In this document: piece by piece, positions 1 through 64,000 of the stretch
Numbering within the stretch: the stretch's first letter is position 1
Layout of the letters: the number at the start of each line of letters is the position of its first letter
Source: Gammaproteobacteria bacterium
GTDB taxonomy: Bacteria > Pseudomonadota > Gammaproteobacteria > Pseudomonadales > JADFDG01
Length of the DNA: 64,000 nt
Assembly (NCBI GenBank): GCA_018262975.1
Contig: JADFDG010000004.1
Location: forward strand, 45,961-109,960
Direction of reading: 5' to 3'
Translations under genes and position numbers: made by a program
Notes under the pieces: generated by a model
Told to the model about the DNA's origin: nothing
The model's input: only the letters and a program-made list of their open reading frames with translations
Database searches by the model: none

Positions 1-53
1 AGATCAACCAGGGCCTGCAGCAGGTAGTGACGGGGCTGGAAGGTACGCCGTAA
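1..53 (+). CDS. C-terminal end of a truncated CDS (...INQGLQQVVTGLEGTP*)
   Basis: Open frame from the window edge to TAA at 51-53, followed by a repeat and convergent prfC; too short to identify. Confidence 0.4.
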   Translation, partial: INQGLQQVVTGLEGTP

Positions 54-60
54 CGGCGGT

Positions 61-108
61 CGGGGGCATGGCCCCCTCTCTACGTGTAGCGAAGGGGCCA
101 TGCCCCCG
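61..108. repeat. Inverted pair of GTAG-type REP-like palindromes (copies 1 and 2)
   Basis: cgggggcatggccccctctctacg followed by tgtagcgaaggggccatgcccccg; arms are reverse complements of the family consensus; lies between convergent genes. Confidence 0.85.
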
Positions 109-114
109 ATGCGT

Positions 115-1695
<1,581 letters not shown>

Positions 1696-1783
1696 GGGCG
1701 TACGGCACGACGGCGGGACCGGGGGCGCGCATTATAGCCGCGGGGCGGCTTGCCGCCGGGACCCCCGCTGCCATAATCCCGCC

Positions 1784-2827
1784 ATGCCCGCCGCTCCCAC
1801 CTGCCCGACCCCGCCCGCCGACGAGGCGACCGTAGCCGCCAGCCTGGCCCAGGCACTGCTGGCCGTGGCGCGCGAACTCGGGCTCGACCCGGACAACGCC
1901 TGCCGCGACGCCGGGCTCGACCCCGGGCTGATTGCCGATGCCGATGCGCGGGTACCGTTCCTGACCCAGGAATCGTTGTGGACGGCGCTGGTCGCCCAGG
2001 CAGAGCGTGCCAGCACGCGCGACTTCGGCCTGGAGGTCGGCAGCCGCACCGCCCCGGGCAGCTTCAACCTGCTGGGCTTCATCGCCGTCAACAGCCGTAC
2101 GCTCGGCGAAGCGTTCGTGCACATCGAGCGTTACCAGAACATCGCCGGCGGCGGCGGCCGGGTATCGGTGCACACGGTGCCCGGCGGCGTGGAAATGCGT
2201 TACACGCCGCTGCACCCGCACGCCGACGTCACCCGCCACCGGGTGGCCGCCGTACTGGCGGCCTGGGCCGGCATGGGGCGCTGGCTGAACGGCACTTTCC
2301 GCATCGAAGCCGTGCACCTCACCGCACAACCACCCAGGCCGGAAGACTATCGCGCCCTGTTCGGCTGCCCGGTACACACCGGCAGCGATCGCAACGCGCT
2401 GCAGGTTAACGATGACGTGCTGTCCTTGCCGATCCCGCAGGCCAGTTCGGCGACGCTGGCCGCGCTGCGCGCACACGCCGATCGCCTGCTCGCCACGCTG
2501 TCGGCGCCGGCGCGACCGCTGTCGCGGCAGGTGGCGCGCCTGCTCGGCGAACAACTGATGGACGGCGAGCCGGATCGCGAGGCGGTGGCGCGCGCACTGG
2601 GCATGAGTGCGCGCACGCTGCAGCGCCGACTGCAGGACGAGGGCAGCGGATTCCAGTCACTGCTGCAGGAGACGCGGCTGGCGTTGGCGCGCGACTACCT
2701 CGCGCAGGACACGCTCGGCGTGGCCGAAATCGGTTTCCTGCTGGGTTTCTCCGAACCGAGCGCATTTTTCCGCTGGTTCCGCAACGCCACCGGGCAGACG
2801 CCGGGGCAGTACCGCGCTTCGCGCTAG
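1784..2827 (+). CDS. AraC family transcriptional regulator (arabinose-binding-like N-terminal domain plus HTH)
   Basis: C-terminal ARALGMSARTLQRRLQDEGSGFQSLLQETRLALARDYLAQDTLGVAEIGFLLGFSEPSAFFRWFRNATGQTPGQYR is a classic AraC HTH. ATG at 1784 chosen within the longer ORF. Confidence 0.9.
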   Translation: MPAAPTCPTPPADEATVAASLAQALLAVARELGLDPDNACRDAGLDPGLIADADARVPFLTQESLWTALVAQAERASTRDFGLEVGSRTAPGSFNLLGFIAVNSRTLGEAFVHIERYQNIAGGGGRVSVHTVPGGVEMRYTPLHPHADVTRHRVAAVLAAWAGMGRWLNGTFRIEAVHLTAQPPRPEDYRALFGCPVHTGSDRNALQVNDDVLSLPIPQASSATLAALRAHADRLLATLSAPARPLSRQVARLLGEQLMDGEPDREAVARALGMSARTLQRRLQDEGSGFQSLLQETRLALARDYLAQDTLGVAEIGFLLGFSEPSAFFRWFRNATGQTPGQYRASR

Positions 2828-4020
2828 CGGGCGGCAGGCACGCTGCGCAGCGCGCCCGCGCGCCAGTGCAACAGCAGGGACATCGCCAGCAACAACAGGC
2901 CCGCTGCCGCCAGGCCGTGCGCCGGCAGCAACACGCTGAGCGCCATCCCGCTGGCCAGGCCACTGAGCGCCGGCGTCACCTGGCTGAGCACGGTGTAGAA
3001 GCTCATCACCCGCCCGCGATGGGCATCGTCACTGGCCTGCTGCAGGATCGCCACCAACAGGCTCACGCCGACACCGGCGGCGGTGGCCGCCAGCAGCACG
3101 CTCGCCGCGGCCATCCACGTGTGCGTGCTCGCGGCCAGCGCCAGCAGCGACGCACCGGTGGCGGCCACCGATGCCAGCACCAGCTTTCCCTGTGGCAGGC
3201 GACGTGCAAGCAGCAATGCCAGCGCCCCGCCCGCCAGCAGGCCCACCGCGGTAGTGCCCAGCAACAAGCCACGCGCGCCGGGCGCCAGCGCCAACACCTG
3301 GTCGGCGAAACGCGGCAGCATCACCTGCATGGGCCCCATCAGCAGGTAGAGCACGGACATGGCCAGCAACGCCTGCGCCACGCGCGGCTCGCCGCGCACA
3401 TAACGCCAGCCACCGGACACCGTGACCGCGGCCGCCTGCGCGCGCGACGGTGCCGGCGTACGCAGACCAACCAGCAGCGGCAGCGCCAAGGCGAACAGCG
3501 CGCCGGCGAACGCGAACACCGCCCACCACGGCGCCAGCTGGCGGATACCGGCAATCAGCAGCGGCGCCACGCCGTAGCCGAGCATCACCAGCAAATTGAA
3601 TAGCACGGTGCTGCCATGCAGCCGCGCGGCCGGCACCAGTCGCCCGAGCGCTGCCAGCCGTGCCGGCGCCACGAACGACCAACCCACGCCGGCCAGCGTG
3701 CAGCCGGCCAGGTAAAGCAGTCGGTTGCCGCCATCAACCCGCGTGGCGAGCACCAGCAACAGCGCCGCACCGATGAACGCCAGGTGCGCACCGAGCACCA
3801 CCGCCAGCGGCGAGTGCCGGTCGCTGAGCGCACCGGCATGCCAGCCCAGCAACAGCGGAGGGCCGAAGCACAGGAAGAAGCCGATGCCCGACCACAACGG
3901 ATCCTGCCAGACATCCTGCGCGTAGAGGATCACGCCGTAATTGACGACGTGGCCACCGACGAACGCCGCCAGGCACGACAGCAGGAAACGTGCGACACCG
4001 GGCGCCGCCGGGCTCACCAC
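2824..4020 (-). CDS. MFS transporter (enterobactin-exporter/DUF894-like)
   Basis: About 12 hydrophobic segments; MFS-like fold; HRGRVMSFYTVLSQVTPALSGLASG motif. Confidence 0.85.
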   Translation of the reverse strand: MVSPAAPGVARFLLSCLAAFVGGHVVNYGVILYAQDVWQDPLWSGIGFFLCFGPPLLLGWHAGALSDRHSPLAVVLGAHLAFIGAALLLVLATRVDGGNRLLYLAGCTLAGVGWSFVAPARLAALGRLVPAARLHGSTVLFNLLVMLGYGVAPLLIAGIRQLAPWWAVFAFAGALFALALPLLVGLRTPAPSRAQAAAVTVSGGWRYVRGEPRVAQALLAMSVLYLLMGPMQVMLPRFADQVLALAPGARGLLLGTTAVGLLAGGALALLLARRLPQGKLVLASVAATGASLLALAASTHTWMAAASVLLAATAAGVGVSLLVAILQQASDDAHRGRVMSFYTVLSQVTPALSGLASGMALSVLLPAHGLAAAGLLLLAMSLLLHWRAGALRSVPAAR

Positions 4021-5813
4021 GGCGATGGCGTCACGCGGATCAAGGTCGGCTGGCCATCCTCGATCTGCCAGCTGGGGAAGGCGCCGTTGGCGGTGTACAC
4101 GCTGCCGTCCGGCGCGATCTCGACATCACGCGTGAACGTCACGCGACGCGCCATCGGATAGACCTGCCAGCGATTCTTCGCGATGTCCAGGCGCATCAGC
4201 GTGTCGGACTCCGTGCCGTTCACCCACACCTCGTGCCGTGCGCGGTCGACGTTGAGCGAATACGGCGTGTCGCTGCCGGCCGGCTGTGTGGGCAGCACGT
4301 AGCGCACGAAGCGGTGTGCGCGCGGCTGGTAGCAATAGATGGCCGATTCGGGGAACGCCGCGATCCACAGGTTGCCGTCGCGATCGGCGCGCAGTCGACG
4401 CGGCCCCATGAACGGCGTGCGGATCAGCGTGACCTGCAGGGTATCCGGATCAATGCGGCCGATGGCGTCGGAATACAGGCGCGCGAACCACACGCTGCCA
4501 TCGGGCGCCACGTCGATGCCGTAGGGCAGCGGCACGCCGGTAGACTGCGCGTCGATCGGCAGGTACTGCAGCGGCACGCCCCACTCCATCAGCTTGAGGA
4601 TGACGCCGGCGCCGCCGGTGGTGAGCGCTTCGCGCCAGTTGCGGTCCGGCAGGTCGATGTAGTGGAACTTTCCCGTGCGACGATCGAACATCGCCACCTG
4701 GTTGGACAGCGCCAGCGTGAACCACACGCGGTCGCGCGCATCGATGCGGATGGTGTGCGGGTAGTAGCCCTCGGTCATGCGGTGGACCGTGAACTGCTTG
4801 CTCTTCGGGTCGAACTCGACCAGGCGCTGTTGCGTCGACGGCGTGAGGAAGATGTGCCCGTCCACCGCCGACTCGGCGAAGGAATGGATGCCCAGGTAGG
4901 TTTCGTGGCGCGGGAAGCTCTTCAGGCGTGCCGACAGCAGGCCACCGAGCTTGTCACCGGGATCGCGCGGCAGCTTGTAGACGCGGTATTCGCCGGTGCG
5001 CGGATCCACCTCGTACATGCGGTCCTGCAGGTTGTCGCCGACGTAGACCAGCCCGTTGCTGTGCACCAGCAGGTCGTGCATCTGCGAAAAACTGTCGCCC
5101 AGCGGCCACTCGCGCACCTGCGCGCGCGCCAGCATCGGCTGCCACGGCGCCGGGTTGCCCACCAGCGCCGGGTTGTCACGCAGCCTTGCATAGCCGGCCA
5201 CCAGTTTCGCCGGCAGTTCGTCCTGGGCGATCTCGTGCGGACGCGCGCCATAGCCGATCATGCGCTGGATGGTTTCGCGCCACTCTTCCTCGCTGCGTTC
5301 GCGGCGCAGCATCGCCGAGCCCTGCTGGTGGCAGAAATTGCACTGCAGCATGAAATGCTTCTTGAGCACCGGGTCGCCCAGGTCCAGGCCGGCCAGCCAG
5401 GCATTGGCGGGTTTGGCGGCCGCCAGCGCGAACGGGTCCGTTTCCGCGGCCAGCGCGATCGTCACCGCGGCGCGCGTGCCGGCAACGAATTCGCTCGTAC
5501 CGTCTTTCCAGCCGGGCTTGCGCGCCCGCACGCCGATGCGCTGCCGGTCCTCCAGGTCAAACACCACGCGCCCCTGCGCATCGGTGAAGCGCGTGTCCTC
5601 CGCGCGCGCGCGGTGGGCGCGACCGGGCGCCGGATAGCCACCGTCGGACTGGTCGGCGATCTCGCCGTCCAGCCGCTTGACGGTCACCATGGCCAGCGGC
5701 AACGGCTGGCCCACGGCATCGGTGACCTGCAGGCGCACGTCCACCGCGCCGGCGGTGGACGCCAGCAGCAATGCGCCGATGACGGCGCCCGCGCATGCGG
5801 CGATACGTTCCAT
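4014..5813 (-). CDS. Secreted protein with CarboxypepD_reg-like N-terminal domain, CXXCH heme motif and virginiamycin-B-lyase-like beta-propeller
   Basis: Signal peptide MERIAACAGAVIGALLLASTAGA; CNFCH motif; repeated YEVDPRTGEYRVYKLP / VEFDPKSKQFTVHRMTEG / WFTLALSNQVAMFDRRTGKFHYIDLP blades typical of streptogramin-lyase propellers. Confidence 0.75.
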   Translation of the reverse strand: MERIAACAGAVIGALLLASTAGAVDVRLQVTDAVGQPLPLAMVTVKRLDGEIADQSDGGYPAPGRAHRARAEDTRFTDAQGRVVFDLEDRQRIGVRARKPGWKDGTSEFVAGTRAAVTIALAAETDPFALAAAKPANAWLAGLDLGDPVLKKHFMLQCNFCHQQGSAMLRRERSEEEWRETIQRMIGYGARPHEIAQDELPAKLVAGYARLRDNPALVGNPAPWQPMLARAQVREWPLGDSFSQMHDLLVHSNGLVYVGDNLQDRMYEVDPRTGEYRVYKLPRDPGDKLGGLLSARLKSFPRHETYLGIHSFAESAVDGHIFLTPSTQQRLVEFDPKSKQFTVHRMTEGYYPHTIRIDARDRVWFTLALSNQVAMFDRRTGKFHYIDLPDRNWREALTTGGAGVILKLMEWGVPLQYLPIDAQSTGVPLPYGIDVAPDGSVWFARLYSDAIGRIDPDTLQVTLIRTPFMGPRRLRADRDGNLWIAAFPESAIYCYQPRAHRFVRYVLPTQPAGSDTPYSLNVDRARHEVWVNGTESDTLMRLDIAKNRWQVYPMARRVTFTRDVEIAPDGSVYTANGAFPSWQIEDGQPTLIRVTPSPW

Positions 5814-5842
5814 GGCATGACCTCCCGGGTAATGGATGCGCT

Positions 5843-6808
5843 TCACGGTGCTGAACGCGTGGCGAGAAAATGGCGGAAAACCTCGAGGCTGCTACGCGCC
5901 GGGCGATAACCGAACACTTCTTTCAGCCGGCGATTGGACAGCACCGGCCGGTACTGGAGGAAACGCACCTGCTCGGGGCCGTACTGGCTCAGTCCCAGCG
6001 GGTGCAGCACGCCCAGCAGCGCGCGCAGCAACCAGGCCGGCACCGGCAGGTAGGGCTTGCCCAGTTCGCGCGCGACGTCGCGCAGGGTTACCGCGCCGTC
6101 ACCGGCCAGGTTGTACACGCCGGCACTCTGCCGCGCGATGCCCTGCACGATGATCGCCACCACGTCTTCATCCAGGATGAACACGAACGGGCTGTCGCTG
6201 CCGGCCACGCCCAGCACGAACGGCTTGTCGAACAGCGCGGTGATCGGGTTCTGCACGCCGCGCCCGAGCACCGTGCCGGGACGCAATACCAGCTGTTCGA
6301 GGTGCGGTGCAGTGTGCCGGTACTCCGCCAGCAGGGCCTCGACCTGGCGCTTGTGGTCGCTGTAGGCGAACTCCGGATTGCCGCGCAGCGGGTCCTGCTC
6401 GTCGAGCCAGGCGGGGTTGTCCGCGTGGTAGCCATAGGCGGCGCCGCTGGTGGTCACCACCAGCTGGCGCACGCCCGCCGCCACGCACGCCTCCAGCACG
6501 TTGCGCGTGCCGTCCACGTCGATCTTGCGCATGGTCGCGCGGTCCATGCCCGGCGGCGGCGTGACGATGGATGCCAGGTGCACCACCACGTCGGCGCGCA
6601 CCGCGCAGGCCAGCGCGCGCAACACCACGCCCTCGCGCACGTCAATCACGCGGTATTCGGCTGTAACCTCACCCTGCCAGGGCGCCTGCGGCTTGACGTC
6701 CAGGCCAATGACGTGCGCCTGCGGGAACGCCGCGCACAATCCGCGCACGGTCGCGCTGCCCAGGAAGCCGGCGGCACCGGTGACCAGGATGACCGGGTTC
6801 TCTTTCAT
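5843..6808 (-). CDS. NAD-dependent epimerase/dehydratase family (extended SDR)
   Basis: VILVTGAAGFLGSATVRGL Rossmann motif; YSDHKRQVE (YxxxK). Confidence 0.9.
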   Translation of the reverse strand: MKENPVILVTGAAGFLGSATVRGLCAAFPQAHVIGLDVKPQAPWQGEVTAEYRVIDVREGVVLRALACAVRADVVVHLASIVTPPPGMDRATMRKIDVDGTRNVLEACVAAGVRQLVVTTSGAAYGYHADNPAWLDEQDPLRGNPEFAYSDHKRQVEALLAEYRHTAPHLEQLVLRPGTVLGRGVQNPITALFDKPFVLGVAGSDSPFVFILDEDVVAIIVQGIARQSAGVYNLAGDGAVTLRDVARELGKPYLPVPAWLLRALLGVLHPLGLSQYGPEQVRFLQYRPVLSNRRLKEVFGYRPARSSLEVFRHFLATRSAP

Positions 6809-6812
6809 GCCG

Positions 6813-7706
6813 TCAGCCCTCCGCCTGCAGGTGTGCATCGCGCCAGCGCCACAACCCGACCAGCGCCATGCCCGACACGATGTGCCAGGTGCCCCAGAAG
6901 GCACCGATCAATGCCATCTCCGGCTGCCCGCCGAAGTGCGTGAAAGTGATGCCGATGGCCAGCGAGGAATTCTGCATGCCGACTTCCACCGTAATGGCGC
7001 GGCGGTCGGCATCCGGGCTGCCAAACAGCGTGGCGGTGCCGTAGCCCAGCCCCAGCGCCAGCAGGTTGTGGGCGATGACATAGCCAAGCATGCCCAGCGC
7101 GGTGACCGACCCCAGCGCCTCGCGATTGCGCCAGAACGCCGCCACGATGAACACCAGCAGCGCGACAAACGCGAAACGGTGCATGATTTTCTGCAGGCTG
7201 GCCCGGTAACGTCCGGCATTGGCACCCACCAGCATGCCCAGTGCCATCGGCAGGGCCAGCAGCAACAGCAGGCTGAGCGCGATGTCGGTGCCGCCGATGT
7301 CGAACTGGCGCAGCCACGCCGCGGTGTCGGGGTTGAGACTGGCGGTGAGCGCGAAGTTGAGCGGCATCACCACGATCGCCACCACGCTGGCCAGCGCCGT
7401 CATGCTGACCGACAGCGCGGTATTGCCGCGCGCCAGGTGGGTCACCACGTTGGAGAGGTTACCGCCCGGGCAACTGGCCACCAGCAACATGCCCAGTTCA
7501 ACGCCCGCCGGCAGGTCGACGAGCAACGTGACGGCCAGTGTTGCCCAGGGCAACAAGACGAACTGGCCGAGCATGCCGGCGGTAATGGCGGGCAGCTTGC
7601 GGCCGACGGCGCGGAAGTCATCGAGCGTCAACTCGATGGCGATACTGAACAGCAGCAGGCCCAGTACGGCGGAAAGCAGCCATTGCTGGTCGGCACTGTA
7701 TTGCAC
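6813..7706 (-). CDS. Bile acid:sodium symporter (BASS) family protein
   Basis: Multi-TM protein with LVASCPGGNLSNVVTHLARGNTALSVSMTALASVVA, characteristic of BASS/SBF. Confidence 0.85.
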   Translation of the reverse strand: MQYSADQQWLLSAVLGLLLFSIAIELTLDDFRAVGRKLPAITAGMLGQFVLLPWATLAVTLLVDLPAGVELGMLLVASCPGGNLSNVVTHLARGNTALSVSMTALASVVAIVVMPLNFALTASLNPDTAAWLRQFDIGGTDIALSLLLLLALPMALGMLVGANAGRYRASLQKIMHRFAFVALLVFIVAAFWRNREALGSVTALGMLGYVIAHNLLALGLGYGTATLFGSPDADRRAITVEVGMQNSSLAIGITFTHFGGQPEMALIGAFWGTWHIVSGMALVGLWRWRDAHLQAEG

Positions 7707-7760
7707 GGCAACCCCCGGGGCTGGAAGAGTGGCTCCAGCCTAGGGTGTCACGGATTCGCA

Positions 7761-7792
7761 GGTCAGTGACCGGCGCGGACAGGTCACTGACC
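7761..7792. promoter_or_regulatory. Two 11-bp palindromes GGTCAGTGACC / GGTCACTGACC, 21 bp centre-to-centre (operator pair or hairpin)
   Basis: GGTCAGTGACC at 7761-7771 and GGTCACTGACC at 7782-7792, in the rimI-BASS symporter intergenic region. Confidence 0.5.
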
Positions 7793-7818
7793 CGGCCGGA
7801 CAGCGTGAGGGGCCCGTC

Positions 7819-8289
7819 TCAGAGCGCCCGCGCCATGATGATGGCATCCTCGCGGCCGCCGCCGGGCTGCGGGTAATAGCCGCGGCGCAGGGCCACTTCG
7901 GCAAAGCCGAGGTCCTGGTAAAGGGTGATGGCGGCGGTGTTGCCGGCGCGCACCTCGAGGAACAACTGGTCCGAAGCGCGTTCACGCGCGGCATCCATCA
8001 GGGCATCCAGCAGGCGCCGTGCGATGCCGCGCCTCCGACAGGCGGGATCGACGACGATGTTCAGCACGTGGGCGTCGCCGCCACCGGAGGACAGGATGGC
8101 GAACGCCACCACCTCGCCGGCGGCATCCACGGCGACGGTGTTCCAGTACTCGGCACGCAGGCAGTCGCGGACCATGCCCTCGGTCCAGGGCACCGGCTGG
8201 CCGGCGCGCTCGATCCGCAACACGGCGGCGACATCGGCGGCCGTCATGGGGCGCAGCATCACGCCGCCGGTATCGGCTGCCAGTGCCAT
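7819..8289 (-). CDS. rimI: Ribosomal-protein-alanine N-acetyltransferase (GNAT)
   Basis: VDPACRRRGIARRLLDALMDAARERASDQLFLEVRAGNTAAITLYQDLGFAEVALRRGYY. Confidence 0.93.
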   Translation of the reverse strand: MALAADTGGVMLRPMTAADVAAVLRIERAGQPVPWTEGMVRDCLRAEYWNTVAVDAAGEVVAFAILSSGGGDAHVLNIVVDPACRRRGIARRLLDALMDAARERASDQLFLEVRAGNTAAITLYQDLGFAEVALRRGYYPQPGGGREDAIIMARAL

Positions 8290-8292
8290 CGC

Positions 8293-9021
8293 TCAGCGCG
8301 ACTCGCGCCGCAGGTGACGCACCGCCGCCCAGCAGGCGCGCTTGGCCGCCGGGTCCGCCAGCATCGCGGCCAGCGACGGCGCGCAGGCCAACACCAGCCC
8401 AGGCCGTTCAACGCCACCCGCCAGCAAGGCACCCAGCTCTTCGCCGAGCACGATGACATCGCCGGCGCCGCGCTTGTGTTGCGCGTCGAGCAGCGCCATC
8501 AGCGCCTCGCGACCCGCGCCGGGCCGGTCCATGCCGGGCAGCCGCACGCCCGCGGGTGGCCAGCTGAATTCAATAGCCGTCGGCAGTGCCGCACCGGGCC
8601 GCAAGGCCGACAAGATATTGGCAAGCAACGCGTATTCGGGGCCGGACAGGCCGGGCGCTTCCGGCGCAACATAGGCGGCCACCAGCAGCAGGCCGTCGCC
8701 CACCGGCAGCAGGCTGCAGCCGACGCGCTCGCCGCGTTCCGGCGGCACTGCCACGTTGCTTGCCGGAGGTGCCACTACCAGCGCTTCACGCACGGTACGC
8801 CGCGCCACAGGTTCGCCGGCCAGCAACGCATCCAGTTGCGCGGCACCGGCCGGCGGCAACGACGATGCAACGTTGCCGGGCAGCGCGGCATCGGCGACCA
8901 CCGCACCCGTGGCAACTTCCACGGGCACCCCGGCGTCCACGACAGCGTCACGCGGCACCCACTGCTCGATGCCAAGCAGGGCGAGATACTGCAGCCGCGT
9001 CGCTTCGTGCATGGCCGTCAC
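8293..9021 (-). CDS. holD: HolD-like protein (candidate DNA polymerase III psi subunit)
   Basis: LQYLALLGIEQWVPRD near the N-terminus and LADPAAKRACWAAVRHL at the C-terminus resemble HolD ends as recalled; directly upstream of rimI as in E. coli holD-rimI. Confidence 0.6.
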   Translation of the reverse strand: MTAMHEATRLQYLALLGIEQWVPRDAVVDAGVPVEVATGAVVADAALPGNVASSLPPAGAAQLDALLAGEPVARRTVREALVVAPPASNVAVPPERGERVGCSLLPVGDGLLLVAAYVAPEAPGLSGPEYALLANILSALRPGAALPTAIEFSWPPAGVRLPGMDRPGAGREALMALLDAQHKRGAGDVIVLGEELGALLAGGVERPGLVLACAPSLAAMLADPAAKRACWAAVRHLRRESR

Positions 9022-9025
9022 CGCG

Positions 9026-10570
9026 TCACACGCCCTCGATCTGCGGGTGCGCGCGCTTCACGCCGGCAGCGAGGATGTTGAGCGCATCCAGGTAGGCCTT
9101 GGCGGACGCCACGATGATGTCCACGTCGGCGCCCTGGCCGTTGACGATGCGGCCGCCCTGCTCGAGGCGCACCGTCACCTCTCCCTGCGAGTCGGTACCG
9201 CTGGTGATGGCGTTCACCGAGTACAACTGCAGCGAGGTGCCGCTGGCAGCGATCTTCTCGATCGCCTTGAACGTGGCATCCACCGGACCGGAACCCTCGG
9301 CCACCGCCGACTCCTCGCGGCCGTCGACACGCAGGCGCACCGAGGCCTGCGGGGTCGAGCCGCTCCGGGAATGCACCTCGATGAAATCCAGCGCGTAGCT
9401 CTCCTCGACCTGCGCGCGCTCGACGTCGGTGACCAGCGCCTGCAGGTCCTCGTCGAAGATCTCGTGCTTCTTGTCCGCCAGGTCCTTGAAGCGCTCGAAG
9501 GCGGCCTGGAATTCCTGCTCGCTGCCCAGCGCGATGCCGAGCTCCTCGAGGCGAGCCTTGAAGGCAGCACGGCCGGAGTGCTTGCCGAGCACCATGCGGT
9601 TGGTGTTCCAGCCCACGTCCTCGGCGCGCATGATCTCGTAGGTCTCGCGGTGCTTGAGCACGCCATCCTGGTGGATGCCGGACTCGTGCGCGAAGGCGTT
9701 GGCACCGACGATCGCCTTGTTCGGCTGCACCGGGAAGCCGGTGATACCGGACACCAGCCGAGAGGTGGATACGATCTCGCGCGTATCGATGCGGGTGTCG
9801 ATGCCGAACAGGTCGCGGCGCGTCTTCACCGCCATCACGATTTCTTCCAGCGCCGCGTTGCCGGCGCGCTCGCCGAGGCCGTTGATGGTGCACTCCACCT
9901 GCCGTGCGCCGGCGCGCACCGCGGCCAGCGAATTGGCGACGGCGAGGCCGAGGTCATTGTGGCAATGCACGCTGAACACTGCCTGCGACGCATTGGGGAT
10001 GCGGGTGACCAACTGGCTGATGATGTGTGCGTACTGCTCGGGAATGGTGTAGCCGACGGTGTCGGGGATATTGATGGTGCGTGCACCGGCCTTGATCACC
10101 TGCTCGACGATCCGGCACATGAAGTCGATGTCCGAGCGGCCGGCGTCCTCGCAGGAGAACTCCACGTCGTCGCACTGCGCGCGGGCGCGCTTGACCGCGT
10201 GCACGGCCGCCTCGATTACCGCGTCCGGCTCCATCTTGAGCTTGTACTTCATGTGGATCGGGCTGGTGGCGATGAAGGTGTGGATGCGGCCGGCGGCCGC
10301 GCCCTTCAGCGCCTCGCCGGCACGGTCGATGTCGGCATCGCGGGCACGCGCCAGGGAGCAGACGCGCGAATCCTTGATGGTGTCGGCGATGGCCTTCACG
10401 GCCTCGAAGTCGCCCGGCGAGGCGATGGCGAAACCGGCCTCGATCACATCCACCCGCATGCGTTCCAGCGCCTTGGCGATGCGGATCTTCTCGTCCTTCG
10501 TCATGGACGCGCCGGGGCTCTGCTCGCCGTCGCGCAGGGTGGTGTCGAAAATGATGAGCTGGTCGGTCAT
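9026..10570 (-). CDS. leuA: 2-isopropylmalate synthase
   Basis: [74 protein letters not shown]. Confidence 0.97.
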
Positions 10571-10628
10571 GGGGGTCTCCGCGTTAGCCGCCCATTATAG
10601 CGCCCGGCCACCCCACCCTGCCCCGCCC

Positions 10629-10698
10629 CGTAGCGAGGGGCCATGCCCCCGATCACCCCCCCGATCGGGCAAATCGGGGGCATGGCCCCCTCGCTACG
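10629..10698. repeat. Inverted pair of GTAG-type REP-like palindromes (copies 3 and 4)
   Basis: cgtagcgaggggccatgcccccgat ... cgggggcatggccccctcgctacg; the right copy overlaps the stop of the rhombosortase-like CDS. Confidence 0.85.
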
Positions 10699-11329
10699 CC
10701 GGGGAGGGCAGGTCGGCGGCGCGGAAGTGCAACTGGCGGGCCTGCGAGCGCCGCCAGAGCAGGGCCACCACGGGCAACGCCGCGAGGGCGCCGTAGAAAT
10801 GCGCATCGACCATCACCGCACCGCCGATGGTCTCGCGCAGGTAGTTCACGTCGTAGCCGGGTTGCTGCTCGCTGAAGATGCGCGCCGCCATGGCCACGAA
10901 CACGATGCCGTTGATCCACGGGGAGTGGCGGAAACTCAGCAACAACCCGGCGAACAACAGCGTGTGCAGCACCCCGGAGATGCCCACGTAGCGCCAGACG
11001 TCCGGGTTGAGGTACCACAGGCCGGCGCCGACCGCGAGCCCGCCCACCACCACCGCCAGCGCCCAGTCGCGCGGTGCGAACACGTCGCGGAAGAACAACA
11101 GCAGCAGGGCCAGGCCGGTCACGTCCAGCCACAGGTGGCCGGCACCGAGGTGCACGAAATTGCCGGTGAACAACCGCCACCACTGACCGGCGGCGATGGC
11201 CTCGCGGTCAAAGCGCAGCGCATCGCGCACCGCGTCGCCGCCGGCGCCGGCCAGCAGGACCATGGCGACAAAGCCGACGGCAAACAGCGCTTCTCCACGG
11301 GTCCAGCGCGGGGTGAAAAGAGCGAACAT
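10694..11329 (-). CDS. Rhombosortase-like rhomboid-family intramembrane serine protease
   Basis: QWWRLFTGNFVHLGAGHLWLDVTGLALLLL and YVGISGVLHTLLFAGLL (GxSGxLH), DAHFYGALAAL. Confidence 0.75.
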   Translation of the reverse strand: MFALFTPRWTRGEALFAVGFVAMVLLAGAGGDAVRDALRFDREAIAAGQWWRLFTGNFVHLGAGHLWLDVTGLALLLLFFRDVFAPRDWALAVVVGGLAVGAGLWYLNPDVWRYVGISGVLHTLLFAGLLLSFRHSPWINGIVFVAMAARIFSEQQPGYDVNYLRETIGGAVMVDAHFYGALAALPVVALLWRRSQARQLHFRAADLPSPA

Positions 11330-11338
11330 GCGCGAGGG

Positions 11339-11716
11339 TCAGTATTTGGGAATATAGGTGCGCGGCCGGCGGTCCTCGCCGGTGTCACGGGCTTTTTCGC
11401 GGGCCGGGCGGACCGCCGGCGGCGGCGTGGCGCGCGCGCACGCCTGCGTGGCAACCTCCGGGCAGACCGGGCATTCCGCCGGCACCGGCGCCGCGGCCGC
11501 GCAGGGCAATGGCTCGCCCGGCGGCACCGACTCGCCGAGCAGGCGTGCCCGCTGCAGCGCGGACACGCAATCACGCACGAGATCGAGTTCCGGCGCCGTC
11601 AGCGCGCCGGGCTCGACTGCCATGCGACGCGCCAGGTCACGGCACTCGTCGCTGTATTGCGCGGCGGCGGACGCCGTCGCCACCACCAGGGCCAGCGCTG
11701 CCAACAACCTGTTCAT
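11339..11716 (-). CDS. Small secreted Cys-containing hypothetical protein
   Basis: Signal peptide MNRLLAALALVVATASAAAQ; six Cys including CPVCP. Confidence 0.6.
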   Translation of the reverse strand: MNRLLAALALVVATASAAAQYSDECRDLARRMAVEPGALTAPELDLVRDCVSALQRARLLGESVPPGEPLPCAAAAPVPAECPVCPEVATQACARATPPPAVRPAREKARDTGEDRRPRTYIPKY

Positions 11717-11841
11717 TGATACTCCCGGGGCCTCCTGCCGGCCGGGCGCCGTGGGCGCCGGCTGTGGACTGTCCGCCCATCATAGGCCAGGCCGTGCAGT
11801 GCGAGGAATCACGATGCACCGGCGTGACCGAAGCACAAAAA

Positions 11842-11867
11842 GAAAGCCCCGCACGGGCGGGGCTTTC
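11842..11867 (-). terminator. Rho-independent terminator downstream of groEL
   Basis: gaaagccccgcacgggcggggctttc stem-loop; minus-strand readout continues ...ctttctttttgtg. Confidence 0.8.
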
Positions 11868-11880
11868 GTCGTCACACTTC

Positions 11881-11940
11881 CGTAGCGAGCGGGCCATGCC
11901 CGCGACCGCAAGCAGTCGGGCGCATGGCGCCCTCGCTACG
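11881..11940. repeat. Inverted pair of GTAG-type REP-like palindromes (copies 5 and 6, variant stems)
   Basis: cgtagcgaGCGGGCcatGCCCGCga and reverse-complement cgtagcgaGGGCGCcatGCGCCCga: compensatory stem changes. Confidence 0.85.
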
Positions 11941-11950
11941 GGGGCACGGC

Positions 11951-13600
<1,650 letters not shown>

Positions 13601-13668
13601 CTACCTCGTTGCGGATTCTGTTGATCAGGAAAGGATCGACGCCCGGGGGGCGGATCACTTCTTGCCGA

Positions 13669-13959
13669 TTACTTCTCGATGACGCCGAAGATCTCGGTCT
13701 CGGTCAGGACGAGCAGCTCGTCGCCGTCGACCTTCACGGTGGCGCCGGCGTACTGGCCGAACAGCACCTTGTCACCGGCCTTCACGCCCATGGCGCGGAC
13801 CGTGCCGTTGTCCAGGGCCTTGCCCGGACCCACGGCCACGACTTCGCCGATGCTCGGCTTCTCGGCGGCCTTGCCCGGCAGCAGGATGCCGCCGGCGGTC
13901 TTGGTCTCTTCCTCAACGCGCTTGACGACCACGCGGTCGTGCAGAGGACGGATCTTCAT
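13669..13959 (-). CDS. groES: Co-chaperonin GroES
   Basis: [46 protein letters not shown]. Confidence 0.98.
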
Positions 13960-14002
13960 CTCAATCGTCTCCTTGGACAATTCAGGTTTGTGAATCAAAG
14001 GG

Positions 14003-14053
14003 TTAGCACTCACAGCCCACGACTGCTTGGCACTCCCCCTCCGGGAGTGCCAA
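14003..14053. promoter_or_regulatory. Tandem CIRCE-type (HrcA-like) operators upstream of groES
   Basis: TTGGCACTC-N9-GAGTGCCAA (14027-14053) is a perfect inverted repeat. TTAGCACTC-N9-GACTGCTTG (14003-14029) has a consensus left arm and a degenerate right arm. Confidence 0.8.
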
Positions 14054-14289
14054 TCATAGGGATCGGCCGGGGACAGTCAACGACCCGCGGCCACTTTCGC
14101 TCGCAGCCGGTGCTGCCTGGCCGGCAACGAGATAGGGACGTCGCCACTGGTTTCAAGGGGCCCTGCAGGCACCAGGCGCGCCCCCGGTGCGCCACAAATC
14201 ACTACATTTCAACGTCATAAGCCGCGTTGACTGGGCACACGGGCTCGCTAGGCTGGCAAGTCGCCCCACCCCCGCCCGACGGAAGTGCC

Positions 14290-17200
14290 ATGCCCGTGCT
14301 CGTTCGTGCCCTGCTTGCCCTTGCCACCCTGATCCTGGCCGCCTGCAACGACGAGGGCGGCGACAAGGCCGCGGTGACCACCTACTCGCTGGGCGGCGCC
14401 GTGACCGGCCTGACCGGCTCGGTGACCATTGCCAATGGCAGCCGGACCGTCACCCGTGCCGGGAATGGCGCCTTCAGCCTCGGCAACGTCGACGCCGGCA
14501 GCAGCTACAACGTCACCGTCGCCAGCCAGCCCGCCGGGCAAACCTGCACCGTCTACAACGGCAGCGGCACCGCCGAGGCCAATGTCGCGATCATCCTCGT
14601 TTCCTGCGTGGTCAACCCGGCGGCGGCGGTGCACAGCATCGGCGGCACGGTGAGCGGGCTTTCCGGCCGGCTCATCCTGCAGAACAACCTCGCCAATGCG
14701 CTGACCGTCACCGCCAACGGAGCCTTCAGCTTCGGCAACAAGGTCAACGACAACGGTGCTTACCAGGTGACGGTGGCCACGCAGCCGTTCGGCCAGACCT
14801 GCACGGTGAACAACGGCAACGGCACCGCGACCGCCAACGTGACCGATATCAGCGTCAGCTGCACCACGGCGCGATACACCATCGGCGGCACCATCAGCGG
14901 CGTCGCCGGCGGCAATGCCACGCTGCAGAACAACGGCGGTGACGACCTGGTGCTGGCCGGCAACGGCACCTTCAGCTTCGCCACCACCGTGCTGCACGGG
15001 TCGCCCTACCTGGTCACCGTCAGCGGCAACCCGCCGGGCCTGGAGTGCGTGGTCGCCAACGGCAACGGCACGGCAGTTGCCCAAGTGAGCAACGTCACCG
15101 TCACGTGTGGCCTGCCGCGCTACACCGTGGGTGGCACCATCACCGGCGTCACCGGCGATGTCCTCCTGAAGAACAACGGCGGCGACGATATCGCACTGAC
15201 CGGGCTGGTCGCCTCTTCGTCCACGCCGTTCACGTTCGACACGGAAATCGAGGAAGGTTCAGCCTACCTGGTGACCGTGGACGGGAAGCCGGCCGGCTAC
15301 ACCTGCACGGTGAACAATGGCAGCGGGACCGCCAGCGCCGACGTCACGAACGTGGCCATCGAGTGCGAAATCCAGCGGTACACCATCGGGGGCACCATCA
15401 GCGGACTGACGCACGGTACGCTCACCCTGCTCAACAACGGCGGAGACAGCATTGCCTTCTCCGGTGACGGCAGCTTCACGTTCCCCACGGCAATCGCCTG
15501 GGGCAGCACCTATGAAGTCACGCTGGCGTCCTATCCCGGCAGCCTCGCCTGCAATGTCGGCAACGAACGCGGCACCGTCAGCGGCAACGTGACCTCGGTA
15601 CAGGTGCGTTGCATCGACACCGTGCCGGCGGCACCGTCACCCTACTTCACCGGCACCGATCGTCCGCGCGAACTCGGGGTGGCGTGGCCCGACGTTGCGG
15701 GCGCCGAGTACTACCAGCTCTGGAAGAGCCCGGATGGTGTCGCGCCCTTCGTGCAGGTCGGCACCGACGTCACCGACAACCTGGCCGGCGAACGGGTATC
15801 GGTCCATCGCTACGCGTGGGGCTCGTCGCGCTACTATGTCGTCGCCTGCAACACGTACGGTTGCAGCGCGCCGTCAGCGGTGCTGCAGACCGAAACGGCG
15901 ATGCCCGAGGCAATCGGTTACTTCAAGGCATCCAACACGGCCGCGGGCGGCGACTTCGGCTCGGCCGTGGCTCTGTCCGCCGACGGTACCGTGATGGTGG
16001 TCGGTGCCGACGGCGATGCCAGCGATGGCGTCGACCCGGGGAGCAACGACCGGCCGCAATCCGGGGCTGCGCATGTCTACGTGCAGGCCGTCGACGGCAC
16101 CTGGAGCCACGCTGCCCTGCTGAAGGCACCGGTACCCGAGAGCAATGCGCATTTCGGCGCCGCGGTGGCGATTGCCGCCGACGGCGGAACCCTCGTCGTC
16201 AGCGCGCCCGACGAGGACGACGGGCGCGGCGCCGCGTATGTCTACACGTCCAGCGCGGGCAACTGGGTCCTGCAGGCGCGCGTGCAGGCCGCCGTTGCCG
16301 ACCCCGACGACGGCTTCGGGCAGGCCTTGGCGCTGTCGGCCGACGGCAGCACGCTGGCGGTGACCGCGTCCGGCGAGGACGGCGCCGGCACTGGCGCCAA
16401 CCAGGACCCCGCCAACAACCTCGCGGAGAATTCCGGGGCTGCCTACGTGTTCGTCCGCAACGCGGGCGTCTGGTCTCAGCAGGCGTACCTCAAGGCATCC
16501 AACACCGGCGGCGGCGACCAGCTGGGCGGTCTCGGCGGCTCGCTGCCGGGCAACGTTGCGCTGTCCGCCGACGGCGACACGCTGGTGGTGGGCGCGCCGT
16601 ACGAGGACAGCGCCTCGACCGGCATCAACGGCATCGAACAGGACGAGAACGCAGACGATGCGGGCGCCGCGTATGTTTTCACGCGCAGTGGCGCTTCGTG
16701 GAGCCAGCAGGCCTACCTCAAGGCATCCAACACCGGGGCCGAGGACCTGTTCGGTACCGCCGTCACCCTGTCGGCGGACGGCAATCGCCTCGCGATCGGT
16801 GCACCGCGCGAGGACAGTAACGCCACCGGCATCAACGGCAACCAGGCCAGCGAGGACCTCAGTGACGCCGGTGCGGTCTACGTGTACGAGCGCAGCGGCG
16901 GTACCTGGTCGCAAACCGCGTACCTGAAGGCGTCGAACACCGGCAGCGGCGACTGGTTCGGCGGACGACTGGCAATCGCCGCGGACGGCATGACCCTGCT
17001 CGCGTCGGCGGCCCTGGAGGATGGCACGTCCGCCGGTGTCAACGGCAACGAAGCGACCAACACGGCAGCGGATTCCGGTGCCGGTTACGTGTTCGACCTC
17101 GACGGCAGCACCTGGACGCAGTCGGCGTACCTGAAAGCCGCCAACACCGCGACCAATGACCTGTTGGGCTTTGCCGTTGCGATCACCGGCGATGGCGACA

Positions 17201-17316
17201 TGCTGGCGGTATCGGCACGGGCCGAGGACAGCGACGCCCGCGGCATCAACCTGTCCGGGGGCGGCAGTCCGCTCGACAACAGCGCTGTCGACGCCGGCGC
17301 CGTCTACCTCTACTGA
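14290..17316 (+). CDS. Large lipoprotein: five tandem ~75-80 aa disulfide-type modules, Fn3-like linker and C-terminal FG-GAP/integrin-like beta-propeller
   Basis: Lipobox ATLILAACN; repeated (Y/H)(T/S)(I/V)GGT(I/V)(S/T)G...(T/E/A)C.V...NG.GT......V.C; FG-GAP-like blades (AYLKASNTGA.D.FG.AV.LSADG..L..GAP.ED). Confidence 0.8.
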   Translation: MPVLVRALLALATLILAACNDEGGDKAAVTTYSLGGAVTGLTGSVTIANGSRTVTRAGNGAFSLGNVDAGSSYNVTVASQPAGQTCTVYNGSGTAEANVAIILVSCVVNPAAAVHSIGGTVSGLSGRLILQNNLANALTVTANGAFSFGNKVNDNGAYQVTVATQPFGQTCTVNNGNGTATANVTDISVSCTTARYTIGGTISGVAGGNATLQNNGGDDLVLAGNGTFSFATTVLHGSPYLVTVSGNPPGLECVVANGNGTAVAQVSNVTVTCGLPRYTVGGTITGVTGDVLLKNNGGDDIALTGLVASSSTPFTFDTEIEEGSAYLVTVDGKPAGYTCTVNNGSGTASADVTNVAIECEIQRYTIGGTISGLTHGTLTLLNNGGDSIAFSGDGSFTFPTAIAWGSTYEVTLASYPGSLACNVGNERGTVSGNVTSVQVRCIDTVPAAPSPYFTGTDRPRELGVAWPDVAGAEYYQLWKSPDGVAPFVQVGTDVTDNLAGERVSVHRYAWGSSRYYVVACNTYGCSAPSAVLQTETAMPEAIGYFKASNTAAGGDFGSAVALSADGTVMVVGADGDASDGVDPGSNDRPQSGAAHVYVQAVDGTWSHAALLKAPVPESNAHFGAAVAIAADGGTLVVSAPDEDDGRGAAYVYTSSAGNWVLQARVQAAVADPDDGFGQALALSADGSTLAVTASGEDGAGTGANQDPANNLAENSGAAYVFVRNAGVWSQQAYLKASNTGGGDQLGGLGGSLPGNVALSADGDTLVVGAPYEDSASTGINGIEQDENADDAGAAYVFTRSGASWSQQAYLKASNTGAEDLFGTAVTLSADGNRLAIGAPREDSNATGINGNQASEDLSDAGAVYVYERSGGTWSQTAYLKASNTGSGDWFGGRLAIAADGMTLLASAALEDGTSAGVNGNEATNTAADSGAGYVFDLDGSTWTQSAYLKAANTATNDLLGFAVAITGDGDMLAVSARAEDSDARGINLSGGGSPLDNSAVDAGAVYLY

Positions 17317-17332
17317 TCCCTGCCGGCGGTTC

Positions 17333-18064
17333 TCAGCCGCCGGCCATCGCCACCAGCAACCGCCGCGCGTCGGCGGCGGTTGCCAGCGGTTCCGGAAACG
17401 CCACCCAGCGCAGTTGCTGCCCGCAGCGCAGTTGCATGCCCAGGCCGTCAATCGCCGCCATGCGCACCTCGCCGGCGGGCACCTCGCCGAACGCCTGCTG
17501 CCAGTAATGCGCGCAGGCGTCAGCGTGGTCGTCATTCATGTGGTCAAGCACGCGGCGCGTGTGCGCGCGGTCCAGCGGCGACACCAGTTGCAGCGAGGCA
17601 ACGGGCAAGGCCGCGGCCTTGCCGAAGCCGCCGTTGTAACGCGCGGCCACCACGTCGATGCGGAAGAAATGGAAATCGAGCTGGCGAAACCAGGCGTCCG
17701 CGCGCGGGTAACAACGCACGTAACTGTCGCGCGCGTCGGCGATGGCGCCCTCTTCGCCCAGCAGGCGTGCCTCGGCGGTCAGCTCCAGCCGTTCGCCGGT
17801 GAGGATGTCGCCGGCATTGTCCTGCGCCAGCAGCAGAGCACAACGACCGTCGGCCCGCAGGTTGGGATAGTGGGGGGCCAGCGGCGAGAACAGCCCGACC
17901 AGGTAACCCTCGGGGGTCAGCGCGAACGGCACGGCCGACAGCGACGGGTAACCCTCGTGCTCGCGTGAACGCGTGGCCAGTACCGCCTGCGAGCGTCGCC
18001 GCAGGAAGCGTGCCGCCAGCGGCGCAAGTTCGGCGACGAGCCGTGCGGTCACTTCGTTTTCCAT
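17333..18064 (-). CDS. HugZ-like pyridoxamine 5'-phosphate oxidase family protein
   Basis: LRRRSQAVLATRSREHEGYPSLSAVPFALTPEGYLVGLFSPLAPHYPNLRADGRCALLL; C-terminal HMNDDHADAC (DUF2470-like). Confidence 0.85.
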   Translation of the reverse strand: MENEVTARLVAELAPLAARFLRRRSQAVLATRSREHEGYPSLSAVPFALTPEGYLVGLFSPLAPHYPNLRADGRCALLLAQDNAGDILTGERLELTAEARLLGEEGAIADARDSYVRCYPRADAWFRQLDFHFFRIDVVAARYNGGFGKAAALPVASLQLVSPLDRAHTRRVLDHMNDDHADACAHYWQQAFGEVPAGEVRMAAIDGLGMQLRCGQQLRWVAFPEPLATAADARRLLVAMAGG

Positions 18065-18161
18065 GGATAGCCTTGGCCTGATCATTCCCCGGGGAGCCGA
18101 TTCAAGCAAATTGCACGGTGCTCGGCCATAATGGCGGCCCCGTGGCAACGCGTGCCTGACC

Positions 18162-18467
18162 GTGCCGATGGACGAACACCGTGACGCCATACTCGCCACC
18201 TTGCAGGCCATACCGGCCGGGCACGTGACCAGTTACGGCGAGATCGCCCGCCGCGCCGGCCTCCCCGGCTACGCGCGTTTCGTGTGCCGGGTCCTGCGTG
18301 AATTGCCCGACCGCAGCCGCACACCCTGGTGGCGGGTGATCCGGGCAGATGGCCGGCTGGCGATGGACAACAGCAGTCACGCGGGCCGTGAACAGCGACG
18401 CCGCCTGCAAGCCGAAGGCATTGCCTTCCGCGCCAGCGACCGGGTGACCGGCCCCTGGTGGCCATAA
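18162..18467 (+). CDS. Alkyltransferase-like (ATL) MGMT-fold DNA-binding protein
   Basis: GHVTSYGEIARRAGLPGYARFVCRVLRELP...TPWWRVIRADGRLA; catalytic Cys of PCHR replaced (PWWR). Confidence 0.88.
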   Translation: MPMDEHRDAILATLQAIPAGHVTSYGEIARRAGLPGYARFVCRVLRELPDRSRTPWWRVIRADGRLAMDNSSHAGREQRRRLQAEGIAFRASDRVTGPWWP

Positions 18468-20167
18468 AACCAACGAGGAATCCGCACGTGCCGTCGCTGT
18501 TGCGTATCGCCCACTTCCTGCTGGCCAGCTTGCTGGTCTCTGCCTGCCACGGCACGCCGCCGGTGGCGGAGCATGCACTCGCGGAGTCACCCGCTCCCGC
18601 CATCGAAACCCTTATCGAGGAGCGGCTGGCCGCACTGGCCACCGGCAACGGGGCGGTCCTGCGCGGCGAACCGCTGGCGGAAGCCGCGGCCCTGCGCGCG
18701 TTCTACACCCGCCGCGCGTTCGCGCCGGCGTGGAGCGATCCGCGCAGCATCGAGGCCCTCGAGCGGGCGATCCGTGCCAGCGAAGTCGAGGGACTCAACC
18801 CGCGCGACTACCACCTGGATGCGTTGCTGGCAATGAAGTCGGAACTGGCCGCGCGGAAGGTTTCGCCATGGACGCGCGCGGAGGCCGACCTGTTGTTCAG
18901 CGACGCGCTGGCACGTCTGGCCAGCCACTACGCATTCGGCAAGGTCGACCCGGCCACGCATGAACCCACCTGGAATATCCGCGCGCCGGACGCCAACCGG
19001 GATGCTGCAGAAGTTCTGGCACGCCTGGCTGGACCGTCGGTGGACACCGCGGTACTCGCCGAGTTGCCGCAACACCCGGCCTACCAGGCACTGCGCCGGG
19101 AGTTGTTGCAGTTGCGCCTGGTCGCCGCCCGTGGCGGCTGGCCGGAGGTTCCCGCGGGCGACACCCTCAAGCCCGGCGCGGACGATCCGCGCATCACCGC
19201 GCTGCGGCAGCGCCTGCGCGCCAGCGGCGACCTCAGCCCGGATGCCGGCATCGACAGCACGCGCTACGACGACACCCTGCGCGCCGCCGTCGAGCACTTC
19301 CAGTCCCGCCACGGCCTGACCGCCGACGGCGCGGTCGGCCGCGGCACCCTGGCCGAACTGAACATGCCGGTCACCGCGCGCATCGACATGCTGCGCGTCA
19401 ATCTCGACCGGGCCCGCGTGCTGCTGCGCGCGCTGCCGGCGCGCTTCGTGCTGGTCAACATCGCCGGCTTCCGCATCTACTACATCGACGACGGCAAGGC
19501 CGTCTGGCAATCGCGCGTGGTGGTCGGCCAGCGCTACCGCGAGACGCCGCTGTTCCGCTCGGCCATCAACTACCTGCAGTGGAACCCCACCTGGACGGTG
19601 CCACCGGGCATCATCGAAAAGGACATCCTGCCGCCGAAGAACAGCGCGGCGGTCATCACCCGCAAGCACCTCAAGGTGTACGACCGCAACGGCAACCGGG
19701 TGAATCCCTGGCAGGTGAACTGGCAGGCACTGCGCAAGAGCCGCGGCTACATTCCGTACACGCTGCGCCAGGATCCCGGCCCGCAGAACGCGCTGGGCCG
19801 CGTCAAGTTCATGTTCCCCAACAACTACTCCGTGTACCTGCACGACACCCCGTCCACCGGCCTGTTCGATGACGATGACCGCACCTTCAGTTCCGGTTGC
19901 GTGCGCGTGGAGGATCCGTTGACGCTGGCCAGGCTGCTGATCAACGACCCGGCATGGGATGACGCGCGCATTGCCGCGGTGATCGCCGGCGGCAACACCG
20001 AGAACCTGGTGCTGAAGGCGCCGGTCCCGGTGCTGCTGGCCTACTGGACGGCGTGGATCGACGAAAACGGCAGCGCGCAGTTCCGCCGCGACGTCTACGG
20101 CCGCGACCCGCTGTGGCTGGCCGCGCTCGACAAGGCCGACACCGCAGGGAGCACGCCGACCCCATGA
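18458..20167 (+). CDS. L,D-transpeptidase (YcbB/LdtD type) with peptidoglycan-binding domain, predicted lipoprotein
   Basis: HDTPSTGLFDDDDRTFSSGCVRVEDP active site; YDDTLRAAVEHFQSRHGLTADGAVGRGTLAELN PG-binding; lipobox LLVSAC. Confidence 0.92.
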   Translation: MAIKPTRNPHVPSLLRIAHFLLASLLVSACHGTPPVAEHALAESPAPAIETLIEERLAALATGNGAVLRGEPLAEAAALRAFYTRRAFAPAWSDPRSIEALERAIRASEVEGLNPRDYHLDALLAMKSELAARKVSPWTRAEADLLFSDALARLASHYAFGKVDPATHEPTWNIRAPDANRDAAEVLARLAGPSVDTAVLAELPQHPAYQALRRELLQLRLVAARGGWPEVPAGDTLKPGADDPRITALRQRLRASGDLSPDAGIDSTRYDDTLRAAVEHFQSRHGLTADGAVGRGTLAELNMPVTARIDMLRVNLDRARVLLRALPARFVLVNIAGFRIYYIDDGKAVWQSRVVVGQRYRETPLFRSAINYLQWNPTWTVPPGIIEKDILPPKNSAAVITRKHLKVYDRNGNRVNPWQVNWQALRKSRGYIPYTLRQDPGPQNALGRVKFMFPNNYSVYLHDTPSTGLFDDDDRTFSSGCVRVEDPLTLARLLINDPAWDDARIAAVIAGGNTENLVLKAPVPVLLAYWTAWIDENGSAQFRRDVYGRDPLWLAALDKADTAGSTPTP

Positions 20168-21468
20168 TCGACAGTCGCCCTTCCCTGCGGCAGGCGTTCC
20201 TGCAGCCGGCCGCGCTCACCATGCTGTGCTTCGGCTTCACGTCGGGCCTGCCGTTCCTGCTGGTGGGCGGCACGCTGTCGGCGTGGCTGAAGGAAAGCGG
20301 CGTGTCCCTGGAAGGCATCGGCCTGATGAGCCTGGCCGGGCTGTCCTACTCGCTGAAATTCCTGTGGGCACCGGCGGTGGATCGCTGGCGGCTGCCGCTG
20401 TTCGGCCGCCTCGGCCAGCGCCGTGGCTGGTTGCTGGCGGCACAGTGCGTGCTGCTGGGCGCACTGCTGGGCATGGCGGTGATCACGCCGGCGGGCGACA
20501 TCACCCTGTTCGTGGCCATCACCGTGCTGGCCGCCTTCGCCGGCGCCACCCAGGACGTGGTGGTCGATGCCTACCGCATCGAGATCGCCCCGCCGGAAAC
20601 GCAAGGCGCACTGGCCGCCACCTACACGCTGGGCTACCGGTTGGCGTTGCTGGCCTCCGGTGCGCTGGCGCTGTTTCTCGCCGATATCGTCAGCTGGACA
20701 CTGGTCTATCAATTAATGGCCATGGTGCTGCTGTCAGTGATGCTGGCGACGGTGTTCGCCCGCGAACCCGCGCACGAGGCGCCGCGCGCCACCTCGCTGC
20801 GCGACACGCTGGTCGACGGCGTGGTCGGGCCGTTCCGCGATTTCTTCACGCGCTTCGCCGGACCACTGGGCGTGGCACTGCTGTTGTTCATCGGCCTGCT
20901 GAAAATCCCCGACCAGATGCTGGGCGTGATGGCCGTGCCGTTCTACCTCGACAGCGGATTCACCAAGACCGAGATCGGCGCGGTCTCGAAGATCTTCGGC
21001 GTGTGGATCGGCATCGCCGGCGCCTTCCTCGGCGGCAGCGCGGTGGTGCGCTTCGGCATCGAGCGCACCCTGCTGTTCGCCATCATCATCGGCGCCGCCA
21101 GCAACCTGCTGTACCTGCTGCTCACGCTCTTCCCCGGCAACCTGACCGTGTTCACCCTGGTGATCGCCGGCGAGAACCTGTCCGGCGGCTTCCTCGGTAC
21201 CGCGGCGGTGGCGTGGCTGTCGGCGCTGGTGAACCGCCGCTACACGGCCACCCAGTACGCGCTGTTCAGTTCGCTGGTGACCTTGCCGGGCAAACTCATC
21301 GGCGGCTTCTCCGGCTTCATGGTCTCGGCCATGACCTACGCCGGCTTTTTCATCTTCACCACGCTGGCCATCCTGCCGGCGCTCGCGCTGTGGCTGTGGC
21401 TGCGGCCACGCGTCGACATGGACCACCAGGCCGGCGCACGCCATGCGGACACGCCCCGTGACGACTGA
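20164..21468 (+). CDS. ampG: AmpG-like muropeptide MFS transporter
   Basis: FGFTSGLPFLLVGGTLSAWLKESGVSLEGIGLMSLAGLSYSLKFLWAPAVDR. Confidence 0.85.
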   Translation: MIDSRPSLRQAFLQPAALTMLCFGFTSGLPFLLVGGTLSAWLKESGVSLEGIGLMSLAGLSYSLKFLWAPAVDRWRLPLFGRLGQRRGWLLAAQCVLLGALLGMAVITPAGDITLFVAITVLAAFAGATQDVVVDAYRIEIAPPETQGALAATYTLGYRLALLASGALALFLADIVSWTLVYQLMAMVLLSVMLATVFAREPAHEAPRATSLRDTLVDGVVGPFRDFFTRFAGPLGVALLLFIGLLKIPDQMLGVMAVPFYLDSGFTKTEIGAVSKIFGVWIGIAGAFLGGSAVVRFGIERTLLFAIIIGAASNLLYLLLTLFPGNLTVFTLVIAGENLSGGFLGTAAVAWLSALVNRRYTATQYALFSSLVTLPGKLIGGFSGFMVSAMTYAGFFIFTTLAILPALALWLWLRPRVDMDHQAGARHADTPRDD

Positions 21469-22357
21469 CATCCTGCTGGCCGGCCGCGGCCTCACCAAGC
21501 GCTACGGCGACCTGGTCGCGGTCAACGACCTGACCCTCGAAATCCGTGCCGGTACCTGCCTGGGCCTGCTGGGCCCCAACGGTGCCGGCAAGAGCACCAC
21601 GCTGGAGATGCTGCAGGGCCTGCGCGCACCGGACGCCGGGGAAGTACGCTGGCGCGGCATGCCGCTGGACAACGAATTCCGCCTGCGCCACGGCACGCAG
21701 TTCCAGTCCACCGCACTGATCGACTTCCAGACCACGCGCGAAATGCTCGAACTGTTCGCCGCCTTCTACCCGGCGCCGCGCAAGCTCGACGAGCTGATCG
21801 AACGGCTCAACCTGGCCCCGTTCCTCGACCACCAGGCGATGAAACTGTCCGGTGGCCAGCGCCAGCGCCTGCTGCTCGCGCTGGCCCTGGTCAACGACCC
21901 GGAGATCGTCTTCCTCGACGAACCCACCACCGGCCTCGATCCGCAGGCGCGGCGCAACCTGTGGGACCTGGTGCGCGACATCAAGCGCGAGGGCAAGACC
22001 ATCCTGCTCACCACCCACTACATGGAAGAGGCCGAATACCTCTGCGATGAACTGGCCATCATGGACCACGGCCGCGTCATCGCCACCGGCACGCCGCAGA
22101 GCCTCTTGCGCGACCATTTCGGCGACACCGTGGTGCGGCTGGACGCATGCGCCGCACCGCTGGCGCACGTGGCCGAGGCCTGCCCGCACGCCGGCGTGTT
22201 CGCCGACGGCGACCACCTGTTCCTGGCCACCAATGATGTCGCGCGCACGCTTGCACAACTGGGCGGCGCCGGCATCGACCTTGCCACGCTGGAAGTGAAG
22301 CCACGCACCCTCGAGGACCTGTTCCTCAAACTCACCGGCCGCGCCCTGCGCGAATAA
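21443..22357 (+). CDS. ABC transporter ATP-binding protein
   Basis: GPNGAGKSTTLEML (Walker A), LSGGQRQRLLLALALVNDPEIVFLDEPTTGLDP. Confidence 0.95.
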   Translation: MRTRPVTTDILLAGRGLTKRYGDLVAVNDLTLEIRAGTCLGLLGPNGAGKSTTLEMLQGLRAPDAGEVRWRGMPLDNEFRLRHGTQFQSTALIDFQTTREMLELFAAFYPAPRKLDELIERLNLAPFLDHQAMKLSGGQRQRLLLALALVNDPEIVFLDEPTTGLDPQARRNLWDLVRDIKREGKTILLTTHYMEEAEYLCDELAIMDHGRVIATGTPQSLLRDHFGDTVVRLDACAAPLAHVAEACPHAGVFADGDHLFLATNDVARTLAQLGGAGIDLATLEVKPRTLEDLFLKLTGRALRE

Positions 22358-22370
22358 TCCCCCCAATCCC

Positions 22371-22397
22371 TGTAGCGAGCGGGCCACGCCCGCGACC
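22371..22397 (+). repeat. Single GTAG-type REP-like palindrome (copy 7, variant stem)
   Basis: tgtagcgaGCGGGCcacGCCCGCgacc. Confidence 0.75.
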
Positions 22398-22429
22398 AAC
22401 CCCGCGACCGCCCCGCACCTGGTACGACC

Positions 22430-23479
22430 ATGAAGCAGACCCTCCGCCAGTTCCTCGCCCTGCTCGCTGCCCGCAACCGCGAATTCTGGCGCGACCGCGC
22501 CGCGCTGGGCTGGTCACTGGCCTTCCCGGTGTTCGTGATCGTCGGCCTGTACTTCGCCTTCGGCGAGGAGGAGCGCGCGCTGTTCAAGGTCGGCATCGTC
22601 GACGCCTCGCCCGCGCAGGCCGCCGCCGATCCGGCGCTGACACGCTTCCTCGCATTGCGCCACATCGAGTTCATCACCGAGCCGGCCGGCGACGACGCCA
22701 CCCGCAAGGTCGCCCGCCACCAGCTCGACCTGCTGCTGGACCCGGCAGACCCGGCGCGCGGCGAAGCCACGCGCTACTGGGTGAACACCGATTCGCGCAA
22801 CGGCTACCTGCTCGAGCAGTTGTTGCTGGGCGGCACGCCGGCCACGGCACTGCATCGGCAGACCATGGCCGGCAGCGAAGTGCGCTACGTCGACTGGGTG
22901 ATCCCCGGCGTGATCGGCATGAACATGATGTTCGGCTGCCTGTGGGGCGTGGGCTACGTGATCGTGCGCTACCGCGCCAACGGCGTGCTGCGCCGCCTGC
23001 GCGCGACGCCGGTGTCGGCCGTCACCTTCCTGTCCTCGCAGGTGGTGTCGCGCCTGCTGATCACCCTGGCGATCACCTCGCTGATCTTCTTCCCGAGCTG
23101 GTGGCTGCTCGGCTTCCGCGTAGAGGGCTCGCTGGTCGACCTGCTGGTGGTCACCCTGGCCGGTGCACTGGCCATGATCGCGATGGGCCTGGTCACCGCC
23201 ACCCGCACCAGCAGCATCGAGGTGTCCGGCGGCGTGCTCAATTTCCTGACCTGGCCGATGATGCTGCTGTCCGGCGTGTGGTTCTCGCTGGAGGGCGCCG
23301 ACCCCTGGCTGCAGGCGGTGGCCAACCTGCTGCCGCTGACCCACTTCGTCGACGCCGCCCGCGCCATCATGATCGACGGCGCCGGCCTGGCGGCGCTGTG
23401 GCCGCACCTCGCCGCACTGGCAGGGATGACCGCGGTATTCATGGCCATCAGTGCGGCGACCTTCCGCTGGGAACGCTGA
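22430..23479 (+). CDS. ABC-2 type transporter permease
   Basis: Large periplasmic domain plus C-terminal TMs; GVIGMNMMFGCLWGVGYVIVRYRANGVLRRLRATP. Confidence 0.9.
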   Translation: MKQTLRQFLALLAARNREFWRDRAALGWSLAFPVFVIVGLYFAFGEEERALFKVGIVDASPAQAAADPALTRFLALRHIEFITEPAGDDATRKVARHQLDLLLDPADPARGEATRYWVNTDSRNGYLLEQLLLGGTPATALHRQTMAGSEVRYVDWVIPGVIGMNMMFGCLWGVGYVIVRYRANGVLRRLRATPVSAVTFLSSQVVSRLLITLAITSLIFFPSWWLLGFRVEGSLVDLLVVTLAGALAMIAMGLVTATRTSSIEVSGGVLNFLTWPMMLLSGVWFSLEGADPWLQAVANLLPLTHFVDAARAIMIDGAGLAALWPHLAALAGMTAVFMAISAATFRWER

Positions 23480-23583
23480 AGCGGGGCGCCCGTCGGGGGC
23501 CAGCGGACGGTGGCACCCGCGTGCGGATGACGGTGCTATGATCCGGGCACCGCAGGCCGTCCGCCTGCACCAGAACGCCCGAC

Positions 23584-24555
23584 ATGGCACGCAACGGCAC
23601 CTCCATCCTGATCGTCGATGACGCCAAGTTCTCCAGCGCGGTGGTGGGCAAGGCGCTCGCCGCCGCCGGCTACTCCGACATACGCTCGGTGAGCAGCGCA
23701 CCCGCGGCACTGGTCGCCATGGAGGAGCGTCCGGCCAGCATCGTGGTGGCCGACTGGCTGATGCCGGACATGGACGGTCTGGAACTGACGCGCCGCATCC
23801 GCCAGCTCGACGAGGCATCCAACCGTTACACCTACGTGATCCTGCTGACGGCACGCGAGGGCGTCGACGCGCTGGGCAAGGCGTTCGACGAGGGCGTGGA
23901 CGATTTCGTCAACAAGTCCTCGATGACGCAACAACTGGTCCCGCGCGTACTGGCCGCCGAGCGCCTGACCAGCCTGAACAACCGCCTGCTTGCGGAAAAC
24001 CAGCAACTGCTGGAACAGAACCGCAAACTGAAAACGCTGTCCACGCTCGACCCGATCACCGGCCTGGGCAACCGGGCCTACGCGGTAAAGCGCGTGGCCG
24101 ATGCCCTGCGCCATGCGCAGTTGCGCGGCGGCGCGGCCTGCTACCTGCTGATCACCCTGCAGAATTACGCGGAGATCGAACGCCGTACGCCGCGCCCGAC
24201 CTTCGCGCAACTGGTGGCGGGCGTCGCCCGTCGCCTGCGCCAGCTGGTACGTCCGCTGGACATCGTGGTGCGCGTGAATCCCAACCAGTTCGCGCTGATC
24301 ACCCACCAGCCGGACATCGAGCAGTGCACGTCGGCCAGCTTCCGGCGCCTGCTGGAAGGCATCAACCTGAAGGAATTCAAGACCAACACCGGCTACCTGT
24401 CGGTGCGCTGCACCATCACGCTGGTGGCTGCCGACCAGGGCACCGGTTTCCCGGAGCCCGAAGCCATCATGAACCGCGCCGAACAACTACAGCCAAAGGC
24501 GCAGGAAGTCGGGCTGATCGTCGCCGAGCGCTGGCAGCAACCGCAGCGCGCCTGA
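23584..24555 (+). CDS. Response regulator with REC domain and degenerate GGDEF domain
   Basis: SILIVDDAKFS...VVADWLMPDMDGLEL...ILLTAREG...VNKSS (REC); LDPITGLGNRAYAV (GGDEF N-terminus) but RVNPNQFALI in place of R(Y/F)GGDEF. Confidence 0.88.
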   Translation: MARNGTSILIVDDAKFSSAVVGKALAAAGYSDIRSVSSAPAALVAMEERPASIVVADWLMPDMDGLELTRRIRQLDEASNRYTYVILLTAREGVDALGKAFDEGVDDFVNKSSMTQQLVPRVLAAERLTSLNNRLLAENQQLLEQNRKLKTLSTLDPITGLGNRAYAVKRVADALRHAQLRGGAACYLLITLQNYAEIERRTPRPTFAQLVAGVARRLRQLVRPLDIVVRVNPNQFALITHQPDIEQCTSASFRRLLEGINLKEFKTNTGYLSVRCTITLVAADQGTGFPEPEAIMNRAEQLQPKAQEVGLIVAERWQQPQRA

Positions 24556-24578
24556 CCACGCCGGCCAGGATTGCAGCG

Positions 24579-25508
24579 ATGCCCGGCCGCAACATGCAAG
24601 CACACCCCTGGCACGTGCTCGGCACCGGCAGCATCGGTGGCCTGTTCTGCGCACGACTGGCAACCGCGGGTAGCGCGGCAACGGTATTGCTGCGCAATGC
24701 CGGTGCCCGCGAGGCGTGGCACGCGGCCGGCGGGCTGCTGGTCGAACATGCCGATGGCCATCGCCAGCAAATCGAAGCGCCGGTGCGCATCCCCGGCGAC
24801 GGCGGCCCGCTGCCGCGCCACTTGCTGGTGGCCACCAAGGCGCCCGATACGCTGGCCGCACTGGCGCCCTGGCTGCCGGGCGACGGTGAAGGCCAGCTGG
24901 TGCTGTTGCTGCAGAACGGCATGGGCACCAGCGAGCAGGTCCGCGCCCGCTGGCCACGCGTGCGCCTCTGGAACGCGGTGACCACCGCCGGTGCCTGGCG
25001 CGAAACACCGTTCCACCTGCACTGCGTGGCCGATGGCGAGACCCGTGCCGGCCGCTGGGACGATGCCGGCAACGCCGACCTCGACGCGGCGGTGGAGCAT
25101 GCCGCCGCTGCCGGACTGTGGCAGTGCAGCGACGACATCCGCGTCCACTTGTGGCGCAAGCTGGCCATCAACGCCGTCATCAACGGCCTCACCGCCATCC
25201 ACCGCTGCCGCAACGGTGAATTGCTGGAGATCGCCGCCGCGCAGGCGCAACTCGCGCCGCTGGCGCGTGAAGTGGAAGCCGTGGCCGCCGCCGATGACGT
25301 GGTGTTCGACGAGCCGGTACTGGCACTCGCCGAACGCGTCATCCACCTCACCGCCGCCAACTACTCCTCGATGAACCGCGACGTGGCCGCCGGCCGCCGC
25401 ACCGAGATCGACTTCATCAACGGCTACGTGGTGGAACGCGCGCACGCGCACGGCATCGCCGTGCCGGCCAACGGCGCCGTGCTGGCCGCCGTTCACGCGC
25501 TGGCTTGA
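24579..25508 (+). CDS. panE: 2-dehydropantoate 2-reductase family protein
   Basis: WHVLGTGSIGGLFCARLATAG; LWRKLAINAVINGLTAIHRCRNGEL; NYSSMNRDVAAGRRTEIDFINGYVV. Confidence 0.93.
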   Translation: MPGRNMQAHPWHVLGTGSIGGLFCARLATAGSAATVLLRNAGAREAWHAAGGLLVEHADGHRQQIEAPVRIPGDGGPLPRHLLVATKAPDTLAALAPWLPGDGEGQLVLLLQNGMGTSEQVRARWPRVRLWNAVTTAGAWRETPFHLHCVADGETRAGRWDDAGNADLDAAVEHAAAAGLWQCSDDIRVHLWRKLAINAVINGLTAIHRCRNGELLEIAAAQAQLAPLAREVEAVAAADDVVFDEPVLALAERVIHLTAANYSSMNRDVAAGRRTEIDFINGYVVERAHAHGIAVPANGAVLAAVHALA

Positions 25509-25546
25509 CCACGCCCCGCTCCCGCACGGACAATCCGCGCCGCCAC

Positions 25547-25800
25547 AGGTGCCCGCGCTACGGCGCGGGTTGAACGGGAAGCAGGCGCGGCATCCGCCGC
25601 GGCCATCCTGCGCTGCCCCCGCAACGGTGATTGACGCAAGGCTGCAGCATGGCGACCGCACGCGCGGTACGCCGGCCACTGTGCCAGCAGGCCACGGGCT
25701 CCCCGCCCGCGGTCTTCACGCATGGGAAGGCGCTGCCGCCCCACCACCTGCCCCACACGGGCATGTGGACGTCATCAGCCCGGATACCGGCCTCGTGGTG
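25547..25800 (+). promoter_or_regulatory. Cobalamin riboswitch
   Basis: Ordered conserved segments: caggtgcccgc, gggttgaacgggaagcaggcg, gcgctgcccccgcaacggtga, gccactgtgcc, catgggaaggcgctg, and B12-box-like cagcccggataccggcctcg; upstream of btuB. Confidence 0.9.
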
Positions 25801-25884
25801 CGCCCGGGACCTGCCGCGGACACTCCGCCAGCCCCGCGCGCCCCATCGACCATGCGTGCGCGGAGGGCGCGCGCCGGAGAGTCC

Positions 25885-27756
25885 ATGAAAACCAGCATCA
25901 CCCGCCTCACCGCGGCGCGCCTGTGCGTGCCCGTATTCGCCGCGTTCACCACGTCCACCACCCTCGCCACCCCGCTCGCGCTCGACCCCGTGGTGGTGGT
26001 CGCCAGCCGCTACGAGCAACCGCTGTCCACCACGCCGGCATCCGTCACCGTGCTCGACGAGCAGGCACTGGCGCCACTGGCCACCCTGCCCCTCGACGAC
26101 ATCCTCGCCCTGCATGCCGGCGTGTCGCTGGCGCGCAGCGGCGGTCCCGGCCAGCAAGCCAGCCTGTTCCTGCGCGGCACCAACAGCGACAGCACGCTGG
26201 TGCTGGTCGACGGCGTGAAGACCAACCCCGCCTCGTTCGGCGGCGCCAACCTGCAGAACCTGCGCGGCGCCGACATCGCCCGCATCGAGGTCGTGCGCGG
26301 ACCGCGCTCGACGCTGTACGGCTCCGAAGCCATCGGCGGGGTCATTGCCATCACCACCCGGCGTGGCGCCGACCTCGCGGATGGCGAAGCCCTCGATCGC
26401 GCCGCGCTGCGCCTGGCCGCCGGAAGCGACGCCACCCGCGAGGCACGTGCCTCCGCCAGCCACCACCAGGCGGACCGCCACGTCGCACTGGGCATCGGCG
26501 ATTGGCGCAGCGACGGCGATGCCATCGCCACCGGCACCGATGTCGCCGGCGCGCACCGCAACACCTCCGGCACCCTCAACGCGTCATCGCGCGCGGGCCA
26601 GACCCGTTACGGCATCGACCTGTCCAGTGCGCGCGGCACCACCACCTACGCGGACTGCATCTACGACCTGTCCTACACCTGCGTGGACACCGAGGCCCTG
26701 CAGCAGGACTTCGCGCAGGACGTGATCTCGCTGTGGAGCGAAACGCCGCTGACGGAAAAACTGGCACTCGAGGCACGTGCCGGCCATGCATACGACGGCA
26801 TCGACCAGCGCGATTCCGCTGACCACGCGCGCACCAGGCGCTACACCGGCAGCGTGCAGTTGGCGCATCACCAGGACGGCAACGTACTGGTCGCGGGCGC
26901 GGACCTCGAGCACGAAAAGGTCGAGGCACTGGTCTACGGCAGCCCGCTGGCCACCGACAACGACATCGGGGCGCTGTTCGTGCGCAACGACTACGCGCAC
27001 GGCAAGCAGCGCGTCTCGCTCGGCGCACGTGCCACCCGCTACGAGGCCTTCGGCGAGGAACTCACCGGCGAGGCGAGCTACGGCATCGCGCTCGCCGACA
27101 CCTACGCCTGGCTGGCCGCCGGCCGCGGCTTCCGCGCACCGGATGCCACCGAACGCTTCGGCTGGGGCGGCAATCCGGACCTGGAGCCGGAGCGTGCCGA
27201 CAGCGTCGAGGCCGGCGTCCGCCAGCGCGTCGGGGCGCACCAGTTCACCGTCACCGGCTTCGTGCAGCGCATCGAGGACCTCATCGACTACCCGCCACCG
27301 GCCTGGACCGCCACCAACATCGCCGAGGCGCGCATCACCGGCACCGAGCTGGGGTGGTCATGGCAGGCCGGCGACAGTCGCGTCGAGGCCTTCGCCACCC
27401 TGCAGGACCCGGTCGATGACAGCACCGGCCAGCGCCTGCCGCGGCGCCCTGAGAAGCAGCTGTCCGCCAGTGCGAGCCAGCGCACCGGCCCGCTGACCTG
27501 GCGAGCGGCGCTGCTGGCCATGGACCGCCGCGACAACAGCCTGTACGACGACATCCAGCTGCCCGGCTATGCCGTGGTGGACCTCGGCGTGGCCTGGCAG
27601 GCCACGCCGGCCCTGGTCATCGACCTGCGCATCGAGAACGCCGGCGACGTCGACTACGTGCAGGCCAGCGACAGCGGCCTGGGTGACTACCGCATGCCGG
27701 ACCGCGCCTTCCTGCTGGGGGTGAACTGGCAGGCACAATCGCGCTACCGTCGCTGA
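25885..27756 (+). CDS. btuB: TonB-dependent vitamin B12 receptor
   Basis: DPVVVVASRYEQPLSTTPASVTVLDEQAL (TonB box/plug), RGTNSDSTLVLVDGVKTN, PRSTLYGSEAIGGVIAITTRRG. Confidence 0.92.
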   Translation: MKTSITRLTAARLCVPVFAAFTTSTTLATPLALDPVVVVASRYEQPLSTTPASVTVLDEQALAPLATLPLDDILALHAGVSLARSGGPGQQASLFLRGTNSDSTLVLVDGVKTNPASFGGANLQNLRGADIARIEVVRGPRSTLYGSEAIGGVIAITTRRGADLADGEALDRAALRLAAGSDATREARASASHHQADRHVALGIGDWRSDGDAIATGTDVAGAHRNTSGTLNASSRAGQTRYGIDLSSARGTTTYADCIYDLSYTCVDTEALQQDFAQDVISLWSETPLTEKLALEARAGHAYDGIDQRDSADHARTRRYTGSVQLAHHQDGNVLVAGADLEHEKVEALVYGSPLATDNDIGALFVRNDYAHGKQRVSLGARATRYEAFGEELTGEASYGIALADTYAWLAAGRGFRAPDATERFGWGGNPDLEPERADSVEAGVRQRVGAHQFTVTGFVQRIEDLIDYPPPAWTATNIAEARITGTELGWSWQAGDSRVEAFATLQDPVDDSTGQRLPRRPEKQLSASASQRTGPLTWRAALLAMDRRDNSLYDDIQLPGYAVVDLGVAWQATPALVIDLRIENAGDVDYVQASDSGLGDYRMPDRAFLLGVNWQAQSRYRR

Positions 27757-27795
27757 AGCGCTTCACTGGACCGGAACGGCAACGAGGGGAAAACC

Positions 27796-28356
27796 ATGGG
27801 CGAGCACCGACTGACGCGCATCACCACCCGCACCGGTGACGACGGCAGCACGGGCCTGGCCGACGGCACGCGCCTGGCCAAGACCAGTGCGCGCGTCGCG
27901 GCACTGGGCGACGTCGATGAACTGAACGCCTGCATCGGCCTGCTGTGCGTCGCGCCGGGCATCGCGCCGGCGCTGGCGACGCGCTTGCGCGCGGTGCAGC
28001 AGGAACTGTTCGACATCGGCGGCGAACTGTCGCTGCCCGGCCGCGCGCTGCTGGCGCGCGACGCACTGGCCATGCTCGATACCGACATCAGCGAGTGGAA
28101 TGCCACGTTGCCACCGCTCACCGAGTTCGTCCTGCCCGGCAGCAACGAGGCCAACGCGCGCGCGCACCTGGCGCGCACCGTGTGCCGGCGCGCGGAACGG
28201 ACGCTGTGGGAAGTGGCACGGCAGGAGGGCGACGCCCTGTCGCCAGACCTGCCGCGCTATCTGAATCGCCTGTCCGACTGGCTGTTCGTGCTGTCGCGCC
28301 TGCTCGCACGCCAGCACCACAACCCCGAAACCCTCTGGCGCTCCCGCTCGTCGTAG
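27796..28356 (+). CDS. Cob(I)yrinic acid a,c-diamide adenosyltransferase (PduO type)
   Basis: RITTRTGDDGSTGLADGTRLAKTSARVAALGDVDELNACIGLL; CRRAERTLWEVA...YLNRLSDWLFVLSRL. Confidence 0.95.
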   Translation: MGEHRLTRITTRTGDDGSTGLADGTRLAKTSARVAALGDVDELNACIGLLCVAPGIAPALATRLRAVQQELFDIGGELSLPGRALLARDALAMLDTDISEWNATLPPLTEFVLPGSNEANARAHLARTVCRRAERTLWEVARQEGDALSPDLPRYLNRLSDWLFVLSRLLARQHHNPETLWRSRSS

Positions 28357-28423
28357 AGAGGGGGCCATGCCCCCGATGTTTTATCGACGATCAGGAGCAT
28401 CGGGGGCATGGCCCCCTCCCTAC
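28352..28423. repeat. Inverted pair of GTAG-type REP-like palindromes (copies 8 and 9)
   Basis: cgtagagagggggccatgcccccgat ... atcgggggcatggccccctccctac; both arms overlap the stop codons of the two convergent genes. Confidence 0.9.
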
Positions 28424-30027
28424 AGCGTCAGCCGCCGCAGGTCGGCCATTAGTCCGGACAGGTAAGTGATGAAGCGCGCCGCGTCGGCGCCGTCGATCAC
28501 CCGGTGGTCGTAGGACAGCGACAGCGGCAGCATCAGGCGCGGCTGGAACGCCTTGCCGTCCCACACCGGCTTCATCGCCGAGCGCGACACGCCGAGGATC
28601 GCCACCTCCGGCCAGTTCACGATCGGCGTGAACGCCGTGCCACCGATACCGCCCAGCGACGAAATGCTGAACGTCGCGCCCGACATGTCGGCCGGCGTCA
28701 GCTTCTTGTCACGCGCCTTCCTTGACAGCTCGCCCATCTCGCGGGCGATCTCCAGCACGCCCTTGCGATCAGCATCGCGGATCACCGGCACCACCAGGCC
28801 ATCGGGCGTGTCCACCGCGATGCCGATGTGCCAGTAGTTCTTCACGATCAACTTCTCGCCGCCGACGTCCAGCGAACTGTTGAACTTCGGGTACTGCTTG
28901 AGCGCACCGACGCAGGCCTTCACCAGGAAGGCCAGCATGGTGAGTTTCACGCCGTCCTTGAGGCGGGCGTTCTCGCTGACGCGGAATTCCTCGAGGCTGG
29001 TGATGTCGGCGTCATCGTGCTGCGTGACATGCGGAATGTGCACCCAGGCACGGTGCAGGTTCTGCGCGCTGACCCGCCGCAACTTGTTGAGCGCCAGTTC
29101 CTCGACCGGGCCCCACTTGGCGAAATCGATGCGCGGCAATTCCGGCAGGCCACTGCCGGCGCCGACCGCGGCCGGCGCAGCCGGTGCGGACATGCGCTTC
29201 TTTACGTGCGCGTGCACGTCATCGCGGGTGACACGGCCCTTCAGGCCGGTGGCGGCGACTTCGGCCAGCACCACGCCCAGTTCGCGCGCCAGCTTGCGCA
29301 CGGCGGGACCGGCATGGACATCGGCGGCGCTGACCACCGCCGGCGAACCGCTGCCGGATACCGGCGCCGGCTTCTGTTCCAGCTCGCGCGGCTCCGGCTC
29401 GTCGAGCACCGCCACCACGGGCGCCGACGCAGCCTGCGCAACGGGCGCCGACGCGACGCCCGCGGCCTCCAGGGTAACGATCGGTGTGCCCTGCCGGACC
29501 TTGTCGCCCTTTTTCACCAGCAACGCGACGACCTTGCCGGCTGCTTCCGCCGGCACTTCCATGGTCGCCTTGTCGGACTCGAGCACGATCAGCGTCTGTT
29601 CTTTGGCCACCGTGTCGCCGGGCTTCACGCTGACCTCGATCACATCCACGCCCTTGTCGGTGCCGATGTCCGGCACCGACAGCGTGAGCACACCGCCAGC
29701 GACGGCGCCAGGAGCCGGAGCCGGAGCGGGAGCGGGAACAGGAACAGGAACAGGCGCAGTCGGGGGCATGGCCCCCTCGCCACGAACTGCTTGCGCTTCC
29801 ACCACCAGGATCAACGCACCCTGGGTGACCTTGTCGCCCACCTTCAGCGCGATCGATACCACCTTGCCGGCCACCGGGCTCGGCACCTCGACGGTAGCCT
29901 TGTCGGATTCCAGCACGATGAGCGTCTGCTCGGCCGCGACCATGTCACCGGGCTTCACGCTGATCTCGATCACATCAACCGGCTTGTCGGTGCCGACATC
30001 GGGAACCTTTACCTCGGTAGTCGCCAT
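28420..30027 (-). CDS. aceF: Pyruvate dehydrogenase E2, dihydrolipoamide acetyltransferase (two lipoyl domains)
   Basis: Two VLESDKAT(V/M)EVP lipoyl domains, PSBD, catalytic SLSYDHRVIDGADAARF. Confidence 0.97.
   Translation of the reverse strand: MATTEVKVPDVGTDKPVDVIEISVKPGDMVAAEQTLIVLESDKATVEVPSPVAGKVVSIALKVGDKVTQGALILVVEAQAVRGEGAMPPTAPVPVPVPAPAPAPAPGAVAGGVLTLSVPDIGTDKGVDVIEVSVKPGDTVAKEQTLIVLESDKATMEVPAEAAGKVVALLVKKGDKVRQGTPIVTLEAAGVASAPVAQAASAPVVAVLDEPEPRELEQKPAPVSGSGSPAVVSAADVHAGPAVRKLARELGVVLAEVAATGLKGRVTRDDVHAHVKKRMSAPAAPAAVGAGSGLPELPRIDFAKWGPVEELALNKLRRVSAQNLHRAWVHIPHVTQHDDADITSLEEFRVSENARLKDGVKLTMLAFLVKACVGALKQYPKFNSSLDVGGEKLIVKNYWHIGIAVDTPDGLVVPVIRDADRKGVLEIAREMGELSRKARDKKLTPADMSGATFSISSLGGIGGTAFTPIVNWPEVAILGVSRSAMKPVWDGKAFQPRLMLPLSLSYDHRVIDGADAARFITYLSGLMADLRRLTL
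29760..29784 (-). repeat. GTAG-type REP-like palindrome (copy 10) embedded in the aceF coding sequence
   Basis: Reverse complement cgtggcgagggggccatgcccccgac matches the intergenic consensus; in frame it encodes RGEGAMPPT in the first interdomain linker. Confidence 0.8.
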
Positions 30028-30030
30028 GGT

Positions 30031-32703
30031 TCAGCTCCTCACCGGGTCTTTCTTGCCGGGATCGATGCCATAGCGCTTGATCGCGTCGGCCACCAGCTTG
30101 CGCTCGATCTTGCCGTCGTCAGCCAGCGCCGTCAGCGCGGCCACCACCACGAAGCGGCGGTCCACCTCGAAGAACTCGCGCAACTTGCCGCGCGAATCGC
30201 TGCGCCCGAAGCCGTCGGTGCCCAGCACGCGGTAGGTACCCGGTACGAACGGACGAATCTGGTCGGCGAACAGTTTCATGTGGTCGGTGGCCGCAACCAC
30301 CGGGCCACCGGCATCCGCCAGGCACTGCGCCACCCACGATTGCCGCGGCTTCTTCTCCAGCGGGTGCAGCATGTTCCAACGCTCGACGGCCAGGCCGTCG
30401 CGACGCAGCTCGTTGAAGCTGGTCACGCTCCACACGTCGGCACGCACGCCGTAATCGGCGGCGAGCATGTCCGCCGCCGCTTCCACTTCGCGCAGGATGG
30501 TGCCGCTGCCCAGCAACTGCACGACCGGCGCGCCCTTCTTGCCGGCCGGCGCCGCCTTCAACCGGTACATCCCGCGGATGATCCCTTCCTCGGCGCCCTT
30601 GGGCATCGCCGGGTGCGGGTAGTTCTCGTTCATCGCGGTGATGTAATAGAACACGCTCTCCTGCTCGCCATACATGCGGCGCAGGCCGTCCTGCAGGATC
30701 ACCGCCATCTCGAACGCGTAGGTCGGGTCATACGACACGCAGTTGGGGATGGTGGACGCCAGGATGTGGCTGTGGCCGTCCTGGTGCTGCAGTCCCTCGC
30801 CGTTGAGCGTGGTGCGCCCGGCGGTGGCACCGATCAGGAAACCACGCGCCTGCGAATCACCGGCCGCCCAGGCGAAGTCACCGATGCGCTGGAAGCCGAA
30901 CATCGAGTAGTAAACGTAGAACGGGATCAGCGGCTTGTTGTTCACCGAGTACGACGTACCCGCCGCCATCCACGCGGAGAACGCGCCGGCCTCGTTGATG
31001 CCTTCTTCCAGCACCCGGCCCTGCTTGTCCTCGCGGTAATACATGACCTGGCCGGCGTCTTCCGGCTTGTACAGCTGGCCGACCGCGGAGTAGATCGCGT
31101 ACTGGCGGAACATCGCCTCCATGCCGAAGGTGCGCGCCTCGTCCGGCACGATCGGCACGCAGCGCTCGCCGAGATCAGGCAGCTTCATCAGCGCAGTGAG
31201 CATGCGCACGAACGCCATGGTGGTGGACAACGGCCGCTCGGAACCCTCGAGCATCGACGCGAACAGGTCCAGCGACGGCACCGCGAAAGTGTCGGTGCTG
31301 GCCACGCGGCGTTGCGGCAGGTGGCCGTTCAGCGCGGCGCGGTGCTCGCGCAGGTATTTCATCTCCGGGCTGTCTTCCGCCGGCTTGAAATACGGCACCT
31401 TGGGCAGGTCGGCGTCACTCACCGGGATGTCGAAGCGGTCGCGGAATTCGCGCAGGCTGTCGAGGTCGAGCTTCTTGATCTGGTGCGTCTTGTTCACCGC
31501 CTCGCCGGCGCCGGTGCCGTAGCCCTTCACCGTCTTGGCGAGGATCACCGTGGGCTGGCCCTTGTGCCGCACCGCCGCCAGGTAGGCCGCGTACACCTTG
31601 TACGGGTCGTGGCCGCCGCGGTTGAGTTCGTAGATCTGGTCGTCGGTCATGTCCTCGACCATCTTGGCAAGTTCCGGGTACTTGCCGAAGAAATGCTCGC
31701 GCGTGTAGCCGCCACCGTGCATCTTGAACGCTTGGTACTCGCCGTCCACGCACTCGTTCATGCGCTGGCGCAATGCGCCGGTGTCGTCGCGTGCCAGCAG
31801 CGGATCCCAGTGGCGCCCCCAGACCACCTTGATGACGTTCCAGCCGGCACCGCGGAAGGTGCTCTCCAGCTCCTGGATGATCTTGCCGTTGCCACGCACC
31901 GGGCCGTCCAGGCGCTGCAGGTTGCAGTTCACCACGAAGATCAGGTTGTCGAGCTTTTCACGGCCGGCCAGCGCGATGGCGCCGGTGGATTCCGGCTCGT
32001 CCATCTCGCCGTCGCCGAGGAAGCACCACACCTTGCGATCCTCGTCCGGCAACAGGCCGCGATTGATCAGGTACTTCATGATGTGGGCCTGGTAGATCGA
32101 CTGCATCGACGCCAGGCCCATGGACACCGTGGGGAACTGCCAGAAATCCGGCATCAGCCACGGGTGCGGGTACGAAGACAGGCCCTTGCCGTCCACTTCA
32201 CGCCGGTAGCTGTCCAGCTGCTCCTCGGTGAGCCGCCCCTCGAGGAAGGCTCGCGCGTAGATGCCCGGCGCCGAGTGGCCCTGGTAATAGACCAGGTCGC
32301 CGCCGAAGTTCTCGTTCGGCGCGCGGAAGAAATGGTTGAAGCCCACGTCATAGAGCGTGGCGCTCGAGGCGAACGAGGAAATGTGTCCGCCGAGCTCGTC
32401 ATCGCTCATGTTGGCGCGCTGCACCATCGCCATCGCGTTCCAGCGGATGTACGCGCGCAGCCGCCGCTCGGTGTGGTTGTCACCCGGGTAGGCCGGCTCG
32501 TCGCGCAGCGAGATGGTGTTGATGTACGGGGTGTTGAGGCTGTCGAGGCGGACGCCCTTGCGGCGGGCGTACTCGTTGACGCGTTCGAGAAGGAAGCGGG
32601 CCCGTTCGGGGCCTTCCTGGCGGAGGGCGGAGGCGAAGGAATCAAGCCACTCGCGCGTTTCCTGCGGATCGATATCGTCGAACAAGCGGTTTATATCGGC
32701 CAT
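30031..32703 (-). CDS. aceE: Pyruvate dehydrogenase E1 component (homodimeric)
   Basis: DIDPQETREWLDSFASALRQEGPERARFLLERVNEYARRKGV...; full-length AceE. Confidence 0.98.
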   Translation of the reverse strand: MADINRLFDDIDPQETREWLDSFASALRQEGPERARFLLERVNEYARRKGVRLDSLNTPYINTISLRDEPAYPGDNHTERRLRAYIRWNAMAMVQRANMSDDELGGHISSFASSATLYDVGFNHFFRAPNENFGGDLVYYQGHSAPGIYARAFLEGRLTEEQLDSYRREVDGKGLSSYPHPWLMPDFWQFPTVSMGLASMQSIYQAHIMKYLINRGLLPDEDRKVWCFLGDGEMDEPESTGAIALAGREKLDNLIFVVNCNLQRLDGPVRGNGKIIQELESTFRGAGWNVIKVVWGRHWDPLLARDDTGALRQRMNECVDGEYQAFKMHGGGYTREHFFGKYPELAKMVEDMTDDQIYELNRGGHDPYKVYAAYLAAVRHKGQPTVILAKTVKGYGTGAGEAVNKTHQIKKLDLDSLREFRDRFDIPVSDADLPKVPYFKPAEDSPEMKYLREHRAALNGHLPQRRVASTDTFAVPSLDLFASMLEGSERPLSTTMAFVRMLTALMKLPDLGERCVPIVPDEARTFGMEAMFRQYAIYSAVGQLYKPEDAGQVMYYREDKQGRVLEEGINEAGAFSAWMAAGTSYSVNNKPLIPFYVYYSMFGFQRIGDFAWAAGDSQARGFLIGATAGRTTLNGEGLQHQDGHSHILASTIPNCVSYDPTYAFEMAVILQDGLRRMYGEQESVFYYITAMNENYPHPAMPKGAEEGIIRGMYRLKAAPAGKKGAPVVQLLGSGTILREVEAAADMLAADYGVRADVWSVTSFNELRRDGLAVERWNMLHPLEKKPRQSWVAQCLADAGGPVVAATDHMKLFADQIRPFVPGTYRVLGTDGFGRSDSRGKLREFFEVDRRFVVVAALTALADDGKIERKLVADAIKRYGIDPGKKDPVRS

Positions 32704-32851
32704 GGTGTGGCTTCCTGTCAGGGAACCGTGGTCGCGGTTCCGGGTTGCGCTGGACCGGGGAAGGCGCTTTTGGCGCCGTGACCGGGCGGTCGCGACTATA
32801 GCAAATCCGGCGTTGCCCGGCCCCGGCCCGGCAAGCCCGCGCGGGCGGCGA

Positions 32852-33694
32852 TCAGAAACCCACGATCACCGAGACCGCCATCAACATGATCCAGACCACC
32901 TGGGTGCGCAGCAGCAGGCCACGCACATCGGTGACCTCCAGGCCGACTTCCGGGGTCCCGCCCACCTGCGGCGACAGCCCCACGGCCGCCACGCACAGGT
33001 CCCCGGCCAGGTTCTCCGCCGGGTCCTCGTCGTCGAGCAGGCGACTGTCCAGCACCGGCCAGGCCCGGCCGGAATTCCCGGTCAGCAGCAGGGTGCCGCC
33101 CAGCAGCCGCACCACCAGCCAGTCCAGTCGCGTGCGCATGTCTCGGGCGGCGTCGGCCAGCAGCGGATCAGCGCCGCGCTGCACCGACTCCAGCACCGCC
33201 AGCGCCAGCAGGCCCGGCAGGCCGGTCACGGCAAACACGATGATCCAGGTGAAGTTCTCGCGCCAGGCACGCACGAAGATGGCGCGCAGCACGTTGCGAT
33301 GCAGCACCGCCGCCTCGTCGCCACCGGCGCCGAAACGGGCGGTAACGAACTGCCGCAACGCCGCCTCGTCGCCCAGGTACCACAGGCGCAGGTACTCGTT
33401 GATGTCCGCGCCGAGGTGGTCGCGCCCCACGAACACCCACAACAGCACCACGTAGACGGCCAGCAAGGGCAGCGACAGCAGGAAATCGTTGACGCCGAAA
33501 CGCACCAGGAAGCCCGCCGCCACCCACAGCAGCAACAGCATCAGCAGGCGGCCGGACGGCGTGCGGGCGAGCGTTCCGGTCAACGGCAACGGCGCCAGCA
33601 GCACGCGCACCGCAGCATCGCGCCAGCTGGCCGGATCGTGTCGCCACTCGATGCGCCGCAGCGCCAGCAGGACGAGGAACGCGAGCAGTTTCAT
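32852..33694 (-). CDS. ampE: AmpE-like inner membrane protein
   Basis: Multi-TM, MKLLAFLVLLALRRIEWRHDPASWRD...; adjacent to and overlapping ampD. Confidence 0.8.
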   Translation of the reverse strand: MKLLAFLVLLALRRIEWRHDPASWRDAAVRVLLAPLPLTGTLARTPSGRLLMLLLLWVAAGFLVRFGVNDFLLSLPLLAVYVVLLWVFVGRDHLGADINEYLRLWYLGDEAALRQFVTARFGAGGDEAAVLHRNVLRAIFVRAWRENFTWIIVFAVTGLPGLLALAVLESVQRGADPLLADAARDMRTRLDWLVVRLLGGTLLLTGNSGRAWPVLDSRLLDDEDPAENLAGDLCVAAVGLSPQVGGTPEVGLEVTDVRGLLLRTQVVWIMLMAVSVIVGF

Positions 33695-34278
33695 GCAGTC
33701 GTGGATGCACCGGTGGACAGGGCCACGGCCAGCGCCGCGCGGTAGCGGGCCCAGTCGAACGCCGGGCCGGGGTCGGTCTTGCGCCCCGGGGCGATATCGC
33801 TGTGGCCGGCTATGCGGTCGGGCGTGATGGCCGGGAAGTGGCGCAACAGTAGCACGGAGAGCGACACCAGCCGACGGTACTGGCGTTCCGTGTAGGGGCG
33901 GTCGTCGGTGCCTTCCAGCTCGATGCCAATGGAAAAGTCGTTGCAGTTCTCGCGGCCGCCGAAGCTGCTCTTGCCGGCATGCCAGGCGCGGTCGCCCGTG
34001 GCCACGTATTGCACCAGCTCACCACTGCGGCGGACCAGGAAATGGGAAGACACCTGCAGGCCGCGCAAGGTCTCGAAGTAGGGATGCGCCGCGTGGTCCA
34101 GGCGATTGCTGAACAGGTCGTCGATCCACGGGCCGCCGAAACGGCCCGGCGGCAGGCTGATGTTGTGGATGACCAGCAGGGAGACCGTCTCGCCGGCCGG
34201 CCGCGCATTGAAATTGGGCGACGGGCAGCGACGGGCGCCGCGTACCCAGCCCGCCTCCATGCGGGACATGCGACTCAT
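33691..34278 (-). CDS. ampD: 1,6-anhydro-N-acetylmuramyl-L-alanine amidase
   Basis: SLLVIHNISLPPGRFGGPWIDDLFSNRLD...VSSHFLVRRSGELVQYVATGDRAWHAGKSSFGGRENCNDFSIGIELEGTD. Confidence 0.96.
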   Translation of the reverse strand: MSRMSRMEAGWVRGARRCPSPNFNARPAGETVSLLVIHNISLPPGRFGGPWIDDLFSNRLDHAAHPYFETLRGLQVSSHFLVRRSGELVQYVATGDRAWHAGKSSFGGRENCNDFSIGIELEGTDDRPYTERQYRRLVSLSVLLLRHFPAITPDRIAGHSDIAPGRKTDPGPAFDWARYRAALAVALSTGASTTA

Positions 34279-36560
34279 CCGCCGGCCGCCGTGCCCGTGC
34301 GCAGCCGGGAAATCATGGTTTCCAGGGCGCGGTCAAACAGCGCCGTGTCGCTGACCAGCCGGGCGGAACCACCCTGCAGGTCCACGGCCAGTTGCGGAAC
34401 GGTCTTCTCGAAGATCTTTACGCCACGGCCGTTCACGAACACGTACTTGCCCTGCGCCTTGATCTTCGCGGCGATCTTGCCGCGCACCTTGAAGTCTTCC
34501 TCATGGTATTCCACCCAGCTGCCGGGGGTCAGGCCGTCGGCCAGGTTGAGCCAGTGCTCGTCGGTCGGTGCGGCCGGCGGCGGCGGTGGCGCGCTGGCGG
34601 CAATCACCACCTCATCGTCGCTGCGCCGCAACACCTGCACCGCCTCGCCGGCCACTGGCGCAGCCTCCTTCGGCGCCTCGGCCACCACCCGCACGGTACG
34701 CGTGGCCGCGCCGCCGGCCAGCGACAGCAACTGCGTGTTCAGCGCGGCCAGCAACGCCTCGCCACGCGCGGCGTCGAAGCCGGTGGCCTCGAAGCCCTTG
34801 CGCAAGCTCACCAGCAGGCGCGGCACCAGGCCGCGCTGGCGCTCGCGCAGGTCAGGACGCTCGTAGCGCTGCGCGCACCAGACCATCACTTCCAGCACCT
34901 TCAGGCGTTGCAGCCAGGCCTCGCTGTCGGCGCCGTCACGCACCGCGGTGAGTTGCAATACGCGCTGCCACGCCTCCTGGATGACATTGACGACTTCCGC
35001 CGGCAACGTCCTGCCACCAATGCGCGACGCCACCGCGTCACGCACCAGCCGCTGCGCCTCCTCGGTACGGGCGTGGCCTTCCTCACGATCACGCAGGCGC
35101 GCCTCGATCATCGACATCCGGCGCTCGCGCTCGGCGACAAAGTCGGCAAAGTCGTCGCCCAGCCGGCTGAACAGCGACAGGTCGTCGGCGAAATCGTTCA
35201 GGATGGCGTAAACGACCTGTTCCATGCGCGCGTAGAGGCCATCGTCGCTCTCGCGCGACCAGCCGATGCCGGCCCGTGCCAGCGCGTTCACCAGGCGGCG
35301 CGCCGGATGTTCCTCGTCGGCGAAGAACGCCTTGTCCAGCAACGCCACCTTGAGCAACGGGATCTGCAGGCGACCGATCAGCGCCTTCATCTCGCTGGGC
35401 AACTCGGCGTCATCGAGGATGAAATCGAACAGCATCGACACCAGGTTGATGACGTCGTCGTCCGCACTGTTGAGGGCGCGCGGCGCATCCTCCTCGCGGA
35501 TCAGCCCCGACAACTCGCCCTTGACGTCGATACGCGAGGCCTCGATCACCTCCGCGTCCTCGATGACATCGCCGTGCTCGATCACCCGGCCCGGTCCGGC
35601 GACCGGCTGCATCTGTTGCAAGCGCGTCAGCAGCGCGGTGAGCTCGACGCGCGGCACCGCCACCAGCGGCACGTCGGATTGCACCAGCCGGCCATCGACC
35701 ATGGCCTGCCCGTTGACGATCACCGGCAATTGCCCGACCTGCAGTTGCGCGAGCGGCAACGGCGCGCCGCCGCCGGGCAGCATGCCACCGCCGCCGAAGC
35801 CGCCACCCAGCGCACCGCGCGCCAGCGCCAGCAGTTCACCGAGCACGGCCGTCGCCGTGGCTTCGTCCACGTGGGAGGCGGGCGCACCACCACCGCCCTC
35901 GCGCACCGCCACCTGGCGCGGACGCGGGCGGCTGGACTTGATGTCCGGCAAGACGCCGCTGGAGACCAGCGACTGGTTGGCGGCCGCCACCACGTCGTGC
36001 AGTTCGTCCAGCACCTTGCGCTCGAACAGCTTGAACAGGATCAGGCGTGCCTTCACCGGCACCTTGAGGGCGTCGATCCCCGCGCGGAAGTGCTCGCAGA
36101 TGCGCTCCGGGTGCAACGGCAACTGCTCCGCGGCCACTTCTCGCGTCAACACCTTGGCAAAGCGCAGGCGCAGGTGCTCGAGGTCGGCGAGCATGGCGTC
36201 GCGGGCCCGCACCACCATGGCCTGCAGGGCCACCGACACGTCGAGTTCGTCCTCGCCGACCAGGGTGAGGCTGTCCAGCGAGAACGCCGCAGCCGGTTCG
36301 GCCTTCGCGCGCCGCGCGACGCCAGCCACGCTGTCAAAGTCCGCGCCTACCGCCTCGACGAACCCCGACACCAGCGCCTGCCGGCGCAGCCGCAATTCGC
36401 GCATGGCGTCGTAGTAGAGGCCCTGCTCGTCGGCCGGCGCCTTCTGCGACATGTCGAACAACGCATCGTCAGCCCCGTCGCACATGGCGTTGAGGCTGGA
36501 CTGCAGTGCTTCAACCGCATCCCTGCGCACGGTCTCCAGCAACGACGGGAGCGCCGACAT
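34275..36560 (-). CDS. DUF1631 family protein
   Basis: Long cytoplasmic protein beside ampD; C-terminal WLNLADGLTPGSWVEYHEEDFKVRGKIAAKIKAQGKYVFVNGRGVKIFEKT. Confidence 0.8.
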   Translation of the reverse strand: MSALPSLLETVRRDAVEALQSSLNAMCDGADDALFDMSQKAPADEQGLYYDAMRELRLRRQALVSGFVEAVGADFDSVAGVARRAKAEPAAAFSLDSLTLVGEDELDVSVALQAMVVRARDAMLADLEHLRLRFAKVLTREVAAEQLPLHPERICEHFRAGIDALKVPVKARLILFKLFERKVLDELHDVVAAANQSLVSSGVLPDIKSSRPRPRQVAVREGGGGAPASHVDEATATAVLGELLALARGALGGGFGGGGMLPGGGAPLPLAQLQVGQLPVIVNGQAMVDGRLVQSDVPLVAVPRVELTALLTRLQQMQPVAGPGRVIEHGDVIEDAEVIEASRIDVKGELSGLIREEDAPRALNSADDDVINLVSMLFDFILDDAELPSEMKALIGRLQIPLLKVALLDKAFFADEEHPARRLVNALARAGIGWSRESDDGLYARMEQVVYAILNDFADDLSLFSRLGDDFADFVAERERRMSMIEARLRDREEGHARTEEAQRLVRDAVASRIGGRTLPAEVVNVIQEAWQRVLQLTAVRDGADSEAWLQRLKVLEVMVWCAQRYERPDLRERQRGLVPRLLVSLRKGFEATGFDAARGEALLAALNTQLLSLAGGAATRTVRVVAEAPKEAAPVAGEAVQVLRRSDDEVVIAASAPPPPPAAPTDEHWLNLADGLTPGSWVEYHEEDFKVRGKIAAKIKAQGKYVFVNGRGVKIFEKTVPQLAVDLQGGSARLVSDTALFDRALETMISRLRTGTAAGG

Positions 36561-36742
36561 GACACCTGTTCTGTTGGCTAGGAATATCGTCGTATCGTAG
36601 CCCAGTGCCCCGGTACCCACCAGACGCCAGGCTGTACAGACTGCCCGCGGTAACACATTGATGACACACGGCCGCTGCCGATAGAGTGTCCCGCCCGGCC
36701 GGCGACCGCGCCGTTTCCGCCCCGTTTCGCAGGAGCCCACCC

Positions 36743-38083
36743 GTGTCCCTGATCGACATCCTCAACCGGATCAACGATTTCGTCTGGGGCCCCGCCCTGC
36801 TGGTACTGATCGGCGGCACCGGCATCTACCTGATGATCGGCCTGCGTTTCGAGCCGCTGCGACGCATCGGCTACGGCTTCCGCCTGCTTTGGAAAGGCCG
36901 TACCGCCCAGGGCGAGGGCGACCTGCCGTCCTGGCGCGCCCTGATGACCTCGCTGTCGGCCACCGTGGGCATCGGCAACATCGCCGGCGTGGCCGCTGCC
37001 GTCACCCTCGGCGGCCCGGGCGCCATCTTCTGGATGTGGATGATCGCGCTGGTGGGCATGGCCACCAAGTATTCCGAATCCCTGCTGGCCATCCGCTACC
37101 GCGAACGCGACGAACTGGGCAATCACGTCGGCGGGCCCATGTACTACATCCGCAATGGCCTCGGCCGCCAGTGGAACTGGCTGGCGGTCACCTTCGCGGT
37201 ATTCGGCATGCTGGCCGGCTTCGGTATCGGCAACATGGTGCAGTCGCACGAGGTCGCCAAGGCACTGAACAGCACCTGGGGCATCGAGCCATTGCATGCC
37301 GGCCTCGCTATGGCACTGCTGGCGGGGCTGTCGATCATCGGTGGCATCCGCTCGGTCGGTGCAGTGGCGAACTTCCTGGTGCCGTTCATGTGCCTGCTGT
37401 ACGTCAGCACCGCGCTGGTGATCCTGGCGATGAATGCCGGCAACATCCCCGGCGCGTTCGGCCTGATCCTGCACAGCGCCTTCAACGGCCAGGAGGCGGC
37501 CGGAGGCTTCGCCGGGGCCACCCTGTGGGCTGCCATCCGCTACGGTGTGGCGCGCGGCATCTTCTCCAACGAGGCGGGCCTCGGCAGCGCACCCATTGCC
37601 CACGCCTCTGCGCAGAACAACAACGCCGTACACCAGGGCTGCATCGGCATGCTCGGCACCTTCATCGACACCATCATCGTCTGCACCATGACCGGCCTGG
37701 TGATCATTGTCACCGGCGCCTGGCAGCTGGGCGAGCCCAAGTCCACGCTCACCGCGCTGGCCTTCGAAAACGCCCTGCCCGGCATCGGCGGCTTCATCGT
37801 CGCGCTGGCCATCATGCTGTTCGCCTTCACCACCATCCTCGGCTGGAGCGTGTACGGCGAGCGCTGCACGGAATTCCTGTTCGGCACCAAGGCCATCCTG
37901 CCGTTCCGCATCACCTGGATCGCCGCGGTCATCGTCGGCCCGGTATGGGTGATCGAATCGGCCTGGACACTTGCCGACATCCTCAACGCCCTGATGGCCA
38001 TCCCCAACCTCATCGCGCTGCTGCTGCTCAGCCCGGTCATCTTCCGGATGACGCGCGAACACTTTGCCCAGGTGAAGGACTGA
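36743..38083 (+). CDS. AGCS family alanine/glycine:cation symporter
   Basis: [52 protein letters not shown] start at 36743 with aggag upstream. Confidence 0.93.
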
Positions 38084-38931
38084 TGCTCGACCTGACTCCC
38101 TTCCGCGACACCATCGCCGCCAACGTCCGCGCCGCACTCGCCGAGGACATCGGCAGCGGCGACATCACCGCACAACTGGTGCCCGCCGAGCGCCAGGCGC
38201 GGGCCCGCGTGATCACCCGCGAGGACTGCGTGGTGGCCGGCCGCCCCTGGGTGGACGAAGTGTTCCGCCAGCTCGACGCCGGCGTGACGGTGGAATGGCT
38301 GGCCGGAGAAGGCGAACGCGTGGCCGCCGGCAGCGTGCTGTTCCGCCTGGCCGGACCGGCGCGCGCCCTGCTGTCCGGCGAGCGCGCCGCGCTCAATTTC
38401 CTGCAGACCATTGCCGGCACCGCCACCGCCGCCCGTCGCTACGCCGACCTGGTGGCGCACACCGGCGTGCAGTTGCTGGACACCCGCAAGACCCTGCCGG
38501 GCCTGCGCATCGCGCAGAAATACGCGGTGTCGGCCGGCGGCTGCCATAACCACCGCCTCGGCCTGTGGGATGCCTTCCTGATCAAGGAAAACCACATCGC
38601 CGCCGCCGGCTCCATCGCTGCCGCGATCACCGCCGCGCACCGCATCGCACCGGGCCGGCCGGTGGAAGTGGAAGTGGAGAACCTGGCGGAACTCGCCGCG
38701 GCGCTCGACGCCGCCGCCGACATCGTCATGCTCGACGACTTCACGCTGGCCGACACCCATGCCGCCGTGCAGCTCAACCAGCGCCGCGCGAAGCTGGAAA
38801 TCTCCGGCGGCGTCAACGAACAGACGCTGGTGACGCTCGCCGGCACCGGCGTGGACTACATCTCCATCGGCTCGCTGACCAAGCACGTGCGCGCCGTCGA
38901 CCTGTCGATGCGCCTGGAGGAAATCCCGTGA
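38083..38931 (+). CDS. nadC: Nicotinate-nucleotide pyrophosphorylase (carboxylating)
   Basis: [57 protein letters not shown]. Confidence 0.97.
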
Positions 38932-39758
38932 AGGAATACCCGCTCGGCACCCTGCGCCCGGCGTCGTTCCGATGGCAGGCGTTCGGCATCCATCTGGCGA
39001 TCAGCCTGGTGATCCTCGGCATCATGCTCTACGTGCTGCTGGTGCACTGGTTCCCCGGTTTCCTGTTCGAGACCGACGGCGGCTGGCAGGCGCTCAAGGT
39101 CATTGCCGCGGTCGACATCGTGCTGGGGCCACTGCTGACGCTGGTGGCCGCCAACCCGGCCAAGACCACCCGCCACCTGCGCAAGGACTTCTCGGTGATC
39201 GCGCTGGTGCAGGTGGCGGCGCTGGCCAGCGGCACCTGGATCACCTGGGAGAACCGCCCCTACGCCATGCTGTGGTATGACGGCGCGTTCCGCTCGATGC
39301 CCTACAGCGCCTTCAGCAACGAGCCGCAGGCGAAGGCGTGGATAGAGGAGCATGCCGAGCGCATCCCGGCGCTGGTGTACGTGGACATGCCGCGCGATCC
39401 GTTTGCGCGTGCGGACGTACTGTTGCGCGCACGTGAGCGCAGCAGCATCGCGCTGTTCGACGCCAGCCTCTACAGGACATGGCCGGGTGATGCCGTACAG
39501 GTTGCCGCGCAGGCCGAAGCCGCATTGCCACGCATGGCAGCTGAAGCCCACTTCAACCCGCGCATGGTCGCGTGGCAGGCCGCCCACGATATCGGTTCCG
39601 ATCCGGTTGTTGCACCGGCCAGTAGCCGTTATCGCAACTATGCGCTGGTGCTTGAGCCGGGCACGCTCACCATAGCCGGGTTCCTCGACGTGACCCCACC
39701 GCCAGCACTGTTCCAGTCACCGGCCGACCAGGTCATAGATTTTTCCCGGTCCCGCTAA
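38928..39758 (+). CDS. TfpZ-like type IV pilin accessory protein
   Basis: N-terminal TMs then [47 protein letters not shown]...YGAFRSM-like; GTG start overlaps the nadC stop; adjacent to pilA. Confidence 0.75.
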
Positions 39759-39774
39759 GACCAAGGCTGTCTGG

Positions 39775-40311
39775 TCAATTCTCGTTGAACCGTACCTCGA
39801 CGTCCTGATCATCGTCGGGATTGAGATCCTCGTACTGAGGGTACTCAAAGGTAACCGCGAAGTCCGCCACCCCGGAGCCACTGGTCGTCACCACGATCAT
39901 GCCGCTGGTGTCGGCATCCCCGCCAATCGAGCCGCTCGAACAACCCGTGGCGCCATCCACGGCAAAGGCCACGTCACCACCTGGCGAGCGCTTGCAGTCG
40001 GGGTTGATAATGTCCTCGAGATTGACGTCGAGACTCTGCGCCCCGCCGGTCAACGCGTTGTCGACTGATGTGCCGCATCCGACGTCATCAGGGTCGGCGC
40101 AGGCGAGCGTCCCGAGCGTCGCGCGCGTCTGTATCTTGGCCATTTCGTTTCGCAAGGTGCGCACTGCCTCCTCGAAGTTGGCGGCCACCTTGGACATGTT
40201 GGCGGTCTTGATGTAGTCCTGATAGGCGGGGATAGCCACCGCAGCGAGGATGCCGATGATCGCCACCACGATCATCAGCTCGATCAGGGTAAAGCCGCGC
40301 TGGATACGCAT
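39775..40311 (-). CDS. pilA: Type IV major pilin paralog 1
   Basis: [42 protein letters not shown] class IVa prepilin signature. Confidence 0.93.
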
Positions 40312-40370
40312 GACCAGGTCCCGTTGGGCCCCCGGTGGGGGCTGGTTGACTTCAGTTCAGAGGGAGGGCC

Positions 40371-40387
40371 AGCAAGAATCGAGCCAA
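40371..40387 (-). promoter_or_regulatory. Sigma-54 (-24/-12) promoter candidate for pilA paralog 1
   Basis: Minus strand TTGGCTCGATTCTTGCT: GG-N10-GC, close to TTGGCACGNNNNTTGCW. Confidence 0.75.
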
Positions 40388-40559
40388 GAGCGTCGCCCAA
40401 CAATATCAGATAGTTGCAGCGACCAAGCACCGAAGCAGGGCTCCATGCGTCAGGCTGCGTCACCTGCTGGCGACGTTCTTCGTCAGTTGGAAGACTGGCC
40501 CCGCCATGCCGGCATCGGGCGTAGGCCAAGGGCAGAGAGGGGAGCGGACAGGAAAGGAG

Positions 40560-40635
40560 TGGTGCCGGAAAGAGGAATCGAACCTCCGACCTTCGCATTA
40601 CGAATGCGCTGCTCTACCGACTGAGCTATTCCGGC
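40560..40635 (-). tRNA. tRNA-Thr(CGT), CCA encoded
   Basis: Minus strand gccggaatagctcagtcggtagagcagcgcattCGTaatgcgaaggtcggaggttcgattcctctttccggcacca folds as a cloverleaf, anticodon CGT. Confidence 0.95.
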
Positions 40636-40671
40636 ACGGGGCGCGCAGTCTAACAGCCTGCGCCGGGCGAC

Positions 40672-41118
40672 TCAATTCTCCCAGGTCTCGGCGCCGTTAT
40701 CCCAGATATAGCGGCGCCCCTCGGCATTTTCGGCGGTGACCTTGTAGCAATCGGCGATGGTGCCGCACGACCCGGCCTCCACCTCCAGGGTGATGCCACT
40801 GGCGTCATCCTCCACGCGGTAACCCAGTGCGGCAAAGTCATTGCTGCCGCCCGGCACGTACTCGCCTGCCAGGTAGGTGCCATTGTCAATGCGATAGTCA
40901 TTCTGGAACATGCGGAACGCCTCCACCTTCTGGCGCAGCGCCGCATCACGCGTGTTGCTCAGATACCCCTGATAAAGGGGTACGGCCACGGCCGTGAGGA
41001 TGAACATGACTGCCACCGCGATCATCAACTCGACCAAGGTGACGCCCGACTGGTAACGGTACCCGGCAGGCAAGCGCGGCGACATGTGCATTCCCTCGTT
41101 GATCCTGAACAATCCCAT
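40672..41118 (-). CDS. PilE-like/minor type IV pilin
   Basis: SGVTLVELMIAVAVMFILTAVAVPLYQGYLSNTRDAALRQKVEAFRMFQNDYRIDNGTYLAG. True start may be at 41091 or 41085. Confidence 0.85.
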   Translation of the reverse strand: MGLFRINEGMHMSPRLPAGYRYQSGVTLVELMIAVAVMFILTAVAVPLYQGYLSNTRDAALRQKVEAFRMFQNDYRIDNGTYLAGEYVPGGSNDFAALGYRVEDDASGITLEVEAGSCGTIADCYKVTAENAEGRRYIWDNGAETWEN

Positions 41119-41124
41119 TTCAAC

Positions 41125-41160
41125 CAGAAAAAGAAAGGGGGGGCAAGATGCCCCCCCCTC
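41125..41160 (-). terminator. Rho-independent terminator of pilA paralog 2
   Basis: Minus strand aggggggggcatcttgcccccccttTcTTTTTc: GC-rich stem followed by a T tract. Confidence 0.85.
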
Positions 41161-41188
41161 CTGACCGTGAGTAACCGGCCTGCGTCGA

Positions 41189-41707
41189 TCAGAGACCGGC
41201 GTAGGTGATGGTTACGTCCTGGTCGTCGGCAGCGTTCAGGTCTTCGTACTGCGGGAACTCAAGGGTCGCCTCGAAGTTTGCGGCGTCGGCAGCAACGGTG
41301 GTGATCAAGATCTGGCCGCTGGCATCCGGATCGGAAGCAGCGCCGGTACCGTTAACAGAGTAGGCAGCATCACCGCCCGGGGACTTCTTGCCATCCGGGT
41401 TGATGATGTCATCCAGGTTGGCGTTGATGGACTGGCCACCGGTAGCAACCGCCACGTCAACGTTGGCGCCACAGCCGCGGTCATCGGCGTCACGGCAGGC
41501 GAGCGTACCCAGGGCAGCGCGCGACTGGACCTTAGCCAGTTCGTTCTTGATGGTGCGAGCCGCTTCCTCGAAGTTGGCCGTGACTTTCGACATGTTGGCG
41601 GTCTTGATGTAGTCCTGGTAAGCCGGGATGGCAACGGCGGCCAGGATGCCGATGATCGCTACAACGATCATCAGTTCGATCAGGGTAAAGCCTTTTTGCA
41701 GCTTCAT
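41189..41707 (-). CDS. pilA: Type IV major pilin paralog 2
   Basis: [42 protein letters not shown]; divergent from pilB. Confidence 0.95.
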
Positions 41708-41772
41708 GGTGTATCTCCCGAGGGTTCTGGTTTTGGAGTCATCTGCCGCTGGGCGTGACTGCCGGACTCTAA

Positions 41773-41789
41773 TGCAGAAAGCGGGCCAA
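41773..41789 (-). promoter_or_regulatory. Sigma-54 (-24/-12) promoter candidate for pilA paralog 2
   Basis: Minus strand TTGGCCCGCTTTCTGCA: GG-N10-GC; about 66 nt upstream of the ATG. Confidence 0.75.
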
Positions 41790-42090
41790 CTTCACGAAAT
41801 TTCGCATCTGCTTGTTTTTATAAGAACTTTTCCTGAGCCCCTGCGGCCAGCACCCGCCCTGGGTGCCGACGCGGCCGGTCACACAGTGACAAATTACGTC
41901 ACCCGCGTGTTACCGGAACCCTCCCCCACCCCCGGATTGCAGCAGCAAACCGCTGTGAACCACCCCGCAAACCCCGCCGGCGGCCGGGTGCCGGCGCTGG
42001 TCACTACGCCGATTTTCCTGCTAATGTCAGAGGTTGCGAACAACAATCAACAATCGCGCCCAAGCCTTTCACGCCCAAGGGGTTTTGCGG

Positions 42091-43803
42091 ATGTCCAACC
42101 CGCCCAACATCATGCTCAGCGGCCTCGCCCGCCGCCTTGTCCTCGATGGCCTGCTCGACGAAACCGCCGCCAAGGAAGCAGTACGCACCACCCAGCAGGC
42201 GAAGACCCCGCTCGCGCGCTACCTGGTGGACAACAAGCTGGCCAAGGCCCGCGACGTGGCGGTGGCCGCCGCCGAGGAATTCGGCGACCCGCTGCTGGAC
42301 CTCACCGCCATCGACCTTGCCAGCCTGCCGAAGGACCTGGTCGGCGAGGCGCTGATCACCAAGCACCACGTGCTGCCGCTGATGAAACGCGGCAGCCGCC
42401 TGTTCATCGCGGTGTCCGATCCCACCAACCTGCAGGCGCTCGACGACATCCGCTTCAACACGGGGCTGAACACCGAGGCCATCGTCGTCGAGGAAGACAA
42501 ACTCGGCCAGGCCATCGAGAAATTCCTCTCGCAGAGCGAGTCCAAGGCCTTCGAGGGCCTTGATGACGAGCTGGAGAACCTCGAGACCGAGGCCGGCGGC
42601 GATGAGCCGGGCGGCGGCAACGATACCGCCGGCTCCGACGATGCGCCGATCGTGAAGTTCGTGAACAAGCTGCTGCTCGACGCGGTGAAAGGCGGCTCCT
42701 CGGACCTGCACTTCGAGCCCTACGAGAAGAGCTACCGCGTACGTTTCCGCACCGACGGCATGCTGCACGAGGTCACGCGCCCGCCGGTGGCGATGTCGGC
42801 GAAGATCGCCGCGCGCCTCAAGGTCATGGCCAACCTCGACATCTCCGAGCGCCGCGTCCCGCAGGACGGCCGCATCAAGATGAAGATCTCCAAGACCAAG
42901 GCGATCGACTTCCGCGTGAACACCTGCCCGACGCTGTGGGGCGAGAAGATCGTGCTGCGGATCCTCGATCCGGACAGCGCCAAGATCGGCGTGGAGATGC
43001 TCGGTTTCGAGCCGCACCAGAAAGAACTGTACATGGCGGCACTGGACAAGCCGCAGGGCATGCTGCTCGTGACCGGCCCGACCGGTTCGGGCAAGACGGT
43101 GACGCTGTACACCGGCGTGAACATCCTCAACGAGGTGCACCGCAACATCTCCACCGCGGAAGACCCGGTGGAGATCAACTTCGAGGGCGTCAACCAGGTC
43201 AACGTGAACCCCAAGCAGGGCATGGACTTCGCCGCCGCGCTGAAGGCCTTCCTGCGCCAGGACCCGGACGTGATCCTGGTCGGCGAGATCCGCGACCTCG
43301 AGACCGCCTCCATCGCCGTGAAGGCCGCGCAGACCGGCCACATGGTGTTGTCCACGCTGCACACGAACTCGGCGCCGGAAACTCTGACGCGCCTGCGCAA
43401 CATGGGCGTGCCGTCGTTCAACATCGCCACCTCGGTGAACCTGATCATCGCCCAGCGCCTCGGCCGGCGCCTGTGCGAGAACTGCAAGGCGCCGCAGGAC
43501 ATCCCGCCGGAAGCCCTCCTCAAGATGGGCTTCAACGAGGACGAGATCGGCACCTTCACCGTTTACGCCCCGGTCGGCTGCGAACGGTGCAAGGGTGGCT
43601 ACAAGGGCCGCGTGGGTATCTACGAGGTCATGAAGATGACCGATGCGATCCAGCGCATCGTCATGGAGGAAGGCAACTCGATCCAGATTGCCGACCAGTG
43701 CCGCAAGGAAGGCTTCAACGACATCCGGCGCTCTGGCCTCAACAAGGTAAAGATGGGGCTCACCAGCCTCGCGGAAGTCGATCGCGTGACATCGGGGCAC
43801 TAA
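42091..43803 (+). CDS. pilB: Type IV-A pilus assembly ATPase PilB
   Basis: MLLVTGPTGSGKTVTLYTGVNILN; DPDVILVGEIRDLETASIAVKAAQTGHMVLSTLHTN; CENC...CERCKGGYKGRVGIYE. Confidence 0.98.
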   Translation: MSNPPNIMLSGLARRLVLDGLLDETAAKEAVRTTQQAKTPLARYLVDNKLAKARDVAVAAAEEFGDPLLDLTAIDLASLPKDLVGEALITKHHVLPLMKRGSRLFIAVSDPTNLQALDDIRFNTGLNTEAIVVEEDKLGQAIEKFLSQSESKAFEGLDDELENLETEAGGDEPGGGNDTAGSDDAPIVKFVNKLLLDAVKGGSSDLHFEPYEKSYRVRFRTDGMLHEVTRPPVAMSAKIAARLKVMANLDISERRVPQDGRIKMKISKTKAIDFRVNTCPTLWGEKIVLRILDPDSAKIGVEMLGFEPHQKELYMAALDKPQGMLLVTGPTGSGKTVTLYTGVNILNEVHRNISTAEDPVEINFEGVNQVNVNPKQGMDFAAALKAFLRQDPDVILVGEIRDLETASIAVKAAQTGHMVLSTLHTNSAPETLTRLRNMGVPSFNIATSVNLIIAQRLGRRLCENCKAPQDIPPEALLKMGFNEDEIGTFTVYAPVGCERCKGGYKGRVGIYEVMKMTDAIQRIVMEEGNSIQIADQCRKEGFNDIRRSGLNKVKMGLTSLAEVDRVTSGH

Positions 43804-43806
43804 TCC

Positions 43807-45036
43807 ATGGCAGCAGCAACCGAACAGACAGTTACCTTCGTTTACGAAGGCGTCGACAAGAAAGGCCTCAAGGTCAAGGGCGAGGTCGCCGGCAAGAACG
43901 AGGCCCAGGCCAAGGCGCAGTTGCGCAAGCAGGGCATCCAGAACGCCAAGGTGAAGAAGAAAGGCATGTCGCTGCTGGCACGCGGCGGCAAGGTCTCGGC
44001 CATGGACGTGGCCATCTTCACCCGCCAGATGTCCACCATGATGCGCGCCGGCGTGCCGCTGTTGCAGTCGTTCGACATCGTTGCCGACGGACTCTCCAAC
44101 GCCAAGATGAAGGAAGTGGTGCTGGGCCTGAAAACCCACGTGGAAGGCGGCAACAGCTTCGCCGACGCGTTGAAGAAGTACCCCGAGTACTTCGATGACC
44201 TGTTCGTCAGCCTGGTGAACGCCGGCGAACAATCCGGCGCACTGGAGACCATGCTCGACCGCGTGGCGACCTACAAGGAAAAGTCCGAGGCCCTCAAGCT
44301 CAAGATCAAGAAGGCCATGAAGTACCCGGCCACGGTACTGACCATCGCCGCCATCGTCACGGTCATCCTGCTGGTGAAGGTGGTGCCCACCTTCGCCGAA
44401 CTGTTCGGCAGTTTCGGCGCCGAGCTGCCCAAGCCCACCCAGGTCGTCATCGGCATTTCCGAGTGGCTGCAGGCTTGGGGCATTGTGGTCGCGTTCATCA
44501 TCGGCGGCATCGGCTTTGCCTTCGGCGAGACCAAGAAGCGCTCCAAGGCCTTCCGCGACCAGCTCGACAAGATCTACCTGAAGTTGCCGATCGCCGGTGA
44601 CATCATCATGAAGGCCACCATCGCCCGCTACTCGCGCACGCTGGCCACCACGTTCGCCGCCGGCGTGCCGCTGATCGAGGCGCTGCGCTCCTGCGCGGAC
44701 GCCGCCGGCAACGTGGTGTACTACAACGCCATCATGAAGATCCGCGACGACGTGGCCACCGGCCAGCAGCTCACTTTCTCCATGCGCTCCACCGGCATCT
44801 TCCCGGCCATGGCCGTGCAGATGACCGCCATCGGCGAGGAAGCCGGTTCGCTGGACGCCATGCTCGACAAGGTCGCCACCTACTACGAAGCGGAAGTCGA
44901 CGCCGCCGTTGACGGCCTGACCTCGATGATGGAACCGCTGATCATGGCCTTCCTCGGCATTGTCGTCGGCGGCCTGCTGATCGCCATGTACATGCCGATC
45001 TTCCAGATGGGCAAGGCCATCGAAGGTGGAGGTTGA
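43807..45036 (+). CDS. pilC: Type IV pilus inner membrane platform protein PilC
   Basis: VAIFTRQMSTMMRAGVPLLQSFDIVADG; T2SSF domains. Confidence 0.98.
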   Translation: MAAATEQTVTFVYEGVDKKGLKVKGEVAGKNEAQAKAQLRKQGIQNAKVKKKGMSLLARGGKVSAMDVAIFTRQMSTMMRAGVPLLQSFDIVADGLSNAKMKEVVLGLKTHVEGGNSFADALKKYPEYFDDLFVSLVNAGEQSGALETMLDRVATYKEKSEALKLKIKKAMKYPATVLTIAAIVTVILLVKVVPTFAELFGSFGAELPKPTQVVIGISEWLQAWGIVVAFIIGGIGFAFGETKKRSKAFRDQLDKIYLKLPIAGDIIMKATIARYSRTLATTFAAGVPLIEALRSCADAAGNVVYYNAIMKIRDDVATGQQLTFSMRSTGIFPAMAVQMTAIGEEAGSLDAMLDKVATYYEAEVDAAVDGLTSMMEPLIMAFLGIVVGGLLIAMYMPIFQMGKAIEGGG

Positions 45037-45887
45037 TGCTGCCGGCCCCATTGTGGGTGCTCGCCCTCGTCGCCGGTCTGTGCGTCGGTAGTTTCCTGAA
45101 CGTCGTCGTCCACCGCCTCCCGCGCATGCTGGAGTTGCGGTGGAAGGACGATTGTTTCGCGCTGGCCAACCCGGACGCGCCACTGCCGGAACGTCCGGTC
45201 TACAACCTGGCGGTGCCGCGCTCGGCCTGCCCGCACTGCGGCCACCGCATCCGCTGGTACGAGAACATTCCGCTGGCCAGCTGGCTGGCATTGCGCGGCC
45301 GCTGCAGTGGCTGCAAGGCACCGATCAGCGCGCGCTACCCGCTGGTGGAAGCCGCCACCGGCGTGCTGACCGTACTGGTGGTGGCGCAGGTGGGTATCGG
45401 CTGGGAAACCCTGTGGGCGTTGCTGCTCACCTGGTCGCTCATCGCGCTCACCCTCATCGACTACGACACCACCCTGCTGCCGGACGACATCACCCTGCCC
45501 CTGCTGTGGCTCGGCCTGCTGGTGGCGATTCCCGCCGGCGGCGTGTCGCTGGAGGACGCGGTGATCGGCGGCGCGGCCGGCTACCTGTCGCTGTGGCTCG
45601 TCTACCACGCGTTCCGCCTCGCCACCGGCAAGGAAGGCATGGGCTACGGCGACTTCAAGTTGCTGGCCGCACTCGGCGCCTGGCTGGGCTGGCAGAAGCT
45701 GGCGCTGGTGATCGTGCTGTCGTCGGGCGTTGGCGCGGTGGTCGGCATCGCGCTGATCCTGCTCGCCGGCCGTGACCGTGCCCGCCCCATCCCCTTCGGC
45801 CCGTTCCTCGCCACCGCCGGCTTCCTCGCCTTCCTGTGGGGCGACGCGTTGCTGGCCGGGCCGCTGCGGCTGTTCAACTTCACCTGA
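45036..45887 (+). CDS. pilD: Prepilin peptidase PilD
   Basis: GSFLNVVVHRLPRMLE; CPHCGHRIRWYENIPLASWLALRGRCSGC; GYGDFKLLAALGAWLGW. Confidence 0.97.
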   Translation: MLPAPLWVLALVAGLCVGSFLNVVVHRLPRMLELRWKDDCFALANPDAPLPERPVYNLAVPRSACPHCGHRIRWYENIPLASWLALRGRCSGCKAPISARYPLVEAATGVLTVLVVAQVGIGWETLWALLLTWSLIALTLIDYDTTLLPDDITLPLLWLGLLVAIPAGGVSLEDAVIGGAAGYLSLWLVYHAFRLATGKEGMGYGDFKLLAALGAWLGWQKLALVIVLSSGVGAVVGIALILLAGRDRARPIPFGPFLATAGFLAFLWGDALLAGPLRLFNFT

Positions 45888-45914
45888 TCGCTTTCGCGCG
45901 AACGGTTGCACTGC

Positions 45915-46517
45915 ATGTCAAAGTTCATTGTCGGTCTCACCGGGGGCATCGGCAGCGGCAAGACCGCCGCGTCCGACTGGTTCAAGGCCCAGGGTGTCGC
46001 CATCGTCGACGCCGACGTGGTGTCCCGCGAAGTCGTCGAGCCGGGCACGCCCGCGCTGGCGGCCATCGGCGCGCATTTCGGCAGCGAGGTGCTGCAGGCG
46101 GATGGACGTCTCGATCGCGCGGCGCTGCGCCGCATCGTGTTCGACAAACCCGACGAACGCCGCTGGCTGGAACAGTTGCTACACCCGCTGATCGCCCAGG
46201 AGATCGTGCGCCAGCTGGCGGCAGCCACGTCTGCCTACGCCATGCTGGTGTCACCGCTGCTGTTCGAGACCGGGCAGAAGGCGTTCGTGAAGCGCACGCT
46301 GCTCATCGACGTGCCGGAAGACGTGCAGGTGGCGCGGACCGCCACGCGCGACAAGGTGGAAGAAGCGCAGGTGAAGGCGATCATGGCCGCGCAGATGTCG
46401 CGCGCCGACCGCCGCGCCAGGGCCGACGACATCGTGGTGAATGACGGCACGCTCGCCGAACTGCATGCCCGGCTGGTGCCGCTGCACGCGCGCTACCTGG
46501 AACTGGCACAGGGCTGA
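45915..46517 (+). CDS. coaE: Dephospho-CoA kinase
   Basis: [42 protein letters not shown]. Confidence 0.97.
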
Positions 46518-46525
46518 CGCACGCC

Positions 46526-46735
46526 ATGGGCAACGACATCCCGGCGCAGCGCGGCCCGCTGGTCAAATGCCCCACTTGCGGCCGCAACGTTCATTACGAC
46601 AGCGGCAGTCCGTTCCGGCCGTTCTGCTCGGAGCGCTGCCGGCTGATCGATCTCGGGACCTGGGCCGACGAGAGTTACCGTATCCCCGAGAGCACGCCGC
46701 GCGACGGCGGGCTGCCATCCGACAGCGACGACTGA
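46526..46735 (+). CDS. yacG: DNA gyrase inhibitor YacG
   Basis: [42 protein letters not shown]. Confidence 0.95.
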
Positions 46736-46738
46736 TCC

Positions 46739-47692
46739 TTACTCCGGATCGCGGAGCATCCCGCGGATGCCGGCGATGCCGATGGCGCCGCTGGCGAGCG
46801 CATCGGCAAGCACGTCGTCGTGCATGCCACCCAATGCGTACACGGGCAATCCCGCACCCGCAGCCAGCGCCGCGAATTTTTCCCAGCCGAGCGTGCCTGC
46901 CCCCGGATGCGATGCGGTCGGCAGCACCGGCGACAACGTGGCGAAATCGATGCCCCGCACAAACGCCAGCGCCAGTTCGCGCGCATCGTGGCAGGACGCC
47001 GCGCACAGGGCCGCGGGCTTCTGCGTGCAGGCGGTGAGCGCCGTCGCGGTCAGGTGCAGGCCATCGGCACCGTGCAACGCGTCCAAGCCTCCACCCAGCG
47101 CCGCCTGCGTATCGCTGTTGAGCAGGATGCGCGCCGCCGGCAGGCGACTACGGATGCTGGCCACCAGCGCAGGAGCGCGTCGCGGCGCGGCCTTCAGGCG
47201 GACCTGCACCAGGCGCGCATCGACCCGCACCAGCGCCTCGACAAAGCGCGTTGCCTCCTCATCGTCGGTGATGTCCGGCGAAATCACGTAGCGTGGCGGC
47301 AGGCGCAGCGCCGCGATGATCGGCACGTCCGCCGGCGGATACTCCTCCGCGAGCATGTCGTCGGGATACACCCAGCGCAGCGGCTGGCCCTCGGCGCCAT
47401 GCGGCTCGCCCTGCCAGCGGGTGATGCGCCAGACATCCAGCAGCACGGTCTTTTCCGGGTAGGCGTGCTCGATGCGCAGCAGCGGCGCGATGGCCTGTAC
47501 CGTCACGCCGAGTTCCTCGCGGATCTCGCGCACCATGCCGTCGAACAGGCTTTCGCCCGCCTCCAGCTTGCCGCCGGGGAACTCCCACAGGCCCGCCAGG
47601 TGCTGGTGCGGCAGCCGCTGCGCCACCAGCACGCGGCCGGCGGCATCGCGGATCACCGCGACGGCCACGTGCACGATGCGCGGCGCGGTCAT
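46739..47692 (-). CDS. Nudix hydrolase (MutT-like) fused to thiamine-phosphate-synthase-like domain
   Basis: LWEFPGGKLEAGESLFDGMVREIREELGV (Nudix box) plus ThiE-like C-terminal half (GADGLHLTATAL...PVYALGGM). Confidence 0.92.
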   Translation of the reverse strand: MTAPRIVHVAVAVIRDAAGRVLVAQRLPHQHLAGLWEFPGGKLEAGESLFDGMVREIREELGVTVQAIAPLLRIEHAYPEKTVLLDVWRITRWQGEPHGAEGQPLRWVYPDDMLAEEYPPADVPIIAALRLPPRYVISPDITDDEEATRFVEALVRVDARLVQVRLKAAPRRAPALVASIRSRLPAARILLNSDTQAALGGGLDALHGADGLHLTATALTACTQKPAALCAASCHDARELALAFVRGIDFATLSPVLPTASHPGAGTLGWEKFAALAAGAGLPVYALGGMHDDVLADALASGAIGIAGIRGMLRDPE

Positions 47693-47697
47693 CGGCG

Positions 47698-48915
47698 TCA
47701 GGTGCGGTATTCGGCGTTGATCTTCACGTAGTCGAACGACAGGTCGGTGGTGTACACGCGATCGCGTGCGCCGCCGCGTGCCAGTTCGACCCGGATGGTG
47801 ATCTCTTCCTGCTGCATCACCGCGGCGCCGCGCGCCTCGGTGTACGCTGGGCTCACACCGCCGTCCTTGACGATGCAGACGTCGCCCAGCCAGATGTCCA
47901 CCTGCGCCACGTCGAGGTCGGGCAGGCCGGCGCGGCCGACGCAGGCGAGGATGCGACCCCAGTTCGGGTCCGATGCGAACAGCGCGGTCTTCACCAGCGG
48001 CGAATGCGCGATGGTATAGGCCACCGCCAGGCATTCCTGGGTGTCGCGTCCGCCAACCACGTCGACGGTGACGAACTTGGTGGCGCCCTCGCCGTCACGC
48101 ACGATGGCCTGCGCCAGTTCGCGCATTACCGTGTCGAGCGCGGCGCGGAAGGCATCGGCGGCCGGGCCGCGCGCCGGGATGATCACCCCGGCGGCGCCGG
48201 TGGCGGCCAGCACGCAGGCGTCGTTGGTGGACGTATCGCCGTCGATGGTGATGCGGTTGAACGACTGGTCGACCGAAGCCGCCAGCCACGCCTGCAGGTC
48301 GTCACGCGCGACCACCGCGTCGGTGCACACGTACGACAGCATGGTGGCCATGTTCGGGCAGATCATGCCGGCGCCCTTGGAGATGCCGGTGATGGTCACC
48401 GGCTTGCCGCCGATTTCCACCTGCAGGCTCGACAGCTTCGGGCGCGTGTCAGTGGTCATGATGCCGTGCGCAGCATCAAGCCAGGCATCGGCACGCAGGT
48501 TGGCCACCGCCGCCGGCAGGCCGGCGACCAGGCGATCCATCGGCAGGCGCTCGCCGATCACGCCGGTGGAGAACGGCAGTACTTCGCGCGCCTGCACGCC
48601 GACGATCTTCGCCAGTGCCGCGCAGCTTTCCCGCGCGTCGGCCAGACCCGGCTCGCCGGTACCGGCGTTGGCGCAGCCGGTGTTGACCAGCCACAGGCGC
48701 GGCGCGCCCGCCGCCAGGTGCTCCTTCGCCACGCGCACCGGCGCGGCGCAGAACTGGTTCTTCGTGAAGGTGGCGGCCACGGTGGAACCCGGCGCCAGTT
48801 CGAACACCACGAGGTCGCGGCGGTTCTTCTTGCGGATGCCCGCCTCGGCGATGCCGATGCGCACGCCCGCAACGGGATGGATCACCTGCGAAACGGTTTC
48901 CGGGCCGACTGCCAT
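47698..48915 (-). CDS. argJ: Bifunctional glutamate N-acetyltransferase/amino-acid acetyltransferase
   Basis: [12 protein letters not shown]-like [37 protein letters not shown]. Confidence 0.97.
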
Positions 48916-48916
48916 C

Positions 48917-51622
<2,706 letters not shown>

Positions 51623-51763
51623 GGGGTCTCACTCGTGGCGGAAGGCGGCCTGCGCGGAAACTTCACCGGCAGGAAACAGAAGGCCGGCTGCGCGGGGCAA
51701 CCGGCCGCAAATCGCGGGGGATTCTACCGTATGGCGGCAGTCCGGGGGGACTGCCGGCGGCGT

Positions 51764-52723
51764 TCAGCCGCCGTTGGCCACGGGGCGGGCGGCGGCGAGG
51801 TAGCGCGCCGGGTCGACCGGCTGGCCGTGGCGGCGCACCTCGTAGTGCACGTGCGGACCGGTGGAACGGCCGGTACTGCCCAGCCGGCCGACGGCCTGCC
51901 CTTCCCTCACGATGTCGCCGACCCGCACGGACACCGCGCTGAGGTGGGCGTAGAGGGTGGAAATGCCGTCGCCGTGGCTGACCTCGACCATGCGACCGTA
52001 GCCGGCGTGGTCGCCGGCGTAGACCACCATGCCGGCGCCGGTGGCAACCACGTCGGAACCTGTAGGGCCGGCGAAATCGATGCCCTTGTGGAAGGCGATA
52101 TTGCCGTGGAACGGGTCGATGCGGTGCCCGAAGTCGGAACTCAGGTAACCGGTGTTGACGGGATTGCCGGCCAGGAAACTTTCCTCGCGCAGGCGCGCGC
52201 CGGCCAGCAGGCTGGCCAGCACCTGCAACTCCTGCTCGCGAGCGTCGATGCGGGCGGAAAGCTCATCGAGGGCTGTCACGAAATCCGGGGCCTGGAAAGC
52301 GGCGGCGTCGGTCGACTCCTCGGGGCCACCCACCGCCGGCGGGCGGCTGAAGTCGAAGTCCTGGCGACCAACCCGCGTGCTCTGCACCAGGCGCTCGCCC
52401 AGCGCGTCCAGGCGCAACAGGCGCGCCTGCATCTCGGCCACGCGCACGGTCAGCGCCTTGAGTTTCTCCTCGGCACGGGTACGCGCATCCACGACGGCCT
52501 GGCGCTGCGACTGCAGGCGTTCGCGCCAGGCCTCGGCGGTGTAGCGCCCGACGTCGCCGCTGACCAGCGGATCCCCGGCCTGGCTGGCGAAGAAAAGGTA
52601 GCCGCCCACCGCGCCCGACAGCGGCAGCAACAACAGCAGGGTCGCTGCCAACAGCACCCAGTGGCGCGGCAGGGCAAATGTGCGACTGATACCCCTCCGT
52701 GGGTCCAGTATGATCAGCTTCAT
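51764..52723 (-). CDS. M23 family metallopeptidase
   Basis: SDFGHRIDPFHGNIAFHKGIDFAGPTGSDVVATGAGMVVYAGDHAGYGRMVEVSHGDGISTLYAHLS...TGPHVHYEVR. Confidence 0.96.
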   Translation of the reverse strand: MKLIILDPRRGISRTFALPRHWVLLAATLLLLLPLSGAVGGYLFFASQAGDPLVSGDVGRYTAEAWRERLQSQRQAVVDARTRAEEKLKALTVRVAEMQARLLRLDALGERLVQSTRVGRQDFDFSRPPAVGGPEESTDAAAFQAPDFVTALDELSARIDAREQELQVLASLLAGARLREESFLAGNPVNTGYLSSDFGHRIDPFHGNIAFHKGIDFAGPTGSDVVATGAGMVVYAGDHAGYGRMVEVSHGDGISTLYAHLSAVSVRVGDIVREGQAVGRLGSTGRSTGPHVHYEVRRHGQPVDPARYLAAARPVANGG

Positions 52724-52753
52724 TGTTCAGTCTTCCAGGCAGCAGCCAGGCCC

Positions 52754-53257
52754 ATGTCCCGGGAAAGTCCCGCCGGTCCCCCCGCTCAGGGCAGGGAGGA
52801 TCAGGTATCCGGTCAGGTATTGAGACCCGAGGCTATCACCCGGGCGGGGGGTACGCTCGCGCGAATTTACCAATCCTTGGCCGAGTTCACAGCCCTGACG
52901 GACCACCTGCGACAAGTGGTCGACCGGCGGCTGGGTGCACACCTGTGGGTCACCGGCTGGCAGGACGGCGTGCTGCGGGTACGACTGGACCAGCCGGCCC
53001 TGGCCACCCGCTGGCGCTTCCAGGAGCCGATGGTGCGCCGCCAGCTGGCCCGGCTGCCGGCCCTGCGCGGACTGGTCGAGATACGCCTGGTGATGACCGG
53101 CGTGGATGGCCGGCCTGCCCCGGCCCGGCAAGACTCGCACCTGGACCGCGTGCCGGTGGCCGCGCTGCAGGAACTGGCCGCCAGCGAGACCCACGAACGC
53201 TTGCGGCGCGCACTGGCCGAACTGGTGGCGGCCGCCGAGCAGGCGCGCCGCCCCTGA
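52754..53257 (+). CDS. dciA: DUF721/DciA-like protein (candidate replicative helicase loader)
   Basis: LRQVVDRRLGAHLWVTGWQDGVLRVRLDQPALATRWRFQEPMVRRQLARLPALRGLVEIRL; between M23 peptidase/secA and lpxC. Confidence 0.75.
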   Translation: MSRESPAGPPAQGREDQVSGQVLRPEAITRAGGTLARIYQSLAEFTALTDHLRQVVDRRLGAHLWVTGWQDGVLRVRLDQPALATRWRFQEPMVRRQLARLPALRGLVEIRLVMTGVDGRPAPARQDSHLDRVPVAALQELAASETHERLRRALAELVAAAEQARRP

Positions 53258-53309
53258 AACGCATGACGCCGCCCGGAGGCGGCGTCAGGAACCGGCGGAA
53301 TGGCGACGG

Positions 53310-54224
53310 TCAGCCGGCGGCCAGCGACGGCTGCACGTAGGACACCGGCGCCGACTTCTCGTCATCGAAGCTCACGATGTCATAGGCATCCTTCTGCGCC
53401 AGCAGGCTGCGGACCAGGCGGTTGTTCAGCGCGTGGCCGGACTTGTAGCCGACGTATTCGCCGATCACGTTGTGGCCCAGCAGGTACAGGTCGCCGATGG
53501 CGTCGAGGATCTTGTGCTTGACGAACTCGTCCTCGTAGCGCAGGCCATCCTCGTTGAGGATGCGGTAGTCATCGACGACGATGGCGTTTTCCACGCTGCC
53601 GCCCAGCGCCAGGTTCTTCGAGCGCATGTACTCGAGGTCGCGCATGAAGCCGAAGGTGCGCGCGCGGCTGACTTCCTTGACGAAGGAGGTGGCCGAGAAA
53701 TCCACGCTGGCCTGCTGACTGCGGCCGCGGAACACCGGGTGGTCGAACTGGATGGTGAAGTTCACCTTGAAGCCGTCGAAGGGCAGGAAGGTGGCGGACT
53801 TGTCCCCGTCGCTGACGGTGACTTCGCGCTTCACGCGGATGAATTTCTTCGGCGCCTTCTGCTCGGCGATGCCCGCCGACTGCAGCAGGAACACGAACGG
53901 ACCGGCCGAGCCGTCCATGATCGGCACTTCCGGGCCGGACAGCTCGACGATCGCGTTGTCGATGCCGAGGCCGGAGAAGGCGCTCATCAGGTGCTCGATG
54001 GTGGAAACCTTGACGTCACCGTTCACCAGCGTGGTGGACAGCGTGGTCTCGCCCACGGCATCGGCCGTGGCCTTGATGGACACTGCGGGGGAAAGGTCCA
54101 CGCGACGGAACACGATGCCCGCATCCACCGGCGCCGGGCGCACGGTGAGGTAGATCTTGGCCCCGGTGTGGAGGCCGATCCCGGTCGCGCGGATCACGTT
54201 CTGGAGGGTGCGCTGTCGAATCAT
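53310..54224 (-). CDS. lpxC: UDP-3-O-acyl-N-acetylglucosamine deacetylase
   Basis: [63 protein letters not shown]. Confidence 0.98.
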
Positions 54225-54475
54225 CGACGACTGACCTGCTGTAACTTGTTGTTTGCGAAGCAATTGCCCCCCGTAGCCCGAGGGGTCAGGGCAAATAGTA
54301 ACAAAGTTTTTCAAATTTCCCAAACCGGGCGGGGACGTGGATTCCCGGAGGGGGTTGCGGGAATACCGCAAGCGGCAGAAAAAGCCGGCCCGGGCGGAGG
54401 AAAGGACCCGGACCGGCAAGGTTCGGTTCCCCCGGTGCGGGTCCCGGGGGCCGATATTCTACATCTATTAAGCGC

Positions 54476-54501
54476 GCCGGGTGACTATCCGGTCACCCGG
54501 C
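54476..54501 (-). terminator. Stem-loop immediately downstream of ftsZ (putative terminator or attenuator)
   Basis: gccgggtgac-tatccg-gtcacccggc, 10-bp perfect stem; weak T tract. Confidence 0.45.
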
Positions 54502-54509
54502 AAGGCCAA

Positions 54510-55724
54510 TCAGTCGGCCTGGCGGCGCAGGAACGCCGGGATATCCAGGTAATCCATGTCACCCGCCGGGCGGGCAGCCGGCGTGCCGCCGGCTGCCGGA
54601 CGCTGGCGCAAGGTGGTCGGCTTGTCGTACTGGCTGTAGTCCGGGCGGGAAACGTCCGGGGCAGCGACCTGCCGGGTGGCACCCTGCACGACGTGCGCGG
54701 CCACCTGCGGACGCGCAGCGATCGCCGGGGCCGCCTCGACCACGCGCAGGCCCTGCGATGCCGCACGGCCGATGCCGGTGGCCACTACCGTGACGCGCAC
54801 CTCGTTCTCCAGCGTGGCGTCGAAGGCGGTGCCGATGATGATCTGCGCTTCCGGGGCGGCGAACTCGCTGACCGCACGACCGACCTCGTCGAAATCGCCG
54901 ATGGCGAAGTCCATGCCGGCGGTGATGTTCACCAGCAGGCCCTTGGCGCCCTGCAGGTTCACGTCTTCCAGCAGCGGGCTGTGCAGCGCGCGCTCGGCGG
55001 CTTCACGCGCCGCGCCTTCGCCGCGCGCCGAGCCGGTGCCCATCATCGCCATGCCCATCTCGCTCATCACCGTGCGTACGTCGGCGAAGTCGACGTTGAT
55101 CATGCCCGGGTGGAGGATCAGGTCGGCGATGCCCTTCACGGCGCCCAGCAGCACGTCGTTGGCGGCCTTGAAGGCTTCCAGCATGGTGGTGCGCGGACCG
55201 AGCACGGTCAGCAACTTTTCGTTGGGGATGGTGATCAGCGAGTCGACGTGCTCGGCCAGCAGCGCCATGCCGTGCTCGGCGGCCTTCATGCGGCGCGGAC
55301 CCTCGAACGGGAACGGCTTGGTGACCACCGCCACGGTGAGGATGCCCATGCTCTTGGCCACTTCCGCGACGACCGGCGCACCGCCGGTGCCGGTGCCGCC
55401 GCCCATGCCGGCGGTGATGAACACCATGTCGGCACCCTGCAGCATCTCGGCGATGCGGTCACGGTCCTCGATGGCGGCCTGGCGACCGATCTCCGGGTTG
55501 GCGCCCGCTCCGAGACCCTTGGTCACCTGGCTGCCCAGTTGCAGCAGCGTGCGCGCGGAGTGGCGCTTGAGCGCCTGCGCGTCCGTGTTGGCACAAATGA
55601 ACTCAACGCCCTCGACCTGGCAGGTCACCATGTGCTCGACCGCGTTGCCGCCGCCACCGCCCACGCCCACCACCTTGATCACCGCGTTCTGCGGCACGTT
55701 GTCGATCATTTCGAATTTCGGCAT
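54510..55724 (-). CDS. ftsZ: Cell division protein FtsZ
   Basis: [50 protein letters not shown]-terminal peptide [14 protein letters not shown]. Confidence 0.99.
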
Positions 55725-55783
55725 GACTTCCTCCTAAGCTCCCGCAATCCTGTACTACTTGTTGTTTTCCCGCAAAACAAAAA

Positions 55784-57037
55784 TCAGAAATTTCCCTTGA
55801 ACCACTTGCTCAGGCGATCAAGCAAACCTTCACCGCCCGTACCCTTGCCCTTGCGATCCCGGTGCTCGTCGTCGCGCTTGCGGCGCGCGTAGTGCAACAG
55901 GCCGACGCTGGTGGCGAAGATGGGATTACCGGCGATCTCGTCGGTCACGCCCACCACGCCCTGGGGATAACCGAGTCGCACCGGCATGTGGAAAACTTCC
56001 TCCGCCAGCTCGATCGCCCCTTCCATCTTCACCGAGCCGCCGGTGAGCACGATCCCCGACGGGATCATCTCCTCGTAGCCGCTGCGGCGCAGTTCCGCCT
56101 GCACCAGGGTGAACAACTCGTCGTAACGAGGCTCGATGACCTCGGCCAGCGCCTGGCGCGAGAGGTCCTTCGGCGCGCGGTCGCCCACGCCGGGCACCTT
56201 GATCGTCTCGCCCGGCTTGGCCAGCTGGGCCAGCGCGCAGGCGTACTTCAGCTTGATTTCCTCGGCCGACGGCGTGGGCGTACGCAGCGCCATGGCGATG
56301 TCGTTGGTGACCTGGTCGCCGGCGATGGGGATGACCGCCGTGTGGCGGATGGCGCCGTTGTTGAAGATGGCCATGCCGGTGGTGCCGCCGCCGATGTCCA
56401 CCAGGCACACGCCCAGCTCCTTCTCGTCGTCGGTCAGCACGGCGTGGGCGCTGGCGTACTGCTCGAGCACCAGTTCGTCGACTTCCAGGCCGCACTTGCG
56501 GATGCATTTCTCGACGTTCTGCATGGCATTCGCGGCGCAGGTGATCAGGTGGACCTTGGCCTCCAGGCGAACCCCGGACATGCCCAGCGGCTCGCGCACG
56601 CCGTCCTGTTCGTCGATCACGTACTCCTGCGGGATGACGTGCAGGATGTGCTGGTCGGCGGGGATGGCCACCGCGGCGGCGGCGTCGATGACGCGGTCGA
56701 TGTCGGCCCGGACGACCTCGGTCTCGCGGATCGCGACGATGCCGTGCGAATTCATGCTGCGCAGGTGGCTGCCGGAAATACTCGCGTACACCGAGTGGAT
56801 CTGGCAGCCGGCCATCAGTTCGGCTTCCTCCACCGCACGCTGGATGGACTGCACGGTCGAGTCGATGTCGACCACCACGCCCTTTTTCAGGCCGCGGGTC
56901 GGGGTATTGATGCCGAAGCCCACCACCTTGATGCCGCCTTCCGGCAGGACCTGGCCAACGATCGCCACGACCTTCGACGTGCCGATGTCGAGACCGACGA
57001 TCATGTCACTGTTGCCCGTTCGAGCCATGTTCCCCAC
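55784..57037 (-). CDS. ftsA: Cell division protein FtsA
   Basis: MIVGLDIGTSKVVAIVGQVLPEGGIKVVGFG; GGGTTGMAIFNNGAIRHTAVIPIAGDQVTNDIA. The start may be 57028 or 57004. Confidence 0.98.
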   Translation of the reverse strand: MGNMARTGNSDMIVGLDIGTSKVVAIVGQVLPEGGIKVVGFGINTPTRGLKKGVVVDIDSTVQSIQRAVEEAELMAGCQIHSVYASISGSHLRSMNSHGIVAIRETEVVRADIDRVIDAAAAVAIPADQHILHVIPQEYVIDEQDGVREPLGMSGVRLEAKVHLITCAANAMQNVEKCIRKCGLEVDELVLEQYASAHAVLTDDEKELGVCLVDIGGGTTGMAIFNNGAIRHTAVIPIAGDQVTNDIAMALRTPTPSAEEIKLKYACALAQLAKPGETIKVPGVGDRAPKDLSRQALAEVIEPRYDELFTLVQAELRRSGYEEMIPSGIVLTGGSVKMEGAIELAEEVFHMPVRLGYPQGVVGVTDEIAGNPIFATSVGLLHYARRKRDDEHRDRKGKGTGGEGLLDRLSKWFKGNF

Positions 57038-57839
57038 CCGGAGCCATCGCTCCCGTTGATGCTTTCGGGGCCGCCACCGGCGGCGCCCAGTGAACCGCGA
57101 ACCCGCCGATGTAGCGCAGGTCGACGCTGTCGATCCGCTCCGCCACCTCGTACAGGCGTTTCTCGTAGACGCGCAGGAAGCGGCGCAGGCGCGACAGTCC
57201 CTCCTCCTGGTCGACGCGAATGCGCATGCCGGTGCCGGTGACGATCTCCCACGACAACTGGTCGTTGAGTTTCAGTTCGCGCACCGACAGTCCCAGCGGC
57301 ATGAGCATGCTGTTGACGTTGCTGTAGAAGGACATGACCTGCACGGCCTTGTCCTCCGGGCCGACCAGCGACGGCAGCGTGCCGACGTCGGCGGCGTTCT
57401 CCGGCTGGAATACCTCGCCGGCATGGCTGATGAAGCCGTCGCCGTTCCAGTGCGCGACCGGCACCTTCTCGGTGACACGCACCACCAGGCCGTGCGGCCA
57501 GATGCGGTAAACGTCCACCGCGGCCACCCACGACAGGCCGCCGAGCTCGCGGGTGATGTCCGTCATCGGCACATCCAGCAGCGAGTGGCCGACCACCAGC
57601 GACGACAGCGAGCGCTCGATCTCGCCCTGGGTGTGCGGGCCGAAGGAACCTTCCACGCGCACGACCTCTATGCGGGTGACATCGGCCAGCCAGTGCACGA
57701 AGGCGACGCCGACGGCAATCACGAGGCCCACGGCGAGCGCGATGCCCGCCGGCGCGACGACGCGGCGCAGGAAGGCCGCGGCGCGCTGGCGGCGCGCCGT
57801 GCCTTCCCGTACCAGGTTGTCGTGCAGGGCCATGGTCAT
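57006..57839 (-). CDS. ftsQ: Cell division protein FtsQ
   Basis: Single TM then POTRA: VVRVEGSFGPHTQGEIERSLSSLVVGHSLLDVPMTDITRELGGLSWVAAVDVYRIWPHGLVVRVTEKVPVAHW. Confidence 0.95.
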   Translation of the reverse strand: MTMALHDNLVREGTARRQRAAAFLRRVVAPAGIALAVGLVIAVGVAFVHWLADVTRIEVVRVEGSFGPHTQGEIERSLSSLVVGHSLLDVPMTDITRELGGLSWVAAVDVYRIWPHGLVVRVTEKVPVAHWNGDGFISHAGEVFQPENAADVGTLPSLVGPEDKAVQVMSFYSNVNSMLMPLGLSVRELKLNDQLSWEIVTGTGMRIRVDQEEGLSRLRRFLRVYEKRLYEVAERIDSVDLRYIGGFAVHWAPPVAAPKASTGAMAPGGEHGSNGQQ

Positions 57840-58732
57840 GCGTTGATCCCCGACTCCCGCAGGATGTTGACGACGAGTTCGGCGAAATCGAGGCCGGCCG
57901 CGCGGGCCGCCATCGGCACCAGCGAGTGGTCGGTCATGCCCGGCACCGTGTTGATTTCCAGCAAGCGGAAGCGGCCCTCGCCGTCGAGCATGGCGTCGAC
58001 GCGGCCCCAGCCACGGCAACCCACGGCCCGGAAGGCGGCCAGCGCCAGTTGCTGCAGCTCGGCGACACGGTCATCCGGCAGGCCGCAGGGGCACAGGTAC
58101 TGGGTGTCGTTGCGGATGTACTTGGCTTCGTAGTCGTAGAACTCGCCGGCGTGCTTCAGGCGGATCGGCGGCAGCGCGCGCTCGCCGAGCACCGCGCAGG
58201 TGAACTCGCCGCCGCTCATCCACTCTTCCACCACCACGTCGCGGTCATATTTGTGCGCGGTGGCCAGCGCGACGGCGAATTCCGCCGCGTCGTTGGCCTT
58301 GCCCATGCCGATGCTGGAGCCTTCGCGGGCCGGCTTGACCATCACCGGGAAGCGCCCGGCCACCAGTTGGTCGACCCACACGCGTTCGCCGCTGTAGGCG
58401 CGGAAGCCCGGGGTCGGCAGGCCGCAGGCCTGCCACAGCAGCTTGGTGCGGATCTTGTCCATGCCGATCGCCGAGGCCATCACGCCGCTGCCGGTGTAGG
58501 GCAGGCCGATGGTTTCCAGCAGGCCCTGCAGCGCGCCATCCTCGCCGCCGCGGCCGTGCACGGCAATGAAGGCGGCGTCGAAGCGCTTGAGCGCCGGGAT
58601 GTCCAGGCTGCGGGTATCAATGCCCTCGGCGTCGATGCCGCGCGAGCGCAGAGCCTCGAGAACGGCATTGCCGCTCTTCAGGGAGACTTCGCGCTCGGCA
58701 GCGGTGCCGCCGAAAAGTACTGCGATCTTCAT
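57836..58732 (-). CDS. ddlB: D-alanine--D-alanine ligase
   Basis: KIAVLFGGTAAEREVSLKSGNAVLEAL; RVDAMLDGEGRFRLLEINTVPGMTDHSLVPMAARAAG. Confidence 0.97.
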   Translation of the reverse strand: MKIAVLFGGTAAEREVSLKSGNAVLEALRSRGIDAEGIDTRSLDIPALKRFDAAFIAVHGRGGEDGALQGLLETIGLPYTGSGVMASAIGMDKIRTKLLWQACGLPTPGFRAYSGERVWVDQLVAGRFPVMVKPAREGSSIGMGKANDAAEFAVALATAHKYDRDVVVEEWMSGGEFTCAVLGERALPPIRLKHAGEFYDYEAKYIRNDTQYLCPCGLPDDRVAELQQLALAAFRAVGCRGWGRVDAMLDGEGRFRLLEINTVPGMTDHSLVPMAARAAGLDFAELVVNILRESGINA

Positions 58733-58742
58733 CGTCGGGCCT

Positions 58743-60188
58743 TCAACCTTCGAGTTTCATGTTGCTGTCGGCGAGCTTCGCCGAGATCGCGCCGATATCG
58801 CCGGCGCCCTGGGTAAGCAGCACGTCGCCATCACGCAGCACGCCGCGCAGCACCTTGGCCACGTCGGCGGCCGTCTCCACGAACACCGGGTCCATCTGGC
58901 CGCGCGCGCGGATGCTGCGGCACAGGCTGCGGCCGTCGGCACCGGCGATCGGTGCTTCGCCGGCCGGGTAGATTTCCATCAGCAGCAGCACGTCCACTTC
59001 CGACAGCGCCTGGACGAAGTCCTCGTACAGTTCCTTGGTACGCGTATAGCGGTGCGGCTGGTACAACATCACGGCGCGGCGCTCCGGCCACACCTTGCGC
59101 AGGGCGGCGACGGTGGCCTGCACCTCGCGCGGGTGGTGGCCGTAGTCGTCCACCAGCGTGACCTGGCCGTTGGGCGTGTCGAAGGTGCCGTACACCTGGA
59201 AGCGGCGACCCACGCCCTGGAACTTCGCCAGCGCATCGACGATGGCCTTGTCCGGCACGCGCTCGTCGGTGGCCACGGCGATGGCCGCCAGCGCATTGAG
59301 TACGTTGTGGCGACCCGGGATGGACAGGGTGACCGCCAGCGGCTTGTGCGGCGCCGGGCGGTGCGCGGTGAAATGCGTGCGCATGCCGTCGTGGCGGATG
59401 TCGGTGGCGCGGAAGTCGGCGCCGTCCTGCTCGATGCCGTAGGTCAGCGTGGTGCGGCCGATGCGCGGCAACAGGCGGCGGACCACCGGGTCGTCGATGC
59501 ACACCACCGCCACACCGTAAAACGGCAGGTTGTGCAGGAAGTCGATGAAGGTGTTCTCCAGCTTGGCGAAATCACCGCCATAGGTGGACATGTGGTCAGC
59601 GTCGATGTTGGTGACGATCGACACCATCGGCTGCAGGTGCATGAACGACGCGTCACTCTCGTCGGCCTCGGCCACGAAGTAGCGACTGCCACCAAGCTGG
59701 GCATTGGTGCCGGCGCTGTTCAGGCGGCCGCCGATCACGAAGGTAGGATCGAGGCCCGCCTCGCCGAGGATGGACGCCACCAGGCTGGTGGTGGTGGTCT
59801 TGCCGTGCGTGCCGGCGATGGCGATGCCATGGCGGTAGCGCATCAGCTCGGCGAGCATTTCCGCGCGCGGCACCACCGGGATGCGCGCCTCGCGCGCCGC
59901 CACCACTTCCGGGTTCTGCTCGTTGACCGCCGAGCTCACCACGATCACGTCGGCGCCCTGCACGTTGTCACCGGCATGGCCGATGAACACTTCGGCGCCC
60001 ATGCTCTTCAGGCGTCGGGTGGTGGCGCCTTCCTTCAGGTCGGAACCGCTGATGTGGTAGCCCTGGTTGAGCAGCACCTCGGCGATGCCGCTCATGCCGG
60101 CGCCGCCGATGCCCACGAAGTGGATTCGGCGGATGCGGCGCATTTCCGGTACCGGGAAGCGGGCGTGGTCTTGGCTTGCGGGTTTCAT
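58743..60188 (-). CDS. murC: UDP-N-acetylmuramate--L-alanine ligase
   Basis: [49 protein letters not shown]. Confidence 0.98.
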
Positions 60189-61267
60189 CGGGTCACCTTG
60201 TGCTGGACCAGCGCGTTGCAGATGCGCGCGATCTCGGTGGATACGTCGCCGAAAGAGGCGTTGCGTGCGGCAGAGGCCATCGCCTGCAGCACGCTGCGGT
60301 CGGCCATCGCGCGGATGTCGGCCGCCAGCGCCTGGGCGTCCAGGCGCGACTGCGGCAGCAGGCGCGCGGCGCCGGCCGCCACCAGGTAGCCGGCGTTGTG
60401 GGTCTGGTGGTCATCGACCGCGTGCGGGAACGGCACGAAGATCGCAGGCACGCCCGCCGCGGCCAGCTCGCTCACCGTCAGCGCGCCGGCGCGGCACACC
60501 ACCAGGTCGGCCCAGGCATAAGCGGCGGCCATGTCGTCGATGAACGGCACGACATCGGCGGCGACGTTCACCCGCGCGTAATTGCCGCGCGTTTCCTCCA
60601 CCGACTTGCGGCCGGTCTGGTGGCGTACATCGAGGCGCATGTCGCGCGCCACCAGTGCCAGCGCACCCGGCACGTGCGTGTTGAGTGCCTGCGCCCCGAG
60701 GCTGCCGCCTACCACCAGGATACGCAGCGCGCCCTCGCGGCCGGCATAGCGCGTCGCCGGCGCCGGCACCGCGCAAATCGCGTCGCGCACCGGGTTGCCA
60801 ACGACGGTCGCGCCGGGCAATTGCTGCGTCGCCTGCGGGAAGGCGACCAGCACGCGGCTGGCGATCCTCGCCAGCAGGCGATTGGTCAGGCCGGCGATCG
60901 CGTTCTGCTCGTGCACCACCAGCGGCACGCCGGCAAGGCGCGCGGCGACTCCACCCGGACCGGAGGCAAAACCGCCGAAACCGATCACCAGGTCCGGGCG
61001 CTCGCGACGTACCACGCGCAGCGCACCGGCCAGCGAGCGCGCCAGCTTGAACGGTGCGGCGAGCAGGCGAGCCGCGCCCGAACCGCGCAGGCCCGACACC
61101 GGCAGCGTGCTGATCGCGATGCCGTGCCTCGTCACCAGCTCGACTTCCATGCCGCCCTCGGAGCCCAGCCAGTGGATCTGCCAGCCATCCGCGGCAAGGC
61201 GCTGCGCCACCGCCAGCGCGGGGAACACGTGGCCACCGGTACCGCCTGCCATCACCAGGGCCTTCAT
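60185..61267 (-). CDS. murG: Undecaprenyldiphospho-muramoylpentapeptide N-acetylglucosaminyltransferase
   Basis: [43 protein letters not shown]. Confidence 0.98.
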
Positions 61268-62409
61268 GCCGCCACCACCTGGCGCGGCGTGCGCGCGATG
61301 CGGGTGGCGCCGCTTGCGGCAGCGCCCAGTTGCCAGAGCGCGCCCAGCAGCACGCAGTTGGCCAGCAGGCTGGAACCGCCATAGCTCACCAGCGGCAGGG
61401 TCAATCCCTTGGTGGGCATGAGCCCCATGTTCACGCCCATGTTGATGAAAGCCTGCACGCCGAACAGCACCGCGGCGCCCCAGGCGAAATAGGCGCCGAA
61501 GGCATCGCCGGCCTCGGCGCGGTCACGCGCGATGCGCAGCACGGCGCCAACCAGCAGGACGAACAGCGTCACCAGCGTGATCACCCCGAACAGGCCGAAT
61601 TCCTCGGCCGCCACCGCGAACACGAAGTCCGTGTGCGCCTCCGGCAGGTAGAACAGCTTCTGCACGCTGTTGCCGAGGCCGACGCCGATGACCTCGCCGC
61701 GACCGAAGGCAATCAGGCTCTGCACCAGCTGGTAGCCGGAATCGAACTGGTGCTGCCAGGGATCGAGGAAGCTGGTGAGACGGGCCATGCGGTAGGGCTG
61801 CGTGACCACCAGCGCGACGATGCCGGCCGCGCCGATCGCGCCGAGGCCGGCGACCCATTTCCACGGCATGCCCGCGAGGAACAACATGGCGAACACCATG
61901 GCCACGATCACCATGGACGTGCCCATGTCGGGCTCCAGCAGCAACAGCACCAGCAGCACGCCCAGCACGCCCAGCGGCTTGAGCACCGTGACCGGATCAA
62001 CGAGCGCATCGCGACGACGCGCCAGGTAATCGGCCAGGAACGCCAGCATGCCCAGCTTGGCGAACTCGGACGGCTGCACGTTGAACAGCACCAGAGGGAT
62101 CCAGCGCTGGCTGCCATTGACCTCGCGGCCGATGCCGGGAATCAGCACCAGCACCAGCCCGAGAATCCCCGCGACCAGCAGCAGCGGGCTGAAGCGCTGC
62201 CACATTTCCACCGGGACGCGGGCCACGAACACGCCGACCGTGACAGCCACCAGCACGAACACGCCGTGGCGCAGGCTGAAATAGAACGGGTTGTGCAGCT
62301 TGGTGTCGGCAAAGTGGATGGAGGCCGATGTCACCAGCAGGAAGCCGGTAACGACCAGCAGCGCGGCGCTGAGCAGCAATTGCTGGCGGGAAGACAGGAA
62401 CGGCAGCAT
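61264..62409 (-). CDS. ftsW: Peptidoglycan polymerase/division protein FtsW
   Basis: MLPFLSSRQQLLLSAALLVVTGFLLVTSAS...; VGLGNSVQKLFYLPEAHTDFVFAVAAEEFGLFG; TKGLTLPLVSYGGSSLL. Confidence 0.98.
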   Translation of the reverse strand: MLPFLSSRQQLLLSAALLVVTGFLLVTSASIHFADTKLHNPFYFSLRHGVFVLVAVTVGVFVARVPVEMWQRFSPLLLVAGILGLVLVLIPGIGREVNGSQRWIPLVLFNVQPSEFAKLGMLAFLADYLARRRDALVDPVTVLKPLGVLGVLLVLLLLEPDMGTSMVIVAMVFAMLFLAGMPWKWVAGLGAIGAAGIVALVVTQPYRMARLTSFLDPWQHQFDSGYQLVQSLIAFGRGEVIGVGLGNSVQKLFYLPEAHTDFVFAVAAEEFGLFGVITLVTLFVLLVGAVLRIARDRAEAGDAFGAYFAWGAAVLFGVQAFINMGVNMGLMPTKGLTLPLVSYGGSSLLANCVLLGALWQLGAAASGATRIARTPRQVVAA

Positions 62410-63764
62410 CAGCCGGCCTCCCCGGTGCGTGCGCGCACCAGCTGCTCGAAGTGGGTGCCCCGCGCGTCGTAGCCGCTGTACATGTCGAAGCTGGCACAGG
62501 CAGGCGACAGCAGCACCACGTCGCCCGGGCGCGCCAGGCGCGCGCACTGGCTGACGGCGTCATCCATGGACGACGCATCAACCAGCTTGTCCTGCTCGCC
62601 GAGCGCCGCGCGGATCAGCGGCGCATCCTGGCCGATCAGCACGACGTTGCGCACGTGCGCGCGCACGTGCGGGTCGAGCAGGCGGAAGTCCTGGTCCTTG
62701 CCCAGGCCGCCGGCAATCAGCACCACCTTGCCACGGATGTTCTCGCCGAAGCCGGCCAGCGCGGCTGCCGTCGCGCCGATGTTGGTGCCCTTGGAGTCGT
62801 TGTACCAGGCCACGCCGTTGGCCTCGGCGACGAACCGGCAGCGGTGCGCCAGGCCCGGGAACTCGCGCAGGGCGCGCAGCATCGCCGCCTGCGGCAGGCC
62901 GGCGGCGGCACCGAGGCCGAGTGCCGCCAGCGCGTTGAGCTGGTTGTGGGTGCCCTTGATGCGCATGGCGTCGCAGGCCAGCAGCGGCTGGCCGTCCAGC
63001 GTCAGCGTACGCAGGCCATCGATCACGTTGATGCCATAGCCCTGGCCGGCGGCACCGGCTCCGAAAGTGACCACCTTGCCGGCCAACCCGCCACGCGGCG
63101 CCGACCAAGGATCGTCGCGGTTAACCACCGCGGTGGCGCAATGCGCGTAGATGCGCTGCTTGGCCATGCCGTAGGCGGCGAAATCCGCGTAGCGGTCCAT
63201 GTGGTCTTCGGACAGGTTGAGGATGGTCGCGCCGGCGAGCTGCAGCGAATACGTGGTCTCCAGCTGGAAGCTCGACAGTTCGAGCACGTAGCAGTCCACG
63301 TCGCCGGCAACCAGGTCGAGCGCCGGCGTACCGAAATTGCCACCCACCGCCGCGCGCAGGCCGGCGGCAGTGATCATTTCGCCGACCAGCGCGGTCACGG
63401 TGCTCTTGCCGTTCGAACCGGTGATGCCGATGACCGGCACCTGCGGCCGGGTCGCGCGCAGGTGGCGGGCGAACAGTTCGATGTCGCCGATGACTTCGAT
63501 GCCGTCGGCAGCGGCGGCGGCGATTTCCGCGGTGGCAACGGCGATGCCCGGGCTCACCACCAGCGAGGTGGCGCCGGCGCGCCAGCCTTCGCCGAACCCG
63601 CCGGTGATGATTTCCACGCCGGGGAATTCGGCGCGTACGGCGTCGAGGCCCGGCGGGTTGTCGCGGGTGTCCACGACGCGCACGGCCGCACCCTGCCCGC
63701 GCAACCAGCGCAGGCAGGAAACGCCCGTCTTGCCCAGACCCACGACCACGTACATCGCCTTCAT
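62409..63764 (-). CDS. murD: UDP-N-acetylmuramoyl-L-alanine--D-glutamate ligase
   Basis: VVGLGKTGVSCLRWLRGQGAAVRVVDTRDNPPG; GITGSNGKSTVTALVGEMITAAG. Confidence 0.98.
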   Translation of the reverse strand: MKAMYVVVGLGKTGVSCLRWLRGQGAAVRVVDTRDNPPGLDAVRAEFPGVEIITGGFGEGWRAGATSLVVSPGIAVATAEIAAAAADGIEVIGDIELFARHLRATRPQVPVIGITGSNGKSTVTALVGEMITAAGLRAAVGGNFGTPALDLVAGDVDCYVLELSSFQLETTYSLQLAGATILNLSEDHMDRYADFAAYGMAKQRIYAHCATAVVNRDDPWSAPRGGLAGKVVTFGAGAAGQGYGINVIDGLRTLTLDGQPLLACDAMRIKGTHNQLNALAALGLGAAAGLPQAAMLRALREFPGLAHRCRFVAEANGVAWYNDSKGTNIGATAAALAGFGENIRGKVVLIAGGLGKDQDFRLLDPHVRAHVRNVVLIGQDAPLIRAALGEQDKLVDASSMDDAVSQCARLARPGDVVLLSPACASFDMYSGYDARGTHFEQLVRARTGEAG

Positions 63765-63783
63765 TCCTCCTGTTTGCCCTGGC

Positions 63784-64000
63784 TCAGCGCAGCTTCAGCG
63801 AAGCCAGGCCGATCAGCACCAGCACGAACGTGATGATCCAGAAACGCACGATCACCTTTGGCTCCGGCCAGCCCTTGAGTTCGAAGTGGTGGTGGATGGG
63901 CGCCATGCGGAATATCCGCTTGCCGGTCAGCTTGAACGACGCCACCTGGAGCATCACCGACACCGTTTCCAGCACGAAGATGCCGCCCATGATGAACAGC
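63784..64000 (-). CDS. mraY: Phospho-N-acetylmuramoyl-pentapeptide-transferase, C-terminal part (truncated by the window)
   Basis: [64 protein letters not shown]. Confidence 0.97.

Follow-up and report, generated by a model that had tools for sequence, protein, structure and literature searches.

A GTAG-type REP element lying in frame within the interdomain linker of aceF in a gammaproteobacterium

Introduction

How does a palindrome that is scattered between the genes of a bacterium come to lie inside the reading frame of one of them? The question is raised by a stretch of 64,000 nucleotides (the window) from a gammaproteobacterial genome, for which an initial annotation had noted, within aceF, a palindrome resembling intergenic elements nearby, and had proposed that a mobile palindrome had been captured there as coding linker sequence. 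Here we examine the position of this palindrome, the repeat family to which it belongs, its presence in relatives and the occurrence of similar copies in other genes.

Results

The REP copy in aceF

The following features of the window bear on the question.

28420-30027, minus strand: aceF, encoding dihydrolipoamide acetyltransferase (PDH E2), 535 aa (open reading frame and Pfam)
30031-32703, minus strand: aceE (PDH E1), directly upstream of aceF (open reading frame; identity from a reading of the sequence, not from a family search)
29759-29784, minus strand: solitary REP copy in aceF, CGTGGCGAGGGGGCCATGCCCCCGAC (pattern search of the window)
28352-28424, unstranded: REPIN (inverted REP pair) flanked by two convergent genes (pattern search and open reading frames)
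10630-10698, unstranded: inverted REP pair, in which the copy at 10673-10698 (minus strand) is the exact consensus
11881-11940, unstranded: inverted REP pair whose variant stems still base-pair
59-110, unstranded: adjoining REP pair in opposite orientations

The repeat unit consists of a GTAG head, three bases (NGA) and then GGGGGC-CAT-GCCCCC, that is, a 6-bp stem with a 3-nt loop. The aceF copy, which matches at 24 of 26 bases, has a GTGG head, an intact 6-bp stem and the CAT loop, and its 26 nt are read in frame as R82-G-E-G-A-M-P-P-T90, after lipoyl domain 1 and before the Pro/Ala linker, in the region between two lipoyl domains. The observation in the initial annotation is thereby confirmed, and the segment lies at the place given there. 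Pfam domains of AceF (two lipoyl, one E3-binding and one catalytic) are present on both sides of the copy, and the coding score of its flanks is 60 upstream and 26 downstream. In the predicted structure, pLDDT is below 50 across residues 81-110, the REP peptide included, and the copy is predicted to sit in a disordered interdomain linker.

The likeness to the intergenic elements, which had been put forward with the palindrome itself, holds at the level of the family, with two corrections. The segment at 28352-28377 reads CGTAGAGAGG, one mismatch from the sequence that had been quoted for it, and both of the intergenic copies quoted have an inverted partner (10630/10674 and 28353/28400), which the aceF copy lacks.

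We considered avoidance of a stop codon as the reason for the change from GTAG to GTGG in aceF and rejected it, because CGT AGC GAG would give R-S-E and the frame would stay open anyway; the same idea fails elsewhere, TAG being out of frame also at mnmE, metG and an RND gene. Some REP heads do serve as stop codons. At 28352-28424, both convergent genes (27796-28356, plus strand, and aceF) end on the TAG of the REP head next to them. Across the sampled part of the genome, 60 of 379 REP heads supplied the stop of a coding open reading frame; of 3000 GTAG sites taken at random, 51 did so.

A REP family with its own transposase

A search of the window at three mismatches or fewer finds the family 8 times, compared with none in 100 shuffles. 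Across the genome (3.31 Mb in 29 contigs), it occupies 585 places at three mismatches or fewer and 559 at two or fewer, and a reversed-pattern control gave no match in the genome. In a sample covering 72% of the genome (2.39 Mb), we counted 430 copies. Of these, 266 belong to head-out inverted pairs, a further 77 to clusters of other kinds, and 87 stand alone, so that 343 of the 430 were paired or clustered. The heads of these copies were GTAG in 385, GTGG in 16 and GCAG in 16. Although about 85% of the sampled DNA is coding, only about 12 of the 430 copies lie in genes, a strong depletion that leaves the family mostly intergenic. The element thus has the features of a GTAG-type REP: an unpaired head 5′ of a stem-loop, a high copy number, and an arrangement in inverted pairs and clusters. 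Among 391 other genomes of the same order, no member of the family was found except for single stray matches with two mismatches in three of them, and the other genomes of the class sample gave no match at one mismatch; on the evidence of these genomes, the family is restricted to a single lineage.

The genome contains a single IS200-like Y1 transposase gene (PF01797 match), whose open reading frame carries an HIH motif and YIVANPLRAGL. Inverted REP pairs flank this gene on both sides, and the REP head downstream of it overlaps the gene and supplies its stop codon. By its sequence, this RAYT gene with its flanking REPs is a REPtron, with the anatomy defined for Stenotrophomonas (PMC2817692).

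A CGCTCTTC-like stretch often lies 5′ of the REP head (e.g., 18948-18957 in sampled stretch L121 and 1320-1328 in L031), and it may be mobilised together with the REP as one unit. Flanking direct repeats of single REP copies showed no clear excess over shuffled pairs. A 9-nt direct repeat around the REP in mnmE was considered as a target-site duplication and rejected, in view of the lack of a general excess and its resemblance to the CGCTCTTC-like sequence.

Other genes with in-frame copies

The search of the genome for further copies inside coding sequences that the initial annotation had suggested was run on the sampled 72%. Copies were assigned to genes by hexamer coding scores on both flanks, trained on the long open reading frames of this genome, together with family matches, and the gene calls rest on these two measures in place of a full annotation. 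About 12 in-frame copies were found at nine loci, aceF included; all nine have a coding signal in the same frame on both sides, and in most of them the site is covered or flanked by family matches. The other eight are as follows.

mnmE (NCBIfam equivalog): REP in a loop of the G domain that separates NKxD from SA
metG: REP in a variable linker
mnmC: a whole inverted pair in frame, between the methyltransferase and oxidoreductase parts (L124 2975-3037)
RND pump (permease) gene: in-frame REP
gene with DUF1214 and a sulfotransferase domain: REP between the two domains
glycosyltransferase-2 gene: in-frame REP
thioredoxin-like gene: in-frame REP
alpha/beta-hydrolase gene: three in-frame REPs, one GTGG and two GTAG (L199 15922-16021)

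The host genes are unrelated, and most of the sites fall in loops or in linkers between domains. Copies at the starts of genes (L194, L220 and L260) were excluded as probably lying outside the true gene. Near the C-terminus of mutS there is a degraded REP-like match with four mismatches and a TTAG head (L225 1658), which may be the relic of an old insertion or a chance match; this match and the copy in L263 were left uncounted, as the controls themselves give 1-17 matches at four mismatches.

Comparison with relatives

In the aceF homologues that were compared, all from outside the same family (relatives, the best 61% identical, and named proteobacteria), the linkers are unrelated at the place of the REP, and the segment is absent from every relative whose linker was inspected. 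Had distant relatives that lack the repeat shared the segment, this would have spoken for a chance or ancestral linker sequence; we looked for such sharing among these homologues and saw it in none. The aceF linker varies too much in length and sequence among the relatives for any gap to be drawn, and that of the present gene is no longer than theirs (59 residues in the aligned segment, against mostly 49-85). The comparison, made with relatives outside the family, neither dates nor delimits the insertion in aceF. In mnmE, three relatives (L278, L280 and L281) show a 10-residue in-frame gap over RGEGAMPPT, and this peptide was present in none of 19 relatives.

Discussion

How might the palindrome have entered aceF? 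We consider it very probable that the aceF segment is a GTAG-type REP that was spread by the RAYT, inserted in frame in a tolerant linker and kept there as a near-neutral sequence. The proposal that a mobile palindrome had been captured is upheld by the association of the family (more than 500 copies) with a RAYT, by the absence of the segment from aceF of the inspected relatives and by the eight other loci with in-frame copies. In the sequence of events that we envisage, the RAYT encoded by this genome would have dispersed the REP copies, one of which would have inserted into the aceF linker between the lipoyl domains with a net length that preserved the frame. The copy would have been retained because such a linker tolerates almost any sequence, and it is presumably transcribed and then translated into nine residues of the linker, with a near-neutral effect.

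Might the aceF linker, which is of low complexity and rich in Pro and Ala, in a genome whose sampled part has a G+C content of 66.6%, simply have come to look like a REP by chance? The match at 24 of 26 bases and the absence of matches in the shuffles leave next to no probability for this reading, and the reversed pattern, with no match against 421 real ones (three mismatches or fewer, 2.39 Mb), refutes it together with them. A further alternative, which is improbable, is that the REP in aceF has been kept for a function, either as an mRNA hairpin tuning the PDH operon or as a DNA site for a protein such as gyrase, IHF or the RAYT. The stem is intact, the local hairpin has a folding energy of -12.6 kcal/mol, and REPs elsewhere have been proposed to act as RNA or DNA elements in the text of PMC3733652. 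However, the fold of the surrounding 65 nt is unexceptional (z = -0.8, with 41 of 200 shuffles folding equally well), which lends little support to the intragenic mRNA hairpin suggested by the initial annotation, and we rejected a strong mRNA structure at this site. In addition, the in-gene copies occur in unrelated genes, mainly in linkers, a distribution that tolerance fits better than shared regulation.

The proposed near-neutral insertion of a RAYT-spread REP agrees with what has been described for this class of repeat. Di Nocera et al. 2013 reported GTAG REPs within ORFs of several species, single or as dimers, and suggested that they may be neutral, their sites being flexible linkers or loops (PMC3733652). 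As here, the stem-loops lie in ORFs, and the hosts there include repair genes and tRNA synthetases; aceF, mnmE and mnmC are not mentioned in the parts of that paper examined, and its text, figures aside, does not contain the exact core of the present repeat (PMC3733652). The parallel with the palindromic elements of Rickettsia (RPE), which had been offered for the aceF palindrome, is apt, and it had already been drawn for in-ORF GTAG REPs in the 2013 study (PMC3733652). Both are short palindromes translated in frame in unrelated proteins. According to the same text, RPE-4 and RPE-6 belong to a CGTC superfamily without a known dedicated transposase, unlike the present element with its GTAG head and RAYT, and RPE-1 is longer than the REP here (PMC3733652). 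With the REPtrons of Stenotrophomonas (PMC2817692, PMC8266576), the present system shares a GT(A/G)G head, a GC-rich stem, a short loop, a high copy number, inverted pairs and a transposase gene bracketed by inverted REPs; it differs in its stem and loop, GGGGGC-CAT-GCCCCC, and in the NGA between head and stem. REPs within genes are thus a known but seldom documented phenomenon, and this REP family and its host genes were not met with in the parts of the literature examined.

Why, then, should the aceF copy have a GTGG head? Published cleavage work assigns a guide role to the REP head (PMC8266576): in S. maltophilia, mutation of its third base abolished cleavage, and in Marinomonas, a GTGG head shifted cleavage to CC (PMC8266576). 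This raises the idea, which we regard as rather unlikely and which would add to the insertion of a RAYT-spread REP without replacing it, that GTGG copies form a retargeted or immobilised sub-type in which the third head base is the guide base, such copies either inserting beside C instead of T or becoming uncuttable again once in a gene. GTGG heads occurred at four of the eight in-gene loci scored (three of seven without aceF), a count that omits the hydrolase gene, with its mixed heads, and the weak mutS copy, compared with 11 GTGG to 377 GTAG outside genes; the excess within genes has p = 0.0011 without aceF. Some sampled stretches had been picked for holding GTGG copies, a bias that is equal inside and outside genes. 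Nearly every copy has a pyrimidine as the base preceding its head, which is T in 68% and C in 29% of GTAG copies but C in 69% and T in 31% of GTGG copies (p = 0.0019, the best of 24 positions). This base is complementary to the third base of the head, and the two covary as the guide-sequence model predicts. In O. terrae, according to the text of PMC3733652, one REP family has mostly GTGG heads, and this species also has the most in-gene GTAG repeats. Against the idea, the pattern was recognised post hoc from 16 GTGG copies with 24 positions tested, GTGG heads occur outside genes too, and the same pattern could arise from a founder sub-family or from how old the in-gene copies are. Still more doubtful, in our estimate, is the fuller form of the idea, in which GTGG copies, guided by their heads to insert beside C, would gain easier entry to coding DNA that is rich in GC, or would be uncuttable there.

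As a separate observation, the five in-gene GTGG copies all read GTGGCGAG, with C as base 5 (L192 8156, L197 12308, L224 9341, window 29762 and L199 16000); outside genes, this base is A in 53% and C in 42% of copies.

If the guide reading of the GTGG heads were true, this retargeting would have left a group of enzymes whose linkers contain a REP in frame, and the covariation between the third head base and the preceding base would be a genome-scale trace of the pairing between the REP guide and its target. The lead makes the guide-sequence model of REPs testable by comparative genomics and cleavage in vitro. Regardless of the head, a mobile palindrome appears to have become protein repeatedly in this organism, with PDH E2, MnmE, MetG and MnmC all carrying REP-coded residues at tolerant sites, and the set of in-gene copies constitutes a natural experiment on the positions at which proteins tolerate insertions.
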